From: Nitrospirales bacterium
GTDB taxonomy: Bacteria > Nitrospirota > Nitrospiria > Nitrospirales > UBA8639
NCBI GenBank assembly: GCA_021604105.1
Contig: BQIW01000015.1
Coordinates: forward strand, 1 to 61,630
Direction of reading: 5' to 3'
DNA length: 61,630 bases
The position numbers and the translations under genes are program-made. Positions 1 to 61,630 of the stretch are shown one piece after another (within the stretch, counting starts at the first letter, position 1; every line of letters starts with the position of its first letter). The notes beneath the pieces were generated by a model. It saw only the letters and a list, made by a program, of their open reading frames with translations, was not told where the DNA came from and did no database searches.

Positions 1-1
1 G

Positions 2-1810
2 CCGGAGTATGAATTGTTGGATGAGGACGAATTGCCGGACATGTGTGGGGGCCGGATTGTTCCCGTCTATCATGAGACGAATGGGTTGAGCTCCAAGCAG
101 ATTCGACGAATTATTCGATCAATTTTTGACCATTATGCCGATCAGTTACACGAGATGCTGCCCTTAGCCATGCGAAGGCAGCTCGGGGTGCCAACCCTTC
201 CAGAAGCGTTACCCGTCTTACATTTTCCCAATCAGGAGCATTCGGTGGAGGCCTTGAATGCCTACGCGACGCCAGAGCATCAACGGCTGGCATTTGAGGA
301 ATTGTTTCTCCTGCAATTAGCACTGGCCATGCGGCGCCAAGGGCAGACTCAGGACATTGAAGGCATCCCATTTGCTGTTCGCAATCCGTTGGTTGAACAG
401 TTGAAAACTGTGTTGCCCTTTTCGCTCACTTCGGCACAAGAGCGGGTGATCAAGGAAATTAGCCATGATATGGGACGGCCAACCAGTATGAACCGCTTGC
501 TGCAAGGAGATGTCGGGTGTGGGAAGACCGTGGTGGCTCTTCATGCCATCGTGATGGCCTGTGGGTCTGGATATCAAGCTGCCCTGATGGCACCCACGGA
601 AGTGTTGAGCGAACAGCACTATCTTTCCTTGCGTCCCCTATTTGATGACCTGGGTATTCGGTGCCTCTTGTTGAAAGGCCGGCAATCCGGACGCGAACGC
701 GGGAAGATACTTGCAGGAATCCAGTCAGGTCGTGCGCAAGTGGTGGTTGGTACACACGCGTTGTTACAGCCGGATGTGCATTTTGCCAAACTGGGGTTGG
801 TGATTGTGGATGAGCAACACAAATTCGGTGTGCTGCAGCGCGCGCAGCTTCGTGGGAAAGCGGCATGGCATCCCGATGTGTTGGTGATGACCGCCACGCC
901 TATCCCCAGGACCTTAGCGATGACGCTGTATGGGGATTTGGATGTGTCAGTGATTGATCAATTTCCTCCAGGGAAAAAGCCCGTAAAGACGATGTTGTTC
1001 ACGACCGGACAACGGAAAGACGCGCATCGTTTGATGCGAAAAGAATTAGAAGCGGGGCGGCAGGCCTATGTGGTGTATCCGCTCGTTGAACCATCAGAAA
1101 AAATTGATTTGCAGGCAGCCATTGAGGCTGCCGAACGATTACGCGAAGACTGTGCCCCATTTCGTATCGGTTTGCTCCATGGCCGATTGCCGTCCCGCGA
1201 AAAACAAGTGGTCATGGCCCAGTTTAAAAAGAAAGAGATTGATGTGTTGGTGGCCACCACTGTTGTCGAGGTCGGGTTGGATGTTCACAATGCCACGGTC
1301 ATGCTCATTGAACATGCGGAACGGTTTGGATTGGCGCAATTGCATCAATTGCGGGGCCGGGTCGGGCGGGGTCTTTCTCAAGGCTATTGTATGCTGATTC
1401 ATGGCCTGGGGAAAATTCCTCCCTATTCCCAGCAAATACCCTTGACGCTTGAGTCCAGTCGGATGTCGCTCGATGAGATCGGGAGGCGTTCCCAGGGGGA
1501 ACCGTTTTCCCCTTCTACATCGAGGCGACGTCTTGGGGTGTTTGCGCAATGTGAGGACGGCTTTGCACTGGCGGAAGAAGACTTGAAAATTCGTGGGCCT
1601 GGGCATGTCTTAGGGGTCAAGCAATGGGGAGAAATGGATTTTCGTGTGGCGGATTTGGCTCGCGATACCATGTTGTTAATAAAAGCCAAACAAATGGCAG
1701 GAGAAATATTGGAATCCGATCCACGGTTGACGCTGTCTGACCATCGCATCCTCAAAGAAACATTGTTTCGAAAATGGGGTGAAAAGTTCGCTCTGGGTTC
1801 CATCGGATAA
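2..1810 (+). CDS. recG: ATP-dependent DNA helicase RecG, 5' truncated by window edge
   Basis: RecG is the superfamily 2 helicase that remodels stalled replication forks and branched recombination intermediates. The reading frame is open to the first bases of the window, so the N terminus (most of the wedge domain) lies outside; about 600 residues are visible. Seen: Walker A GDVGCGKT at about visible residue 165, the RecG-type box DEQHKFGV, TATPIPRTLAM, the motif VI region QLRGRVGRG, and the C-terminal RecG signature EEDLKIRGPG. Between the motif VI region and that signature lie roughly 40 extra residues, rich in Ser, Pro and Arg, which typical RecG proteins lack at this point. The frame runs through the insert without a stop, so it looks real and not like a frameshift. 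Confidence 0.95.
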   Translation, partial: PEYELLDEDELPDMCGGRIVPVYHETNGLSSKQIRRIIRSIFDHYADQLHEMLPLAMRRQLGVPTLPEALPVLHFPNQEHSVEALNAYATPEHQRLAFEELFLLQLALAMRRQGQTQDIEGIPFAVRNPLVEQLKTVLPFSLTSAQERVIKEISHDMGRPTSMNRLLQGDVGCGKTVVALHAIVMACGSGYQAALMAPTEVLSEQHYLSLRPLFDDLGIRCLLLKGRQSGRERGKILAGIQSGRAQVVVGTHALLQPDVHFAKLGLVIVDEQHKFGVLQRAQLRGKAAWHPDVLVMTATPIPRTLAMTLYGDLDVSVIDQFPPGKKPVKTMLFTTGQRKDAHRLMRKELEAGRQAYVVYPLVEPSEKIDLQAAIEAAERLREDCAPFRIGLLHGRLPSREKQVVMAQFKKKEIDVLVATTVVEVGLDVHNATVMLIEHAERFGLAQLHQLRGRVGRGLSQGYCMLIHGLGKIPPYSQQIPLTLESSRMSLDEIGRRSQGEPFSPSTSRRRLGVFAQCEDGFALAEEDLKIRGPGHVLGVKQWGEMDFRVADLARDTMLLIKAKQMAGEILESDPRLTLSDHRILKETLFRKWGEKFALGSIG

Positions 1811-1988
1811 CATCGGATATAACATTGGATATAAAATAGGGAGAGATCTTAGTGTGAAGGGGAAATGAGAATGCCCTGCCGTGGTTATAAATATTATTGT
1901 GGTCGTTCAGAATTAAGTACGTAGGTCCGAATTCCCTGTTTGACCTGCATAGGGGTTCATGGTAGATATCGCTAGTGAAAATGGCCTT

Positions 1989-2075
1989 GCCCGGATGGCG
2001 GAACTGGCAGACGCGCCGGACTCAAAATCCGGTTCTTTCACGAGAGTGGGAGTTCGACCCTCCCTCCGGGCACCA
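1989..2075 (+). tRNA. tRNA-Leu (anticodon CAA)
   Basis: The acceptor stem GCCCGGA pairs with TCCGGGC. The anticodon stem CCGGA/TCCGG encloses loop CTCAAAA, giving anticodon CAA (reads UUG). There is a long variable arm, as expected for a class II tRNA, a T arm GGGAG-TTCGACC-CTCCC, discriminator A and an encoded 3' CCA. It is a single gene, with no other tRNA nearby. Confidence 0.97.
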
Positions 2076-2184
2076 TTATCTGTCTTTAGGTGTAATAAAA
2101 ATCGAGAAAAAAAGATACAGCAGGGTAAGTCTTTAAGTGAAATTTCTGGTATGTTGATCAATAGATTTAAAGCCAAGAATTGAC

Positions 2185-2213
2185 TTGACAGGGGCTACTG
2201 CCTTGACTATAGT
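2185..2213 (+). promoter_or_regulatory. sigma-70 type promoter of the exported protein gene
   Basis: A perfect TTGACA -35 box (2185-2190), a 17-bp spacer and a TATAGT -10 box (2208-2213). Transcription would begin near 2220 and give a leader of about 80 nt before the ATG at 2301. Confidence 0.7.
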
Positions 2214-2300
2214 TGGTGCCCTTGATCATGGAGTAAAATCGTATATTTGAATTCGTTCGTTTTTTTTGATTATTCACTCACACTTCCAAGGAGGAGCCAC

Positions 2301-3056
2301 ATGCGGAAGGTAGGGTATTTAGGATTAGCAATGATTTTTGCAGGCTCGGTGAGCGTGGCGGTGGCGCAAGAGCGTCCACCTCAGCATGTAGGGTACGGGA
2401 CTGGTGTCGGAGACTCTCAAGGTGTAGGCGACAGGTCACGGGTGATGGACCAAGACGATATGTTGCGGTATCTCTCGGCGAATGAAACCATTCAGGGAGA
2501 AGTTCTGGCCGTTGATTTGTCCAGCCACAAGTTGTATCTCCTTAAAGGAGGGAGTTCCCAGGATGAACGGCAGACCCTGAGAGGGGCTTTGAACATCATG
2601 ACCCTGTATTTAGACAATAAAACAAATTTAGAGAATTTGAGGGCGATTGGGAAGGGCGACTATGTAACCGTGCAAGCTGAGAACGAGACGACAGAGACCC
2701 AACCATTTGGAACCGGCCGGAAGTTAGTTCGTGATGTGTATGTATTAGACGGGAGTCAATTGCTAGGAGGGATCGACAACCCTAACTTCAAAGGCGGGTT
2801 TGGTCAAGGGCCTGATCCTAACATGGCACAGGGTCAAAATATTATGAATGACAGTATGACTGGTGTGCCTGCTGGTGGGACTCAGGCAGGAGAGGTACAG
2901 ACTGGGATCGTCAGCGAAGTGGGGATGATGACTGGTGCCGCGCCTTGCTGGCAATGTGCCCCCCAACCCACCACAGTCAATGAACGGACAGATAAAACCA
3001 TTGCCACTGACTATGGGGATGATCGTAAGAACTATAACAAGGGTACCGTTCAATAG
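2301..3056 (+). CDS. exported protein of unknown function
   Basis: 251 residues. The ATG at 2301 is chosen over upstream in-frame starts because AAGGAGG lies seven bases before it and the protein then opens with a clear Sec signal peptide (MRKVGYLGLAMIFAGS, cleavage after AVAQ), so it is probably periplasmic. The mature part has a region near residues 75-150 that could be a small beta-barrel (GEVLAVDLSSHKLYLLKG, then a statement of ionic or charged residues), followed by a Gly/Asn/Met-rich low-complexity stretch and a C-terminal CWQC pair. The gene stands alone, with its own strong promoter and a strong terminator. I do not recognise the family; the beta-barrel reading is inference. Confidence 0.8.
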   Translation: MRKVGYLGLAMIFAGSVSVAVAQERPPQHVGYGTGVGDSQGVGDRSRVMDQDDMLRYLSANETIQGEVLAVDLSSHKLYLLKGGSSQDERQTLRGALNIMTLYLDNKTNLENLRAIGKGDYVTVQAENETTETQPFGTGRKLVRDVYVLDGSQLLGGIDNPNFKGGFGQGPDPNMAQGQNIMNDSMTGVPAGGTQAGEVQTGIVSEVGMMTGAAPCWQCAPQPTTVNERTDKTIATDYGDDRKNYNKGTVQ

Positions 3057-3090
3057 GTTTACTGATAACAAGCCATTTTTCTAGTGTAAA

Positions 3091-3127
3091 AGAGCGTGCC
3101 GGTCAATTTCCGGCACGCTCTTTTGTT
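3091..3127 (+). terminator. rho-independent terminator after the exported protein gene
   Basis: A perfect 12-bp stem (AGAGCGTGCCGG with CCGGCACGCTCT), a 7-nt loop and a TTTGTTT tail, 35 nt after the stop codon. Confidence 0.93.
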
Positions 3128-3211
3128 TATATGGTCTATGAAATTAATTAATAATGAGAAAAATAGATTTCGTCTGTTAATAAGCCGTTGGCGGGAGAAG
3201 ATTGAGAGCTC

Positions 3212-3436
3212 ATGGAGGAATTGGATCTTCGAGGGGTAATTTGTCCGTACAACTTTGTGAAAACGAAGCTCAAGCTGGAAACTTTAGAAAGCGGTGATCA
3301 GTTGAGGGTGTTGTTGGATGAAGGCGAACCAATTCGAAATGTTCCGCAAAGCATTACCAATGAGGGTCACCAGATCCTAAAACAAGAAAAAGTTGACCAT
3401 TATTACCGTGTGGTTATTCAGAAGGTAGATGTGTGA
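3212..3436 (+). CDS. TusA-family sulfurtransferase
   Basis: 74 residues, the usual size of a TusA/SirA/YedF protein. The family carries sulfur as a cysteine persulfide for tRNA thiolation, molybdopterin or sulfur oxidation. The N-terminal DLRGVICPYNF holds the conserved active-site cysteine of the CPxP motif, although the second proline is Asn here. The centre (SGDQLRVLLDEGEPIRNVP) also fits the family. The gene is convergent with rsmI, and the two coding ends overlap by 19 nt. There are no sulfur-metabolism neighbours, so the acceptor cannot be inferred. Confidence 0.85.
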   Translation: MEELDLRGVICPYNFVKTKLKLETLESGDQLRVLLDEGEPIRNVPQSITNEGHQILKQEKVDHYYRVVIQKVDV

Positions 3437-4164
3437 TGGGGGTCGACCTTAGAACTTTCGGGTAAGGGTTCCAGTTGCCTTTTCCTCCTTTGAGGTAACC
3501 CTTGAATTAACAATGTTATTTCTCCTTTAATCGATTTGTTTTTTACCTGTTGAATCACTTCTTCGATTTCTCCCCGTAGAATTTCTTCGTTGAGTTTTGT
3601 CAGTTCTCGTGTCAGGACAATGTGTCTGTTTCCCATGACGGTCGTGATGACTTGTAATGTTTTGAGAATCCGATGCTGGGTTTCAAAGACAACAATGGTA
3701 CCCTTTTCTTCTTTAATATTTTGGAAAAATTTTTCCCTGGCTCCTGGTTTTCTTGGCACAAATCCCTCAAAGATAAATCGATCCGTTTCCAAACCTGATA
3801 CGCATAATGCCGTCAGAACTGAAGATGGTCCTGGAATAGGGATAAGTGGAATATTAGACTTGATCGCCTGTCGAACCAGGTAAAACCCCGGATCAGAAAT
3901 AAGAGGGGTCCCCGCATCGCAAACCAAGGCAACGGAACTTCCTTCCTGGAGCCGATGGAGGAGAATGTCGGTTTTCTCCTCCTTGTTGAAATCGTGATAA
4001 CTGGTGAGTGGTGTGCCGATGTGATAATAGGTGCAGAGTTTTTGTGTGCGACGTGTGTCCTCAGCTGCAATAATGGCTACCTCTTGGAGAATGCGGATAG
4101 CCCGGAATGTCATATCTTCCAGATTTCCGATAGGCGTGCTGACAATATAGAGCGTTCCGGCCAT
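3418..4164 (-). CDS. rsmI: 16S rRNA (cytidine-1402-2'-O)-methyltransferase
   Basis: 248 residues, slightly short for RsmI. It uses SAM to methylate the 2'-OH of C1402 in the ribosomal P site. Seen: N-terminal GTLYIVSTPIGNLEDMTFRA, then AAEDTRRTQKL, TSYHDFNKEEK, LVCDAGTPLISDPG and IPGPSSVLTALCVSG, all landmarks of the tetrapyrrole-methylase-fold RsmI family. The C-terminal helical domain is short. Its 3' end runs into the end of the opposing TusA-like gene, so neither has room for its own terminator there. Confidence 0.96.
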   Translation of the reverse strand: MAGTLYIVSTPIGNLEDMTFRAIRILQEVAIIAAEDTRRTQKLCTYYHIGTPLTSYHDFNKEEKTDILLHRLQEGSSVALVCDAGTPLISDPGFYLVRQAIKSNIPLIPIPGPSSVLTALCVSGLETDRFIFEGFVPRKPGAREKFFQNIKEEKGTIVVFETQHRILKTLQVITTVMGNRHIVLTRELTKLNEEILRGEIEEVIQQVKNKSIKGEITLLIQGLPQRRKRQLEPLPESSKVDPHHTSTF

Positions 4165-4295
4165 GGTCTATTAAGGAAAAATGATATAGGGCAAGGTTGG
4201 AGATGGTACTGCGTGAGCCTGCTATTGTCCAGGACGATCCAGCCGTATTCGCCTGGTTTCGCAATGATGAGATATGAACGATGGGTGACATCCAT

Positions 4296-4500
4296 CGGTT
4301 GAAATGTCAAGTGGCTCTGGTTAGGGAGGTGGCGTGGGTATTGGATGTGCCATTGCCCATGGGATAGTGGGTCAATATGCGGAAGTCGCTATTTGTGGGA
4401 GACGTGTGGAAGAATGAGAGCGGTGGACCACATTCAGACTGGCGGAGATGTGCTGTCGATTCCATGTGATGTGACTCACTGGGTCGATGTCGTCCTGTAT
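4296..4500 (+). pseudogene. remnant of a short-chain dehydrogenase/reductase gene
   Basis: Translating three frames in turn gives the start of a classical SDR: QVALV, then in a second frame GGGVGIGCAIAHGIVGQYAE followed by VAICGRRVEE and a stop, then in a third frame GGDVLSIPCDVTHWVDV. This is the order of the SDR glycine-rich NAD(P) loop, the strand ending in GR, and the D-V-T cofactor motif. At least two frameshifts and a stop break it, and nothing after the first 70 or so residues survives. Family recognition is from motif order only. Confidence 0.65.
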
Positions 4501-4641
4501 TTATGCTCTCATGCGGCTTGTACTAACTAGGCACCCCTTAAATGTTTGTAGTGGAACTACCGCAGGCATTGCATAAGTGGATATGCGGTGTGACTTTCTT
4601 ATTTTTCTTAAACAAGAAATGCTGGTAACCTGTTGATTTTC

Positions 4642-4670
4642 TTGACCTTCCCTGGAGCCAGATCTATACT
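4642..4670 (+). promoter_or_regulatory. promoter of the tetrapyrrole operon
   Basis: TTGACC (-35, 4642-4647), a 17-bp spacer and TATACT (-10, 4665-4670). The expected transcription start near 4677 leaves only about 8 nt before the ATG at 4685 but 35 nt before the ATG at 4712. This supports the later start for the first gene. Confidence 0.7.
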
Positions 4671-4711
4671 CGATATGGCTCTTTGTGCATGTGTTTTTAC
4701 TAGGTTGTTCA

Positions 4712-5521
4712 ATGCCTGAATTACTGTCATATCTCACCATGGGCTTATATTTTGGAGGTACGCTCCTTTTTCTTCTTTATCTCTGGCACCGTTCTGATGT
4801 CATCTCAAAAATTTCTCTTGTGACCACAGGGTTGGGGTTCATTTCTCATACCTCGGGACTCATTATGGCCATGGTATCGATGGGCCATGTCCCTATTATG
4901 ACCTTTAAGGACGCGATGTCCTTTTTTGCCTGGGGGTTAGTATTGGTTTTTTTGGTTGTTGCCATGAAACGGGGCTTGGAGGTGTTGGGCGCCTTTATCC
5001 TTCCACTGGCCTTTCTGTCTCTCGTTTCGGCAACCCTGGCGCCTCAATCAGCCGATACTCTTGCCCCGGTCTTTCAGACGGTATGGGTGCATGTGACCCT
5101 GAGTATCTTAGGTACCATTGGATTTGCCGTGGCTTTCGTGGCCGGATTGATGTATGTGATGCAAGAGCGCCTCTTAAAATCCAAACAATTTAATGTGTTA
5201 TCTTTCAAGCTCCCACCACTGGACTTTTTAGATTCTCTCAATCAACGGTCTATCCTTTTTGGGTTTCCCCTATTGACCTTGGGAATTCTGACAGGGGCTG
5301 TTTCAGCCCAATTAACGATTGGATCGTATTTGAGCTGGAATTCTGAGCAAATATGGGCGTTAATTACCTGGTTCTTTTATTTCGCGGTCCTGATGGGAAG
5401 GGTGACGGCCGGATGGAGGGCGAAAAAAGCCGCGTATCTAACCATTGTGGGGTTTGCCGGAGTAATTTTGACTTTTGTCGGCATCCTTATCAAAAGTCCT
5501 CAACCGATGTCGCCGTTATGA
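4712..5521 (+). CDS. hemX: HemX/CcsA-type cytochrome c assembly membrane protein
   Basis: About 269 residues with eight predicted membrane helices. It resembles the HemX/CcsA/CcmC family, whose members handle haem at the membrane or stabilise glutamyl-tRNA reductase. Seen: MPELLSYLTMGLYFGGTLLF at the start, a Trp-rich stretch WNSEQIWALITWFFY near residue 215, and alternating hydrophobic helices throughout. An upstream in-frame ATG (4685) exists but sits almost on the predicted transcription start. The stop overlaps the hemA start (ATGA), so the two are translationally coupled. This position just before hemA is typical for hemX. Whether it acts in cytochrome c maturation or in HemA control cannot be told from sequence. 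Confidence 0.85.
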   Translation: MPELLSYLTMGLYFGGTLLFLLYLWHRSDVISKISLVTTGLGFISHTSGLIMAMVSMGHVPIMTFKDAMSFFAWGLVLVFLVVAMKRGLEVLGAFILPLAFLSLVSATLAPQSADTLAPVFQTVWVHVTLSILGTIGFAVAFVAGLMYVMQERLLKSKQFNVLSFKLPPLDFLDSLNQRSILFGFPLLTLGILTGAVSAQLTIGSYLSWNSEQIWALITWFFYFAVLMGRVTAGWRAKKAAYLTIVGFAGVILTFVGILIKSPQPMSPL

Positions 5522-6876
5522 ATATTATCGTTTTAGGCCTCAATCATCGGACGGCTTCCGTTGAGCTTCGGGAATTGCTGGCCATCCAGGATAGCCGGAT
5601 GGGAGAAGCGTTGGGTCGGCTCATGGCGTACTCCGGTATTAAAGAGGCCATGTATCTGGGGACTTGCAACCGTGTTGAAGTGTATGCGGTCGTAGAAAAG
5701 GGAGAATGGGGGTTTCGTCAATTGGAAGATTTTTTGGTCTCAACCCATTTCTCCTTGTCCACGGAGGATTTACTCCCTCACCTGTATCGATATAGTGATG
5801 ATGAAGCCATCGCGCATTTATTTCGGGTATCGGCTAGTTTAGATTCCATGGTCGTGGGAGAGCCCCAGGTCCTAGGGCAGGTAAAGGAAGCATACGATCT
5901 GGCTCTGACCCATCGTTCGTCCGGGGTCATTCTGAATAAGGTCGTCAAAAAAGCGATTTCGGTAGGGAAAAGTGTCCGTACGAACACCCGAATAGGGGAA
6001 TATGCGGTTTCGGTCAGCTATGCCGCTGTGGAATTAGCCAAAAAAGTTTTTTCGAATCTGAAACAACGAGTTGTGTTGTTAGTGGGTGCAGGGGAGATGG
6101 GAAAGTTGGCTGCGCAACACCTGGTGAATCAGGGCGTGAAGGAAGTCCTAATTACGAATCGAAATCATCATCGTGCTTTCATGCTGGCCGAACGCTTTCA
6201 TGGGCAGGCGGTTCCCTATGAACAGCTTCGAAGCACGCTACCCAAGGTGGATATTGTGATTTGCGCCACGGGTGCCCCCCACTATGTCATTACCAAGGAT
6301 GATATTGAAATGGCGGTGTATCATCGAATGAACCGCCCCATGTTTTTGATTGATATTACAGTGCCTCGAAATATTGATCCGGCGGTTAAAGATGTTGATA
6401 ACGCCTATGTGTTTGATATTGACGATCTCAAGGCCCATGTGGGCCATAACCAGGAAGAACGATTGAAAGAAGCTGAAACCGCGGAGCACATGGTCAAGGA
6501 AGAAGTGGGAAGTATGGTTGCCTGGGTTCGCGGACTGGAAGCAACGCCTACCATTGTAGCCTTGAGAAAAAAAGCGGAAGAGATCAAACAAGGCGAGTTG
6601 GAGAAAGTCTTCGGGCGGTTGGGGGAATTGTCGTCGAAGGAACGATCTGCCATAGAAGGCCTGGCGTCCGCGATTGTGAATAAATTACTCCATGGTCCGG
6701 TCGTGACCCTAAAATCGGAGGCACAATCTCAAAATGGATTTGCGTTCATTGAAGCTGCCCGCCGGTTCTTTGAACTCCGGGAACGGGAGATTCACTCCGG
6801 AGAGATACCACTCCTGGAAGATGAGACAGGTGATGGCGTTCGCGAGGAGCGCCTGCCACAGAAGGATGGCGTATGA
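5518..6876 (+). CDS. hemA: glutamyl-tRNA reductase
   Basis: 452 residues. It reduces glutamyl-tRNA(Glu) with NADPH to glutamate-1-semialdehyde, the first committed step of C5-pathway haem synthesis. The start MNIIVLGLNHRTASVELREL is family-typical; the longer frame upstream is the hemX coding region read in another phase. Seen: catalytic-Cys motif GTCNRVEVYA near residue 50, FRVSASLDSMVVGEPQVLGQ, the NADPH loop VGAGEMGKLAAQHL near 195, and a C-terminal dimerisation helix. It overlaps hemX and hemC by four bases each. Confidence 0.98.
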   Translation: MNIIVLGLNHRTASVELRELLAIQDSRMGEALGRLMAYSGIKEAMYLGTCNRVEVYAVVEKGEWGFRQLEDFLVSTHFSLSTEDLLPHLYRYSDDEAIAHLFRVSASLDSMVVGEPQVLGQVKEAYDLALTHRSSGVILNKVVKKAISVGKSVRTNTRIGEYAVSVSYAAVELAKKVFSNLKQRVVLLVGAGEMGKLAAQHLVNQGVKEVLITNRNHHRAFMLAERFHGQAVPYEQLRSTLPKVDIVICATGAPHYVITKDDIEMAVYHRMNRPMFLIDITVPRNIDPAVKDVDNAYVFDIDDLKAHVGHNQEERLKEAETAEHMVKEEVGSMVAWVRGLEATPTIVALRKKAEEIKQGELEKVFGRLGELSSKERSAIEGLASAIVNKLLHGPVVTLKSEAQSQNGFAFIEAARRFFELREREIHSGEIPLLEDETGDGVREERLPQKDGV

Positions 6877-7823
6877 ATCAAGGGAATAGTCAAGCACGCT
6901 CTACCCTCATTGTGGGAACACGAGGAAGCCAATTGGCGATATGGCAAGCCGAATGGGTGCAAGGACAGCTCAAAGCCCTTGCTCCGGATATTTCCGTCAT
7001 TCTGAAGCGTATTCAAACCAGCGGAGATAAGATTCAAGATGTGCCTTTGGCTAAAATTGGAGGAAAAGGCCTGTTTGTCAAAGAAATCGAAGAAGCGCTG
7101 CTCCGACGAGATATTGATCTGGCCGTGCATAGCATGAAAGACGTACCGTCAGAATTGCCTGAAGGGCTGGGAATTGTTTGTGTTCCCGAGCGGGAGGATC
7201 CCAGGGATGCGTTGATTGCCCGTGAAGGCCATACCTTGGCGACATTGCCGATCGGTGCACGAGTCGGAACCAGTAGTTTGCGAAGACAGGCGCAGTTGTT
7301 ACATGCTCGTCCGGATCTTGAGATTGCGATGTTGCGTGGGAATGTTGATACACGACTTCGCAAGGTTCGCGAGGGTCAGTATGATGCCATTATTCTGGCC
7401 GCCTCCGGGCTCAAGCGCTTAGGATGGGATCAGGAAGTGACGGAGTATTTGCCCGTGGATGTGAGTCTGCCGGCAATTGGGCAAGGTTCGTTGGGTCTTG
7501 AAGGACGGAAAGATGATTCCTGGATTCGAGATCTGGTGGCTCAGTTTGAACATCGGCCAACTCGGATTGCGGTCACTGCCGAACGGGCGTTGCTTGCAGG
7601 GTTGGAAGGCGGATGCCAGGTTCCTATTGCAGGGTATGCGACTCTCCAAGGGGACACCCTGACTCTGGAGGGGTTAGTCACGAGCCTTGATGGGAAACGA
7701 TATATCCGTCAAGTGGTAACGGGACCAGCGGGGGAAGCCGAATCAATTGGGACGCAGGTGGCTGAACAATTGTTGGACGGTGGGGCGCAACCCATTCTCC
7801 AGGAAATTTATGGGATGGCATGA
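6873..7823 (+). CDS. hemC: porphobilinogen deaminase (hydroxymethylbilane synthase)
   Basis: 316 residues. It joins four porphobilinogen units into hydroxymethylbilane. Seen: start of domain 1 IVGTRGSQLAIWQA, LAVHSMKDVPSELPEGL, RVGTSSLRRQAQLLHARPDL, and the cysteine that anchors the dipyrromethane cofactor in GLEGGCQVPIAGYA near residue 246. The start overlaps the hemA stop (ATGA) and its own stop overlaps the start of the next gene in the same way. The enzymes of one pathway are thus translationally chained. Confidence 0.98.
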   Translation: MNQGNSQARSTLIVGTRGSQLAIWQAEWVQGQLKALAPDISVILKRIQTSGDKIQDVPLAKIGGKGLFVKEIEEALLRRDIDLAVHSMKDVPSELPEGLGIVCVPEREDPRDALIAREGHTLATLPIGARVGTSSLRRQAQLLHARPDLEIAMLRGNVDTRLRKVREGQYDAIILAASGLKRLGWDQEVTEYLPVDVSLPAIGQGSLGLEGRKDDSWIRDLVAQFEHRPTRIAVTAERALLAGLEGGCQVPIAGYATLQGDTLTLEGLVTSLDGKRYIRQVVTGPAGEAESIGTQVAEQLLDGGAQPILQEIYGMA

Positions 7824-9391
7824 CCAAGGGAGTTGCAATTCATGGTCGGGTGTTTTTGGTTGGAGCCGGGCCCGGCGATGCCAAGTTGCTGACTTTACGA
7901 GGGAAAGAGTGTATTGAGCAGGCCGACGTGGTGCTCTACGATCACTTGGCTAACCCAGAATTGTTGAAATTTGCCCCTTCTCACGCCGAGTGTATTTACG
8001 TCGGAAGAAAAGGGCGTGGGGCCTATCGGGATCAGGCAGAGATTCACGCCATGTTGGTTACCAAAGCTCAAGAAGGTAAATGTGTCGTGCGACTCAAGGG
8101 GGGGGATCCTTTTGTGTTTGGCCGTGGAGGTGAAGAAGCCGAAGTGATCGCTGACGCAGGGATCCCCTTTGAAGTGGTACCTGGAGTGACGGCTGCCGTA
8201 GCAGTGCCGGCGTATGCCGGCATTCCCGTGACACACCGGACTCTCGCCTCGACGGTCGCATTTGTGACCGGCCATGAAGATCCGACCAAACCATCGAGTG
8301 CAATGGAATGGCCGCGTTTCGCTTCGGCTGAAGGGACCCTTGTCTTTTTAATGGGTATGAAAAATCTTCCGCAAATTGTGGACCGGCTCATTCAGGAAGG
8401 CAAGCCTGCAACGACTCCCGTGGCGGTGATCCGATGGGGAACCTATGCTCGTCAACGAACAGTCGTGGGAATGTTATCAGACATTGTGGAATTAGCCTCT
8501 CAGGCAGACATGAGTCCGCCATCAGTGATTGTCGTGGGTGAAGTCGTTCGGTTACGTGAACGACTGAACTGGCATGAATCACGGCCTCTGTTTGGACAAG
8601 GGGTGTTAGTGACCAGACCTCGTGCTCAGGCGCCGGCTCTTTCAAATTTGCTGGCGGCGCAGGGTGCGGAACCGGTGGAATGTCCTACGTTGGAGATTCA
8701 TCCTCCTGATAGCTGGACACCTGTGGACGAGGCGATTGCTGCGATTTCGACATATGACTGGTTGATTTTTACAAGTGTGAATGGCGTGCAATCTTTCATG
8801 GAACGTCTCTGGTTTCATCACAAAGATGTGAGGAGCTTGGCCGGAATCCGTGTGTGTTGTATAGGTCCTCGGACCCGGGAGGAGGCTGCTCGCTGGGGAA
8901 TTGCCTCGGATTTGGTTCCTCAAGAATTTCAGGCAGAAGGGATTTTGCAGGACATCGGCATGTTAGGGGTTGCCGGCCAACGGATTTTGATTCCAAGAGC
9001 CAAAGTGGCACGTGAGATTCTTCCTGACCAGTTAAAAGCCATGGGTGCCACCGTTCATGTGGTTCATGCCTATCAAGCTCTTCCTCCTATCGTCGATATG
9101 GGCCCTCTTCGTGATCGACTTCGCAACAGGGAAATTCAGTATGTGACCTTTACCAGCTCTTCAACAGTGAAAAATTTTTGCCAGTTGTTTGAAACTCGTC
9201 AAGAATTGCAGGAATTAACACGGCATTTAATCGTGGCCGTTATTGGCCCGATCACCGCTCAAACCGTTCAGAAAGAAGGGCTGTCGGTGGATGTCATGGC
9301 GTTGGAGAATACAGTTCCGGCGTTGGTCGATGCCATGATCATTCATGCCCAACAAAATCCGAAGGATACGCGATTGGTATCGTCTTCATAA
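7820..9391 (+). CDS. cobA-hemD: fused uroporphyrinogen-III C-methyltransferase / uroporphyrinogen-III synthase
   Basis: 523 residues, two enzymes in one chain. Residues about 10-250 are the SAM-dependent methyltransferase (SUMT/CobA): [37 protein letters not shown] and [20 protein letters not shown]. Residues about 260-515 are uroporphyrinogen-III synthase (HemD), with [31 protein letters not shown] and [10 protein letters not shown]. The HemD half cyclises hydroxymethylbilane. The CobA half sends part of the product to precorrin-2, hence sirohaem, haem d1 or cobalamin. Such fusions are known in several phyla. It overlaps hemC by four bases. Confidence 0.96.
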
Positions 9392-9458
9392 ATATTTTAT
9401 GGTGGAGAAAGTTCTGGACACCACGTTTTGTTAACCGATTGATGGGAGGAGTAGCGTC

Positions 9459-9851
9459 ATGGTTCCTGTAAAATCTTGTATGGTCCCGGTAGACAAAATT
9501 GTCAAAGTTGACCGGGATATTTTAGTCAGGACCGCTGCAGAAATGATGCGGGATAATGGAATCGGGAGTGTGATTGTGACCAGTGGAGAGGAAATTATCG
9601 GCATTTTAACCGATACCGATTTGGTTCGTCGGGTAGTCGCTGCGGGAGCGGACCCCATGCGGACGACGGTCGAAAAAATCATGTCCGCTCCGATTGTGAG
9701 TATCGAGGCCGATCGAACCCTGTTGGATGCCAATGATTTAATGGCTAAAGAACATATCCGGCACCTGGGAGTTACCCAGGCCGGAACCATGATGGGAATG
9801 ATCTCTGTTCGGGATCTGGTTGTCTTTTTAACAAATCTTCCTCGAAAGTAG
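9459..9851 (+). CDS. tandem CBS-domain protein
   Basis: 130 residues consisting of two CBS domains only (about 8-65 and 70-128), with [20 protein letters not shown] in the first and [19 protein letters not shown] in the second. CBS pairs bind adenosyl ligands such as AMP, ATP or SAM and usually act as sensors attached to a partner. The ATG follows a GGGAGGAG-type ribosome site. It is placed between the hemD part and hemB, with eight bases to hemB, so it is co-transcribed with haem synthesis. A regulatory link to the pathway is an inference from position alone. Confidence 0.88.
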
Positions 9852-9859
9852 AGACAAGT

Positions 9860-10843
9860 ATGGGGTTTCCCGTTCATCGTTTACGTCGTTTGCGGCAACA
9901 TGAATCCCTTCGCCGAATGGTCCGGGAGACGCAGCTGAATCCGGCTGATTTCATTTATCCCTTGTTTGTGACCTTTGGCGAGAATAAGCAAGAACCGATC
10001 GCCTCGATGCCTGGTCAATGTCGGTGGTCCGTGGATCGGGTTGTTCAAGAAGCCAAAGATGTCTGGGAATTAGGGATTCCGGCCGTCATATTATTTGGGA
10101 TTCCTGAACACAAGGACGAGCGTGGATCATCCGCCTATGAGAAGGATGGAGTTGTTCAGCGTGCAATTCGTGCACTTAAAGACCATTTACCCGATTTAAT
10201 GGTGATTACGGACGTGTGCATTGATGAATATACTTCACATGGTCATTGCGGGATTGTTCGAGACGGCCGGATTCTCAATGATGAAACGCTAGAGTGTCTT
10301 CAGGCAATGGCGCTGAGTCATGCAGAAGCGGGAGTGGATATGGTCGCCCCTTCCGATATGATGGATGGCCGGGTTGCTGCAATTCGACAGGTCTTGGACC
10401 AACAGGGCCTTTCTGAAATGCCCATCATGGCCTATTCTGCCAAGTATGCTTCGGCGTTGTATGCCCCGTTTCGTGATGCGGCCTTCTCGAGCCCATCTTT
10501 TGGGGATCGACGGTCCTATCAAATGGATGTAGCCAATGCGAGGGAGGCGTTGCGTGAGGTGGAGCTAGACATTCAGGAGGGTGCCGATATCGTGATGGTG
10601 AAGCCAGCCTTGTTTTATTTAGATATTCTACGACGGGTTCGTGAACTTGTGGCCGTTCCCGTAGCGGCATATCAAGTCAGTGGGGAATACAGTATGATCA
10701 AGGCTGGTGCACAGTTAGGTTGGGTGCATGAAGCTTCGATGATGATGGAAAGTTTACTCGCGATTAAACGCGCAGGGGCGGACCTGATCCTCACATATTT
10801 TGCCAAAGAGGCTGCGTGTCTCCTTACCCGTGATGGTGTATGA
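9860..10843 (+). CDS. hemB: delta-aminolevulinic acid dehydratase (porphobilinogen synthase)
   Basis: 327 residues. It condenses two aminolevulinates to porphobilinogen. Seen: [20 protein letters not shown] at the N terminus, the Schiff-base lysines in [17 protein letters not shown] and [13 protein letters not shown], and [14 protein letters not shown]. The metal loop reads [14 protein letters not shown]: two of the three cysteines of the zinc-type loop (DVCxCxYTxHGHCG) are kept and the middle one is Asp. This suggests altered or weaker zinc use, or Mg. The last bases overlap ribF. Confidence 0.97.
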
Positions 10844-11811
10844 AAATTTCTCGAGGATTACCGACGGTTCGTCCCGCCTCCTGTCCTGTCCTCACCATTG
10901 GTAATTTTGATGGCCAGCATTTGGGACACCGTGCTCTTGTCCAAGCTGTCGTAGATTGCGCCCGGCAGGTCACTGGATATCCCATGGTGTTGTCCTTTGC
11001 TCCTCATCCTGTCGAGGTGTTGCGTCCTGGAACTGTCCATAAATTTTTATCTGATGACCATGAAAAGATAGCATTTTTTGAACGTCTAGGAGTGGGAGAG
11101 GTGGTGATTCTCGCTTTTACCAGGGAGTTAGCCAGTCTGAGGCCGGATGAGTTTGTTCGCCAGGTTCTCCATGACGGTCTTGGCATCCGAAAACTGTTTG
11201 TTGGGGAAAATTTTGTTTTTGGGAAGGGACGAAGTGGAGGAGTGAAGGATCTGATTGAATTGGGGAAACACGCAGATTTTTCGGTTGAGCCGATAGCGCC
11301 CGTAATTGTGGGACAGAAGGTGGTGAGTTCGACGCGCATTCGCCAATGCCTGACCGGTGGAGACGTGGGGCAGGGTGCACAATGTTTGGGGCGCCCCTAT
11401 ATGTTAAATGGAATTGTGATTCCCGGGGAGAAGCGAGGAAAACAGTTTGGATGGCCGACGGCCAATCTTCGACTCCCTGGGCATCGTGTTTTGCCTGCGG
11501 ATGGTGTGTATGCCACTCTGACAGTGGTGAAGGGGGAATGTCTGGACTCCATTGCCTATATCGGCACGCGGCCGACGTTTTCCGAAGAGGAACGTTTATT
11601 GGAAGTGCATGTGTTTGACAAGACTCTTCAGCTATATGGAGAAGATATTTCAGTGCATTTTATTGAAAAAGTGCGAGGGGATATGGTGTTTGCCAATTCC
11701 CAGGACCTCGTGAGTCAAATGGACCACGATGGTCAGCGGGCCAGGGAGATTTTGCGGGACTATTCAGGTGCACCCCGAATCCCTGCGGTCGTTCAGGGGG
11801 GAAGTGTATAG
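10840..11811 (+). CDS. ribF: bifunctional riboflavin kinase / FAD synthetase
   Basis: 323 residues. The N-terminal half is the FAD synthetase (adenylyltransferase) with [14 protein letters not shown]-type motif (seen as [15 protein letters not shown]), [12 protein letters not shown] and SSTRIRQCL. The C-terminal half is riboflavin kinase with [18 protein letters not shown] and YIGTRPTF. Together they turn riboflavin into FMN and FAD. It overlaps hemB by four bases and touches tilS with no gap, so the haem operon continues into cofactor and tRNA genes. Confidence 0.97.
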
Positions 11812-13236
11812 ATGAGTCGTCTCGTTCCCCTTGCTGGATTGGAACGAAAAGTTGACCAGGCCATTCGGGCTAAGGGGTTATTGGCGTCGGGAGACCGGAT
11901 CGTGGCAGCGGTTTCCGGCGGTCCTGATTCTGTGGCCCTTTTTAGGTGCCTGGTGGAGTTGCGGACCCTGTGGCATTGGGACGTCTCTATTGGCCATGTG
12001 GACCATGGATTTCGTGGAGCGGAAAGTGAGGGGGATGCGACGTTCGTGGAGGCTTTAGGTGAGAGATTTGGAGTGCCGGTCATGGTTCGCCGGCTCCATC
12101 TGAATAAATACGATGCAAAATTGAAGAAGAAGTCAATCCAGGAATATGCCAGAAGAGCGCGGTATCGGGCATTTGAACAAATGGTCCTTGAACAAAAGGC
12201 AACAAAGTTAGTGCTTGGGCATACGGCAGACGATCAAGCCGAGACGGTTCTTATGTGGATGCTACGCGGGTGTGGAACCGGTGGATTAGGAGGTATGCCT
12301 CCCAAGCGAGGGGTGCATGTCGTTCGTCCCTTGCTTGATCTTCATCGGAGTGAGATTGTGACGTATCTGGAGGAAAGGCAGGAGGAATCCAGAATGGATT
12401 CCTCAAATGATCAGCCGGTGTATCTCCGGAATCGCATTCGTCAGCATCTGATTCCTCAATTGAAACAGTATTCGCCAGGGATTGTGAATGTGTTGACTAG
12501 ACAGGCACATATCCTTCGTGATGATCATGCCTACCTGGAGACATTAGCGGATGAAGCGCTTCTTCACACCTGTGTGTCCGACGGTATGGGAGAACGGCAA
12601 TTTGACCGTACGGCGCTTTTAAACGTACCGTTACCTATTCGTCGGAGGGTGGTTCGCCAGAGTCTTCAGATCATTGCAGGACAACAGCAGAGTCCGACGT
12701 TCGACTTTGTGGAACGGGTGTTAGATCGGTTAGAGCATGGGCAGTCGGGTTGGACGATCGCCTATGACGGAGTGCAGGTTTGCCAGGAATATGATCGTCT
12801 CGTGATTCGCTCTTTTGAGAAATTACATCATTCTGGAGGGGATTTCAGTGTGAGCGGGATGCCTTTATCCATCCCTGGTGAGGTTGTTTGGCTTCCCACG
12901 GGCCACCGTTTTTCGATTTCAAAAGTATCACGTGCAGTAATGAATGGCCATGCGCACCACTCAGAGATTTACCTTGATCCCGAGAAATTTACTCCTGAAT
13001 TAATGTTACGAAGTTGGATGCCTGGAGATGTTTTTTGCCCTAAGGGGCTTGGTGGGCGACAAAAAAAACTTCAGGATTTTTTTTCTGATCTTAAATTACC
13101 CCGTTCTCAGCGGACCAAGGTGCCCTTATTGGTTGCCCCTGAGGGAATCGTCTGGGTTGGTGGGTTGCGAGGAGATGAACGGTTCCAGGTTTCAACATCC
13201 ACGGCCTCGGTCGTGATGGCCAAGATGATCGGGTAA
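11812..13236 (+). CDS. tilS: tRNA(Ile)-lysidine synthase
   Basis: 474 residues. It attaches lysine to C34 of tRNA-Ile(CAU), switching it from AUG to AUA decoding. Seen: PP-loop AAVSGGPDSVALF near residue 32, HVDHGFRGAESEGDA, GHTADDQAETVLM, LDLHRSEIVTYL and RNRIRQHLIPQL, then the TilS-specific C-terminal domain with RSWMPGDVFCPKGLGG. The ATG directly follows the ribF stop. Confidence 0.96.
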   Translation: MSRLVPLAGLERKVDQAIRAKGLLASGDRIVAAVSGGPDSVALFRCLVELRTLWHWDVSIGHVDHGFRGAESEGDATFVEALGERFGVPVMVRRLHLNKYDAKLKKKSIQEYARRARYRAFEQMVLEQKATKLVLGHTADDQAETVLMWMLRGCGTGGLGGMPPKRGVHVVRPLLDLHRSEIVTYLEERQEESRMDSSNDQPVYLRNRIRQHLIPQLKQYSPGIVNVLTRQAHILRDDHAYLETLADEALLHTCVSDGMGERQFDRTALLNVPLPIRRRVVRQSLQIIAGQQQSPTFDFVERVLDRLEHGQSGWTIAYDGVQVCQEYDRLVIRSFEKLHHSGGDFSVSGMPLSIPGEVVWLPTGHRFSISKVSRAVMNGHAHHSEIYLDPEKFTPELMLRSWMPGDVFCPKGLGGRQKKLQDFFSDLKLPRSQRTKVPLLVAPEGIVWVGGLRGDERFQVSTSTASVVMAKMIG

Positions 13237-13238
13237 TT

Positions 13239-13802
13239 ATGGAAACCTCTATGGATCAAATCTTTGGAAAACCACTCGTGACCCAAGAAGCCATGAGAGC
13301 GCGCATTAAGGATTTGGGAAAGCAAATTTCTCAGGATTATCAAGACAAGGATCTTTTAGTTGTTGGGGTCCTCAAAGGGGCCTATGTGTTTTTTGCCGAT
13401 CTGGTTCGAGTCATCCGATTGCCGATTCAGATTGATTTTCTGATTGCCAAAAGTCACAAAACAATTGGTAGTTCGGCCAAAAAGGTGAAAGTGTGGTCGG
13501 AGTTGACCGAAAAGATCAATAATCGCCATGTGTTGCTGGTAGAAGATATTGTGGACTCTGGAGTGACTGCTCAGTATTTAGTCAAAACGTTGATGAAAAA
13601 GAAGCCTGCATCCGTAGCTGTCTGCGCATTGATTAGTAAACCTGCAAATCGCAAGGTGGAGGTTGATTTGCGGTATGTGGGATTTGAAGTGCCTTCGACC
13701 TATGTTGTGGGGTATGGACTGGATTTTAAGCAAAAATATCGAAATCTTCCCTACCTGGCTAAACTCGATCCAAAGTTGGTTCGAGATGACTTGCGGTCTT
13801 GA
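13239..13802 (+). CDS. hpt: hypoxanthine phosphoribosyltransferase
   Basis: 187 residues; the ATG at 13239 is two bases after tilS, and a second possible ATG lies at 13251. It salvages hypoxanthine or guanine to IMP or GMP. Seen: LLVVGVLKGAYVFFADLVR, the PRPP loop VLLVEDIVDSGVTAQYL near residue 103, and VGYGLDFKQKYRNLPYL at the C terminus. The tilS-hpt-ftsH order is widespread in bacteria. Confidence 0.95.
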   Translation: METSMDQIFGKPLVTQEAMRARIKDLGKQISQDYQDKDLLVVGVLKGAYVFFADLVRVIRLPIQIDFLIAKSHKTIGSSAKKVKVWSELTEKINNRHVLLVEDIVDSGVTAQYLVKTLMKKKPASVAVCALISKPANRKVEVDLRYVGFEVPSTYVVGYGLDFKQKYRNLPYLAKLDPKLVRDDLRS

Positions 13803-13910
13803 TGCGGTTGTCAGTTCTAAAAAGTGCGTGATAGAATCAATTGGTTAAGCAAATGGCTGGACGGTATGGTTCTTTATGACATTTGAATTGCTAAGGGGGT
13901 TACCCTCGGT

Positions 13911-15728
13911 ATGAATTCTCGGGTGAAAAACTTACTATTTTGGGTTTTTGTGTGTTTATTCATGATCTTGTTATTCAACCTCTTTACGGTGCCCAATCAG
14001 CACCCGGAAGATCCGGTCATCTTTAGTGATTTCATGGCGCACCTGGAAAAAGGGGATGTTGAACGAGTTGTTATTAAAGACAATGATATCAGCGCGATTT
14101 TGAAAGATGGTACCCGAATCCAAACCTATTCGGTCGAGTATCCAGACTTGGTTAAGGTTCTGCAGGAAAAATCCGTACAAATTGAAGCCAAGCCACCTGA
14201 AGATAATCCCTGGTATATCACCTTCCTGCTTTCCTGGGGACCATTTGTGCTCTTTTTGGGATTGTGGTTTTTCCTGATGCGTCAAATGCAGATGGGTGGA
14301 AACCGGGCTCTGTCTTTTGGGAAGAGCCGCGCGCGCCTCCTAACCGAAGAGAAGAAAAAAATCACGTTTGCGGATGTGGCTGGGGTGGATGAGGCAAAAG
14401 AAGAAGTTGTGGAAATCATCGACTTTTTAAAGGATCCTGCGAAATTCCAAAAATTAGGCGGGCGTATTCCTAAGGGAGTCCTGATTGTGGGTCCTCCAGG
14501 GACCGGAAAAACCTTGTTAGCCAAAGCGATTGCTGGCGAGGCGGGTGTGCCGTTTTTCAGCATTAGCGGGTCAGATTTTGTAGAAATGTTTGTCGGAGTT
14601 GGGGCTTCCAGGGTTCGAGATCTCTTTGAACAGGGGAAAAAGAATGCGCCCTGTATCATTTTTATTGATGAAATTGATGCGGTAGGCCGATTGCGTGGCG
14701 CAGGTCTTGGGGGAGGGCATGATGAACGGGAGCAAACACTCAATCAATTATTAGTTGAAATGGATGGGTTTGATACGACGGAAGGCGTGATCCTGATTGC
14801 GGCCACCAATAGACCTGATGTGCTGGATCCTGCTTTGTTGCGACCAGGTCGGTTTGATCGGCAAGTTGTGGTGAATCGTCCTGATGTTCGTGGGAGGGGG
14901 GAAATTCTCAAGGTTCATACTAAAAAAGTCCCTGTCTCGTCAGATGTGGATTTGGAGCAAATTGCTAGAGGGACTCCCGGTTTTTCAGGAGCTGATTTGG
15001 AAAATCTGGTTAACGAAGCGGCTTTGTGGGCTGCTCGTCTGGATAAAAAAACTGTTGACCAGATTGATTTTGAGAACGCCAAAGATAAGGTCTTAATGGG
15101 TGTCGAACGTAAGAGCATGGTTCTAACTGAGGATGAAAAACGCACGACAGCCTTCCATGAGGCTGGCCACGCTTTGATGGCGAAACTGTTGCCAGGAACG
15201 GATCCTGTTCATAAGGTCACCATTATCCCTCGGGGACGGGCATTGGGTATGACGATGCAATTGCCCATCGATGACCGGCATAGTTACTCGAAGGACTTTT
15301 TATACAATACCCTCTCTATTCTATTTGGTGGGCGGGTGGCAGAAGAGCTGATCTTTAAAAGTGTGACGACTGGGGCTGGAAACGATATCGAGCGGGCCAC
15401 TGAATTGGCGAGGAAGATGGTCTGCGAATGGGGTATGAGTGAAAAATTAGGTCCGTTGACATTTGGAAAAAAAGACGAAGAAGTTTTCTTGGGGCGTGAT
15501 TTTGGTTCCCGTCGAGATTTTAGTGATCAAGTGGCTTTAGAAATTGACAAGGAAGTCAAACGGCTTGTGGTTGAATCTTATGAACGAACGACCAGGATGT
15601 TAACCGAGCACATTCATACATTACGGGCCATCGCAGAAGCGCTGTTGGAGAAAGAGGTGTTAGACGGCATAGAAATAGAAAAAATTGTTCAACAAACATC
15701 TTCCCTCGAGCAAGTTGCAGCAGTGTAA
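13911..15728 (+). CDS. ftsH: ATP-dependent zinc metalloprotease FtsH
   Basis: 605 residues, a membrane-anchored AAA protease that removes misfolded membrane proteins and regulators. Seen: an N-terminal membrane helix (residues 7-25), a small periplasmic domain, a second helix near 100-122, Walker A GPPGTGKT near 197, Walker [12 protein letters not shown], the second region of homology [20 protein letters not shown], and the zinc site HEAGH near residue 418. A weak AAGGGGG ribosome site precedes the ATG; a 108-nt gap separates it from hpt. Confidence 0.98.
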
Positions 15729-16090
15729 CGAGATTTTCCGGTTTTTTTCTCACTCAGAATAGCCAGGTAATTCTCGTTCCATGCTGAGCTGGTTTATTTT
15801 CCATCCATCCCCCTTTATTATGGAGCCCTCTAAAAGGTTACCCTTGTTTCCATTGAGAAGATGTTTCTTTATCCACTGTGGGTTTAGCGCATGCTAATTG
15901 GGCCCATCACTATTGTGAAGGCTTCCCCCTAAATTAAGATTTATCTACCTAGCGTTACCCCCATTATTCTTTTCATTGTCCCTTCGCGGCTTTTCTCATC
16001 AATCAATACGTTGAAATTTATTAGGCAGATGTCCTATTTGGTTGTTAAAAACAATCATGACAATGAGTTGGTTAACGGTGGAATAAACGC
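15729..16090. other. gene-free stretch between ftsH and folP
   Basis: About 360 bases of low-complexity, T-rich sequence. I see no open frame with a ribosome site, no clear hairpin terminator and no convincing promoter here. Confidence 0.6.
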
Positions 16091-16963
16091 ATGAAAACAG
16101 CTGTCTCAGAGTCCGCTTTTCCTGCAATCCGATGTCGGGAAAAGATGATGCCTATAGGGTCAAAGGTCTTAATCATGGGTATCTTGAACGTGACCCCAGA
16201 TTCTTTTTCTGAGGATGGACACTGCCTCAACCCTGAGACCGCCATTGCACGAGCCCAACAGATGGTTGCCGAGGGAGCTGACTTGATTGATATCGGGGGA
16301 GAATCGACGAGGCCAGGAGCTTCATATGTGGACAAGGATGAGGAAATAGAGCGCATTACTCCCATTTTAACGAGGTTAAGAAAACTCACCAATATCCCCA
16401 TTTCAATTGATACACGGAAAGCTGCTGTTGCTCGAGCCGCATTGGATCTAGGGGCCGATATCATCAATGATGTGAGCGCTCTTCAAGATGATCCTCGAAT
16501 GGCTCAATTAATTCGAGAATCCGGAGCAGGAGTGGTCCTTATGCACCGGCAAGGGCATAGTAGAAATATGCAGCAGGCCCCACAATATAAAGATGTCGTT
16601 GGTGAAATTAAAGACTTTTTATCTGAACGGGTCTCTATGGCTCGATCCATGGGAATTCCGGCAGATCATATTATCGTTGATCCTGGAATCGGGTTTGGGA
16701 AAACCCTTAATCATAATTTAGAAATTCTTGGTAACCTTGGGGAGTTCCTTCCATTGGGATACCCTATTTTAATTGGGGTGTCCCGTAAAGCCTTTATCGG
16801 CACAATAACGGGAAAGCCGGTTGGTAAACGAGAATTCGGGAATGCTGTTGCGGTTGCCACTGCTGTCTGGCAGGGAGCACATATGGTACGAGTTCATGAG
16901 GTGGGAGCCATGCACGATGCTATTAAGGTGGCTCAAGCTTTACAAAATATGTGCGACAAGTAA
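16091..16963 (+). CDS. folP: dihydropteroate synthase
   Basis: 290 residues. It condenses p-aminobenzoate with dihydropterin pyrophosphate in folate synthesis. Seen: IMGILNVTPDSFSEDG near residue 33, DLIDIGGESTRPGA, PISIDTRKAAVARAAL, DIINDVSAL, VDPGIGFGKTLNHNLEIL and LIGVSRKAFIG. The N terminus carries some 25 extra residues before the first strand. Upstream GGTGGA may serve as the ribosome site. The folP-glmM order after ftsH is common in bacteria. Confidence 0.97.
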   Translation: MKTAVSESAFPAIRCREKMMPIGSKVLIMGILNVTPDSFSEDGHCLNPETAIARAQQMVAEGADLIDIGGESTRPGASYVDKDEEIERITPILTRLRKLTNIPISIDTRKAAVARAALDLGADIINDVSALQDDPRMAQLIRESGAGVVLMHRQGHSRNMQQAPQYKDVVGEIKDFLSERVSMARSMGIPADHIIVDPGIGFGKTLNHNLEILGNLGEFLPLGYPILIGVSRKAFIGTITGKPVGKREFGNAVAVATAVWQGAHMVRVHEVGAMHDAIKVAQALQNMCDK

Positions 16964-16969
16964 AAGAGT

Positions 16970-17004
16970 CGGTGGTAAGATCTCTCCCCGTGACGTTACC
17001 ACCG
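16970..17004 (+). other. hairpin just after folP
   Basis: A perfect 9-bp inverted repeat, CGGTGGTAA with TTACCACCG, with a 17-nt loop, 6 nt after the folP stop. No U-tract follows, so it is more likely an mRNA-end or stability hairpin than an intrinsic terminator. Confidence 0.4.
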
Positions 17005-17152
17005 CTTTGTCCGACTGAGGACAACTACTTGGACAGGAATTTTTAAATTCGCATTCCAAGCCTTTGATGGGCGTATGAGTGGTGAGGCAGTATTTATTTT
17101 CCGCTATTCAATTTGTTTTATGGTCTGAGCTCTTTATAAAAAAGGGAACCAC

Positions 17153-18502
17153 ATGGGGAAATTATTTGGTACGGATGGGGTGCGTGGGGTCGCCAACCTG
17201 GATCCGATGACTAGCGAAATGGCCATGAAATTAGGACGGGCGGCGGCCCATGTTTTTCGTAAACGTGATGGACGACATAAAATCATTATTGGCAAAGATA
17301 CTCGGGTGTCCGGGTATATGCTGGAGTCGGCCTTAACTGCCGGACTGTGCTCTATGGGCGTGGATGTCTTATTGGTCGGACCATTACCGACTCCAGCAAT
17401 TGCGTTTATGACCCGTAGCTTGAGAGCCGATGCCGGGGTGATGATATCTGCTTCTCATAATCCCTATCAGGATAATGGCATAAAGTTTTTTTCGAATGAC
17501 GGAATGAAATTGCCGGATGAACTAGAACATCGTATGGAGGACCTCATTCTTTCCAATGAAATTGAGCATATTCGACCGACGGCTGAGGCCATTGGGAAAG
17601 CCTACCGCATTGATGATGCCGAAGGACGGTATATTGAGTTCGTCAAGCGTTCGCTTCCACGTGAAATGGATTTTCAGAATATGCGTATTGTCTTGGATTG
17701 CGCTCATGGAGCAGCGTATCACGTTTTCCCAAAAGTCATTCATGAATTAGGCGCGAAGATCTGGGTGATGGGCAATGAACCTGACGGTCTCAATATTAAT
17801 GACGGGTGTGGTGCGGTACACCCTGAACGACTACAGCAGATGGTTCGAGACCGGAAGGCCGACCTCGGTATTGCTCTGGACGGAGATGCGGATCGGGCTT
17901 TGTTTGTCTGTGAGAAGGGACAGGTGGTTGATGGAGATCATGCCCTTGCGGCTTTTGCCCTTGACCTTAAACGGTTAGGCCGATTACGACACAATACGGT
18001 GGTCGGAACGGTGATGAGTAATTTTGGGTTTGAGGTCTGCATGCGAGAGGCTGGTATCAATTTGGTACGAACGGCTGTTGGGGATCGATATATCTTGGAG
18101 CGAATGGTGGCGGAAGATTATAATCTGGGTGGAGAGCAATCCGGCCATATGATCTTTTTAGATTATCATACCAGCGGTGATGGAATGATCTCCGGCTTGC
18201 AAATGCTGAAGCTGATGAAGCGGGCCCAAAAACCACTGTCGGAAATTGCCATGTGTATGAAATCTACGCCTCAAGTGTTGGTGGGAGTCACCGTTCCTCG
18301 CAAGCCTGACCTGCAGAGCCTTCCACCGTTACAGCAGGCTATTCAAGACAAAGAGCGGGTGCTGAATGGAACTGGACGGATTCTTGTACGCTATTCAGGT
18401 ACCGAACCGTTGCTGCGAGTGATGGTGGAAGGTCAAGATCACCAGGTCATTCAGGAAATTGCAGAAGATTTAATCACAGTAGTGAAGTCCTGCATTCAGT
18501 AA
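17153..18502 (+). CDS. glmM: phosphoglucosamine mutase
   Basis: 449 residues. It interconverts glucosamine-6-phosphate and glucosamine-1-phosphate for UDP-GlcNAc and cell-wall synthesis. Seen: N-terminal KLFGTDGVRGVANLDPMT, the phosphoserine loop VMISASHNPYQDNGIKFF near residue 100, metal-binding ALDGDADRALFV near 241, sugar loop GGEQSGHMIF and phosphate-binding RYSGTEPLLRVMVEG near the C terminus. It stands 190 nt from folP with GGGAACC before the ATG. Confidence 0.98.
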   Translation: MGKLFGTDGVRGVANLDPMTSEMAMKLGRAAAHVFRKRDGRHKIIIGKDTRVSGYMLESALTAGLCSMGVDVLLVGPLPTPAIAFMTRSLRADAGVMISASHNPYQDNGIKFFSNDGMKLPDELEHRMEDLILSNEIEHIRPTAEAIGKAYRIDDAEGRYIEFVKRSLPREMDFQNMRIVLDCAHGAAYHVFPKVIHELGAKIWVMGNEPDGLNINDGCGAVHPERLQQMVRDRKADLGIALDGDADRALFVCEKGQVVDGDHALAAFALDLKRLGRLRHNTVVGTVMSNFGFEVCMREAGINLVRTAVGDRYILERMVAEDYNLGGEQSGHMIFLDYHTSGDGMISGLQMLKLMKRAQKPLSEIAMCMKSTPQVLVGVTVPRKPDLQSLPPLQQAIQDKERVLNGTGRILVRYSGTEPLLRVMVEGQDHQVIQEIAEDLITVVKSCIQ

Positions 18503-18763
18503 AGATCAGGATTCCTCTTCTATCTTTTCATTGTTCGCTTCACTGGAGGATTTGTCATTTAGCCAGAAGCAGACACAAAAAGCGGTAAGGTCTGTTTCTG
18601 ACTGGATTCGTAAATTTTCCTTAGATCCTAGATTCTTTTACGGGTAAGGTTTTATCGGGACCTGGGTGACCATTACCTGCATTCCGCTATGGGGTCTGGG
18701 AGAATAGCAAACGCCGTCGTCGGTCTTGTTAAAGAGCTACATTAACCATATGCACTATCCTAT

Positions 18764-21325
18764 GTGATACTCCTTGGAGTAGTGTCCTACCTCACCGGGC
18801 TGTGGTTTGGCCCGTTTCTAATCTTTTTCCCCCTATCACTTTTGGGGGCTCTTTTTATTTTTGGGTGCATTCTCACCTGGTTTGAACAACAGCGACGCCT
18901 CACTCGAAAAACCGGATTCATTCTGTTTGCTCTTCTGGTGGGAGGAATCGGCCATGCGTTTTGGGCATCGACCACGCAATGGGATTCGAATCTAGTTTTC
19001 GAGGCGGATGAACAGCCCATCTTTCTTGAAGGAATTATTGTCGCACCGGTCAGGCAGACTCCGGATGGTCTCGTTTTGCTGGTGGAGGCGACCCGAATGG
19101 TGAAACAAGGAGAGGAGCAGATGGCTCGTGGGCGAATCCGTCTCACTTGGCGGGAACCAGGTACTTCAACCTTAATCTATGGGGATCATGTCGCCTTTAC
19201 GGCCCGGATTCGCGAACCCTATGGCACCATGAACCCAGGGGGTTTTAATTATGGACGATACCTAAAACGGCAAGGAATTCATGCCGTCGCGACTGTGCAA
19301 GGCCTGGAAACCATCAGGGTTCATGGTGCCCAAGAGAGGACCACCAATGGGTTTATATTGGGTATGGTTGATCGCTGGCGCCAATCGATTCATCATGCGG
19401 CGGTTTCCAGTCTCACAAATCCTGCATTGGGATTGTTCCTCGGGATGGTGCTGGGGGAGCAAAGTTATATTGAATCGGATATTCGGGACGCCTTTATGGC
19501 CAGCGGAACCGTACATATTCTCTCGATCTCTGGGTCTCATTTAGGGTTATTGGCCTTGTTGATTTTTGCCGGGGCGCGATGGAGTCTTCGCCAGTTACCG
19601 ACGTGTTGGCTGGAACAACTTTCGTTACGACTCACCGCCACTCGGTTTGCAGTCCTTATCACATTGCCGGCCGTCTCATTTTATACCTTGCTGGCGGGGG
19701 CGGAAATGGCGACGGTCCGCTCATGGATCATGATCGTAGTGTGCTGTGCCGGCATATGGCTGGGAAGGGAACGCAATCTGGTGACAGCGTTAGCTCTAGC
19801 CGCGCTTCTTATGGTATTGCCGCATCCAGAGGCCATTCAGGATATTTCTTTCCAGCTATCATATCTCTCAGTTGCTGCAATTGCCCTCGTGGTTCAGGCC
19901 CGAAAAGAGAAGGAATCCAATCTATCCGGATTAGATGCAGCCTTCTCACCAGCAAAACCGACCGGGCTCTTGGGTCTCTGGCATAAGGCGGCGCTAGCCT
20001 GGCTGATGACCCTCGCCGTCAGCCTTACCACGTTGCCTTTGGTCGCCCATGACTTTCATCAAATACCGTGGCTGGGGTTAGTGGCTAATATGGTGATTGT
20101 ACCCTTGGTCGGGGCGATAATGATTCCTCTAGGTTTGTTGTCGGCGATGATCGTCTTGGTGGGGGGAGGAGAAACCCTTCCTTGGTCCAGTCTGAATCAA
20201 TGGGTCTTTGACTGGCTCGCGCAGGTCGTGATGATGCTCTCTCATGTTCCCGGAGCGGCATGGTATGTTGCTTCGCCGAGCTTGAGCTCGATGGTCGTCT
20301 TTTGGGGAATCCTGGCCCTGGTTGTGGCCATGTGGCATCGGCAGCTGATCCGATGGGGGTGTGGCATAATCCTGCTCGCGATTCTGTTGTGGTGGGGATG
20401 GTCTCCACGCACAGGGTGGGATCGGGGAACCGTCCGGGTCACGTTCCTGGATGTGGGACAAGGTGATGCCACCCTCATTGAATTACCCGATGGTCAAACG
20501 GTCTTGATCGATGGTGGGCCATCCTACAGACGATTGGATATGGGGCGTGCGGTCATCGGGCCGTATCTCTGGAATCAGGGTATTCGAAGGCTGGATCATG
20601 TGGTTGCGACGCATCCACAATGGGATCATGTGGGTGGATTGCCCTGGGTGTTGGACACGTTTGAGGTGGGACAATATTGGGATAATGGCATCTCTCGTCC
20701 GGAGCGTTTTTTCTCTCGCCTCCACCTGGCGGTGGAATCTGCTGGACTGCAGGAACAGACAAGCAGAGCAGGGACTGTCATTGTCAGTCCAGGACCTTGC
20801 TCTCTGACTGTGCTGAGTCCTTCCCACAACCAAGAGATGGAGAAATATGGTTCAGGGACAGTCCCTAGTGGAAGGGACCTCAATAATCGATCGCTCGTCA
20901 CTAGGCTGGAGTGCGGGACGCATTCCTTTTTGTTTACGGCTGATGCGGAACAGCAATCTCTGGATGAATTGCTACACGTTTCCAATGGTCTTTCTGCCCG
21001 CATCGTGAAAGTACCGCATCATGGAGCGAAAAGTTCTTTGCATCGTGAATGGGTGCATCGCCTTCAAGTCGAGGCGATGGTTATTTCGGTGGGTGCTCAT
21101 AACCGGTATGGACATCCGGCTCCTGAGGTGCTGGATGCATATGAACAGCGAGGCCTTCCGATATACCGGACGGATCGCGATGGAGCCGTCTGGTTCATCG
21201 CACGTCCCGGGTCGGACGACATGACGGTGCGAACAGCAAGGGAGGGAAATCTGCTCCAGGTTCAAGCCGGCCCGCGTATGTTGGGAGAGGAATGGGGCAA
21301 TTGGACTCGAATATGGAACCGATAA
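18764..21325 (+). CDS. comEC: ComEC/Rec2-family DNA uptake channel protein
   Basis: 853 residues, GTG start. ComEC is the inner-membrane channel for single-stranded DNA in natural transformation. Seen: N-terminal membrane helices, an OB-like periplasmic domain (about 85-180), the Competence domain with many helices (about 210-500; GTVHILSISGSHLGLLALL is characteristic), and a C-terminal metallo-beta-lactamase domain from about 560 with FLDVGQGDATLIELP, ATHPQWDHVGGLPWVL and VPHHGAKSS. All three parts are present and uninterrupted, so it looks functional. Other competence genes are not in this window. Confidence 0.95.
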   Translation: MILLGVVSYLTGLWFGPFLIFFPLSLLGALFIFGCILTWFEQQRRLTRKTGFILFALLVGGIGHAFWASTTQWDSNLVFEADEQPIFLEGIIVAPVRQTPDGLVLLVEATRMVKQGEEQMARGRIRLTWREPGTSTLIYGDHVAFTARIREPYGTMNPGGFNYGRYLKRQGIHAVATVQGLETIRVHGAQERTTNGFILGMVDRWRQSIHHAAVSSLTNPALGLFLGMVLGEQSYIESDIRDAFMASGTVHILSISGSHLGLLALLIFAGARWSLRQLPTCWLEQLSLRLTATRFAVLITLPAVSFYTLLAGAEMATVRSWIMIVVCCAGIWLGRERNLVTALALAALLMVLPHPEAIQDISFQLSYLSVAAIALVVQARKEKESNLSGLDAAFSPAKPTGLLGLWHKAALAWLMTLAVSLTTLPLVAHDFHQIPWLGLVANMVIVPLVGAIMIPLGLLSAMIVLVGGGETLPWSSLNQWVFDWLAQVVMMLSHVPGAAWYVASPSLSSMVVFWGILALVVAMWHRQLIRWGCGIILLAILLWWGWSPRTGWDRGTVRVTFLDVGQGDATLIELPDGQTVLIDGGPSYRRLDMGRAVIGPYLWNQGIRRLDHVVATHPQWDHVGGLPWVLDTFEVGQYWDNGISRPERFFSRLHLAVESAGLQEQTSRAGTVIVSPGPCSLTVLSPSHNQEMEKYGSGTVPSGRDLNNRSLVTRLECGTHSFLFTADAEQQSLDELLHVSNGLSARIVKVPHHGAKSSLHREWVHRLQVEAMVISVGAHNRYGHPAPEVLDAYEQRGLPIYRTDRDGAVWFIARPGSDDMTVRTAREGNLLQVQAGPRMLGEEWGNWTRIWNR

Positions 21326-21569
21326 AAAGGTTTTTCCTACAACCGGCCCTGTGAACTTCGGGGTGTTTCTCATGATTGGCCTTCTTGCCACATTGTGAAA
21401 CCATCGGGGGACGTTTTACGATAACCGATACGGGGGTGGGTCTATTTCTCCATATTGGGAAGAGAGGTGTGCTGGATTTGTTTCACTGTTTTAAGCCACC
21501 GTCGAGGATAGACGCGTAAGCCACCGGAAAAATATTTTTCAAGATCGGTATTGGCATTAAGGGGGTCTC

Positions 21570-22298
21570 ATGGCGAATCAAGAGCAACTGAAGCTGATCA
21601 AGGGAGGTGTGGACGTCTGGAATGCATGGAGAAAAGCGAATCCTTCCATCCGTATAGATTTGAGTGGTGGAAATTTTTCAAAATTGGAATTGTCCTGTGT
21701 CGATTTGGCTGGTGCCAACCTGCAAGATGTCAATTTCAATCACGCGGATCTTTCAGGCGCCATATTGTCCGGGGCTAATTTGAGTGAGTCCAGTTTATTG
21801 GAAGCCAATTTGACCGGCGCAATCTTGGAAAATGCGAATGTAAGTGATGCTGATCTTCTCCGGGTCATTCTTATACGGGCGAATCTTGAGCGGGCACATC
21901 TCGCCAAAACCGATTTAACAGGGGCAGATCTGACGGAAGCGAACCTGACGGAAGCGAATCTTCATTTGGCCAATATGCAGAATGTAAAACTCATTGAGGC
22001 CAAATTAGAGGGATGTAAGCTTCGAGAGGCAAACCTGTGCCAGGCGGATCTGAGTAGCGCCAATCTTGGTCGTGCTGATTTGGCGCAGGCCAATCTCAAG
22101 CAAGCGAATCTGGATGGTGCGAATGTTGAACAGGCTTCTCTGATTCAGGCGAACTTGCAGGAGGCGAATCTTCAGGCTTCTTACAACATGACTCTTCTCC
22201 AATTGTCAAAAGCCAGATCGGTTCGGCAGGCTCGACTAGACCCTCCAATCTATGAACAGCTGGTCAGGGAGTATCCTCATGTATGCGGGGAGGGTTAG
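21570..22298 (+). CDS. pentapeptide-repeat protein
   Basis: 242 residues. Residues about 45-215 are nearly continuous pentapeptide repeats of the A(D/N)LxX type (for example ADLSGAILSGANLSESSLLE), which fold as a right-handed quadrilateral beta helix. The N-terminal 40 residues (EQLKLIKGGVDVWNAWRKAN) are a conserved cap seen in many members. It has no signal peptide. Known relatives include DNA-gyrase mimics, but most members have no assigned role and nothing here points to one. AGGGGG precedes the ATG. Confidence 0.93.
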   Translation: MANQEQLKLIKGGVDVWNAWRKANPSIRIDLSGGNFSKLELSCVDLAGANLQDVNFNHADLSGAILSGANLSESSLLEANLTGAILENANVSDADLLRVILIRANLERAHLAKTDLTGADLTEANLTEANLHLANMQNVKLIEAKLEGCKLREANLCQADLSSANLGRADLAQANLKQANLDGANVEQASLIQANLQEANLQASYNMTLLQLSKARSVRQARLDPPIYEQLVREYPHVCGEG

Positions 22299-22401
22299 TT
22301 AAAACCATTGTGAGGTATCAAGAAATTTTCACCCAAGATGGAAAATTCCCGATGAGGATCAGAAAAATCATGACTAAATTGGGAAACATGATTTTCGATC
22401 C

Positions 22402-22432
22402 TAATCTGAGAAAAAGAGATTAACCGTTTTTT
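22402..22432 (+). terminator. possible weak terminator after the pentapeptide-repeat gene
   Basis: A 6-bp AT-rich stem TAATCT/AGATTA with a 9-nt loop, followed after ACCG by six T residues. The stem is weak and about 100 nt from the stop, so this is only tentative. Confidence 0.3.
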
Positions 22433-22532
22433 CTTGTGTGAAAAGAACGAGGGCGATCGTCCAGAAGAATTTGAAGCGAATGTCTTGCCCGCCCGAATAT
22501 CTAGGAGTGTTAAGCTTCGGCCAGTCGCCTTC

Positions 22533-23294
22533 TTAGGTTCGGATGCCGCTGACTATCTGCAGAACCATGGCCGTGAGGAACATGAGACTGATACCGGTGA
22601 AGACCCCATAGGCGGATTGGACCCGACGGGTGGCGGTATAGAAAATCGTGGTTAAGGAAAAGATCACGTACAACAGCGAGCCCGCGGCTAACGCAAAAAA
22701 CATAATGGTAAAGTAATGAGACACCGCAAATCCGCTGATTAAAGTCCCCAGACAGGTTGGCAGACCCGCCAGTAATCCCATTAAAATTATATCTTTGAGA
22801 CTCGGTCTTGATTTTCCAGCCGAGCCGATTATGGCAAATCCTTCTGTCCCATTGTGTAGAGCGAAGCCCATAATGAGGACCCCACTTAAGACCCATTGGC
22901 CTTGCATGTAGGCGGCGCCGATCGCCAGACCTTCGCCCAAATTATGGAGACCCATTCCTAAGGCAATCATGTAGGGGAGAAATAGTTTGGATGGCTCTGT
23001 CCGGTTCCGACCCTGCTGGCGTTGCTCAATCAGTACTAGTCCCACAAACCCGATTAACAGGCTTCCGAGAAAGGCGACCCACGAAAGCACATCTCTCGCG
23101 CCTGTGAATTCCACGGCTTCGTGCATGAGGTCAAAAAAGAGATAGACCAGCACACCGGTAGCAATTCCAGTTAAATAGCCTTCCCAAGCCCTGCTCATAG
23201 CCTTGGCAACTATCAAGGCCAAGACGATGCCAAGATATATCGGCAGAACTCCTGCAATTGCGCCAAGCCCGATTAATGATCCGATTGTTTCCAT
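22533..23294 (-). CDS. ZIP-family divalent metal transporter
   Basis: 253 residues with about eight membrane helices. ZIP transporters bring zinc, iron or manganese into the cytoplasm. The two metal-site helices are recognisable: HNLGEGLAIGAAYMQG (TM4, usual HNxxEG) near residue 132 and ALHNGTEGFAI (TM5, usual HExPE) near 161. The second site has Asn-Gly-Thr-Glu-Gly in place of HEIPE-, which may change metal choice. It is transcribed away from the big fusion gene's 3' end, with two inverted repeats just upstream that could be an operator. Confidence 0.9.
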   Translation of the reverse strand: METIGSLIGLGAIAGVLPIYLGIVLALIVAKAMSRAWEGYLTGIATGVLVYLFFDLMHEAVEFTGARDVLSWVAFLGSLLIGFVGLVLIEQRQQGRNRTEPSKLFLPYMIALGMGLHNLGEGLAIGAAYMQGQWVLSGVLIMGFALHNGTEGFAIIGSAGKSRPSLKDIILMGLLAGLPTCLGTLISGFAVSHYFTIMFFALAAGSLLYVIFSLTTIFYTATRRVQSAYGVFTGISLMFLTAMVLQIVSGIRT

Positions 23295-23320
23295 AAGATG
23301 AACTTATCAAATATTGGAGT

Positions 23321-23354
23321 TTGTTGGCAATCAACAATGAAACTTGGTTTCATT
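23321..23354 (-). promoter_or_regulatory. two abutting inverted repeats upstream of the ZIP transporter
   Basis: TTGTTG-GCAAT-CAACAA (23321-23337) and AATGAAAC-TTG-GTTTCATT (23336-23354) lie 27-60 nt upstream of the transporter start. Position suits an operator for a metal-responsive repressor. The second repeat could instead act as the 3' hairpin of the upstream fusion gene, though no clear T-tract follows on that strand. Confidence 0.4.
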
Positions 23355-23384
23355 TTCAAGTTTTACTTTAAATGGGATCGCGCA

Positions 23385-26300
23385 TCAGGGACTTTCGGAT
23401 GTATGAATGGTCTCAAATACTGCTCGGGGTTGAGCGAGCGGTTCCCATTTCAGGATGGTCAGCGAGTCATTGATATAGACAGGATGTCGCATGCCATTGA
23501 GCACACAGGTTACACCGGGGATACTGGCAACCGCCCAGAGAGCTTTACGGGCAAAGGGCTCTTCCCGTTTGGATTCTGGTATTAGGGGGTCAATGAGCTT
23601 ACGAATTTCAGAGAGTTTCTTCGCACTTTTTTGTGCGGCTTCCATGCGCATGACCTTGAGGAGGGAAACAAGTTCGGGAACATAGCGATCACGCCACGAT
23701 TCCCATATTTGTTCCTCTTCCTGTTTGCCGGCAAAATGTCGGGTAAGCAGTTGGAAGACCTGATTGGCATGTGGGGCAATCGTTTGAGATTCAATTTGGT
23801 CCCAGTGCTCAAGATTTTGGATAGACGGACGAATCCGTTTCAGTTCTTCGGCCCAGTTGAAATAGTCCAGCGGAGCAGCTCCTTTTTCGGATTTAGGGAC
23901 TTGGGGTGCTAACACCTGCTTATAGTCGTGTTCCAGCGCGGCGACTTTTGGCTGTTGGGCATCAAAGTTTGTATTGGAAATTTCAATCTGAGGGTCTGCG
24001 AGACGGATCATGCCTCCGCCTTTTCCAGGAATGGCATTCAGAGGCCGGTTCACCAGGACAGCAATGTTGGCTTTCTGGGCGAATGCCAGGACTGTTTGCG
24101 TCTTTTCGGGGCCGGTATTGGGCGTGAGCAGAGCTCCCGATTCAAACGCATTCATCGGGAGTTGCAGTATTCGAAAATGATGGTGCGGAATGCCGGCGTG
24201 CTTCGCCGCAGCCTCAGCGGCCTTGAGCATGCGAGAGAGTGAGGTGGCTTCGGGATTATCGGGTTTGGCCGTGCAGGTGTTGGAGGAGACTCCATAGTAT
24301 TGCAACCTGCCTGCAGCGATTTGTGTCTCCAGATAGGAAAATGCCTGTTGCAGGCGGCGATAAAACTCCTGCCGGAGATCTTCAAGTCTGATAGGATCAA
24401 TCGACAAATTCCTGTTCTTGGCATCAGATAGAAAATATTCCGGATTGTGCAGGAGGCAGATATCCAGGGTTTCAAGTCCGAGGCGATCAAGGGAGAGAAT
24501 GAGTTGTTCTTCTAGAAACGAAGGATGGAGGCAATGCCAGATGCCTTCGCCATATTTGACCATCTCGGGAAACGGTTTGCCGGCTTGTTCCCTGGTCTCA
24601 GCGCGTGTAAGATTATTTCCCTGCACATAGCCGATTTTCGAAACCACGATGACTTCATCACGAGAGACAACCTCTTTCGCGATGAGATCCTTGAGTACAA
24701 CACCCACCAAGCGTTCGCTTCCACCGTCGGCATAATTGGTGGACGTATCGATAAGGTTGCACCCGCCTTGTAAAGACTTTTCAAGAGCCTTTCGGTGGTC
24801 TTCCACTCCAAGGTTGATCCGGTAACCACCAAAGCCTATGCGAGATGTGGTCAATCCGGTTGAACCCAAAGCTGTATATCCATGAGAGGAAGGGCGCGAA
24901 TCCTGGTGGCTGGCCAGAATCCTTGCCACATACTGCCCCGTCCCTTGAGGAGTGGCATGTCCGGAAAGCCCCTTACTGGTTAGGGCTTGCAGAGATGGTT
25001 CTGCTGAGGTGATGGTTCTCTGAGGATAGGTCAATGCGTCAATGACCTCTTGAGGATCGGTAATCGGAGTCTGGCAGGCAAAGTTCTTACAGATGTAGAG
25101 CGCGGCTTGCCCATTGACCAGGGTTTTCCCAGTTAACAGGGGATGAGGGGTTTCAGCCTCCAGCTCTTGCCGATAGGCCAAAATACGATATGGTACAAAA
25201 CACGCATTGACCGCCGAGCGGAGTTGGTCGTATCTCTTGTCTCCAGGAGTTCCCACGAGAGCCAATTCCATCGGGCCTCGTAATAAAAGGTCGACGACCA
25301 TGAGACTTTTTGGAAACCCTCGTGGCACCTGACCGATTTGTTGTCCATAGGCACGAATAGCATTGGTCGCGGCTTTCCGAAAGTCTTCGCGATCACCGTG
25401 AAATGATAAGCGGGCTAACGCCGAAGCGGCCACCGCATTTCCACTGGGAGTTGCACCATCAGCGCCTTCCCGCCCCCGGATAATTAAGGCCTCATGATCG
25501 GCGGCTGTGGTAAAGAATCCGCCATGATCTCGATCCTCAAAGTCTTCAAGGAGTCGTTCAGCTAATGAGACCCCCTCATGGAGATACCGTTCTTGCCCTG
25601 TGGCTTCATAAACATCGATCATGGCCTCGGCAGCATAAGCATAATCTTCCAAGCAGGCATTGAGATGGGCATGCCCTGCCCGATAGGTACGCCACAGCCG
25701 GCTTTCAGGTCGTGAAAGCGTGGTCAGTAGGAAATCGGCAGCTCTGATGGCACCATCCACATACGGTTGGTGATTGAAAACTCGACCGGCTTCGGCCATC
25801 GTTCCGATCATCATGCCATTCCAGGCGGTAATAATTTTATCATCGAGTCCAGGGGGTATACGTTTGAGGCGAGCCTGGTACACGGTGGGTTTTGTACGCA
25901 TAATGGTCTCACGTAATTCGTCAGGGGAACAGCCTAATTCCTCCGCGACAGTTTCTAGAGATTTTTTTATGCGAGGGATGTTGGTGTGCTCCCAATTACC
26001 TTCATCCGTGATGTCAAAATAGGCGCAGAAGCGGGTGGCGTCTTGTTCGTCCGTCAGAATTTCACGTATCTGTTCCGGCGTCCACACGAAAAACTTGCCT
26101 TCTACTCCTTCACTGTCCGCATCAGTGGCTGAATAAAAACCACCTTCCGGTGCGGTCATTTCACGCAAAATGTAATCTAAGGTCTCTGTGGCGACCTGGC
26201 GGTATCGATTCTCACCTGTGACTTGAAACGCTTCAACGTATGTTCGTGCAAGGAGGGCGTTGTCATACAGCATTTTTTCAAAGTGCGGGGCTAACCATTC

Positions 26301-27095
26301 GTCATCGGTGGAATAGCGAGCGAACCCTCCACCGATATGATCATACAGTCCGCCTTCGGCCATCCCATCCAGGGTTTTGGTGACCATGGCAAGTATTTTC
26401 TTTTCCTGACTCCAGTGGTACTGGCGCAAGAGAAAGGAGAGGCCGGTGGCAGGTGGAAATTTTGGTGCACGTCCAAATCCCCCGTACCGAGCGTCGAAAT
26501 CACGGGCATATTGCCTGACGGCATCTTCAATCTCGGCTGCACCAACGGCAAGAGGAGATGCGGGTTGCAGGGCTGTTCGCAGGCGTGCGGTGAAACGACT
26601 GGCCTGTTGGGTGATGTTGGCATGATCGGTCTTCCAACCTTCTCCAATGTTTGTCAGAATTGATCCGAATCCGGGACGACCATAGCGGTCAGTGGGAGGG
26701 AAATAGGTTCCCGCAAAAATTGGTTCCTGATTGGGGGTGAGGAAAACGGTCATGGGCCATCCGCCGTGCCCCTGGTTCATGGCAGTCGTGGCCTGCATAT
26801 AGATTTCATCCACATCCGGACGTTCTTCCCTGTCCACCTTAATATTCACGAAATACTGATTCATCAGATCCGCGATGGCCTGATTCTCAAAGGATTCCCG
26901 TTCCATTACGTGGCACCAATGGCAGGCAGAATAGCCTATGGAGAGCAATATTGGCTTATTTTCTTTTTTTGCCAGATTCAGTGCCTCCTCACCCCAGGGA
27001 AACCAATCTACCGGGTTGTAGGCATGTTGAAGGAGATAAGGGCTGGTTTCGTGACTCAGCCGATTGGGTTGGCGTTCTGCTGTAGATTCAGACAT
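23385..27095 (-). CDS. DUF255/thioredoxin-fold YyaL-like protein fused to an aldo/keto reductase
   Basis: 1236 residues. The N-terminal 690 or so are the YyaL/SSP411 (spermatogenesis-associated protein 20-like) family: [20 protein letters not shown], thioredoxin-type [13 protein letters not shown] near residue 52, [13 protein letters not shown], then an alpha/alpha six-hairpin domain ([20 protein letters not shown]). From about 738 a full aldo/keto reductase domain begins with [19 protein letters not shown]. Its catalytic tetrad appears intact: Asp and Tyr in [11 protein letters not shown] (near 782), Lys in VSKIGYV (near 820), His in LLHNPEYF (near 881). A last 250 residues are predicted helical. 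The frame is uninterrupted, so the fusion is real. The role of YyaL proteins is unsettled. Confidence 0.93.
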
Positions 27096-27190
27096 AGAAG
27101 TTTTTCACTCTTGTGATGAAGGATAGTAATAGAGGCCTTGTACTCTGGATTATTAAATTATTAATACATTAGGTAAAAGAAGTGCTATGG

Positions 27191-27691
27191 TTATCGTTCT
27201 CCGAGGCTTCGTTCATACAGTAACACTTTCCATCCATCTTCCTCCGAAATGAAACCATTGGGCTGAACGACTGGAAGCATTCCGGTTCCAGGGACCCGGC
27301 CGGTCTGTCCCATGCTTCCGTTTTTGAGGACCCACATCATTTCACCCGGTGTTCGATAAGTGTTAAACTTAGGGTTGGTAAAATTCCTTGGTTGAATGGG
27401 AAGGTTTTTTGCGGCCGGCCCATCCCCTTTTCCTTCGGCTCCATGACAACTAATACAGCCTCCACGTCCCAAAAAGATTTCTTTCCCTTCCGCAAGGATT
27501 TCCGAAGTGGGCTTAAAAGGAGGTTTCGCCGATTTGGCTCTGGCTATCTCATTCGAGGGGACTCGGGAGATTTTGATGTTGAATTCACCACCTGCACTGC
27601 CATAGCCGGCAGGGTTGACTGACCAGGCTGCTGGCGAAAGGACAATGGAGAGAATTAAGCTACTTCCCAAAATAAGCAGGTAGTGATTCAT
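27191..27691 (-). CDS. exported mono-haem c-type cytochrome
   Basis: 166 residues. An N-terminal signal peptide (LLILGSSLILSIVLSPAAWS) is followed by a class I cytochrome c domain: haem motif GGCISCHGAEGKGDGPAA near residue 78 and a distal methionine, probably in GTGMLPVVQP or NGSMGQTG. The protein is periplasmic, an electron carrier or oxidase/oxidoreductase partner. AAGGAGGG precedes the ATG. It lies 95 nt upstream of the DUF255-AKR gene on the same strand, so co-transcription is possible. Confidence 0.92.
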   Translation of the reverse strand: MNHYLLILGSSLILSIVLSPAAWSVNPAGYGSAGGEFNIKISRVPSNEIARAKSAKPPFKPTSEILAEGKEIFLGRGGCISCHGAEGKGDGPAAKNLPIQPRNFTNPKFNTYRTPGEMMWVLKNGSMGQTGRVPGTGMLPVVQPNGFISEEDGWKVLLYERSLGER

Positions 27692-27950
27692 GAAACCCTC
27701 CTTCCATAAAAAATTGGGAAAAGGCTGAAAAGAAGTTTAATATTGGGAGATAATTCGGATTCCTACGTCTTGAGATTTTCGGGGATTCACAAAGGTCATC
27801 AGGATACCAATCATCAAGCTGGGGGGCAATCTTAGCTCCTTATTACCTACTCTCAATCTGGTAGCCTCTCTTACAGGGAATAACAAACATCCTTGCATTG
27901 TGAGCAATTATGGTACAATTGGCCCCAGATTTTCCTTGAGCATTGGAATT

Positions 27951-28571
27951 ATGGCGTTTAATGAGCACAATCGACGGAAATTTGTGGCTGGCATGAGTCG
28001 GCGAATTGCTAAGCTTCGCGATCAATCTGAGCAAAGCCTGGACTTTGCTATTGAAACGATGTTTCAAGAGCGGACAGAGGCCTATTTGCATGTTGAGCAG
28101 GGATTGATCGAGGTTGATCGGATGTTGGGGCTGGTTGAGGGGGAGTTGGAGGAGATTACCGAATTGACTACCGCCCAGCGCTTGGAGTCCCGCTTAGAAT
28201 TTATTGAGGACCGGTTCGAAGAGTTTGAAAGCGAGATCAGGCAGCGTCCTCGCCGTCGAAGGCACAAGATCAATCTCTTTAATTTTTTCAAGGCTGCTGG
28301 CGGCGGTGGAGGGGAGGGAGAGCCCACTTCTGTTCGTGGAGAAATTCGTTCGTCTGTCCAAGCCTATGAAGTGCTGGGAGTTGAATTTGGAAGTCCTTTG
28401 CCGGTGGTGACTCGGGCCTTTCGAGAGCGGGCGAAAAAGATACATCCTGATATCCGGCAAGGTGACCGCAGTTCCGAGCCGGAACTGCGGCGTATTATTG
28501 AAGCGTACCAATTTCTCAAAACCGACTATTTCGGCAGTACGGCCTCAGATTCCATCCAACGGCCGTTTTGA
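27951..28571 (+). CDS. coiled-coil protein with a C-terminal J domain
   Basis: About 206 residues. The ATG at 27951 is preferred to a GTG at 27900, because the residues between are not family-like. Residues 1-105 are charged and helical (RLEFIEDRFEEFESEIRQRP), followed by an Arg/Gly-rich linker. The last 65 residues form a J domain: AYEVLGVEFGSPLPVVTRAF, then KKIHPDIRQGD with the HPD tripeptide needed to stimulate Hsp70. It is therefore a type III J protein that probably brings a specific client to DnaK. The gene is divergent from the cytochrome and convergent with the ArsC/Spx-like gene. Confidence 0.8.
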   Translation: MAFNEHNRRKFVAGMSRRIAKLRDQSEQSLDFAIETMFQERTEAYLHVEQGLIEVDRMLGLVEGELEEITELTTAQRLESRLEFIEDRFEEFESEIRQRPRRRRHKINLFNFFKAAGGGGGEGEPTSVRGEIRSSVQAYEVLGVEFGSPLPVVTRAFRERAKKIHPDIRQGDRSSEPELRRIIEAYQFLKTDYFGSTASDSIQRPF

Positions 28572-28607
28572 CCAGTGGCCCGCCGGTATTCTTACGCGAA
28601 AATTTTG

Positions 28608-28958
28608 TCAAAGAATCTTGGTGACGGTTTCCGGAGGGCGTGCGAGGATTACTTGGTCCCCTTTTTGGACTAGAGGACGCTGGATGAGATCCGGATGTTT
28701 GATGAGGATGTCTAACAATTCATCATCCGTGAATTTTGAGTCTTGTAAATTCAACTTTTTGTAGATCTCTTCCTTTTTACGGATAATTTCTGACGATTTA
28801 ATCCCTGCTTTTTTGAGTAGCCCTTTGAGCGTTGATTTGGAAAAAGTTTTTTCGTAATAGTTAATGGTCGAAAAGGGTTGTCCGCTTTCCTCCACTAATT
28901 TGATGACCTGTCGGCAGGTGGAGCAAGTCGGTTTGTGATAAATGAGAATGTCAGCCAT
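28608..28958 (-). CDS. ArsC/Spx-family thioredoxin-fold protein
   Basis: 116 residues. It begins ILIYHKPTCSTCRQVIKLVE with a CxxC pair at residues 11 and 14. The family includes glutaredoxin-dependent arsenate reductases (single Cys), Spx regulators (CxxC) and YffB-like proteins. The late stretch IKHPDLIQRPLVQKGDQVI is the ArsC-family hallmark with the conserved RP. The CxxC and the lack of an ars neighbourhood make arsenate detoxification unproven. GGAGAC precedes the ATG. Confidence 0.85.
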   Translation of the reverse strand: MADILIYHKPTCSTCRQVIKLVEESGQPFSTINYYEKTFSKSTLKGLLKKAGIKSSEIIRKKEEIYKKLNLQDSKFTDDELLDILIKHPDLIQRPLVQKGDQVILARPPETVTKIL

Positions 28959-29094
28959 ACCTTCGTCTCCTTTGTAAATGGTCTGTCAGGTTTATCAGCC
29001 TTGACCTCCATTTTGAGGCCATGCTACAAGCTGGTCCAATTAGTTGCGGAAGGATCAGTCCAGTGTATACAAACGACAGAGGGATTTTGCCAGA

Positions 29095-29457
29095 ATGAGC
29101 GAGCCAAACCCAGCTCAAGATTTTTTTTGTTCATCTGAGACCGAGCGAACCTTAAAGGATCTTCGGGTTAAACGTAAAGGTCAGCCCGTGTATGTGATGG
29201 GTCATGAAGATCTATATAAGGGCAAGGAAGGAATATTTGAATTTTTTAACGTTCGGCTTGCCGTGGTCAAGTTTCCCGATGAAAAGTCCCTAGGATTCGA
29301 TCCCATTGATTTATTGTTGCCGTGCGAGATCAATGAGGACGGGGTGCCTTTTTTTGAGATTCGCTATTGTGAAACGTGCGATCAAGTTTTTCCTCTCACC
29401 GCATCTGAATTTTATGCCCCTGTTGAGCGGAAAGAATGTCCCGAGTGCGCGCCATAA
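29095..29457 (+). CDS. small zinc-ribbon protein of unknown function
   Basis: 120 residues from the ATG at 29095; a longer frame from 29044 lacks a ribosome site. The centre reads GKEGIFEFFNVRLAVVKFPD and LLLPCEINEDGVPFFEIRYC. The C terminus carries CETC, and 26 residues later CPEC, a probable four-cysteine zinc ribbon. I do not recognise a named family. It is soluble, with no signal peptide or membrane segment, and lies between the ArsC-like gene and nadK as a single unit. Confidence 0.75.
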   Translation: MSEPNPAQDFFCSSETERTLKDLRVKRKGQPVYVMGHEDLYKGKEGIFEFFNVRLAVVKFPDEKSLGFDPIDLLLPCEINEDGVPFFEIRYCETCDQVFPLTASEFYAPVERKECPECAP

Positions 29458-29678
29458 GTCTCTACTGCATTTAAAGCCTTCCCAACTGGTGGCTTGGCCA
29501 GAGCACTCTTCGTTTACTTCGCTTTTATCCCATCATCGATTTTTCATTGATACAATGGGCAGACTATCTTGGCGAATACACTGCAATGGGTGAAATCCCA
29601 GATTTGCCAGGTTATGAAGTTAAGGGGATAGTCACTCCTATTGGTTGTGTCGATTGTGGAAAGTCTTAAAGGCGGCAG

Positions 29679-30533
29679 TCACCCATCCCCCCATTTTAAT
29701 TTTGTGCGTAATACCTCAAAGTAGCTTCGTTCTGGAAAACGAATAAGATGCGTGCGGTGGTCTGAGGCTCGGACCTGCACAAGATCACCGGTCAGCATTT
29801 CCACTCCCACTTGGCCATCAATAGTTGCCATAGCTGGCTCTTGACTAGTCAGTTCAATGGTGATCGGCACATCACCCGGGGCAAGAAAGGGACGGTGAGA
29901 AAATGTGTGCGGGCAGATTGGATTGATCAGCAACACTTCCAGCCGTGGATCTAAAATCGGACCCTTTGCCGAAAGGGAGTAAGCGGTTGATCCTGTCGGG
30001 GTCGCGACGATCATTCCATCACCACGCAAGTTTGTCATAAATGCCTGATTTACCCATATTTTCGTGGCGATCATTCTGGCCAAATGTCCTTTACTTATTA
30101 CCACGTCATTTAACGCTGAGTAGGTACAGAGGATTTGATCACCCCTTTGTAACTGGACTTTTAACATCAAGCGTTTATCCAGTCGCCATTCTCCTGCGAA
30201 CACTTTCCCTAAGGCTGTGGGGAGATCGTCGAAGTTGATTTCAGTAAGAAAGCCCAAACCGCCCATATTGACTCCCAGGATGGGAATCCCTCGTTTTTCA
30301 ACAAGCCGGGCGCCGCTTAACATCGTGCCATCGCCACCTAATACAATGAGGAGGTCGGCTTCCTCGGCAATTTGAATGCGGGTGGGATTATCCGAGTGAG
30401 GAAATTCTTGTGTGGAATCAAGAATCACCGTTTTGTGATGTGCCACCAACCAATCGCGCAGATAGGAAACCTCCTGCAAAATATTGGGGGCGTTAGGTTT
30501 GATGATGATCCCGATGGTCTGGAAGATGGACAT
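29679..30533 (-). CDS. nadK: NAD kinase
   Basis: 284 residues. It phosphorylates NAD to NADP. Seen: IGIIIKPNAPNILQEV at the start, the catalytic GGDGTMLSGARL near residue 66, GVNMGGLGFLTEI, RGDGMIVATPTGSTAYSLSA near 165 and the C-terminal FSHRPFLAPGDVPI. Divergent from clpC, with a 327-nt shared upstream region. Confidence 0.97.
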   Translation of the reverse strand: MSIFQTIGIIIKPNAPNILQEVSYLRDWLVAHHKTVILDSTQEFPHSDNPTRIQIAEEADLLIVLGGDGTMLSGARLVEKRGIPILGVNMGGLGFLTEINFDDLPTALGKVFAGEWRLDKRLMLKVQLQRGDQILCTYSALNDVVISKGHLARMIATKIWVNQAFMTNLRGDGMIVATPTGSTAYSLSAKGPILDPRLEVLLINPICPHTFSHRPFLAPGDVPITIELTSQEPAMATIDGQVGVEMLTGDLVQVRASDHRTHLIRFPERSYFEVLRTKLKWGDG

Positions 30534-30730
30534 GTGCTTAAATTAAGGGTTAGTGTTATCAGGCGTCTGGATGGTAGTGTCTTCATTAATGTGATAGCAA
30601 GCAAGGAGTTTTTCGACAATTGTGTAAGCAATGTTAACCGTGTGCGGCACAAGGCTTTTCTTAGCCTATTTTGATTGGTAAACTAAAACATCATTTTCGT
30701 CGCTGGGGTCTCTCATTCACAGCTTCTGAC

Positions 30731-30760
30731 TTGACAGTTTTGAGGGTTCACGGATAGACT
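30731..30760 (+). promoter_or_regulatory. probable clpC promoter
   Basis: A perfect TTGACA (30731-30736), an 18-bp spacer and TAGACT (30755-30760, 4 of 6 matches). The leader would be about 90 nt and contains a 10-nt tandem direct repeat (ATAATAGACG twice, near 30797-30820). I see no clear CtsR or CIRCE operator. Confidence 0.55.
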
Positions 30761-30860
30761 GAAATTGTGAATTTTTATCGAATTTCTTTGTGGATAATAG
30801 ACGATAATAGACGAATGTGTGAGCGAAAAGTTTCGCGAATAATCGGCTAGAGGAGGTCCA

Positions 30861-33290
30861 ATGTTCGAACGATTCACGGATCGTGGTAGAAAAATCATCA
30901 TCCTTGCCAGAGAAGAAGCGGAACGGCACCAAAACGATTATCTGGGTACCGAGCATTTGGTTCTTGCGATTCTTCGGGAGTCAGACGGAATAGCCTTGAT
31001 GATCATCAAAAAAATGGGCCTCTCGCCGGAACAAATCCGCCTTGAAATAGAACGGAACCTCCCTGGAGGTGGGACAACGGTTACCTTCGGTGAAATCCCA
31101 TTTAGTCCCAGAGTGAAAAAAGTGATTGAGTATGGTGTTGAGGAGGCAAGGCTCCTGGGTCACAACCATATCGGGAGCGAACATCTACTCCTTGGCCTTC
31201 TTCGTGAGGAAGAAGGAATAGGGGGGAAAGTCCTTCGTAGTTTAGGGGCCAATCTTTTAACTGCTCGTCAGTTGACCGTCACATTCCTTCGAAAATCAGG
31301 AACCAGGGAGCGGGATAAAAAAAGTAGCACGCCTGCGTTGGATGAATTTGGTAGGGACTTGACGCAATTGGCTCAGGAGGGAACGTTGGACCCTGTAATT
31401 GGACGTTCAGATGAAATCCAAAGGGTTCTTCAAATACTCAGCCGTCGAACGAAAAATAACCCGGCGTTAATTGGAGAATCCGGAGTTGGGAAAACCGCTA
31501 TTGTGGAAGGTCTGGCTCAGCGGATCATTGGCTTGGATGTTCCAGACAATTTATTGAATCGTAGGGTCATTGCCTTGGATCTTGGCTCCTTGGTAGCAGG
31601 AACCAAATATCGGGGGCAATTTGAAGAACGTCTCAAGGTGGTGATGAAAGAAATTTCTCAAGCGGGGAATATCATTCTCTTTATCGATGAACTTCACACG
31701 TTAGTCGGTGCCGGTGCTGCTGAAGGATCCATTGATGCTGCGAATATGTTAAAGCCGGCTTTGTCTCGCGGAGAAATTCAATGCATTGGTGCAACGACCC
31801 TGGATGAATACCGGAAACATATTGAAAAAGATGGGGCGCTCAAGCGGCGGTTCCAGCCTATATATGTTCAGCCTCCTTCAGTAGAAGAGACTGTGCAGAT
31901 CATTCAGGGGCTTCGTGATCGATACGAAGAACATCATGGCGTTGAAATTACGGATGAGGCGGTTGAAGAGGCTGTGAAACTGAGTGAACGATATATCACC
32001 GACAGATTTTTGCCTGATAAGGCTATTGACCTTATTGATGAAACCGGTTCGCGAGCAAAGTTGCTAACGTATGCCCTCCCTCCTGAGTTGAAGTCCCTGG
32101 AACAGGAACTCAAAAGAGTCGCTCGTGAGAAAGAAGTGGCAATAGGGCTTCAGAATTTTGAGGAAGCCGTGAAGTTTCGCGAAGAGGAAGAGCGATTCCG
32201 CAAATTATTAGATGATTCAAAGCGTGATTGGAAGAAGAAGCAAGAAAAAAACAGGCCTGTTATTTCCGGTGAGGATGTGGCGTATGTTATTTCAAAAATG
32301 ACGGGGATTCCTCTCTTTAAACTTGAAGAAGAAGAATCTGAAAAACTGCTGCATATGGAGGAATATCTTCACAAACGTATTATAGGACAGGAAGAAGCCA
32401 TTTCTGCGGTGTGTCGGTCTATTCGTCGGTCGCGGGCTGGTTTAAAAGATGCCAAAAAACCCATTGGGTCGTTTATTTTTCTTGGACCAACGGGCGTAGG
32501 TAAGACCGAGTTGGCTCGCGCAGTGGCGGAATTCTTGTTTAATACTGATGAAGCATTAATCCGGGTAGATATGTCAGAGTACCAGGAGAAATTTACCAGT
32601 TCACGGCTATTTGGAGCCCCTCCTGGATATGTGGGATATGAAGAAGGTGGACAATTGACGGAGAAAGTAAGACGTCGTCCCTATTCAGTTGTATTATTTG
32701 ATGAAATTGAAAAGGCCCATCCGGATATTTTTAATGTGTTGCTGCAGGTACTTGATGATGGAGTATTGACGGATAGTTTAGGTCGGAAGGTGGACTTTAA
32801 AAATACCATTTTGGTGATGACCTCAAATTTGGGAACCCGATTCATTCAAAAGGGCGTATCTCTTGGGTTCCAGCGTGATGTAGAGGCTGAGCATTCTTCA
32901 CGGATGCGTGGTGAAGTCCTTGCCGAATTAAAGCGTCATTTCAGTCCTGAATTCTTAAATCGTATTGATGAATTAGTTGTCTTCGACCAACTCACGAAAG
33001 AACATTTGGTGAGTATCGTTGACATTCTCATTGGAGAACTCAATGGGCGTCTTGTGGAAAGAGGAGTATATTTAGATGTAACCGACGAGGTGAAGCAGTG
33101 GTTGATTGACGAAGGGTTTGAACAACAATACGGTGCCCGTCCCCTTCGCCGAACCATTCAACGCCAGCTGGGAGATCCTCTCTCCGAAGAACTGATTAAG
33201 GGCCGGTTTAAGGATGCCAAAAAGATTAAGGTTGTCTTAACCGATCAGACTCCGAATTTCATTGAAGAAGAGGTGTTAGCGAGTGTGTGA
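30861..33290 (+). CDS. clpC: ClpC-type AAA+ chaperone of the Clp protease
   Basis: 809 residues. It unfolds substrates and feeds them to ClpP. Seen: the double Clp N-domain (FERFTDRGRKIIILAREEAE, then the second repeat SPRVKKVIEYGVEEARLLGH), Walker A of D1 GESGVGKT and Walker B FIDELHTLVGAG, a UVR/M-domain segment (LQNFEEAVKFREEEERFRKL), Walker A of D2 GPTGVGKT, VLFDEIEKAHPDIFN and the C-terminal D2-small GARPLRRTIQR. The ribosome site AGAGGAGG is good. It is not clustered with ctsR-mcsAB, as it is in Firmicutes. Confidence 0.97.
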   Translation: MFERFTDRGRKIIILAREEAERHQNDYLGTEHLVLAILRESDGIALMIIKKMGLSPEQIRLEIERNLPGGGTTVTFGEIPFSPRVKKVIEYGVEEARLLGHNHIGSEHLLLGLLREEEGIGGKVLRSLGANLLTARQLTVTFLRKSGTRERDKKSSTPALDEFGRDLTQLAQEGTLDPVIGRSDEIQRVLQILSRRTKNNPALIGESGVGKTAIVEGLAQRIIGLDVPDNLLNRRVIALDLGSLVAGTKYRGQFEERLKVVMKEISQAGNIILFIDELHTLVGAGAAEGSIDAANMLKPALSRGEIQCIGATTLDEYRKHIEKDGALKRRFQPIYVQPPSVEETVQIIQGLRDRYEEHHGVEITDEAVEEAVKLSERYITDRFLPDKAIDLIDETGSRAKLLTYALPPELKSLEQELKRVAREKEVAIGLQNFEEAVKFREEEERFRKLLDDSKRDWKKKQEKNRPVISGEDVAYVISKMTGIPLFKLEEEESEKLLHMEEYLHKRIIGQEEAISAVCRSIRRSRAGLKDAKKPIGSFIFLGPTGVGKTELARAVAEFLFNTDEALIRVDMSEYQEKFTSSRLFGAPPGYVGYEEGGQLTEKVRRRPYSVVLFDEIEKAHPDIFNVLLQVLDDGVLTDSLGRKVDFKNTILVMTSNLGTRFIQKGVSLGFQRDVEAEHSSRMRGEVLAELKRHFSPEFLNRIDELVVFDQLTKEHLVSIVDILIGELNGRLVERGVYLDVTDEVKQWLIDEGFEQQYGARPLRRTIQRQLGDPLSEELIKGRFKDAKKIKVVLTDQTPNFIEEEVLASV

Positions 33291-33320
33291 TTGGATATAG
33301 GGATGGTCAAATCCTAGATG

Positions 33321-33363
33321 AAACCCTCAGGACCGCCAGTCCTGAGGGTTTTGTTGTTTTTTG
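33321..33363 (+). terminator. rho-independent terminator after clpC
   Basis: A 13-bp stem AAACCCTCAGGAC with GTCCTGAGGGTTT, a 5-nt loop and a following TGTTGTTTTTT tract, about 30 nt after the clpC stop. Confidence 0.93.
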
Positions 33364-33397
33364 TCAAATGAATCATGGCGCTGAAAAGGACATTTAA

Positions 33398-34447
33398 GTG
33401 ATTTTAGGAATTGAAACTTCGTGCGATGAAACAGCTGTGGCTGTGTTGGATGGGGAAGGTCGCATCCTTTCAAATATTTTGGATTCGCAGGTTGAAGTGC
33501 ATGCCCGTTACGGGGGAGTGGTCCCGGAATTGGCTTCGCGTCGTCATATGGAGTGTCTGGAACTTCTGACCATGGAAGCCTTGGGTCTGGCCAAGATTTC
33601 TCTTTCCCAATTAACCGGGATAGCCGTCACAAATCGTCCAGGATTGGTAGGGGCCTTACTCGTTGGAGTAAATTTTGCCAAAGCTCTGGCATATGCCACG
33701 AAAATACCATTGGTGACAGTGAATCATTTGGAAGGGCATTTGGCGTCCGCATGGTTATCCAATCCAAATTTGCCAACCCCAGCCATGGTCTTGATTGCGT
33801 CCGGGGGGCACACGCATTTGGCCTTGGTTCCTCGTCGTGGAGAATATCAGTTCATTGGATGGACAATGGATGATGCAGCGGGAGAAGCGTTTGATAAGGG
33901 CGCCAAAATGCTCGGGCTTCCTTATCCGGGAGGCCCGGCAATTGACCGACTTGCCGAGCAGGGGAATCCTCACCATGTCTCATTCCCCCGCCCAACTCTT
34001 CAAAACCATAATTTCAATTTCAGTTTCAGTGGGCTGAAAACCGCACTTCGATATTTTGTGCGGGATGAACAGCAAAAGGGGAATCCTCCATCACCTGTGG
34101 CTGATATCGCGGCCAGTTACCAGGAAGCTATTGTGGACGTGTTGGTAGAGAAACTTTGCCGCGCTGCCCGTCAATATGGTGTGAGAGGGATCTCGGTCGT
34201 GGGAGGAGTGGCTGCAAACTCTCGTCTTCGCCTGAAGCTTGAGGAGCGTGCTCGGACAATAGGGCTGCATGTGACTCTCCCTCCACGTGCGCTCTGTACA
34301 GACAATGGTGCCATGATTGCAGCGGCGGGATTGGAAAAACTCAAGCGCAAGGAAAGAGCCACATGGGAGGTGGATGCGATCTCTACGTTGCAATGTAAAA
34401 TCGATGGGTCCGCGATGGCTGAAGTTTCCCTTCAATGCCCCAGATGA
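33398..34447 (+). CDS. tsaD: tRNA N6-adenosine threonylcarbamoyltransferase
   Basis: 349 residues, GTG start after AAAAGGAC. It transfers threonylcarbamoyl to A37 of ANN-decoding tRNAs. Seen: ILGIETSCDETAVAVL, RYGGVVPELASRRHMECL, metal-binding NHLEGHLASAWL near residue 108, VLIASGGHTHLAL, GEAFDKGAKMLGLPYPGGP and GGVAANSRLR near 268. It begins a run of seven same-strand genes. Confidence 0.97.
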   Translation: MILGIETSCDETAVAVLDGEGRILSNILDSQVEVHARYGGVVPELASRRHMECLELLTMEALGLAKISLSQLTGIAVTNRPGLVGALLVGVNFAKALAYATKIPLVTVNHLEGHLASAWLSNPNLPTPAMVLIASGGHTHLALVPRRGEYQFIGWTMDDAAGEAFDKGAKMLGLPYPGGPAIDRLAEQGNPHHVSFPRPTLQNHNFNFSFSGLKTALRYFVRDEQQKGNPPSPVADIAASYQEAIVDVLVEKLCRAARQYGVRGISVVGGVAANSRLRLKLEERARTIGLHVTLPPRALCTDNGAMIAAAGLEKLKRKERATWEVDAISTLQCKIDGSAMAEVSLQCPR

Positions 34448-34468
34448 TCTCATAAAAGGAGAAGAGTC

Positions 34469-36172
34469 ATTCCTGTTGTTCTCGGTAATCTTCATGGGTT
34501 AAAGGCTAACCACATTAGCCGAATGGAGCGTCTCTACCGTCGACGGATCCCTTCAGAAAAAGTTGTGACCTCGGAGGTGGCTCGGGAATGTGCCGAACTC
34601 ACCTATGAGACGAGACGGCAAATCGGACTGTTGGTCAATCGACAAGGCCAAATTGAATCGGTTTTGATCGGTGACCACCACGAATTGGTTATTCCCCATC
34701 TTTCGCGGACCCGGTCAGGCCTTCGGTTGTTGCGAGGGGTTCGTTTAGTCCATACCCATCTGAACAATCAACCGCTGACCCAGGATGATCTGACCGATCT
34801 GGCTCTTCTACGGTTGGATTTAATAATTGCGCTCGGTGTGGGAAAGGATGGGGGCCTTCGTGATGTCTATGTGGCCCACATTCTTTCTAATCCCATTCAG
34901 GGACGAACCACGGTGGAGTTACCGCCCTGTGCCTTTCACTCGTTTCACTTGGATTGCCAGCAATTTATTCAATCATTAGAGCAAGAAATTGTTCGCTCGA
35001 ATCCAGGGTTACGGGAAGGTGTTCGGGAGGGGAGAGCGCTCCTCGTTAGTGTCAGCAAAGGGAGTGACGCTTCGGAGGAAGGCCGTCTCCAGGAATTACA
35101 AGAATTGGTGCGTGCTCAGGACGTAGAAGTTTTAGGGTGTATCACGCAACGTTTGGGGGCGATTCATCCGAAGTTTGTCGTTGGGTCGGGAAAGATGAAA
35201 GAGTTGGCGATTCGAGCGCTCCAATCAGGTGCCGATACCTTGATTTTTGATCAGGATTTAACTCCGGCCCAGGTACGAGGTATTTCCGAAATCACGGACC
35301 TGCGGGTCTTGGACCGGTCACAAGTGATTCTTGATATTTTTGCACGGCGGGCCCATTCCTCCATTGGAAAAATTCAAGTTGAGCTGGCACAGCTGCGGTA
35401 TTTGCTCCCACGACTTGCTCAGTCCAGTACGGCTCTTTCCCGGTTAGCGGGGGGGATTGGCACACGAGGGCCTGGAGAAACCAAGTTGGAAACGGATCGA
35501 CGTCGAGCAAGGGATCGTATTCAACGATTGGAGCGGGACTTGGAGTCTATGGCACATGGTCGGCAGGAGCAACGAAAAATGCGCAGGAAGCGAGGACTTC
35601 CTATCATTTCCATTATCGGCTATACCAATGTGGGGAAGTCGACTCTGTTAAATGCGTTGACACAGAGCCAAGTCTCTGTAAAGGATCGTGTGTTTGAGAC
35701 ACTTGATACGGTCAACCGGCGATGGTATCTACCTGGATTAGGCGACGTGATCCTGACAGATACCGTAGGATTCATCCGGGATTTGCCAAAAGACCTTATG
35801 GCGGCATTTCAGACCACCTTGCTTGAATTGCAAGAGGCCGATGTGTTGCTCCACGTGGTAGATGCCCATGTCCCCGATCCTGGGCAGCACATCATTGCGG
35901 TGGACAATATCTTGAAGGAATTGGGGCTTGAAAACATCCCATGCCTGCGTTTTTTTAATAAAGCCGATCTAATGGGGGAAGAAGACCTGCAGCTCCTCTG
36001 TCAGCGATATGGAGGAATGGGGGGATCGGCGTTACAAGATGCATCACTTCTTATGATTCGGCAGGAACTCACGTCCCTGCTTCGTGATCTTCAGGCAGAA
36101 GGTGGCAGGACGGGGAATGGTCAGGAAATGCCGCTCTATCCTCCTCCGGCTCCAGCCGAGACCTTTCCGTGA
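34469..36172 (+). CDS. hflX: ribosome-associated GTPase HflX, probable ATT start
   Basis: HflX binds 50S subunits and rescues stalled or heat-damaged ribosomes. Seen: the HflX N-terminal domain, FVVGSGKMKELAIRAL and DQDLTPAQVRGI, GTRGPGETKLETDRRRARD, G1 IIGYTNVGKSTLLNAL, G3 DTVGFIRDLP and a G4-like NKADL. An ATG exists at 34523, but family members normally extend further, with GN-GLK before ERLYRRR. That extension is encoded here in frame (GNLHGLKANHISRMERLYRR), with AAGGAG at 34456-34461 placed seven bases before an ATT at 34469. No ATG, GTG or TTG lies between. I therefore place the start at the ATT (567 residues); the ATG start would give 549. Confidence 0.9.
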   Translation: MPVVLGNLHGLKANHISRMERLYRRRIPSEKVVTSEVARECAELTYETRRQIGLLVNRQGQIESVLIGDHHELVIPHLSRTRSGLRLLRGVRLVHTHLNNQPLTQDDLTDLALLRLDLIIALGVGKDGGLRDVYVAHILSNPIQGRTTVELPPCAFHSFHLDCQQFIQSLEQEIVRSNPGLREGVREGRALLVSVSKGSDASEEGRLQELQELVRAQDVEVLGCITQRLGAIHPKFVVGSGKMKELAIRALQSGADTLIFDQDLTPAQVRGISEITDLRVLDRSQVILDIFARRAHSSIGKIQVELAQLRYLLPRLAQSSTALSRLAGGIGTRGPGETKLETDRRRARDRIQRLERDLESMAHGRQEQRKMRRKRGLPIISIIGYTNVGKSTLLNALTQSQVSVKDRVFETLDTVNRRWYLPGLGDVILTDTVGFIRDLPKDLMAAFQTTLLELQEADVLLHVVDAHVPDPGQHIIAVDNILKELGLENIPCLRFFNKADLMGEEDLQLLCQRYGGMGGSALQDASLLMIRQELTSLLRDLQAEGGRTGNGQEMPLYPPPAPAETFP

Positions 36173-36873
36173 GGGGTCTTGCTTTACCGATGAGTCGTCT
36201 CAGGACAGCACGACGGCCGATGGAATCGCCGGCAGTAGCGAAAAAGCGGGTCCGTCGTATCCTTGACGCATTGGATCAATCCGTTCCCGACGTGAGAGTA
36301 GAATTAGATTCCTCCAATCGGCTTGAGTTGTTGGTGGCCACAATTCTTTCGGCCCAATGCACAGACCAGAGGGTCAACCAGGTGACCCCGAACCTGTTTG
36401 CCCGCTATCGCACGGCACAGGATTATGCCAGTGCGGATCCACCCGAATTAGAAGCGCTCATTCGCACAACGGGATTTTATAAAAATAAAGCGCGTCATCT
36501 TATTGGGTGTGGTCAAGCTCTGGTGCAGCGTTTTCACGGGATGGTGCCAGGAACGATGAAGGACTTAACCTCCCTGCCCGGCGTTGGACGAAAAACAGCC
36601 AATGTTATTTTGGGAAGTTCTGTGGGAGAACCTGCCGTTGTGGTCGATACTCATGTGAAGCGGGTAGCCAATCGCCTCGGTTTGACGAAAAGCCAAGACC
36701 CGACCAAAATTGAAGAGGATCTTCAGCGCCTCCTACCCCAATCGAAATGGACGAATGGGGCTCAACGTCTCCTGCTTCATGGGCGATATGTGTGTTTGGC
36801 TAGAACGCCAAAGTGTGCTCATTGTGTGCTCAATTCAGACTGTGAATGGGAAGGAAAACGAAAGCCAACATGA
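36169..36873 (+). CDS. nth: endonuclease III (AP lyase / DNA glycosylase)
   Basis: 234 residues from a GTG overlapping the hflX stop; an ATG at 36190 is an alternative. It removes oxidised pyrimidines. Seen: LELLVATILSAQCTDQRVNQ, the helix-hairpin-helix LPGVGRKTANVIL with catalytic Lys near residue 142, VDTHVKRVANRLGL with catalytic Asp, and the 4Fe-4S motif C-x6-C-x2-C-x5-C (CLARTPKCAHCVLNSDC) at the C terminus. Confidence 0.96.
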   Translation: MRGLALPMSRLRTARRPMESPAVAKKRVRRILDALDQSVPDVRVELDSSNRLELLVATILSAQCTDQRVNQVTPNLFARYRTAQDYASADPPELEALIRTTGFYKNKARHLIGCGQALVQRFHGMVPGTMKDLTSLPGVGRKTANVILGSSVGEPAVVVDTHVKRVANRLGLTKSQDPTKIEEDLQRLLPQSKWTNGAQRLLLHGRYVCLARTPKCAHCVLNSDCEWEGKRKPT

Positions 36874-37748
36874 AAAGTATGACCGGTTTTGGAAAACGAG
36901 AGTCGCTTTGTCAGGGAACCATGGTGGGGGTTGAAGTTCGTTCGGTGAATCATCGATTTTGCGAGATGATGGTGCGTCTGCCTAAGGCTCTTTCTCACAT
37001 GGAGTTGGAACTTAAAGAGCAAGTCAAGCGAACCTGCGAGCGTGGTCGCATTGAATTGACCGTGACCATGAATGGCGGAGGGTCTGGAGCTATTAGGACT
37101 GTCCAATTAGATCGCGCCATGGCACAACGGTATATTCAAGGGTTGCGGGAGTTGCAACGGGAATTCAAGCTGAGTGGAACGGTGGATGTGAATGTGGTGG
37201 CAGGGTTTCGGGATCTATTTTCCACAAGTGAGGAATCCCCCGTGATCAAGGATGTGCCGAAGGTCGTTGAGGGGTTGGTACAACGTGCATTGACGGATTT
37301 AGAAAAAATGCGCAAGAAAGAAGGCACGGCTTTACAAAAAGATCTCTTGCAGCGGGTTCAGATAGTCGAAGAACGGCTTCATGTGGTTCAGCAACGCATT
37401 CCTTCTGCACTGCAGGTGTCCGCTGATCGTTTGAAAGCTCGTGTCGCCAAATTAGTAGAAGGCGAGCGGGTGAACGACGATCGAATTGCTCAAGAAATAG
37501 CCATGTTGGCGGAACGATCGGATGTGACGGAAGAATTAACCCGGTTGCAAAGTCATGTGACACAATTTCGTTCCACACTCAAATCCAAAGGCCCGGTGGG
37601 CAAGCGGCTTGATTTTCTTCTCCAAGAAATGGGAAGGGAAGTCAATACCATCGGATCAAAAGCGAGCGACTCCGAGATATCCGGGCAGGTTGTGGAGTTA
37701 AAGAGTGAATTGGAAAAAATCCGTGAACAAGTCCAAAATATTGAATAA
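36870..37748 (+). CDS. yicC: YicC/YloC-family endoribonuclease
   Basis: 292 residues. The start ATG at 36870 overlaps the nth stop, and MKSMTGFGKRESLCQGTM is the family N terminus. The C terminus has GKRLDFLLQEMGREVNTIGS and KASDSEISGQVVELKSELEK, the conserved DUF1732 part. YicC family members in E. coli and Bacillus are metal-dependent RNases. Its place directly before gmk is conserved across bacteria. Confidence 0.95.
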   Translation: MKSMTGFGKRESLCQGTMVGVEVRSVNHRFCEMMVRLPKALSHMELELKEQVKRTCERGRIELTVTMNGGGSGAIRTVQLDRAMAQRYIQGLRELQREFKLSGTVDVNVVAGFRDLFSTSEESPVIKDVPKVVEGLVQRALTDLEKMRKKEGTALQKDLLQRVQIVEERLHVVQQRIPSALQVSADRLKARVAKLVEGERVNDDRIAQEIAMLAERSDVTEELTRLQSHVTQFRSTLKSKGPVGKRLDFLLQEMGREVNTIGSKASDSEISGQVVELKSELEKIREQVQNIE

Positions 37749-37777
37749 CCACTCGATGTCATAACGTCGGAGGAACG

Positions 37778-38383
37778 GTGGGGAAAACGGGAAAAAAATT
37801 GTTATTTGTTGTATCAGGGCCTTCTGGAGTGGGGAAGTCAACGCTCTGCCGCCATATTTTGAAGACCATTCCCGACATTCGCCTTTCGGTTTCCTACACC
37901 ACGCGGAAGCCACGGTCGGGCGAAACGGATGGCAAGGAGTACAAGTTTATTTCGGAAGCGGAGTTTCACACAAAGATTTCCGAGCACGCGTTTGCTGAAT
38001 ATGCCGAAGTCTATGGACGATTATACGGAACACCCTGGAAGGAGTTGGAACAGGAGTCCGGTTCAAACACGGATATCTTGTTGGACATCGATGTCCAGGG
38101 TGCGCGGCAGGTCATGAAAACGCTTCAAAAAGCCGTGACCGTGTTTATTCTGCCTCCTTCATTAGAAGTGCTTCGGACCCGTCTGGTTGAACGAGCAACG
38201 GATACAACAGACGAGCAGGAGCGTCGGTTTCGGAAATCCCAGGATGAGATGCGGAGCTATTCGGAATACCACTATACGATTCGAAATGAAACCTTGGAAC
38301 AGGCCATCCAGGAACTCCAATCCGTCATTATGGCTGAACGTGTGCGAACCACTCGAATCGATGCCGCACATGTGTTTCGATAA
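37778..38383 (+). CDS. gmk: guanylate kinase
   Basis: 201 residues, GTG start after GTCGGAGGAACG. It phosphorylates GMP to GDP. Seen: P-loop VVSGPSGVGKSTLCRHIL near residue 12, SVSYTTRKPRSGETDGKEY, HAFAEYAEVYGRLYGTPW and DIDVQGARQVM. It is the second gene of the conserved yicC-gmk-rpoZ-coaBC run. Confidence 0.97.
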   Translation: MGKTGKKLLFVVSGPSGVGKSTLCRHILKTIPDIRLSVSYTTRKPRSGETDGKEYKFISEAEFHTKISEHAFAEYAEVYGRLYGTPWKELEQESGSNTDILLDIDVQGARQVMKTLQKAVTVFILPPSLEVLRTRLVERATDTTDEQERRFRKSQDEMRSYSEYHYTIRNETLEQAIQELQSVIMAERVRTTRIDAAHVFR

Positions 38384-38463
38384 TTGCTGCATTGATGGGA
38401 TTGTTTTGTGTAGACTATTCACCATGACCGTGGGTTTTTCACAGAAAGGAAAGAGGATATTCA

Positions 38464-38832
38464 ATGGATGCATTATCATTATTACCCCAACATCACCAAA
38501 AAGAATTTGATTCGCGGTATCGGATTGTGCTGATTGCCGCCCAACGGGCCAAACAATTGGTTCGAGGTGGAGAGCCGTATGGGGCCAGTAAATTTTCGAA
38601 AGACACCTCAAGAGCCCTGGAAGAAGTGCTCAACGGGCAGGTTCCATATTTAATTGGCCAGGAAGCTAAAGAGGCCATTAAAAATGCCAAACGCGCGAAT
38701 GAACGTCCTATTGATCCGGCTCTTTACGCACAGCCGGATGAAAACGCGCAAGAGATCAAAAAAGAATTGAGTGTGTATATTGATGACACGGCTCAACATC
38801 TTGGCACGGTGGTCGAACCTGAAGAAGCATAG
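38464..38832 (+). CDS. rpoZ: RNA polymerase omega subunit
   Basis: 122 residues. Omega helps assemble beta-prime into RNA polymerase. Identification rests on YRIVLIAAQRAKQLVRGGEP near residues 20-39, which fits the conserved R-x-x-hydrophobic-x-x-x-x-A-x-R-A-x-Q-L element, and on the position between gmk and coaBC. The protein is longer than the 91-residue E. coli form because of a middle insertion and an acidic tail. Confidence 0.88.
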   Translation: MDALSLLPQHHQKEFDSRYRIVLIAAQRAKQLVRGGEPYGASKFSKDTSRALEEVLNGQVPYLIGQEAKEAIKNAKRANERPIDPALYAQPDENAQEIKKELSVYIDDTAQHLGTVVEPEEA

Positions 38833-38853
38833 TTAAAAGCATTTGGCGAAAGC

Positions 38854-40101
38854 ATGCAGAAGATGAGCGCCGGGTTAACAGGCAAGCGGATTATTCTGGG
38901 AGTGACGGGAAGTATTGCGGCCTATAAGGCGGTCGGACTCCTACGTCTGTTGACGCAAGCCGGTGCCAGCGTGCATGTGGTCATGACGGATTCAGCTATC
39001 CGGTTTATTGCCCCCCTGACATTTGAAGTGCTGTCACAGAATCCGGTGGCCAGTGATGTCTTTGCGGGCCATCAGGACATGAAGCACCTGTCCTTAACGG
39101 AACAAGCCGATTTGTTGGTCGTGGCTCCCTGTACTGCGAACACGTTAGCCAAATTGGCTCTGGGGTTAGCCGACAATTTGCTTGGAACCCTTTCGCTCAC
39201 CGTTCAATGTCCGGTGATGATTTGTCCGGCGATGGATGGAGAAATGTGGGCCCATCCGGCGGTCCAAGCCCATGCTCAGACCCTCCGTCAGCGAGGGGTC
39301 GTCCTGGTCGAGCCGGAAGTCGGGGCATTGGCATCCGGAGAATGGGGACAGGGGCGTTTAGCTGCGGAGGAACGCATCATGTCGACGGCGGTTGACCTGT
39401 TGCGTCGCCGGACGGATTGGCAAGCGGAGCGTGTCTTGATATCGGCAGGACCTACTCAGGAACCCATTGACCCCGTGCGATTTATCAGTAACGGGTCATC
39501 AGGCAAAATGGGGTTTGCCTTGGCCGAGGCCGCCGCCGCACGTGGGGCCGAGGTCGTCTTAGTGACAGGTCCCACCCAGTTAATGGCTCCGAAGAACGTA
39601 ACCGTGATTCCGGTAGTCACTGCAGAAGACATGATGCAGGCGCTCACGGCACGATTTGAATGGGCGACTACGCTCTTGATGACGGCTGCGGTGGGAGATT
39701 TTCGTCCCAAACAGGCGCATGCACAGAAAGTAAAAAAAGACCAATGGCATGGCGAAAGATTGGATTTGGAACGGACGCCGGATATTTTAATGGCACTCTC
39801 TGCACAGCGTACACACCAACGCCTGATTGGCTTTGCGGCTGAAACAGATCGTCTTATTGAGCATGGACAGGCCAAGCTTGCCGGCAAACATCTGGATATG
39901 CTGATTGTGAATCACGTCGGCGGAGAGCAGTCTGCTTTTGGAAATGATACCAATGAGGTGCATGTGCTCACGCCGGGTACTGCCCCACATCACATCCCGC
40001 GAATGCCGAAACGACAGCTTGCGGATACGCTCCTGGATCATATCGTATCGCTCCCGGTTCAGCCGTTCAGGCAGAAGACCCTGTCTTCACCGCCGTCGTA
40101 G
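38854..40101 (+). CDS. coaBC: bifunctional phosphopantothenoylcysteine decarboxylase / phosphopantothenate-cysteine ligase
   Basis: 415 residues; makes 4'-phosphopantetheine for coenzyme A. The N-terminal flavoprotein (CoaC) part has ILGVTGSIAAYKAVGLLRLL, the catalytic-His stretch KHLSLTEQADLLVVAPCTAN near residue 75, and PAMDGEMWAHPAVQ. The CoaB part has VLISAGPTQEPIDPVRFISN, GSSGKMGFALAEAAAARGA and a C-terminal DMLIVNHVGG. It ends the seven-gene run that starts at tsaD. Confidence 0.97.
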   Translation: MQKMSAGLTGKRIILGVTGSIAAYKAVGLLRLLTQAGASVHVVMTDSAIRFIAPLTFEVLSQNPVASDVFAGHQDMKHLSLTEQADLLVVAPCTANTLAKLALGLADNLLGTLSLTVQCPVMICPAMDGEMWAHPAVQAHAQTLRQRGVVLVEPEVGALASGEWGQGRLAAEERIMSTAVDLLRRRTDWQAERVLISAGPTQEPIDPVRFISNGSSGKMGFALAEAAAARGAEVVLVTGPTQLMAPKNVTVIPVVTAEDMMQALTARFEWATTLLMTAAVGDFRPKQAHAQKVKKDQWHGERLDLERTPDILMALSAQRTHQRLIGFAAETDRLIEHGQAKLAGKHLDMLIVNHVGGEQSAFGNDTNEVHVLTPGTAPHHIPRMPKRQLADTLLDHIVSLPVQPFRQKTLSSPPS

Positions 40102-40244
40102 TTTGTGCTGACCTGATGGGTGTCTCCTCACCCTTTTCCATGTACCTGGAACAACGTCTCCAAAATCAAAGAACTTCTCTTGTCCGGTGAATGGTCAAGG
40201 CGCCTAATGGATTTGTGGGCTACGATAGCGAAAAGGAGTGAAAA

Positions 40245-40364
40245 ATGAAGCAGAAACCTCAGAGAACAAGAAAAAACTTAACTTTAGGAGCTGATAAGCC
40301 GATAAGAATAGGATGGAAGGATTTTTCATCAATATCGTTTTTTTCGCCTGGATCATTTCCATGA
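40245..40364 (+). CDS. possible 39-residue basic small protein
   Basis: This short frame has a very good ribosome site (AAAAGGAG, seven bases before the ATG) in the otherwise empty coaBC-pyk gap. It is Lys/Arg-rich (begins MKQKPQRTRKNL) and soluble. Only the ribosome site supports it; I know no family. Confidence 0.35.
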   Translation: MKQKPQRTRKNLTLGADKPIRIGWKDFSSISFFSPGSFP

Positions 40365-40390
40365 TTCTTCTGGCTATCCGAAGAATCTAA
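40313..40390 (+). CDS. possible 25-residue one-helix membrane peptide overlapping the basic ORF
   Basis: In another frame, overlapping the end of the 39-residue ORF, ATG at 40313 opens a peptide that is almost one membrane helix (INIVFFAWIISMILLAIRR, positive end last). Its ribosome site is poor (GGAG is 20 or more nt upstream), so it would depend on coupling to the upstream frame. Low confidence. Confidence 0.3.
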   Translation: MEGFFINIVFFAWIISMILLAIRRI

Positions 40391-40523
40391 CTTCTCTCAT
40401 CCGGCCAGGTTCAGAAAAAAGTATTGGCTCTTTTTTGAAGCCTTCCTACAGGAAGCTGTCAGGGAGGGGCATCACCTGAACCGATATTCCTGGCGGTCAG
40501 CTGGGCTGACCAAATTGCCTGTT

Positions 40524-41924
40524 TTAGGGAATGGCTCGGATTTGAATCCCATCGACCCGCTCGTGAGCCAACACGTCTGAGATAATCACGACCTTGTCTC
40601 CTGTTTGGAAATGTTCACGGGCTTTTAAAATTCGAAATGCGGTTTGTAACGTTTTCTCGGGGTCTGAACTAAAGTCGATCCGGAAGGGATAGACACCACG
40701 ATTGAGCGTCATCGTTCGACGGGATTGACTCCCGTTCGTGAAAGCATAAATGTTCGTGGAAAAAGGACGACAATTCGAGATTAAATCCGCCATGATACCT
40801 CGTCGGGTGATCACGATAATCCCTTTGGCGTGTAGTCCTTCCGCGAGCTGGACGGCAGCGGTGGCTAATTGTTGTTTGTCTGTCGTCAGCGTTAACTGTT
40901 TTGCAAACTGCAACCCGGGAATGGCCTCGGTTTTGATGGATATCTTTCGGAGATATTCGATGCATTTCAGTGGATATTTTCCGACTGTGGTTTCTCCGGA
41001 TAACATCACCCCGTCGACTTCCTCATAAATGGCATTCGCCACGTCAGTGACCTCGGCACGCGTGGGGATAGGATTATGGATCATGGATTCCAGGAGATGG
41101 GTGGCCACAATTACGCGCTTGCCGGATTCCGCGCAGAGTCGCACAATTCTTCGCTGCACATTGGGCAGATCCTCCAGGTTGATTTCTGCCCCCAAATCTC
41201 CCCGAGCCACCATAATGCCATCCGATTCCCGGATGATATCTTCCAGATTGCGAACTCCTTCCTGATCTTCAATCTTCGCAATAATTTTCACTCTCCCCAC
41301 TTTATGTCCCATCAATTGTTTCAATTGTTGGATATCCTTCGCTTCCCGAACAAAGGACAGCGCAATGAAATCCACATCGGCGGCTAAACCAAAGGCGATA
41401 TCCTTTTCGTCCTTTTGTGTAATCGCAGGGAGATTGACGCGAATCCCCGGTAAATTGACATGACGCTTGCTTTTCAAGACCCCCCCATCCAGGACCCGGC
41501 ACTGCATGAGGCGATCCTGTTTTTCAAGGACCTCAAAATTGATCAACCCATTATCCACGGTTATCTTATCTCCGACATTCACGGATTCCATTAAATCGGC
41601 ATAGTTGATGTGAATAGAGCTTTCTTCCACATCCATCGGACCCCGGGCAGAAATAGAGACGATCGTGCCTTCCTTGAGATTGAGATCGATCGATAAATCT
41701 CCGGTCCGGATTTCAGGGCCTTGGGTATCTAAAAGAATCGGGATAGGAAAGGGAACCTTGGTATTGAGGGTCTTAATGTGTTTGATCACTTTGGCATGGG
41801 ATTCATGGGTGCCATGGGACATATTCAGTCGCACGATGTTCATGCCGGCGTCATACATTTTGCGCAACATCTCATACGATTCGGTTACCGGTCCGATCGT
41901 GCAGATGATTTTGGTCTTTTGCAT
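40524..41924 (-). CDS. pyk: pyruvate kinase
   Basis: 466 residues from the ATG that gives MQKTKIICTIGP; a start eight codons upstream is possible. It converts phosphoenolpyruvate and ADP to pyruvate and ATP. Seen: GMNIVRLNMSHGTHESHAKV, ILLDTQGPEIRTGDL, VDFIALSFVREAKDIQQL, catalytic-Lys region IIAKIEDQEGVRNLEDI, GIMVARGDLGAEI and DGVMLSGETTVGKYPLKCI. It is divergent from the phosphatase-PFK fusion, so two lower-glycolysis control points share an intergenic region. Confidence 0.97.
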   Translation of the reverse strand: MQKTKIICTIGPVTESYEMLRKMYDAGMNIVRLNMSHGTHESHAKVIKHIKTLNTKVPFPIPILLDTQGPEIRTGDLSIDLNLKEGTIVSISARGPMDVEESSIHINYADLMESVNVGDKITVDNGLINFEVLEKQDRLMQCRVLDGGVLKSKRHVNLPGIRVNLPAITQKDEKDIAFGLAADVDFIALSFVREAKDIQQLKQLMGHKVGRVKIIAKIEDQEGVRNLEDIIRESDGIMVARGDLGAEINLEDLPNVQRRIVRLCAESGKRVIVATHLLESMIHNPIPTRAEVTDVANAIYEEVDGVMLSGETTVGKYPLKCIEYLRKISIKTEAIPGLQFAKQLTLTTDKQQLATAAVQLAEGLHAKGIIVITRRGIMADLISNCRPFSTNIYAFTNGSQSRRTMTLNRGVYPFRIDFSSDPEKTLQTAFRILKAREHFQTGDKVVIISDVLAHERVDGIQIRAIP

Positions 41925-41948
41925 GAAGGTGTCCCTATCAGTTTGCAA

Positions 41949-42410
41949 TAATCATCAATGGAAAAAACGATTCCATCATCTTCCAATTCGTCCGTTGAAC
42001 CCTATGGCAGCAGTGCCTACTATGAGAACGGCATCGGACGCAGACATTCATAGAAATTGGGAGGCCCAACTCCTGTTTGAGATTCTTAGGATGAGAGGTA
42101 CTCGTGTTGCCGGAGTGTTGTTTGGTGCAGAAGATATCCCACCTCCCTGTGGGTTCTCATGAAGTGTAGCCCACTTTCGTGTCAAACTCTAGCAGGGTCG
42201 ATTGGGGTGGGTACTTCATTCCTGGTGGGTGAAATCAGAGACATCCGCAGGAGAGGAATCAGACGTTCATGGCGGGGACTTGTATTGTCGAGCAGGTGGG
42301 ATAATATTATGATGAGGAGATCCGATTTATAGGAAGTGTTGAATAATAAGGATGTTCAAGGGCCAATTTGCGTAGGATGAGATTCCTCATCAAAGGCTCC
42401 GGGTCGGTTC
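41949..42410. other. gene-free stretch between pyk and the phosphatase-PFK gene
   Basis: Apart from the repeat element that follows, about 460 bases hold no ORF with a ribosome site and family resemblance. The promoters of the two divergent genes should lie here or in the repeat, but I see none close to consensus. Confidence 0.5.
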
Positions 42411-42543
42411 AAAAAAGCATGCCCTGAGTCTTCCCGAAGGGTCCATCCAGCAAGGCCGCAGCCGTTTCTCCGCGCGGAGCGTACGCGTCGTACGTGAGCA
42501 CGGGAAAATGGCGAGAACGCCGCTGGCGGCTTTTTTCTACAGA
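42411..42543 (+). repeat. MITE/REP-like palindromic intergenic element
   Basis: The segment opens with GGTTCAAAAAAGC and closes with GCTTTTTTCTACA, imperfect inverted ends (11 of 13 pair). Inside are further palindromes: TCCGCGCGGA, GTACGCGTCGTAC-type repeats, and GCCGCTGGCGGC before TTTTTT, which could also terminate transcription. The G+C-rich interior differs from its surroundings. I have an impression of similar elements in Nitrospira-like genomes, but that is memory and not a check. Confidence 0.5.
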
Positions 42544-42591
42544 CCCTTATATGAAATCAGGAATAGCTGAAGGATTTGAAGAGGTGCATAA

Positions 42592-44907
42592 ATGAAAACG
42601 GAAGCCGAAACTCTGGAATTTGTCACAATTAATGGGCTGCTCACTTATGGTGAGGTTATTGCCAGGCGACCGCCGGTAGAGGGAGCAGAGCCTCATCCGC
42701 CGTTAGCTTCCTTGGAAGATCGTCCGCAACGGGTGTTAGAGGCCATGGCCGCCCTACGACTGTTTGTCAAGGATGCCCAAAAAGGGTTTGCCAATGCCCC
42801 CGCCTACAGAGAGGCAAGACAGGCACTGGTTCAACAGGCATGCCATGGAGATGAATTGGTGTTTTACGCTGCGTGGAATCAACTGCTCGCGCAGGGCGAG
42901 CTTTCTTCTTTATTTCGGGCACCAATCGGGGCCACGAATAAACCCATCCGGCGTCGACCTGTGGCGATCGTTCCACGTGAGCATATGACACCCAATCTGG
43001 CTGAGGGTCGGATCGTCCTTGATATCGGTGAGGACCGGTATTGGTTGATGCCCAGGGATTTAAGTGCCCGCACGCTGTTTTTCACGATGCGGCACGGCGT
43101 CTCTCAGATGGATAGTAAGAAGTTTCGTGTGGGGCGCCGGTTGAGGAATGTTCTCGACGCCGAGCGGGGAATTCCCAAGGCTGATGCCATCGGAACCGCC
43201 CTCGTCCGGACCTTAGGCCTGGTCGGAAAACAACTGGATTTTCTTCAGCTCGATAACTACCTGGATTCGAAATCGTTTGTCCACATGGTGAGTCAGAGCC
43301 CCAATACCCGACAGCTTTTTGAACGGGTCGTCTCCATCCTGTCTCCCGAGACAGCCGGGACCACTGAGCCCCTTACGGAATGGGCGTTGGAATCACAGGA
43401 CTTTGGATGGGCCACCGGTCTTGAGAAAACGATTGAAATCGAGGAAGCCGCCAAGGCCTTTGGGGTCGACCCGAAGACGGCCCAGCGTCTGATTAAGCAT
43501 CCGCTGTATAGTTATCCGGGAGGCCACTCCTTTTTTGAACTGTATGTGGAATTGGTTGACGGGTTTCACCGGTTGGGTCAGAGACACCAGGGAAAAGTGT
43601 TGTGCTTGTATACGCACAGCTCAACGTTGCGAGCGCTTTTAATTTTTCTCGATCCTCGTCCGTTCAACGAAGCCTTTTCAGAATTTGGCGCCTATAAGGA
43701 AGGGCAGGACAACGTCGTGCTCCTCACCTATGAGCATGGGCAATTGTCGGGCTATTCCACGGCCGTGGGTCTTTCAGAACGGGAACGAGCGGTCCGAGAG
43801 GCCTGGAGAAACGTGGAACAGAGCCGCCGGGAGAAAGTGGCTCTCAAGCCACGACAAATTCGCCGAATTGTCGCCCTGGTCTCCGGTGGGGATTTTGCCG
43901 GAGCCGGTGCGGCGTTGAAGGAACTCCGTGTAACAGGGAATCGATTAGGCCTGGAAGTGTATTTTGTGCAACACGGATTTCTGGGTTTAGCCAATAATTG
44001 GATTGAGTTGGTGACGGAACAGGACACACGTGGCATGAGCAATCATGCCAGCAGCCCGATCGGCAGCAGCCGGTTTGAAGATTTTAAAGATGAGGAAGTC
44101 CAATTGGCCGCCATTCATCATCTCCAACCCTTCATGAAGGATGGGGCGCTCATCGTGATGGGAGGTGACGGAAGCATGCGTGGCGCGCGCGCCATCTATG
44201 AACGGTTCGGCATCCAGGTCGTGGGGATTCCCGGTTCGATCGACGACAATATCGCCGGGACCACCTCACTCGGGGTCCAATCGGCTGTCGCCCTGGCCAA
44301 TCAATCCATCGAGTCGCTGAAAGCCACCAGTGCGGCCATGGGCAGTGTGTTTTTTGTGGAAGTCATGGGAGCAGGATCCGGTCACCTGGCGCTCATGTGT
44401 GCCTATCAGGCACGAGCTGAAGGCCTGTTGGTCAATGAACATCCTGATCCGAATGCCTATATCGAGGAGGTGGTTCTGGGCACACTGAAACAGACGTTGG
44501 GCGTCCGGAACAAAAGCCATATTATTATCGTGGCCGAACGCACTCCGCACCAGTATCATCCTGAGGGCGGGGTCCATGGCCTGGTGGATTATTTCGGTAG
44601 TAGGATTTCCCAATGGACACATCTGCAAACCCGATCCGGGCACTACCCTCTTTCGGTGGCGACCAAGGCAACGATTCTTGGCCATACCCTGCGAGGCGCG
44701 TTCCCCACTCCCGTCGACAAAACCATGGCCCAACTCTTTGCCTACGAAACTATCCGGCGGTTGATCGAACAACCGGAACAGGTCATCGGCTGCATGTTAG
44801 CCTACCGCGAACCCGGAACCATTCAGCCAATCCCTTTGCATGCCGTGGCACCAAAGCCGTTTGATTGGGAACTGTTCGCGCGCATGCACGGAACGGAATT
44901 GGTTTAG
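42592..44907 (+). CDS. histidine phosphatase domain fused to ATP-type 6-phosphofructokinase
   Basis: 771 residues. Residues 1-150 are an unrecognised leader domain. Next is a histidine-phosphatase (phosphoglycerate mutase/FBPase-2) fold, with FFTMRHGVSQ near 166 and the second catalytic His in YTHSSTLRALLIF near 341. A PFK-1 fold runs from about 423: ALVSGGDFAGAGAAL, GGDGSMRGA (523), GIPGSIDDNIAGTT (546), VMGAGSGHLAL (592) and LGHTLRG (700). Gly in GGDGS and in IPGS marks ATP, not PPi, as phosphoryl donor. The catalytic Asp of the TIDND motif is kept but the next Asp is Asn and the MGR arginine is Ala. A kinase and an opposing phosphatase in one chain recall eukaryotic PFK-2/FBPase-2, but with a PFK-1-type kinase. 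Substrates are inferred. Confidence 0.9.
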   Translation: MKTEAETLEFVTINGLLTYGEVIARRPPVEGAEPHPPLASLEDRPQRVLEAMAALRLFVKDAQKGFANAPAYREARQALVQQACHGDELVFYAAWNQLLAQGELSSLFRAPIGATNKPIRRRPVAIVPREHMTPNLAEGRIVLDIGEDRYWLMPRDLSARTLFFTMRHGVSQMDSKKFRVGRRLRNVLDAERGIPKADAIGTALVRTLGLVGKQLDFLQLDNYLDSKSFVHMVSQSPNTRQLFERVVSILSPETAGTTEPLTEWALESQDFGWATGLEKTIEIEEAAKAFGVDPKTAQRLIKHPLYSYPGGHSFFELYVELVDGFHRLGQRHQGKVLCLYTHSSTLRALLIFLDPRPFNEAFSEFGAYKEGQDNVVLLTYEHGQLSGYSTAVGLSERERAVREAWRNVEQSRREKVALKPRQIRRIVALVSGGDFAGAGAALKELRVTGNRLGLEVYFVQHGFLGLANNWIELVTEQDTRGMSNHASSPIGSSRFEDFKDEEVQLAAIHHLQPFMKDGALIVMGGDGSMRGARAIYERFGIQVVGIPGSIDDNIAGTTSLGVQSAVALANQSIESLKATSAAMGSVFFVEVMGAGSGHLALMCAYQARAEGLLVNEHPDPNAYIEEVVLGTLKQTLGVRNKSHIIIVAERTPHQYHPEGGVHGLVDYFGSRISQWTHLQTRSGHYPLSVATKATILGHTLRGAFPTPVDKTMAQLFAYETIRRLIEQPEQVIGCMLAYREPGTIQPIPLHAVAPKPFDWELFARMHGTELV

Positions 44908-45117
44908 CAAAAGAGATTGTTCAGTCTGAGAATTCGTCTTTGGGATTTGAACACACGGTTCGACGGAAGTTGATGTCACCAATGGCCTGCAGCTCGTCTG
45001 ATGTATCGGTGTTGACGATCACCGATCATGGAAGCGCTCCTCTTGCCATTGATGAAATGATCGGATGAATTGCGAGGGTACTGACTCTTTTATTTCAAGC
45101 CGGAAGGCGGTAGGCAC

Positions 45118-46644
45118 CTAGGCGAGTATGTCCGAAGCCACGGTGCCCTGCATGGACTCGGGAGCCATCTGGCCCATCAGGCGCAGACAGGTCGGTGCGA
45201 CATCAAGCACGGACAACTTGAGAACCCGTCCCTGGCGGGAAATGCCTGGTCCAGCGGCTGCGAAAAATCCACAGAGGTTGTGTCGCGTGTCCCGATTAAA
45301 AAACATGTCTTTCTGTTCAAGGATCGTGCGTGGATGTTCGATGCGCCGTTTAGGGTAGGGTGTGGGTGCCCAGTCGAAGAAAATATCCGGCAGGGATTCA
45401 TGCGGCCCGGTATGGTAGTGATCGACTGTGCGGGCAATATACCCGATTGCAGGCCTGCCGGTTTCCGGATCGATCAGACGCTTCAGGTCCGCTTCGATTC
45501 GCTCCAACAGTTGTCGATACTCCGGGCCTGGCTCGACGACGCCCTGCGGCTCCCGACCGCGAAGATTGACGCGCAGGAATCCGAGAAAATAGGCCGGGAT
45601 CGGGAACACAGTCGTTGTTGACCAGTCAGTACCCCCGAGCCATTCACGGGACAGCATTCGGCCATGAAAGGCGTCCGGCAGCATGGAGCTGATGGCTTGT
45701 TGCCAGGATTGCGGTATGATGCGCCGGGCGAGTCGAGGAATTGCGGACCATGAGTTCGAATGCTGTTGCATCCGGTGGTAGCCAAGTTGGCGGCAGAAAG
45801 CCTGCGTCAGTTCGAGGTTGGGGTAGTCCTCCTGTAACCCCATGTTCGACACGACGACAGCCGTGCTATTCTTGGGTAATTGTTCAAGCAGGGCACCAAA
45901 TACCCTGTCGATGGCTTGATAGACATCGCGGGTCGCATGCGTCAGACAACCTTCACTGTTTGCAGGCACGCTGGATCGATCGGAATACTTCCAGAATTGA
46001 TGACCGGCAATGTGTGATTCGTGAAACCCGAGGACAATCAAATCAAATCGATCGCGGGACAGCAGATGATGACAGATAGCCGCTTTCTGTTCGATCTGCT
46101 TCAACAGGCCCTTGTAGATCTGTACATCCTCATCGAACGTGCTTCCGACTTGTTCTTCCACACCGAGGGGCGATCCGAATCGGGTCTTCAGATCAGCGAA
46201 CAGCGACGCCGGGACCGAATACCCCGCGAAGCGTGCATTGTGTGGTGCCCAGTTGGCTACCTGTACGCCGGGCACTCCTGCTGTACAATGCGTTTCCGGC
46301 ACATCGACGACGGCAACCCGCATTGCTGTATGGCGCAAGTGTCCCCAGAAGGGCACAGCGCTGTCGACCCGCTGGTTGGAGAGTTCCAGCTCATAGGTGC
46401 CCGGCTTGAGCGGACGCCAGTAGTAATATCCGTGTTGGGCCCGCGACAGGCCGGAGAGCAGGGAGACCCAGATCCCGTTTTCGCTGACAAGCTCGGAGCC
46501 AGTGAGTCGGCCTTGCACCCCACTGTCAAGCAATCCCTTAATAGTTGGCAAGTGCCCCTCCTCAGCCCATTGCTCGATCAACCCGGCGTCGCCGGCGTCA
46601 AATGCGAGGACAACGAGTGGTCCGTGTTCACGTTGCCGGTTCAT
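45118..46644 (-). CDS. alkaline phosphatase superfamily (phosphodiesterase/pyrophosphatase-like) protein
   Basis: About 508 residues from the ATG at 46644; a TTG start 17 codons upstream is possible. Seen: VLAFDAGDAGLIEQWAEEGH (first metal Asp), nucleophile region SENGIWVSLLSGLSRAQHGY with Ser where many members have Thr, LIVLGFHESHIAGHQFW, VVVSNMGL and the C-terminal DVAPTCLRLMGQMAPESMQG. Members act on phospho- or sulfo-esters of nucleotides, lipids or glycans. No signal peptide is seen. It is markedly more G+C-rich than the core genes to the left and is divergent from the oxidoreductase. Confidence 0.88.
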   Translation of the reverse strand: MNRQREHGPLVVLAFDAGDAGLIEQWAEEGHLPTIKGLLDSGVQGRLTGSELVSENGIWVSLLSGLSRAQHGYYYWRPLKPGTYELELSNQRVDSAVPFWGHLRHTAMRVAVVDVPETHCTAGVPGVQVANWAPHNARFAGYSVPASLFADLKTRFGSPLGVEEQVGSTFDEDVQIYKGLLKQIEQKAAICHHLLSRDRFDLIVLGFHESHIAGHQFWKYSDRSSVPANSEGCLTHATRDVYQAIDRVFGALLEQLPKNSTAVVVSNMGLQEDYPNLELTQAFCRQLGYHRMQQHSNSWSAIPRLARRIIPQSWQQAISSMLPDAFHGRMLSREWLGGTDWSTTTVFPIPAYFLGFLRVNLRGREPQGVVEPGPEYRQLLERIEADLKRLIDPETGRPAIGYIARTVDHYHTGPHESLPDIFFDWAPTPYPKRRIEHPRTILEQKDMFFNRDTRHNLCGFFAAAGPGISRQGRVLKLSVLDVAPTCLRLMGQMAPESMQGTVASDILA

Positions 46645-46790
46645 GCGTAACGCCCCATAGATTCCAAGAGGGATAGAATAATCGTATTGAAGCAATCATT
46701 GATGATAACAGCAGCAATCCCAAAAATACTAACGCGAGCGTCGTCCGTCGAAGGATTGGGAATAACGGACGATCTCGACAGGAAGGACTT

Positions 46791-47897
46791 ATGTCTATCG
46801 GGATAGGTGTGATCGGGTACTCTGGAGTCGCGTCACGGCTTCACCTTCCCGCGCTGAGAGGTCTCCCGGGTGCCCGGGTGACGGCTATTGCCGGCACAAC
46901 GCGCGAAGCTCTTACGGCAGTCGCCGATCGTTACGCCATTCCCGCCCGATACCACGACTACCGGGATTTATTACACGATCCAGCGGTCGATGCGGTTGCT
47001 ATCTGCGTTCCACCGGAACTACACGAAGTCATCGGTTTGGCAGCCATGGCAGCCAACAAGCACGTTTTCATGGAGAAGCCGATGGCCCTCTCGCTGGAGC
47101 AGTGCGCCCGGTTGGTGCAAGCGGCTGAATCCTCGCCCGTGATGACCTCGATCGGTTTCCACCTTCGTTGGCATCGACTGGTTCGTGAGGCGCAGGAGTG
47201 GATCGCCGGTGGCCGGCTTGGCACGGTCGAGTTGCTCCGCACGGTGTTTACCAGTGGTATTCGCTGGCGTGCGAAGCTGCCAGTCTGGCGTACACGCAGA
47301 CAGGCAGGCGGTGGCGTTCTCATCGAATCGGGCGTTCACTACTATGACCTCTGGCGTTTCCTTACCGGGAGTGAGGTTGATGAAGTACACGTCATGAGCC
47401 GCTCCGCCGAACACGATGATGTCACCGCGGTGGTGACCGCGAGACTGCGGAACGGCATAGTGGCGACCGCGGGTTTTTGCCAGGGCACGGTTGATCATCT
47501 GGAGATTGACATCTATGGGTCCGCCGGTCGGTTGCGGATCTCTGGATATGCCCTAGACGGGCTGGTCTTTGATCCGACTGGATACAAGGGGCTAAAAAAA
47601 ATATGGCCGAAAGCCCGGTCGGTACCTGGTCGATTGCTCCGTGCGGCACGTGCGATTCCTCTGGGGGGGTATTATGCTCACGCTTACCGCGATCAGTGGA
47701 TTGGTTTTTTGAACGCTATTGAAAGCGGAAAGCCGGCAGGTGCGAGTTTTGCCGATGGTCGGGAGGCAACTCGGGTGGCCCTTGCAGTGACTCAGTCGGC
47801 CAGTGCACGCCGACCGGTATACATTGCCGATTGTGCCGATGCGATCGCACCAGTTCAGGAGCACGGAAACGGGTCCGGGAACGTCACCGAATATTAA
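46791..47897 (+). CDS. Gfo/Idh/MocA-family NAD(P)-dependent oxidoreductase
   Basis: 368 residues. The N-terminal Rossmann fold is seen in GVIGYSGVASRLHLPALRGL, DAVAICVPPELHEVIGLAAM and the family motif EKPMALSLEQCARL, with Lys as catalytic residue. The C-terminal beta-sheet domain starts near 130 (GFHLRWHRLVREAQEW; GGGVLIESGVHYYDLWRFL with the conserved H-x-x-D). These enzymes oxidise or epimerise sugars and inositols. The 3' end overlaps the opposing glycosyltransferase by four bases. Substrate unknown; a nucleotide-sugar or polysaccharide role fits the neighbour. Confidence 0.93.
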   Translation: MSIGIGVIGYSGVASRLHLPALRGLPGARVTAIAGTTREALTAVADRYAIPARYHDYRDLLHDPAVDAVAICVPPELHEVIGLAAMAANKHVFMEKPMALSLEQCARLVQAAESSPVMTSIGFHLRWHRLVREAQEWIAGGRLGTVELLRTVFTSGIRWRAKLPVWRTRRQAGGGVLIESGVHYYDLWRFLTGSEVDEVHVMSRSAEHDDVTAVVTARLRNGIVATAGFCQGTVDHLEIDIYGSAGRLRISGYALDGLVFDPTGYKGLKKIWPKARSVPGRLLRAARAIPLGGYYAHAYRDQWIGFLNAIESGKPAGASFADGREATRVALAVTQSASARRPVYIADCADAIAPVQEHGNGSGNVTEY

Positions 47898-49099
47898 TGT
47901 CGGGGACGGGTTTTCGATGGTGTGGGTCGATTCCTGGTCAGCTGTTCATAGATGGCCACGAAACGATCGAGAAATTGGTTCTGGTCGAATGCCTTGAGCG
48001 CGAAACGACGGGCGGCGAGTCCCAGAGATTCGGCGTAATCCCGATTGCTGACAATTTTTAGTAGCGCCATGCCGAGGGTTGCAGGGTCTTCGGGAGGTAC
48101 AAGGAGTCCTGTTTGCTCATGCTTCACATACTCTGTAAAGCCGCCACTTTCGCTTACGACGACCGCTGTGCCTCGCATCATCGCTTCAGCCGCTGCGTTT
48201 CCGAAGGCCTCCGCGCCCCGCGAGGGTACGACTTGTACCCAGGCGGCATCAAAACGGCGTTCGATTGTCTCGCGTGGCTGGTGTCCGAGAAAGTCGATGT
48301 TCGCGCCAAGCTGTTTTGCGATTTCCCGCAATCGGCGACTCTCCGGTCCCTCCCCGGCAATGAGTAGCTGCGTCTGTGGCAGAGACTGAATGACGAGCTT
48401 GAAAGCATCGAGCAGGATATCGACTCCCTTCTCGTGCGCCAAGCGACCCGAGAACACGATGGTCGGCGGATCCTCTAACGGAGGCCGCTGTGTACGTGCC
48501 ACTACGCCGTTGTGGATCACCTCAACAGGGGTGGTGCCGGATACTTCCAGCCATCCTGCGACTGATCGGCTGTTCGCGACGACCACATCAAATACGCCTT
48601 GCCAGTAGCGCCACAGGCGAAGTTGTGTCATCAGGAGCGGCCAGGCAACGAGGGGCACACAACCGTTTTGATAGCAGACGGAGCCGGCAGGTTCATTGCA
48701 TCCCCTCCCATCGGGCAAGACTCTTGATCCAATCGGACAAACGGTTCGGTACCACCCGTCGTGATAGATGGCAGGAATGTCGCGCAACAACGGCAAAATT
48801 AATGGCGACAATTGAGAAAGAAATAATCGCACATGCACAACGTCGGGTTTAAATTCTGCCAATGCGCGACGCAGACTGAAAAAGGCAGATAGGTTGCCGC
48901 ACCAAAGCGCTGCCCGCAAAGGTGAAGGTGTCCCAAAACAGTGGTAGTTGGCCAGATCCCTGTCCCCGTTGGTATGCGCCCGGCTAGAAAATAGGCGTAC
49001 ATCGTGGCCACGTGCCCGCAAACCGTCGCGCAGTGCCAGCGTGACGATTTCGTTGCCGCCTCTCGGTACGCTGTAATCGCTAATCAACAGAATCTTCAT
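47894..49099 (-). CDS. GT4-type glycosyltransferase
   Basis: 401 residues. Seen: ILLISDYSVPRGGNEIVTLA with a glycine-rich N-terminal loop, SLFHVRLFLSQL-like acceptor helix region, VFSGRLAHEKGVDILLDAF near residue 215, LIAGEGPESRRLREIA and the retaining-GT4 E-x7-E box GAEAFGNAAAEAM near 300. It uses a nucleotide sugar to extend a surface or secreted glycan. With the oxidoreductase and the phosphatase-family gene it makes a G+C-rich block; no other polysaccharide genes are in view. Confidence 0.93.
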   Translation of the reverse strand: MKILLISDYSVPRGGNEIVTLALRDGLRARGHDVRLFSSRAHTNGDRDLANYHCFGTPSPLRAALWCGNLSAFFSLRRALAEFKPDVVHVRLFLSQLSPLILPLLRDIPAIYHDGWYRTVCPIGSRVLPDGRGCNEPAGSVCYQNGCVPLVAWPLLMTQLRLWRYWQGVFDVVVANSRSVAGWLEVSGTTPVEVIHNGVVARTQRPPLEDPPTIVFSGRLAHEKGVDILLDAFKLVIQSLPQTQLLIAGEGPESRRLREIAKQLGANIDFLGHQPRETIERRFDAAWVQVVPSRGAEAFGNAAAEAMMRGTAVVVSESGGFTEYVKHEQTGLLVPPEDPATLGMALLKIVSNRDYAESLGLAARRFALKAFDQNQFLDRFVAIYEQLTRNRPTPSKTRPRH

Positions 49100-50052
49100 A
49101 TCCTGAGTGAGAACCTATTCTCTGTGGATAATCAAATTCTATGAGAGGCCGGCAGCCCAGCTACCATCTTTGCCGCGCACAAACCTTCAGGATACCGCTG
49201 CTGAATCCAAAGACTTCGTGATGTGTAAATCGGAGGTAATAGGTGTCTTGCATTTTGGATTCTTATTGCCATTCGTGTCTATCAAGGAAATTCCTCGCCA
49301 GGGTCATGATGGCATGGAAACCCCCGAGGCGATGGTACAAGAAATTCTTGATCTACTCAGCCCCTTCCGTTGACTGACCTCCTTCCGGTATGGGCAAGTG
49401 AGGTGCATCTTCACAAATAGTAGGCCATCCAAGATTCAGCATTCAGGGATGGTTCAATAGTCAGCTTACTGCCCGGCGCTGGAAAGTCAATTCAAATTAA
49501 CTCTAAGTGAACCCATTCGGCCTCTCGGTCCCCTCCACTCGGGCCTATGTGAACAAATCCTACAACAGGGTTTTTCCTACAAGTGGTGTTCGGGAATGGA
49601 GCCACAACGTCAGTTTGCGCCCACCCTTCAATCCTCAACACTTCCGTTACTGTAATTTCCAGAAAAGTCCGTAGATGCTAGCAGTCCCGGTGAGCAGAGG
49701 CTTCACGAGCAGAGCACAAAGCTCCGCGAAATTTCCTGGACGGTGGAAGGCTTGAGGGGATATTTCCGAGCGATAGCTATGAAATGATTCAGGAACGGCG
49801 CGGCTCTTGCTGTCACCATAAAGTATAGAAGATGATGAGGAAGGTCCGATTGTCCAGTGAGGTGATGCCGAGAAACAAATTTCCTGGAACTTGGACAAAT
49901 TTATAAAAGCTCAACCAGAAATGGCCAGCCAAGACGTAAGTTTAACCAGAGGGTAATTTCAATTTCCGAGTGCAGCGGGTGTTGATTGCCATAGGGCCCA
50001 AGCTTAAGACTGCCCGTATCCTAGCATTTTCTGTATTGGAGGGAATTCAAAT
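49100..50052. other. long stretch without a convincing gene
   Basis: About 950 bases. Short frames exist (plus strand 49107-49373 and minus strand 49647-49898) but neither has a good ribosome site or a family I can name. The composition suggests decayed sequence at the border of the G+C-rich glycan block. Confidence 0.5.
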
Positions 50053-53000
50053 TTATGCTTCGCCCATTGAAGCCGTCCCCTGAGTGGAAGATGAGCCGAA
50101 CTTCTTCAGCAAGATTCCAAATAAGGCTGGTAATGCCGGGATAAAAGCTAAGGCTACTGCACGAATATCCTGTTGGGTAGAAATTAAAAAAATGGCGAAA
50201 AGGATGATCAAGCCTCCCATCGGCCAAACCAGCTTTTTCCAAATGCTCGTTGGCCCTGTCCTCTCAAGCAGAGCAAATTCCTCTTCCTCGCATATATTTA
50301 AAACGAATTGCCGAAAACTCTCATTAATCATTTGAAGATCAGGATTCAAAAGAATCAAGTTCTTCTGCAATAGGGTTCTCACGCCCGGATTTTGGGAATT
50401 CAGAAAACGATCTGTGGCCAGGTGATATAAGGCAAGTTTTTCGGTATCAGAACAAATACTCCACCAGGCCCGATATTCACCGGCAAGGGCATCCAATATG
50501 AATAAGGGAACTTTGTCCTTGGCTTGAGTGCAAGCTAACATTTTGCTCAACTGGCTCTTTTCTTCGAGAAGGGTGTCCCCATATTTGCGATGTTCGGGGC
50601 TCACCTTACATTCATCTGTAAAAATTCTAATTTGCTCCACATTCAGATTTTCACCAGCCAGATCATTGAACACCTTTTCTTCAAATTTGTGTTGTTCTTG
50701 TAACTCCCATTCCGGCGTCCAGAAGACAACTTTGAATTTCGCCAGAATTTTGGTCCAACGCTGGCGGTAATCTCGGGTAGATTTGGAATCAGGATCTGCA
50801 GAAAACTGACGGTACGACCAATTCAGTAAATCAATCGGGGATACCAGCCAAACTGTTCTCCCTTTCATGTGATATCTTTCCAGCCGCCGGAGAATTCGAA
50901 TATTTTTATCTTGTTCTTCCCACATGTGCGTCAGGGGATCTATAAAAATAATGTGCGGATGAAAGAGTGAAAGCATGCGAAAATAAAACGCATGCAATCG
51001 AGTTGATGTATGACTGCACAAATGTTGGAGAAGTTCCCCTTGATATGATTTATCATGGGCGTGAAAAAATACAGATGCTTGAAGCCGGATAATCAAGTCC
51101 TGGCTTTTGGCACCATCCAACAGCCGACTTTGATTGCCTTCCGGCATCTGATATCCCAAATAAAAAATTCGCTGTGAGATAAAATTTGGCAACCGATATA
51201 ACACAATTAAGAACATAAGCGGTAAGATCACCCACACCATTCCGAAACCCCCGCTAACTCCTAATATTTTTTGCACAAGATTGTTGGGTGCGATGGCCAA
51301 ATGGAACACTAACCCGACAATGACGAGCGATATGACGATGAGGACTAGCCGCTTCCTTATTAAGGCGTCAAGGACACCAAGGCCCATAGTAACCAACGCA
51401 ACTATGATTAATCCCCGACCCATGTATGTGTAGCGTTCTTTAGAAAACAATGAAGACGTCGAGGCTGAAGTTTCAGGAAATATTGGAAGAAAACCTCCTG
51501 TCTGTTCGGAACTGTCATTATAAAAAGGTCGCAGTTCCTCATGAAGCCATTCGACAAGCGAATTGTCTGGTTCATTTTTTTTATTCCGTTGAACTAATTT
51601 TGAAATCTTGTCCTCCATTTTCTTCGGTATCCGGTTTATGTAAGCATAAGAATTTTCAAGTACACCTAAAGTTTCCCCTACAAGGTTGTCCTTTTTGTCT
51701 TTTTTTGAAAATTCGGGCACTGATGCATCTTCAGGAGATCGAGTTGGTAAAAATATTTCATGGACGTTGAACCCTAAATGCATCCCCTTGTTCAACAAAT
51801 GGTCCGTGACATTATTCCCCGCCTCATCAAAGTCGACTCGCATGTAAGAATTTTGTATGTCATTTTCCCGTTGTTGAAGCGATTGTTCACGAAAATTTTG
51901 GAGGTACTGATTCAACAACAGCATTTCCTCATCAAACGCCACCATGAAGATACTCAGGCTCGGGACGGCGGAAAAGATTAGCATGAAGGTCATCACCATC
52001 CATGTATAGCTGGTAGTATAGGATTGGGGTGAATACCTTTTGAGAAGTTCATTGCATTTAGAAGCAAGATGTCGTGGATATTTTTCGGTCCTAATTTTCG
52101 ATATGAGTCGTTCAAAATTCAGTATGTAATACATGACCGACATGCCGATAAAGGCGAATGCCATGGCACGCAGCAGAATAGCTTGTCCGTTACCAGTTAG
52201 CATTAATCCTCCAAAAATTAAAACAAGGGCGCTGTTAATGAGCGCAATGGTAGTATATCTCCTGTGGTACACTTCCTTCGGCCACATCCATGATGCTTGT
52301 CCACTCCTCAGGTCTCCCACTATTAACAATCCAAATAAGAGTCCGCCAAGAATGACTGTGGCATAGAGTGCAAACAATACTGTCGATATAAAAAGTGCCA
52401 CTCCATTGGCTGTCCTGAGCAGGTTCTTATCTCTATAGACAATCAAGGTCCAAGGGAGATCAAGGTTGTTGCTCCCAATTGGCGCAACATAAAATTGGGT
52501 GTCATTGCCAGCATAGGTTACATCCACATTGTCCGCGTTCCTAGCCAGCACAAGGGAACGGAGTCGCCGGTCTTGATTAGTTTCACTAAAAAGATTTTCT
52601 CGCAAATTTCTTCTCATATCAGAGTGAAAGAGCACTTTTCCGTCCTCATCGATGATGGCATATCCAAAGCCAGGGGGAACAACCGGATACATGAGAGAGA
52701 GAAGTTTTCCTTCCATAGCGGCCACCGCTATTTGAGGGCTCGGATTATCATCTCCAGCAGGAGGATTCACAGGATTTTCCCTTCCCCTAACGGACTCGGT
52801 CCAAATGGCTTTCTGTGTTCCTGCGGTAGTTTTATCATTGAATTCGCTTTTAATCGAAATGACCACTTCATTTTTTCCACTCGTCCAGGAATAAATAGGC
52901 TCGATAAAAAAGGAGTGGGAACGCTTTTTGGAAGATTCCGTTTCTAATCTATACAAACGGTTTTCTAAGACTCGTTGAACGTATTGTCTCTCTTTGAGAT

Positions 53001-54645
53001 TGGGAGAATTGATTCCAGCTTTGGCAATCGTGAAATAATTCGCTACTTCCCCGTCGGGGGTTACCCAAAATAATCCATTAAAATAAGGATACTCGTATGT
53101 AGCTTTATTCCCTCCTTTTACTTTTATTTCATTCTTTTTCCCCTCACTCTTACAAGCAGCTTCAATTTGATTGCCCGACTTCCAATAGTATTTAAGGAAA
53201 TCCGGTCTCACAACCCGTTTTTCATTTGGGTTTCCATTGCATACTTTATATGCAGAGGCATAATTCGTATCCTGTTTTTTGAGCTCGTTTAAAACGAGCC
53301 GAAGCTCATCTGTAAACCCTGCTTGAATTTTTCCACTAACATGTATCAGTCGATCATCAAGCTTCCTTTCAGCAGTGGAGTATGCATACAAATCAGCGAG
53401 ACCAAATGTCAGTAACGCGGTACCCATGAGTGAAAAGAACATGAGCGAGACGACATCAACAATGGTCAATCGATCTTTAGGCCCCATAGACCAGAGTTTT
53501 AGAAGCGGCAGACTAAAGGTTAGGGCAAAAAATGCGAAGACGCTCGGTAGAAGTATCGGCGTAGGGATTGCCATTGCGTCAGCTCGAAAGGTCCGGGAAG
53601 GTACAAGCCCTCCCAGTATGAAAGCGATGTCCTCCGAGCCATTTTTATAACGGGGAAAAGGCAAAAAACCGGGTTGCGTAAAAAATAGAAGAGTGTCATC
53701 CCCAAAGGAAATGGTACTGATTGAAGGCACCTGCTTGAGTAGACTGTCATCCACATATTGTGCTTTATGTAGGTCTCTTTTGCCACTCGATGGCAAACTG
53801 CTTCGCCCCCCTGTTGTCGGCATGGAAAGACCCACATTCTCATGCTGAGTAAGTATATCCAGCAGTTGGAATTTAAGGGAGGTCGCATGCTTGGTCGATG
53901 ACTTTTGATAGATAACAGTTCCATTACTATCTGCTAAAAGCAAATCGGCAAAGATATCGTCGATTGGAAGCCGCTGCAAAAACGTGTCCAAGTCAAGCTC
54001 TCCCCTTAACTGAAGAGAACAGGGATTTTTTATTATCTTTTCATTTTGGCTCTCGTTGGACCAAACAACCGTTTCCACTTGCACATTATTACCCGGACAT
54101 TCCCCTGGCACTTCTTTTTGGATGGTAAGTCTGGCTCCATGTAATGTGCGTTCAAGATGCAGATTGAACTTTGTTTGTGTAAAAAATATTTTTGAATTAA
54201 ACTGACTGATGATGAAGTCTGTCTTCTCATGGCTCACCTTGCTGGGAACATCCAGATAATTGGATTTGGGGCACGGTACGTTAGTTCTTTTACCATTAGA
54301 GACAATTTCTAGTTCTACTTTTTTGAAATGGCTATCATCAATTAGTTGCTTACACGTATCACTTATACTTCCAACATTTTCCCCTTTGTTAGCTATTCCA
54401 TTGGCTAATGCTTTCAGTATTTGTGCGTGTCCTTCAACCGTATCAGATAAATTCTGCCCAGCCTCAGCTAAAATCCTGAAATTGCGCTGAGTTAAAAATG
54501 CTCGACGATCCTCAACATATAGGTAGTACCAAATTCCAGCACCACATAAAATGATTATGTACCCGATTAAAGCTAGCCAAGCGGATATGATAGGAGTTTT
54601 GGTATCATTTCCATTCGACGGACGTTTGAGAATATTTAATGTCAT
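50053..54645 (-). CDS. giant multi-sensor membrane protein with NTPase-like cytoplasmic tail
   Basis: 1530 residues, one uninterrupted frame. Predicted order: a membrane helix (20-45), a periplasmic sensor-like domain to about 355, two helices (360-420), a second periplasmic domain resembling Cache (430-740; PPGFGYAIIDEDGKVLFHSD), four to five helices (745-900), a third periplasmic segment (900-1065), three helices (1070-1150), a cytoplasmic region (1150-1470), and a final helical hairpin (1472-1515). The cytoplasmic part looks like an AAA/STAND-type core without a Walker A loop: PHIIFIDPLTHMWEEQD resembles Walker B (near 1230). It is followed by a winged-helix-like stretch, WWSICSDTEKLALYHLATDR. 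No kinase, cyclase or methyl-accepting domain is seen. Lower G+C than its neighbours. Function unknown; signal transduction is inferred from the Cache-like parts. Confidence 0.85.
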   Translation of the reverse strand: MTLNILKRPSNGNDTKTPIISAWLALIGYIIILCGAGIWYYLYVEDRRAFLTQRNFRILAEAGQNLSDTVEGHAQILKALANGIANKGENVGSISDTCKQLIDDSHFKKVELEIVSNGKRTNVPCPKSNYLDVPSKVSHEKTDFIISQFNSKIFFTQTKFNLHLERTLHGARLTIQKEVPGECPGNNVQVETVVWSNESQNEKIIKNPCSLQLRGELDLDTFLQRLPIDDIFADLLLADSNGTVIYQKSSTKHATSLKFQLLDILTQHENVGLSMPTTGGRSSLPSSGKRDLHKAQYVDDSLLKQVPSISTISFGDDTLLFFTQPGFLPFPRYKNGSEDIAFILGGLVPSRTFRADAMAIPTPILLPSVFAFFALTFSLPLLKLWSMGPKDRLTIVDVVSLMFFSLMGTALLTFGLADLYAYSTAERKLDDRLIHVSGKIQAGFTDELRLVLNELKKQDTNYASAYKVCNGNPNEKRVVRPDFLKYYWKSGNQIEAACKSEGKKNEIKVKGGNKATYEYPYFNGLFWVTPDGEVANYFTIAKAGINSPNLKERQYVQRVLENRLYRLETESSKKRSHSFFIEPIYSWTSGKNEVVISIKSEFNDKTTAGTQKAIWTESVRGRENPVNPPAGDDNPSPQIAVAAMEGKLLSLMYPVVPPGFGYAIIDEDGKVLFHSDMRRNLRENLFSETNQDRRLRSLVLARNADNVDVTYAGNDTQFYVAPIGSNNLDLPWTLIVYRDKNLLRTANGVALFISTVLFALYATVILGGLLFGLLIVGDLRSGQASWMWPKEVYHRRYTTIALINSALVLIFGGLMLTGNGQAILLRAMAFAFIGMSVMYYILNFERLISKIRTEKYPRHLASKCNELLKRYSPQSYTTSYTWMVMTFMLIFSAVPSLSIFMVAFDEEMLLLNQYLQNFREQSLQQRENDIQNSYMRVDFDEAGNNVTDHLLNKGMHLGFNVHEIFLPTRSPEDASVPEFSKKDKKDNLVGETLGVLENSYAYINRIPKKMEDKISKLVQRNKKNEPDNSLVEWLHEELRPFYNDSSEQTGGFLPIFPETSASTSSLFSKERYTYMGRGLIIVALVTMGLGVLDALIRKRLVLIVISLVIVGLVFHLAIAPNNLVQKILGVSGGFGMVWVILPLMFLIVLYRLPNFISQRIFYLGYQMPEGNQSRLLDGAKSQDLIIRLQASVFFHAHDKSYQGELLQHLCSHTSTRLHAFYFRMLSLFHPHIIFIDPLTHMWEEQDKNIRILRRLERYHMKGRTVWLVSPIDLLNWSYRQFSADPDSKSTRDYRQRWTKILAKFKVVFWTPEWELQEQHKFEEKVFNDLAGENLNVEQIRIFTDECKVSPEHRKYGDTLLEEKSQLSKMLACTQAKDKVPLFILDALAGEYRAWWSICSDTEKLALYHLATDRFLNSQNPGVRTLLQKNLILLNPDLQMINESFRQFVLNICEEEEFALLERTGPTSIWKKLVWPMGGLIILFAIFLISTQQDIRAVALAFIPALPALFGILLKKFGSSSTQGTASMGEA

Positions 54646-55573
54646 TGTGCGCTACCACCTGGAAATGTGATTGGTTGACATGGTCGCCAACCTAATGAAA
54701 GCGCATTGCCCTTTTAGATATTTTTATGGGTATGTGCGTATGGGGTTCCTCCTTCAGACTTATCCCTTCAAAACTGCAAAAATAGTGCAACAATAAAAAA
54801 CAATATTAGGAAGAGGGGGAAAACGCCTAAGCCATTGAGAATTTGACCCTTTTATTTTGCAGAAAAAATAATTCAAGAGGCAGATAAAAAAGCTTAAATT
54901 ATTGTGTTATACGAAGAGATACACCTTGTATCTTTTCGTGTAACTTTCAAGAGCAAAATGGAGTGCAAAAATTTTGTGAAGACGTTGCCGAAGGGCAAGA
55001 TAAGAAACATTCATGGAAACCAATACTGTAAAATATGTTTCCGGCCTATTATTCCGGTTTTCCAACCCTCCATTAAACGACTGTTTGGCAAATAAATCAC
55101 CGATTGGGAACCCATAGGCTTAAAACGTAGGCTAAGAAAGGTGCCAATAACGTAAGGGCGTTGTGAGTTGTCTCTGTGGGAAGTTATTGTTTTCTAACAG
55201 ATCAAACACTTGAAGAATTTCAATGATTCTTTTTCGTCCAAGACAATTGAAAGCAAATTATGGGTCAGGCCCTGGCATCAAAAAGTATTGCTCCGTCTGC
55301 TTCGTATAGAGAGGCACCGTTGCACCCTAGCTGCTCTACTTCCATGGTCGAGGTTATTTCACCTTGGTAGTCCAGGCAGAATCGAAGACCACGGCGTCCC
55401 TGTGTTCCAGCAAATGCCCTTTTCCACCAGAATTTATCTGAATCGCCCTTGAAACTACTCCGAGTCTTTAATCGATTTTCTTTTAGTTTTGGAAACAGGA
55501 ATTCCGAGGGCGGGCGAGGCAGCCCATTAATTCAGATTATGGGCCGACTAATATAAGATGCATGGCTGGATGT
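54646..55573. other. gene-poor stretch upstream of the giant sensor
   Basis: About 930 AT-rich bases. The promoter of the 1530-residue gene should lie near 54650-54800. Short frames at 54904-55095 and 55210-55452 lack ribosome sites and homology signs. I see nothing else supportable. Confidence 0.5.
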
Positions 55574-55586
55574 TCACATCCAGCCA
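55563..55586 (-). terminator. hairpin at the end of the 32-residue membrane protein gene
   Basis: A perfect 10-bp stem TGGCTGGATG/CATCCAGCCA with a TTCA loop that includes the stop codon. On the minus strand it is not followed by a strong T-tract, so it may be a protective hairpin and not an intrinsic terminator. Confidence 0.45.
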
Positions 55587-55672
55587 CTGCCCCCCATCAC
55601 GATTGCCGTGAGGTATACATAACTAGCCGTGATGCCAAGGTTTACAGTCAACGTCAAAATAAATGTGCTCAT
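55574..55672 (-). CDS. 32-residue single-helix membrane protein
   Basis: A short frame on the minus strand with a strong ribosome site (AAGGAAGGA about eight bases before the ATG at 55672). The peptide starts MSTFILTLTVNLGI, continues as a hydrophobic helix (ASYVYLTAIVMGG) and ends in GSGWM. The stop lies inside a 10-bp hairpin (TGGCTGGATG/CATCCAGCCA) that may end the transcript. Small one-helix proteins like this often join respiratory oxidase or transporter complexes, but no partner lies beside it. Confidence 0.6.
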   Translation of the reverse strand: MSTFILTLTVNLGITASYVYLTAIVMGGSGWM

Positions 55673-55806
55673 TGATTATTCCTTCCTTCTGTTTCTCATC
55701 CACGTTGGTATGGCTCAAACATCCAAATGTTTGATCACAGCCATGCTGTTGATACCGACGAGGGAGAGGTGTAAATAATCAAACTTTCCCAAGGTATCTT
55801 TTTGAC

Positions 55807-55920
55807 CTACGAAGTTTTGCCCGGATCGGTAGCTGCAGGGTCCCGAGGACGCTTCCCCTTCAACATCACGATCATGCCAATAATCCCCAAAATAATAGAA
55901 AGTATCCCGAAAAGTTCCAT
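55807..55920 (-). CDS. 37-residue single-helix membrane protein
   Basis: Minus-strand frame with a near-perfect ribosome site (AAGGAGGAGG just before the ATG at 55920). It begins MELFGILSIILGIIG, one membrane helix, followed by a positively charged juxtamembrane LKGKRPRDP and a short polar tail. It is 134 nt upstream of the 32-residue gene on the same strand, so the two may be one transcript. The ribosome site and the amphipathic layout make chance unlikely. Confidence 0.65.
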   Translation of the reverse strand: MELFGILSIILGIIGMIVMLKGKRPRDPAATDPGKTS

Positions 55921-56155
55921 GACCTCCTCCTTGTTCTATGTTTACCTGATTAGGACAACGGGAATGCCCAACAAGGGCTATATTTCGTTTACAATGACAA
56001 TATATCCGGTGGGAGAAACGGGAGGGTCAGGCTTGTCGAAGATTTTAGAATATAAAGATTCAAAACATCTCAGAATGAGACGAGGGCGGCACCTTAATAT
56101 ACCGACCATTCAGCTCTACTCAGGTATTGTCCTTCCTTATCAAAGGAGTGCTAAT

Positions 56156-56191
56156 ATGAGGTTTCTTCGAGTTGTCCTTAACCGGAGCTGA
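56156..56191 (+). CDS. 11-residue leader peptide
   Basis: AAAGGAG (56142-56148) is followed seven bases later by an ATG that reads MRFLRVVLNRS and stops three nucleotides before the next gene's ATG. The last codons contain the GGAG that serves the downstream gene. The layout fits translational coupling of the exported protein to this leader. Confidence 0.4.
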   Translation: MRFLRVVLNRS

Positions 56192-56193
56192 AG

Positions 56194-56568
56194 ATGAAGC
56201 TGTTCTCTTCTCTCGCCATCATCACCCTTGCGGTCGTCTTTGCTACCCCGATGTTCGCCGAACCTTATCCGCACTCCTGTGAGATCGTGTTAGACAGGGT
56301 TGAAGCAGCCCGGAAAGCGCTCCTTCCATTTCGTCGGACCATGGAACTGTTAAAAGCCCATCAATCCGGCGCATATGGTGAAGCGGAGGCCTGCGTGACC
56401 GGGAGTCGGCATGGTGGGGATACATCCGTCCATTGTACTCAGTCGCGATGGCACAGCCCGAAACCAGATACATTTGCCTTGGTGGCCATAGACCAATACA
56501 GGCAGAAGAGAAAAACATTTGAAGAATTGTTTCAACAAGCCAGGCAGATCTGTCTGCATGAGCCATAA
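56194..56568 (+). CDS. small exported cysteine-containing protein, first of a tandem pair
   Basis: 124 residues. A Sec signal peptide (LFSSLAIITLAVVFATPMFA) is followed by EPYPHSCEIVLDRVEAARKA. Four cysteines follow the signal (near 29, 67, 81 and 120), in positions matching those of the next gene, so two disulfides in the periplasm are likely. The mature chain is mostly helical. Family not recognised. The next gene is a clear paralogue. Confidence 0.75.
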   Translation: MKLFSSLAIITLAVVFATPMFAEPYPHSCEIVLDRVEAARKALLPFRRTMELLKAHQSGAYGEAEACVTGSRHGGDTSVHCTQSRWHSPKPDTFALVAIDQYRQKRKTFEELFQQARQICLHEP

Positions 56569-56612
56569 CCACACACGAGAGTCGTGAACGTGTTATCGGG
56601 AATCAAACTGTG

Positions 56613-56993
56613 ATGGTCAAATCTTTGTATGGCATCGGTCTTCCTCTTCTGCTTCTCCTCACTTGGACGTGTCCTGCCGGCAGCGAACCGTATTCTCCTT
56701 CCTGTGGTCACGCAGTAGAAAAAGTGATTAAGGATCGAAAGAATCTCAGTGCCTATCAACGGACTTTACAATCAGCCAGGAGCCGGGAGCGTGTAGCCTA
56801 TGCAGACTTAGCGGTATGTGCACGAGGTGGAATCTTTAGTGTGGGACGAGCCGTGGCATGCAATCAGGCCTCCTGGAAGGCCCCGGTACGAACGAAGGAA
56901 TTAATTGAAGCCGAGGAAGACTATCGACAGGCAAGAAATGAATTTGAGAAGTCCTTTGAATACGCTGAGAACTCCTGCCTCTTATCCCCCTAA
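56613..56993 (+). CDS. small exported cysteine-containing protein, second of a tandem pair
   Basis: 126 residues from the ATG at 56613 (a GTG one codon upstream is possible). Signal peptide LYGIGLPLLLLLTWTCPAGS, then EPYSPSCGHAVEKVIKDRKN, parallel to the EPYPHSC start of the upstream gene. The cysteine spacing, a basic-plus-helix pattern and a QARNEFEKSFEYAENSC ending (compare QKRKTFEELFQQARQIC) show a tandem duplication with strong divergence. Role unknown; 45 nt separate the two genes. Confidence 0.75.
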   Translation: MVKSLYGIGLPLLLLLTWTCPAGSEPYSPSCGHAVEKVIKDRKNLSAYQRTLQSARSRERVAYADLAVCARGGIFSVGRAVACNQASWKAPVRTKELIEAEEDYRQARNEFEKSFEYAENSCLLSP

Positions 56994-57260
56994 TTTCCTA
57001 CTGGTCTCTCCTTCTTTTCTTCTTAACTTTGTAGAACAATCACGCTGATCGGCATTTTCCCCTACCGGAATTGCGCTGAACTGTCTTTGATGTGTATGCG
57101 CAACGTGTGTTCCACACAGGAGATTCCGTCGGCATGCCCGACTGATGCGGGCCTGACTTCGCCGTAAGCCGAGGGCGATGGCTCGTAGACTGTCCTTGTC
57201 CTTCATGAGATACGAATGCGTTTTTTGTGATCGAAATGCCGACAACAAATTTCCATTCAT
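56982..57260 (-). pseudogene. fragment of an IS30-family transposase
   Basis: On the minus strand the frame reads DSLRAIALGLRRSQARISRA followed by CRRN. This matches the helix-turn-helix of IS30 transposases (S-L-R-x-I-A-x-x-L-x-R-S-x-x-x-I-S-R-x-x-R-R-N). Only the DNA-binding start is present; the DDE catalytic core is missing, and no terminal inverted repeat is seen. An old remnant. The frame extends upstream to 57422 without family resemblance. Confidence 0.55.
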
Positions 57261-57432
57261 CACCTCATGAAGAATATGGATACGGCTGTGCACTGCGTGT
57301 GTGAATGTGTGTGATCGATATTTTGTTTCACTGATATTCTTGCTGTTTAGATAAAAAAATTGTAAGGTTTCAAAACTGCTACTGTTCATTTCAATGTTTT
57401 GGGCATGAACCAACCAACACAAGGAGGTATCT

Positions 57433-57741
57433 ATGGCTGTTCTAAGGAAGCGCCCGTCTGCAAAGGTAAAGTTGGCAGGACGTGGTTCTGCAAAATTAAG
57501 TCAGGCAGCGGGAACGATTAAGAAAAAATTACGGGGTGTCAAAATCATTGATTGGCATGAAGTCGGTCAACCGGGGCCCGATGTGATTTTTGGCACCGTC
57601 CAGGCGAACATCGGCAACTTCAGGTCTCATGTGGCCACGTTGACGAAATTGAAAGAGTTGCGCGATCTGAACATCCTCATTCATGGCCAACCACCTCGGC
57701 CTGAGGTTGTGCAAGTGAATTTCACGCTCGGACGAGGATAA
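57433..57741 (+). CDS. 102-residue cysteine-free protein encoded just before a radical SAM enzyme
   Basis: AAGGAGGT stands six bases before the ATG. The N-terminal third is strongly basic (MAVLRKRPSAKVKLAGRGSA, then IKKKLRG). The rest has IIDWHEVGQPGPDVIFGTVQ, NIGNFRSHVATLTKLKELRD and the C-terminal end VVQVNFTLGRG. There is no cysteine and no signal peptide. The next gene begins seven bases after its stop, so both are one unit. It could be a substrate peptide for the radical SAM enzyme or a partner/chaperone. I do not recognise it, and it does not resemble PqqD. Confidence 0.75.
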   Translation: MAVLRKRPSAKVKLAGRGSAKLSQAAGTIKKKLRGVKIIDWHEVGQPGPDVIFGTVQANIGNFRSHVATLTKLKELRDLNILIHGQPPRPEVVQVNFTLGRG

Positions 57742-57748
57742 ATGATTC

Positions 57749-58858
57749 ATGCAGGGACCGGCTGGTAAATATCCCGCATTGCAGGTTCACCCCGGCAGAC
57801 GCTGTAACCTGCAGTGTCTGCATTGTTATTCGGATTCCGGGCCGGACGTTTCCGAACAATTGGACATCGATACCCTACGGACAGTTGTGGTTGATGCCGC
57901 ACGTCTCGGGTACGCGGTCATGTCGGTGTCAGGCGGGGAACCCCTGTTGTATCCGGCGTTAGGGGAACTGCTTCGCGTGTCGCATGAGGCGGGATTGGCC
58001 ACCACGGTCACCACGAACGGCATGTTGCTGGATCAACGCCATCTGGACATCTTACAGGCTGATTGCGATCTCATCGCAATCAGCCTTGATGGCGTACCCG
58101 AATCGCATAACCTCATGCGAAATTCTCCACGGGCATTCGACGACATGTGCGCGAAGCTTGAGGGCTTGCGGGCATCCGGCATCCGATTCGGGTTCATCTT
58201 TACGCTCACGTTTCACAACGTCAACGAGTTGGAGTGGGTCGCAGAATTTGCGGTTGAACAAGGCGCTAACTTGTTGCAACTCCATCCGCTCGAACCCGTC
58301 GGCCGTGCCGAGTATACGCTTGACGATTCGTTGCCCGATGCCGAGGAAAATGCGGCAGCCGTGGTCGAAGCCGTCCGAATCCGGGAACAGTACAAAGATG
58401 TCATCGATGTCCAGATCGATCTCGCCACGATCCCCGCACTGCTCGAGCATCCGACTCGCGTCTTTGTGCGGGAAGCAGCGGTGTGTGGCGAGCAGACTGT
58501 TGCAGACATCATCGCCCCGTTAGTGATTGAAAGCAGTGGAGTGGTCTCACCTCTCCAGTATGGATTCCCGCGCGCCTGGTCCTGGGGCAATATCAAAAAT
58601 GCACGACTGCCGGAATTGGCGTCCTCGTGGTTGTCCCGCGATTACGCCGCGTTCCTCACCCTATGCCGGCTTGTGTACGAACAGGCGGTGACCAATGACG
58701 ATGAACCGGTCCTGAACTGGTATCAACATATCCAAGCCGCGGCTTCACGTTTTTCGCCCCTGCAGATCCGCGACATCATGAGCCAGTCAGGTGATACCGG
58801 GACTTGTGACCGTCTGCGGACGATGGCCTCAGATCCTGTCGGTCATGCCCCTCTTTGA
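57749..58858 (+). CDS. radical SAM enzyme with a degenerate C-terminal SPASM/twitch-like region
   Basis: 369 residues. The cluster motif is HPGRRCNLQCLHCYSDSGPD (CxxxCxxC near residue 18), followed by SVSGGEPLLYPALGEL (SAM-binding GGEP), VTTNGMLLDQRHLDIL and AISLDGVPESHNLMR. These are the steps of a MoaA/PqqE-like radical SAM fold. The C-terminal part has AVCGEQTVADIIAPLVIESS, then GVVSPLQYGFPRAWSWGNI, where SPASM proteins usually have a Cys after Pro. Later single cysteines (LTLCRL, GTCDRL) are too few for two full auxiliary clusters. The gene directly follows the 102-residue protein gene and is more G+C-rich than the surrounding DNA. Its substrate is unknown. Confidence 0.92.
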   Translation: MQGPAGKYPALQVHPGRRCNLQCLHCYSDSGPDVSEQLDIDTLRTVVVDAARLGYAVMSVSGGEPLLYPALGELLRVSHEAGLATTVTTNGMLLDQRHLDILQADCDLIAISLDGVPESHNLMRNSPRAFDDMCAKLEGLRASGIRFGFIFTLTFHNVNELEWVAEFAVEQGANLLQLHPLEPVGRAEYTLDDSLPDAEENAAAVVEAVRIREQYKDVIDVQIDLATIPALLEHPTRVFVREAAVCGEQTVADIIAPLVIESSGVVSPLQYGFPRAWSWGNIKNARLPELASSWLSRDYAAFLTLCRLVYEQAVTNDDEPVLNWYQHIQAAASRFSPLQIRDIMSQSGDTGTCDRLRTMASDPVGHAPL

Positions 58859-59350
58859 AGGGCGCACCTGATTCGACGACATCCCGCCACTCTCGGGTCA
58901 TTGCTTCATTCTGCCTCAAAACACCGTCAATATCTGACGAATCCATTCCGAAGGATCACAGTATGTCCGGCCTGCCTGAAAAGCTTTTTGCCCAAAATGA
59001 GAGGCCAATTCTTGCCAGCACCATCTGCCAATTCCGTCTGCTTTAACTGGCGACTCATCGGTCGCTACCTACACGCCCAAATCCTCGGTAGACGAGCTCC
59101 CGGAGAATTCAAGCCCAGCGGCTAAATGATCAAGTTTAGGGTCGGCAATGTCGTCTCGGTGGAGTTTCCCTTCTCGACCTGCAGACCCGTAAACGCCGTC
59201 GAGAGTAGGTTTGTCGGCCCCGCTGCTCCCGCGTCCACCCTTGAGCTCTTCGCGAAGACGATGTGCTTTGCCCTTGTGCGCTATCCTTATCCTATGGCTC
59301 CTTTTTTAATCTTTTCTTGTATTTAAAAGCAAAATTTTTATAAATCCTTC
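58859..59350. other. intergenic stretch after the radical SAM gene
   Basis: About 490 bases without a supportable gene. Short plus-strand frames (58855-59046, 59126-59326) lack ribosome sites and family resemblance. The next clear element is the promoter of the toxin-antitoxin pair. Confidence 0.5.
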
Positions 59351-59380
59351 TTGACTGAATATTACATTAATGTAATTATA
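59351..59380 (+). promoter_or_regulatory. promoter and palindromic operator of the toxin-antitoxin pair
   Basis: TTGACT (59351-59356) is followed by a perfect 16-bp palindrome ATTACATTAATGTAAT (59361-59376) that overlaps the expected -10 region (TAATTA/ATTATA around 59373-59380). It lies 45 nt before the toxin start. A palindrome inside the promoter is what one expects for autorepression by the XRE antitoxin. Confidence 0.65.
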
Positions 59381-59421
59381 GCATTTGAGTAATATCATGG
59401 AAGTAGAGGGCGATTAGCCGG

Positions 59422-59784
59422 ATGAAAGAATGGACGATTATTTATCGATCGCGCTATGCCAATTGGTTTGGGAAATGCGGCGAGTCACTACAGGATGAAA
59501 TTCTCGCTCATTTGGAAGTGCTCAGGACAATGGGGCCGAACTTGGGTAGGCCGCGTGTGGATCATATAAAAGGCTCGAAGCATCAGAACATGAAGGAGCT
59601 GCGAATTCAGTTTAAAGGTGATCCGGTTCGGATACTGTTTGCTTTTGATCTTAAACGCCGAGCCGTTTTGCTTCTCGGTGGCGCCAAAACTGGTGACAAG
59701 GACTGGTATAGGCGGAATGTTCCCCTCGCGGACCAGGAGTTGACGTTACATTTAAATGAGTTAGAGAAGGAGAAAAAACGATGA
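59422..59784 (+). CDS. RelE/HigB-like toxin (Gp49 family)
   Basis: 120 residues. Relatives are ribosome-dependent mRNA endonucleases. Seen: TIIYRSRYANWFGKCGESLQ at the start, RPRVDHIKGSKHQNMKELRI in the middle, VRILFAFDLKRRAVLLLGGA and KTGDKDWYRRNVPLADQELT near the C terminus, the Gp49-like core with a conserved Arg/Lys-rich active face. Toxin precedes antitoxin, as in HigBA. Its stop overlaps the start of the antitoxin (ATGA). Confidence 0.92.
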   Translation: MKEWTIIYRSRYANWFGKCGESLQDEILAHLEVLRTMGPNLGRPRVDHIKGSKHQNMKELRIQFKGDPVRILFAFDLKRRAVLLLGGAKTGDKDWYRRNVPLADQELTLHLNELEKEKKR

Positions 59785-60122
59785 CTACGCACAAGGATTT
59801 TATGGCTTCCCTGCCGAAAAAGCGCCGCAAGGCTATTGAGAATCGTGCAGCGGAAATTTTTGCCGAAGAAATGACGCTTCAACAATTACGCAAAGCCCGT
59901 GATCGGTCACAGGAATCAACTGCCGAAGCTCTTGGCCTCAAACAGGCTGCCGTATCACGCCTGGAAAACCGCGATGACATGCGGATTTCCACGCTTCGGG
60001 AATATGTTCAGGCTTTGGGCGGAGAACTGGAGTTTTATGCTCGCTTCAAAGAGGGTGGCGACAAGACTCGATTTGTTCGGATCAGGAACAAAACCAAGGA
60101 TGAGCACCAAACCGTTTCTTGA
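59781..60122 (+). CDS. XRE-family antitoxin (HigA-like)
   Basis: 113 residues. A helix-turn-helix is seen in LQQLRKARDRSQESTAEALG and LKQAAVSRLENRDDMRISTL, near residues 35-75. The C-terminal strand GGELEFYARFKEGGDKTRFV should bind the toxin. It overlaps the toxin by four bases, which couples their synthesis, and likely binds the palindrome at 59361-59376 to repress both. Confidence 0.92.
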   Translation: MTTHKDFMASLPKKRRKAIENRAAEIFAEEMTLQQLRKARDRSQESTAEALGLKQAAVSRLENRDDMRISTLREYVQALGGELEFYARFKEGGDKTRFVRIRNKTKDEHQTVS

Positions 60123-60371
60123 TTTTTCAACCTACCCTGAATTGTAAAATAAAATGAGAAAGCTTCCTCGATGGGGATCGGCTGTGCAAAAAGATGCCCC
60201 TCTTTAAGGATTTCAAAATTTCTTCATTCTTTTGAACTCTTGAAAAAAACCCTTCCTGGATTTCTCTTTAATTCAGCTAAGGTACATGAATAGGCATGAG
60301 GGGGTTAGGTGTTCCCATCGTCCATCCGCCGATTCTGTCTGCTGTCAATTCCTTCAACCTCTTTCGACTGT

Positions 60372-60761
60372 TTATTTTCTCTCGATATTCACCTGGACAT
60401 TGGTACCATGAGAGGTCATGTCGAATACCGGTGAGAGTTTACTCAGGGCTTTGAGTTTCTCGATGTTGTCCGCATCGGTTTTGACCTTAAAGTTGACGCG
60501 GATATTCTCGAACCCGCTCCTGACCGTATTCGAGAGGCCAAGGAATCCCCTGATATCCAAATCGCCCTCAAGTTCCGATTCCAATGCCTCAATTACAATG
60601 CCCCGCACGGCCGCATGGTACACGAAGGTCGTCGTCAGGCATCCCGCCAAGGCATGTAAAGTTTTGAGGACATTCCTAACTCTTTCCAATTTCAAAGGGT
60701 ATGGCCTAAAAAAATTCCCACCCGTTTTCGGGCAAAGAGGTTTCAGAGGAAGTAGGGTCAT
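60372..60761 (-). CDS. OsmC-family protein with an abnormal, probably truncated N terminus
   Basis: 129 residues. From residue 36 on it is a typical OsmC/Ohr-like domain: HALAGCLTTTFVYHAAVRGI, VIEALESELEGDLDIRGFLG, and the ending SPVFDMTSHGTNVQVNIER. OsmC proteins are peroxiredoxin-like thiol enzymes, and the Cys in ALAGC is their resolving cysteine. The usual first 50-60 residues, with the first beta strands and the catalytic Cys or Arg region, are missing. They are replaced by a short, non-family sequence (LKPLCPKTGG, FFRPYPLKLE). Either the start is wrong or a frameshift removed the N terminus. Confidence 0.6.
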   Translation of the reverse strand: MTLLPLKPLCPKTGGNFFRPYPLKLERVRNVLKTLHALAGCLTTTFVYHAAVRGIVIEALESELEGDLDIRGFLGLSNTVRSGFENIRVNFKVKTDADNIEKLKALSKLSPVFDMTSHGTNVQVNIERK

Positions 60762-61045
60762 TCATTAGATAGAAGGCTCCGGTTAAGTGATCCCAAATGT
60801 CCTGTCACTGGGAATTTCTCTATTCCTGCTTCTCCTGACGCCTACAAGTGAATCCGTCGTAGTGCATCAGAGTGTTTGTGTGTCGGTATCGACTCTGTTG
60901 CCCCGCTTTTTCTAAGAAATTTCCCGGAGTCCGGGATCTGCTTTCCTTTATGTCACGTATTTTGTAGGCTTCGTCGGAATTCGTCCTCCATTCTCCTCAT
61001 GGAAGAAATTTTTTAAGTTGGACATCTGATAAACGGGATAATGAT

Positions 61046-61249
61046 ATGAAGGATTTCATTTCATCCTTATTGAAGGGAATAGGCCTCTTTTTAGGAGTCG
61101 TGTTACTCATTTTAGGTGGGTGGGTTGGGTTGGAAAATTGGCAGGCTCCAGGAAACATTAATTTACCGATAATGGTGTTCTCGGTAGTGGGCATCCTGGT
61201 GGGGTCAATCTTTCTGTGGTTGGCCTTGAAAAAACGTCAAAAGGAGTAG
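61046..61249 (+). CDS. small two-helix membrane protein
   Basis: 67 residues. Two membrane helices are seen (IGLFLGVVLLILGGWVG and IMVFSVVGILVGSIFLW) with a short loop WQAPGNINLP and a basic tail KKRQKE, so both ends are probably in the cytoplasm. The ribosome site is weak. I do not recognise the family. Confidence 0.55.
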   Translation: MKDFISSLLKGIGLFLGVVLLILGGWVGLENWQAPGNINLPIMVFSVVGILVGSIFLWLALKKRQKE

Positions 61250-61345
61250 TGCGATCATCTGTGGCCATATCCTTTTGGGATTTGCCAAAACAGCCTTCTC
61301 CGCCGATTTCCAAGCTACACGGTCTGGCAAAGATCAATAAAATGA

Positions 61346-61552
61346 CAATTTGTTAGAGAGAGCCTATCGGATTTAACCCCGCATCTGGTGCCGATCATTG
61401 ACGATATCCTGGCGCGGTTGCATGTAGCCGGGGATGTGAAGGCCATGAGCCTCACGGGATGGAATCTGCATTCCTTAAAAGGAGAGTTGAAAGGATATTG
61501 GAGTGTTAAATTTACAGGAAACCGGCGCATTAATTTTCGGCCCATAACCTAG
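61346..61552 (+). pseudogene. decayed HigB-type toxin gene
   Basis: The frame ends SLTGWNLHSLKGELKGYWSV followed by KFTGNRRINFRPIT, which is the C-terminal half of a HigB/plasmid-killer toxin (W-x-L-H-x-L-K-G-x-x-x-G-x-W-S-V). There is no ATG in front. An in-frame TGA precedes the segment, and a plausible N-terminal stretch (LLERAYRI) sits in another frame. An antitoxin cannot be confirmed, because the window ends about 80 bases later. Confidence 0.6.
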
Positions 61553-61630
61553 CCATAGGCTGAGAGCATAAGAAGTTCATGTGCGATTGCAGGACCCCTG
61601 ATTTCTTTCCCGCAAAGTTATGCAGGTGGA

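Follow-up and report, generated by a model that had tools for sequence, protein, structure and literature searches.

Several radical SAM enzymes are encoded beside a small protein that is dedicated to them. In the case of the PqqA/PqqD/PqqE and MftA/MftB/MftC systems, whose product is conserved rather than variable, there are separate genes for a short precursor and for an RRE, together with processing enzymes, and the radical SAM enzymes have auxiliary clusters. In the spliceotide system PlpX/PlpY, the SPASM enzyme PlpX needs a small partner protein, and the precursor peptides are separate and carry NHLP or Nif11 leaders. QhpD, which has SPASM clusters, introduces Cys-based crosslinks into a small protein that is later the folded, cofactor-bearing gamma subunit of quinohemoprotein amine dehydrogenase. 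In haloarchaea, a gene of about 100 codons for an Htur_1727 rSAM-partnered candidate RiPP ends at the start of the radical-SAM-like gene for a TIGR04347 pseudo-SAM/SPASM protein (locus L083). It should be noted that known peptide-modifying radical SAM enzymes mostly contain SPASM or twitch clusters (PMC8326336).

Here we describe a two-gene cassette, present on a 61,630-nucleotide stretch of DNA from a Nitrospirales bacterium (the window), which by analogy may work like those radical SAM systems whose enzyme has a small protein of its own as target. A gene for a protein of 102 residues is followed, after seven bases, by a gene for an enzyme of 369 residues (Table 1). The ORFs, their coordinates and lengths, the gap and the perfect Shine-Dalgarno sequence are as an earlier note on this DNA had given them, and the larger gene does encode a radical SAM enzyme, as PF04055 (78.3 bits versus a cut-off of 29.5) is its sole Pfam assignment above cut-off. 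PqqE and MftC are neighbours of the MoaA/PqqE type, as holds for the cassette enzyme, and the small protein of the cassette, like the products of those systems, is conserved and not variable. The cassette differs from the Pqq and Mft systems in that it encodes one tandem-repeat protein of ~100 residues and lacks conserved auxiliary-cluster cysteines, and the MftC and PqqE sequences tested fall outside the clade of the cassette enzymes. It differs from the QhpD system in that the candidate substrate is Cys-free and no dehydrogenase genes are nearby. TIGR04347 is the second-best NCBIfam match of the enzyme, but a relationship with the Htur_1727 pair was rejected: the score is 94.7 bits versus a cut-off of 525, and the small protein matched no such model. 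In addition, an Htur_1727-family sequence (P0004) does not have the twin GxP motif described below, and the TIGR04347 sequence tested groups near NirJ, away from the cassette clade.

Table 1. Features of the cassette and its surroundings, in positions of the window
Feature	Position	Strand	Basis
Segment missing from congener G015, both flanks syntenic, 3.3 kb	57011..60311		blastn
Possible IS30-type transposase relic (HTH_38)	57123..57203	-	PF13936 E 0.0026, below curated cut-off
Promoter-like element CTTGCTGTTT-N11-TTGTAAGGT (TTGCTG, 17-bp spacer, TAAGGT)	57339..57368	+	pattern conservation
Perfect Shine-Dalgarno sequence AAGGAGGT of the small gene	57421..57428	+	sequence; AAGGAGG conserved in Nitrospirota homologues
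Small protein, 102 aa, candidate substrate or partner	57433..57741	+	ORF; dN/dS; strict co-occurrence; AF2
Repeat unit 1, residues 24-59: predicted helix, strand, GQP turn, strand	57502..57609	+	hhalign; secondary structure
GxP motif 1, G45-Q-P47	57565..57573	+	G45 in 10/10, P47 in 8-9/10 divergent homologues, depending on the set
Repeat unit 2, residues 60-100: predicted helix, strand, GQPP turn, strand	57610..57732	+	hhalign; secondary structure
GxP motif 2, G85-Q-P-P88	57685..57696	+	G85 in 10/10, P88 in 8-9/10 divergent homologues
Radical SAM enzyme, 369 aa, uncharacterised clade	57749..58858	+	PF04055 9.6e-22; tree; Cys census
CX3CX2C cluster-binding motif, C19, C23, C26	57803..57826	+	only invariant cysteines in 10 cassette enzymes

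Both genes have dN/dS values of ~0.02-0.13 in close species pairs, indicating strong purifying selection, and because the small ORF is conserved with such low values, we consider it to be a real gene. In intact Nitrospirota cassettes from either of the two genera, the small gene is preceded by the promoter-like element, and the other intergenic DNA is dissimilar. The pattern CTTGYYGTTT-N11-TTGTAWGGT occurs exactly once per locus in 47 of 99 loci; a scan with the sigma-70 consensus did not detect the element, and a search for RNA families gave none. The ribosome site of the enzyme gene is weak (AGGA only), and the asymmetry between the two sites would fit a higher output of small protein than of enzyme.

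The two genes are strictly linked. Of 396 Nitrospirota genomes, 15 carry the enzyme, and the small protein is found in 14 of these and in no others; the fifteenth enzyme gene (in genome G401) has decayed, containing stops and no start region, and its small gene has been lost. In a set of 98 related genomes, nine contain the small protein, and it is these nine that contain the enzyme. A small protein found mostly without the enzyme, the first of two outcomes that the earlier note had named as contrary to its claim, is therefore not what we observed, the enzyme being present in 14/14 and 9/9 genomes. Moreover, a small ORF lies directly upstream of all 23 intact cassette enzymes (15 from Nitrospirota and 8 from Acidobacteriota), at a distance of -1 to 17 nt where measured. 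Enzyme identity goes down to ~30% in the eight Acidobacteriota members, three of which were found with diverged queries. Like a RiPP precursor, which is encoded with and is specific to its modifying enzyme, the small protein is thus encoded with and specific to the cassette enzyme. These searches covered the Nitrospirota and part of the Acidobacteriota; a repeat search of the latter drew an overlapping set and gave no new genomes. Viral contigs and phages contained no relatives of the small protein and only generic radical SAM matches, and a match to the small protein on a Shinella plasmid (E 2e-2), with no radical SAM gene among the nearby ORFs, was taken as chance. No description of the pair was found in literature searches.

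Since the cassette is mobile and compact, it could be argued that the two genes are merely transferred and transcribed together, and that the small protein, as linked cargo or as a regulator, acts alone. We consider this very improbable: the linkage has been kept over two phyla, in different contexts and down to an enzyme identity of ~30%, and the decayed enzyme gene has lost its partner gene too. Because the two genes move between bacteria together, it is probable that the enzyme either modifies the small protein or is served by it.

The view that the cassette is acquired DNA, which the earlier note had proposed, is supported for the cassette as a unit by its sporadic distribution (2 of 169 genera among the Nitrospirota genomes), by contexts that differ between genera and by a sister genome that lacks the segment. 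Positions 56115-57010 of the window match 3634-4532 of locus L097, where the next match, that of 60312-60487, lies at 4696-4872; from this one genome, insertion and deletion are indistinguishable. Two other arguments for acquisition are weaker than they had been presented. The cassette is richer in G+C than the window, but only moderately (55.5% versus 49.4%), and the IS30 relic beside it amounts to a weak HTH_38 match, upstream and antisense.

No third gene is common to the Nitrospirota and Acidobacteriota contexts, and the cassette contexts share neither a protease nor a transporter gene. In many Nitrospira genomes, the copies (L020, L021, L023, L046, L051-L056) adjoin genes for eCIS_core (DUF4157), coiled-coil and 1105-aa DUF6519/beta-helix proteins, which suggests that an island related to injection systems is used as an insertion neighbourhood. 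As these genes are absent beside the copies of the other genus, L049/L050 and the Acidobacteriota copies, we rejected eCIS as part of the system and regard it as context only. Shortly downstream of the cassette in the window, at 59422-60122 (+), an ORF for a Gp49/HigB-like toxin (PF05973, 4.4e-19) immediately precedes one that resembles HTH_3 antitoxins; the two are probably a toxin-antitoxin pair and lie within the segment missing from G015. An OsmC-like ORF at 60312-60761 (-) appears truncated, retaining a 129-aa C-terminal part versus 185-187 aa in G011 and G019. At 56194-56993 (+) there are two adjacent short genes (124 and 127 aa) of similar design, with signal-peptide-like starts and no Pfam or NCBIfam match, which are also paired in G015, where they are related to each other (32%). 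Near an acidobacterial cassette (L065:8964-11495), we observed a subtilase gene whose product is lysine-rich at the N-terminus; the gene after it encodes a very acidic protein that has Cys/Tyr/Arg-rich repeats at its end and no Pfam match.

In a maximum-likelihood tree, all 19 distinct cassette enzymes form one clade (support 99/96), and the NirJ, MftC, PqqE, TIGR04347 and unassigned radical SAM sequences included all fall outside it. Among the sequences tested, the enzyme is thus not placed inside a family with known non-peptide substrates, the other outcome that would have spoken against the proposal. The L045 and L066 sequences have long branches, and hence their exact place within the clade is unsure. 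The sister of the clade (support 92/88) is a pair of enzymes, named group H, from the Mycolicibacterium sp. CBMA 213 plasmid pCBMA213_1 (L024:7563-9089) and from the acidobacterium G681 (L044, reverse complement 5633-7060). This sister lineage likewise has its own conserved upstream ORF, of 111-118 aa, whose product is unrelated to the cassette small protein, and it is possibly a second unrecognised enzyme-partner pair. The group H enzymes keep three extra cysteines, aligned to positions 236, 241 and 246 of the window enzyme, that are mostly missing in the cassette enzymes. Among 10 diverse cassette enzymes, C306 is the sole near-conserved cysteine besides those of the CX3CX2C motif (8/10), and the C-terminal ligands of SPASM/twitch auxiliary clusters were not found. 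Given that no cysteine outside the CX3CX2C motif is invariant, the enzymes do not have the usual SPASM/twitch ligand set, and the sequences suggest a single cluster and a C-terminal region that has degenerated.

The best NCBIfam scores of the enzyme are those of NirJ2 (105.6 bits), TIGR04347 and NirJ (93.4 bits), and with AhbC the top matches span 90-106 bits, all of them confined to the radical SAM core. AF2 gave a poor model of the enzyme (mean pLDDT 57.5), and its best PDB matches are SkfB, PqqE, DesII, SuiB and anSME; viperin and BlsE, which like DesII are small-molecule enzymes, are also among its structural neighbours. Because these matches are of both sorts, the model leaves undecided whether the substrate is a peptide or a small molecule. 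The structural matches and the profile matches, those to the pVip models mentioned below among them, may thus be taken to mean that a metabolite of heme-like, sugar or nucleotide type is made or altered by the enzyme, with the small protein acting as carrier, stabiliser or subunit. We regard such a role as improbable, since the scores are far below curated cut-offs, the enzymes form a separate clade, and no heme, nucleotide or sugar genes are linked across the cassette contexts. A heme enzyme of the NirJ/AhbC/AhbD type was rejected on the basis of scores of 86.6-105.6 bits versus cut-offs of 500-650, the position of the NirJ sequences outside the cassette clade and the lack of heme genes beside the cassettes. 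Prokaryotic viperin (pVip) was rejected too: NF038283 scores 61.5 versus 180 bits and matches with profile positions 7-122 of 281 only, and the PADLOC pVip model matches at 67.4 bits with positions 4-109 of 257, again the core only.

The small protein has no match in Pfam, PHROGs or PADLOC, and in NCBIfam it has only weak matches to NuoB models (best 7.8e-4, 19.1 bits versus a cut-off of 283). Homology to NuoB was rejected on this score and on the lack of cluster cysteines; NuoB has GCPPRPE, and the resemblance may be read as a short GQPPRPE string that is absent from distant homologues. Not all the features first noticed in this protein extend to the family. It is Cys-free in the window, but some homologues (L041, L042, L045) have Cys; distant homologues do not share its basic N-terminus; and its C-terminal end, which corresponds to the last predicted beta-strand, is conserved among close relatives only. 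In profile comparisons, groups A and B of small proteins are strongly linked (E 1.6e-9), the links B-D, B-E, C-E and C-F are moderate, and that of the L045 protein is weak except for an FPYGI motif and its position. Between most groups, the small protein is more diverged than the enzyme (20-38% versus 31-59% identity), the GxP turns excepted. When 10 diverse small proteins are compared, the majority with an identity of 16-30% to that of the window, just two residues are invariant, G45 and G85; in most of them each is followed by x-Pro, and the spacing between the two glycines is constant (40-43 residues). The number of GxP motifs per protein, compared with shuffles of the same protein, is not significant for single proteins, and the case for the twin motif therefore rests on its conserved position and not on GxP number.

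The two motifs belong to a tandem duplication: hhalign aligned half 1 with half 2 with a probability of 96 (E 2.7e-9, score 39), and the maximum score of 60 column-shuffled sets was 11. An AF2 model based on six sequences (mean pLDDT 67.9, core ~70-78) predicts an αββ-αββ arrangement in which the GxP turns lie between paired strands. In a fold search, PilO/GspL/GspM-type kinship was rejected, the best Z of 7.5 being within the range of common arrangements. RREs are defined by a winged helix of bbb-aaa order (PMC12710340). The predicted order, together with the lack of NCBIfam and Pfam RRE matches, agrees with the earlier view that the small protein has no PqqD-like fold. As their defining features were tested and not found, we do not file the pair under SPASM/twitch, RRE, NirJ/Ahb, viperin or TIGR04347.

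The main rival explanation is that the small protein is an adaptor, which as an obligate partner would attach to the enzyme and present or activate a substrate made elsewhere (a peptide, a protein or a metabolite), as PqqD does for PqqE and PlpY for PlpX. Small partners are common beside peptide-modifying radical SAM enzymes (PMC11002830; PMC12710340), and a conserved folded domain with low dN/dS and no obvious core peptide is also what an adaptor would look like. Nevertheless, the predicted fold does not have the order of RREs, neither the Nitrospirota nor the Acidobacteriota contexts contain a third conserved gene as a substrate, and the GxP turns alone are held while the rest of the small protein diverges. 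We therefore consider an adaptor role rather unlikely.

The reading that we put first, and to which we give about an even chance, is that the small protein is the dedicated substrate of the enzyme, modified close to its twin GxP turns and put to use without cleavage. Since the cassette has just two genes, which are strictly linked, and since no further gene is conserved with them, a substrate is the simplest reading. Consistent with it, the solitary enzyme has decayed, the small ORF is found upstream of every intact enzyme, and the ribosome-site asymmetry fits a substrate made above the enzyme. In profile and structure comparisons, the enzyme is nearest to peptide maturases (SkfB, PqqE) and other radical SAM enzymes. 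The GxP turns are the first place to look for a modification, as they are the only features kept, and a full-length product is favoured, given that neither a protease nor an exporter is linked to the pair and that the protein is predicted to be one folded domain. Against this reading, hairpin turns may keep their Gly and Pro for folding alone. RiPP precursors are organised into leader and core, with release by proteolysis and, as a rule, transport; the small proteins and their contexts show no evident leader/core split, no variable core and no protease. The cassette clade also appears to be without the SPASM/twitch clusters usual in peptide-modifying enzymes, and the poor enzyme model has DesII, viperin and BlsE among its nearest matches.

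If the small protein is the substrate, the cassette would be a self-contained, mobile two-gene modification system. The small protein would fold as helix-strand-strand twice and be more abundant than the enzyme that binds it; the enzyme would have a single [4Fe-4S] cluster, for SAM binding, and lack a conserved auxiliary cluster. The 5'-deoxyadenosyl radical made by the enzyme would then abstract a hydrogen at or near the two GxP turns, and the modified protein would function in the cell at its full length, for instance as a protein-borne cofactor or a specialised subunit. The more specific proposal that an enzyme without auxiliary clusters modifies the Gly residues or their neighbours in the GxP turns of the folded duplicate, the uncleaved product being a cofactor or subunit, is speculative, and we think it doubtful in this exact form.

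In summary, the earlier suggestion that the pair may represent a new radical SAM substrate or partner family is supported, as neither of the two contrary outcomes was found. The nitrite-oxidising Nitrospira and their relatives, as well as Acidobacteriota, carry a compact mobile family of an enzyme and a small protein that no model library used here recognises, and the twin GxP repeat allows a precise and testable guess as to which residues are modified. Should the small protein be the substrate, this would be peptide chemistry without the usual auxiliary clusters, carried out on a folded protein and not on a leader-core peptide; if its GxP turns are indeed what is modified, it would amount to the radical post-translational modification of a folded tandem-repeat protein.
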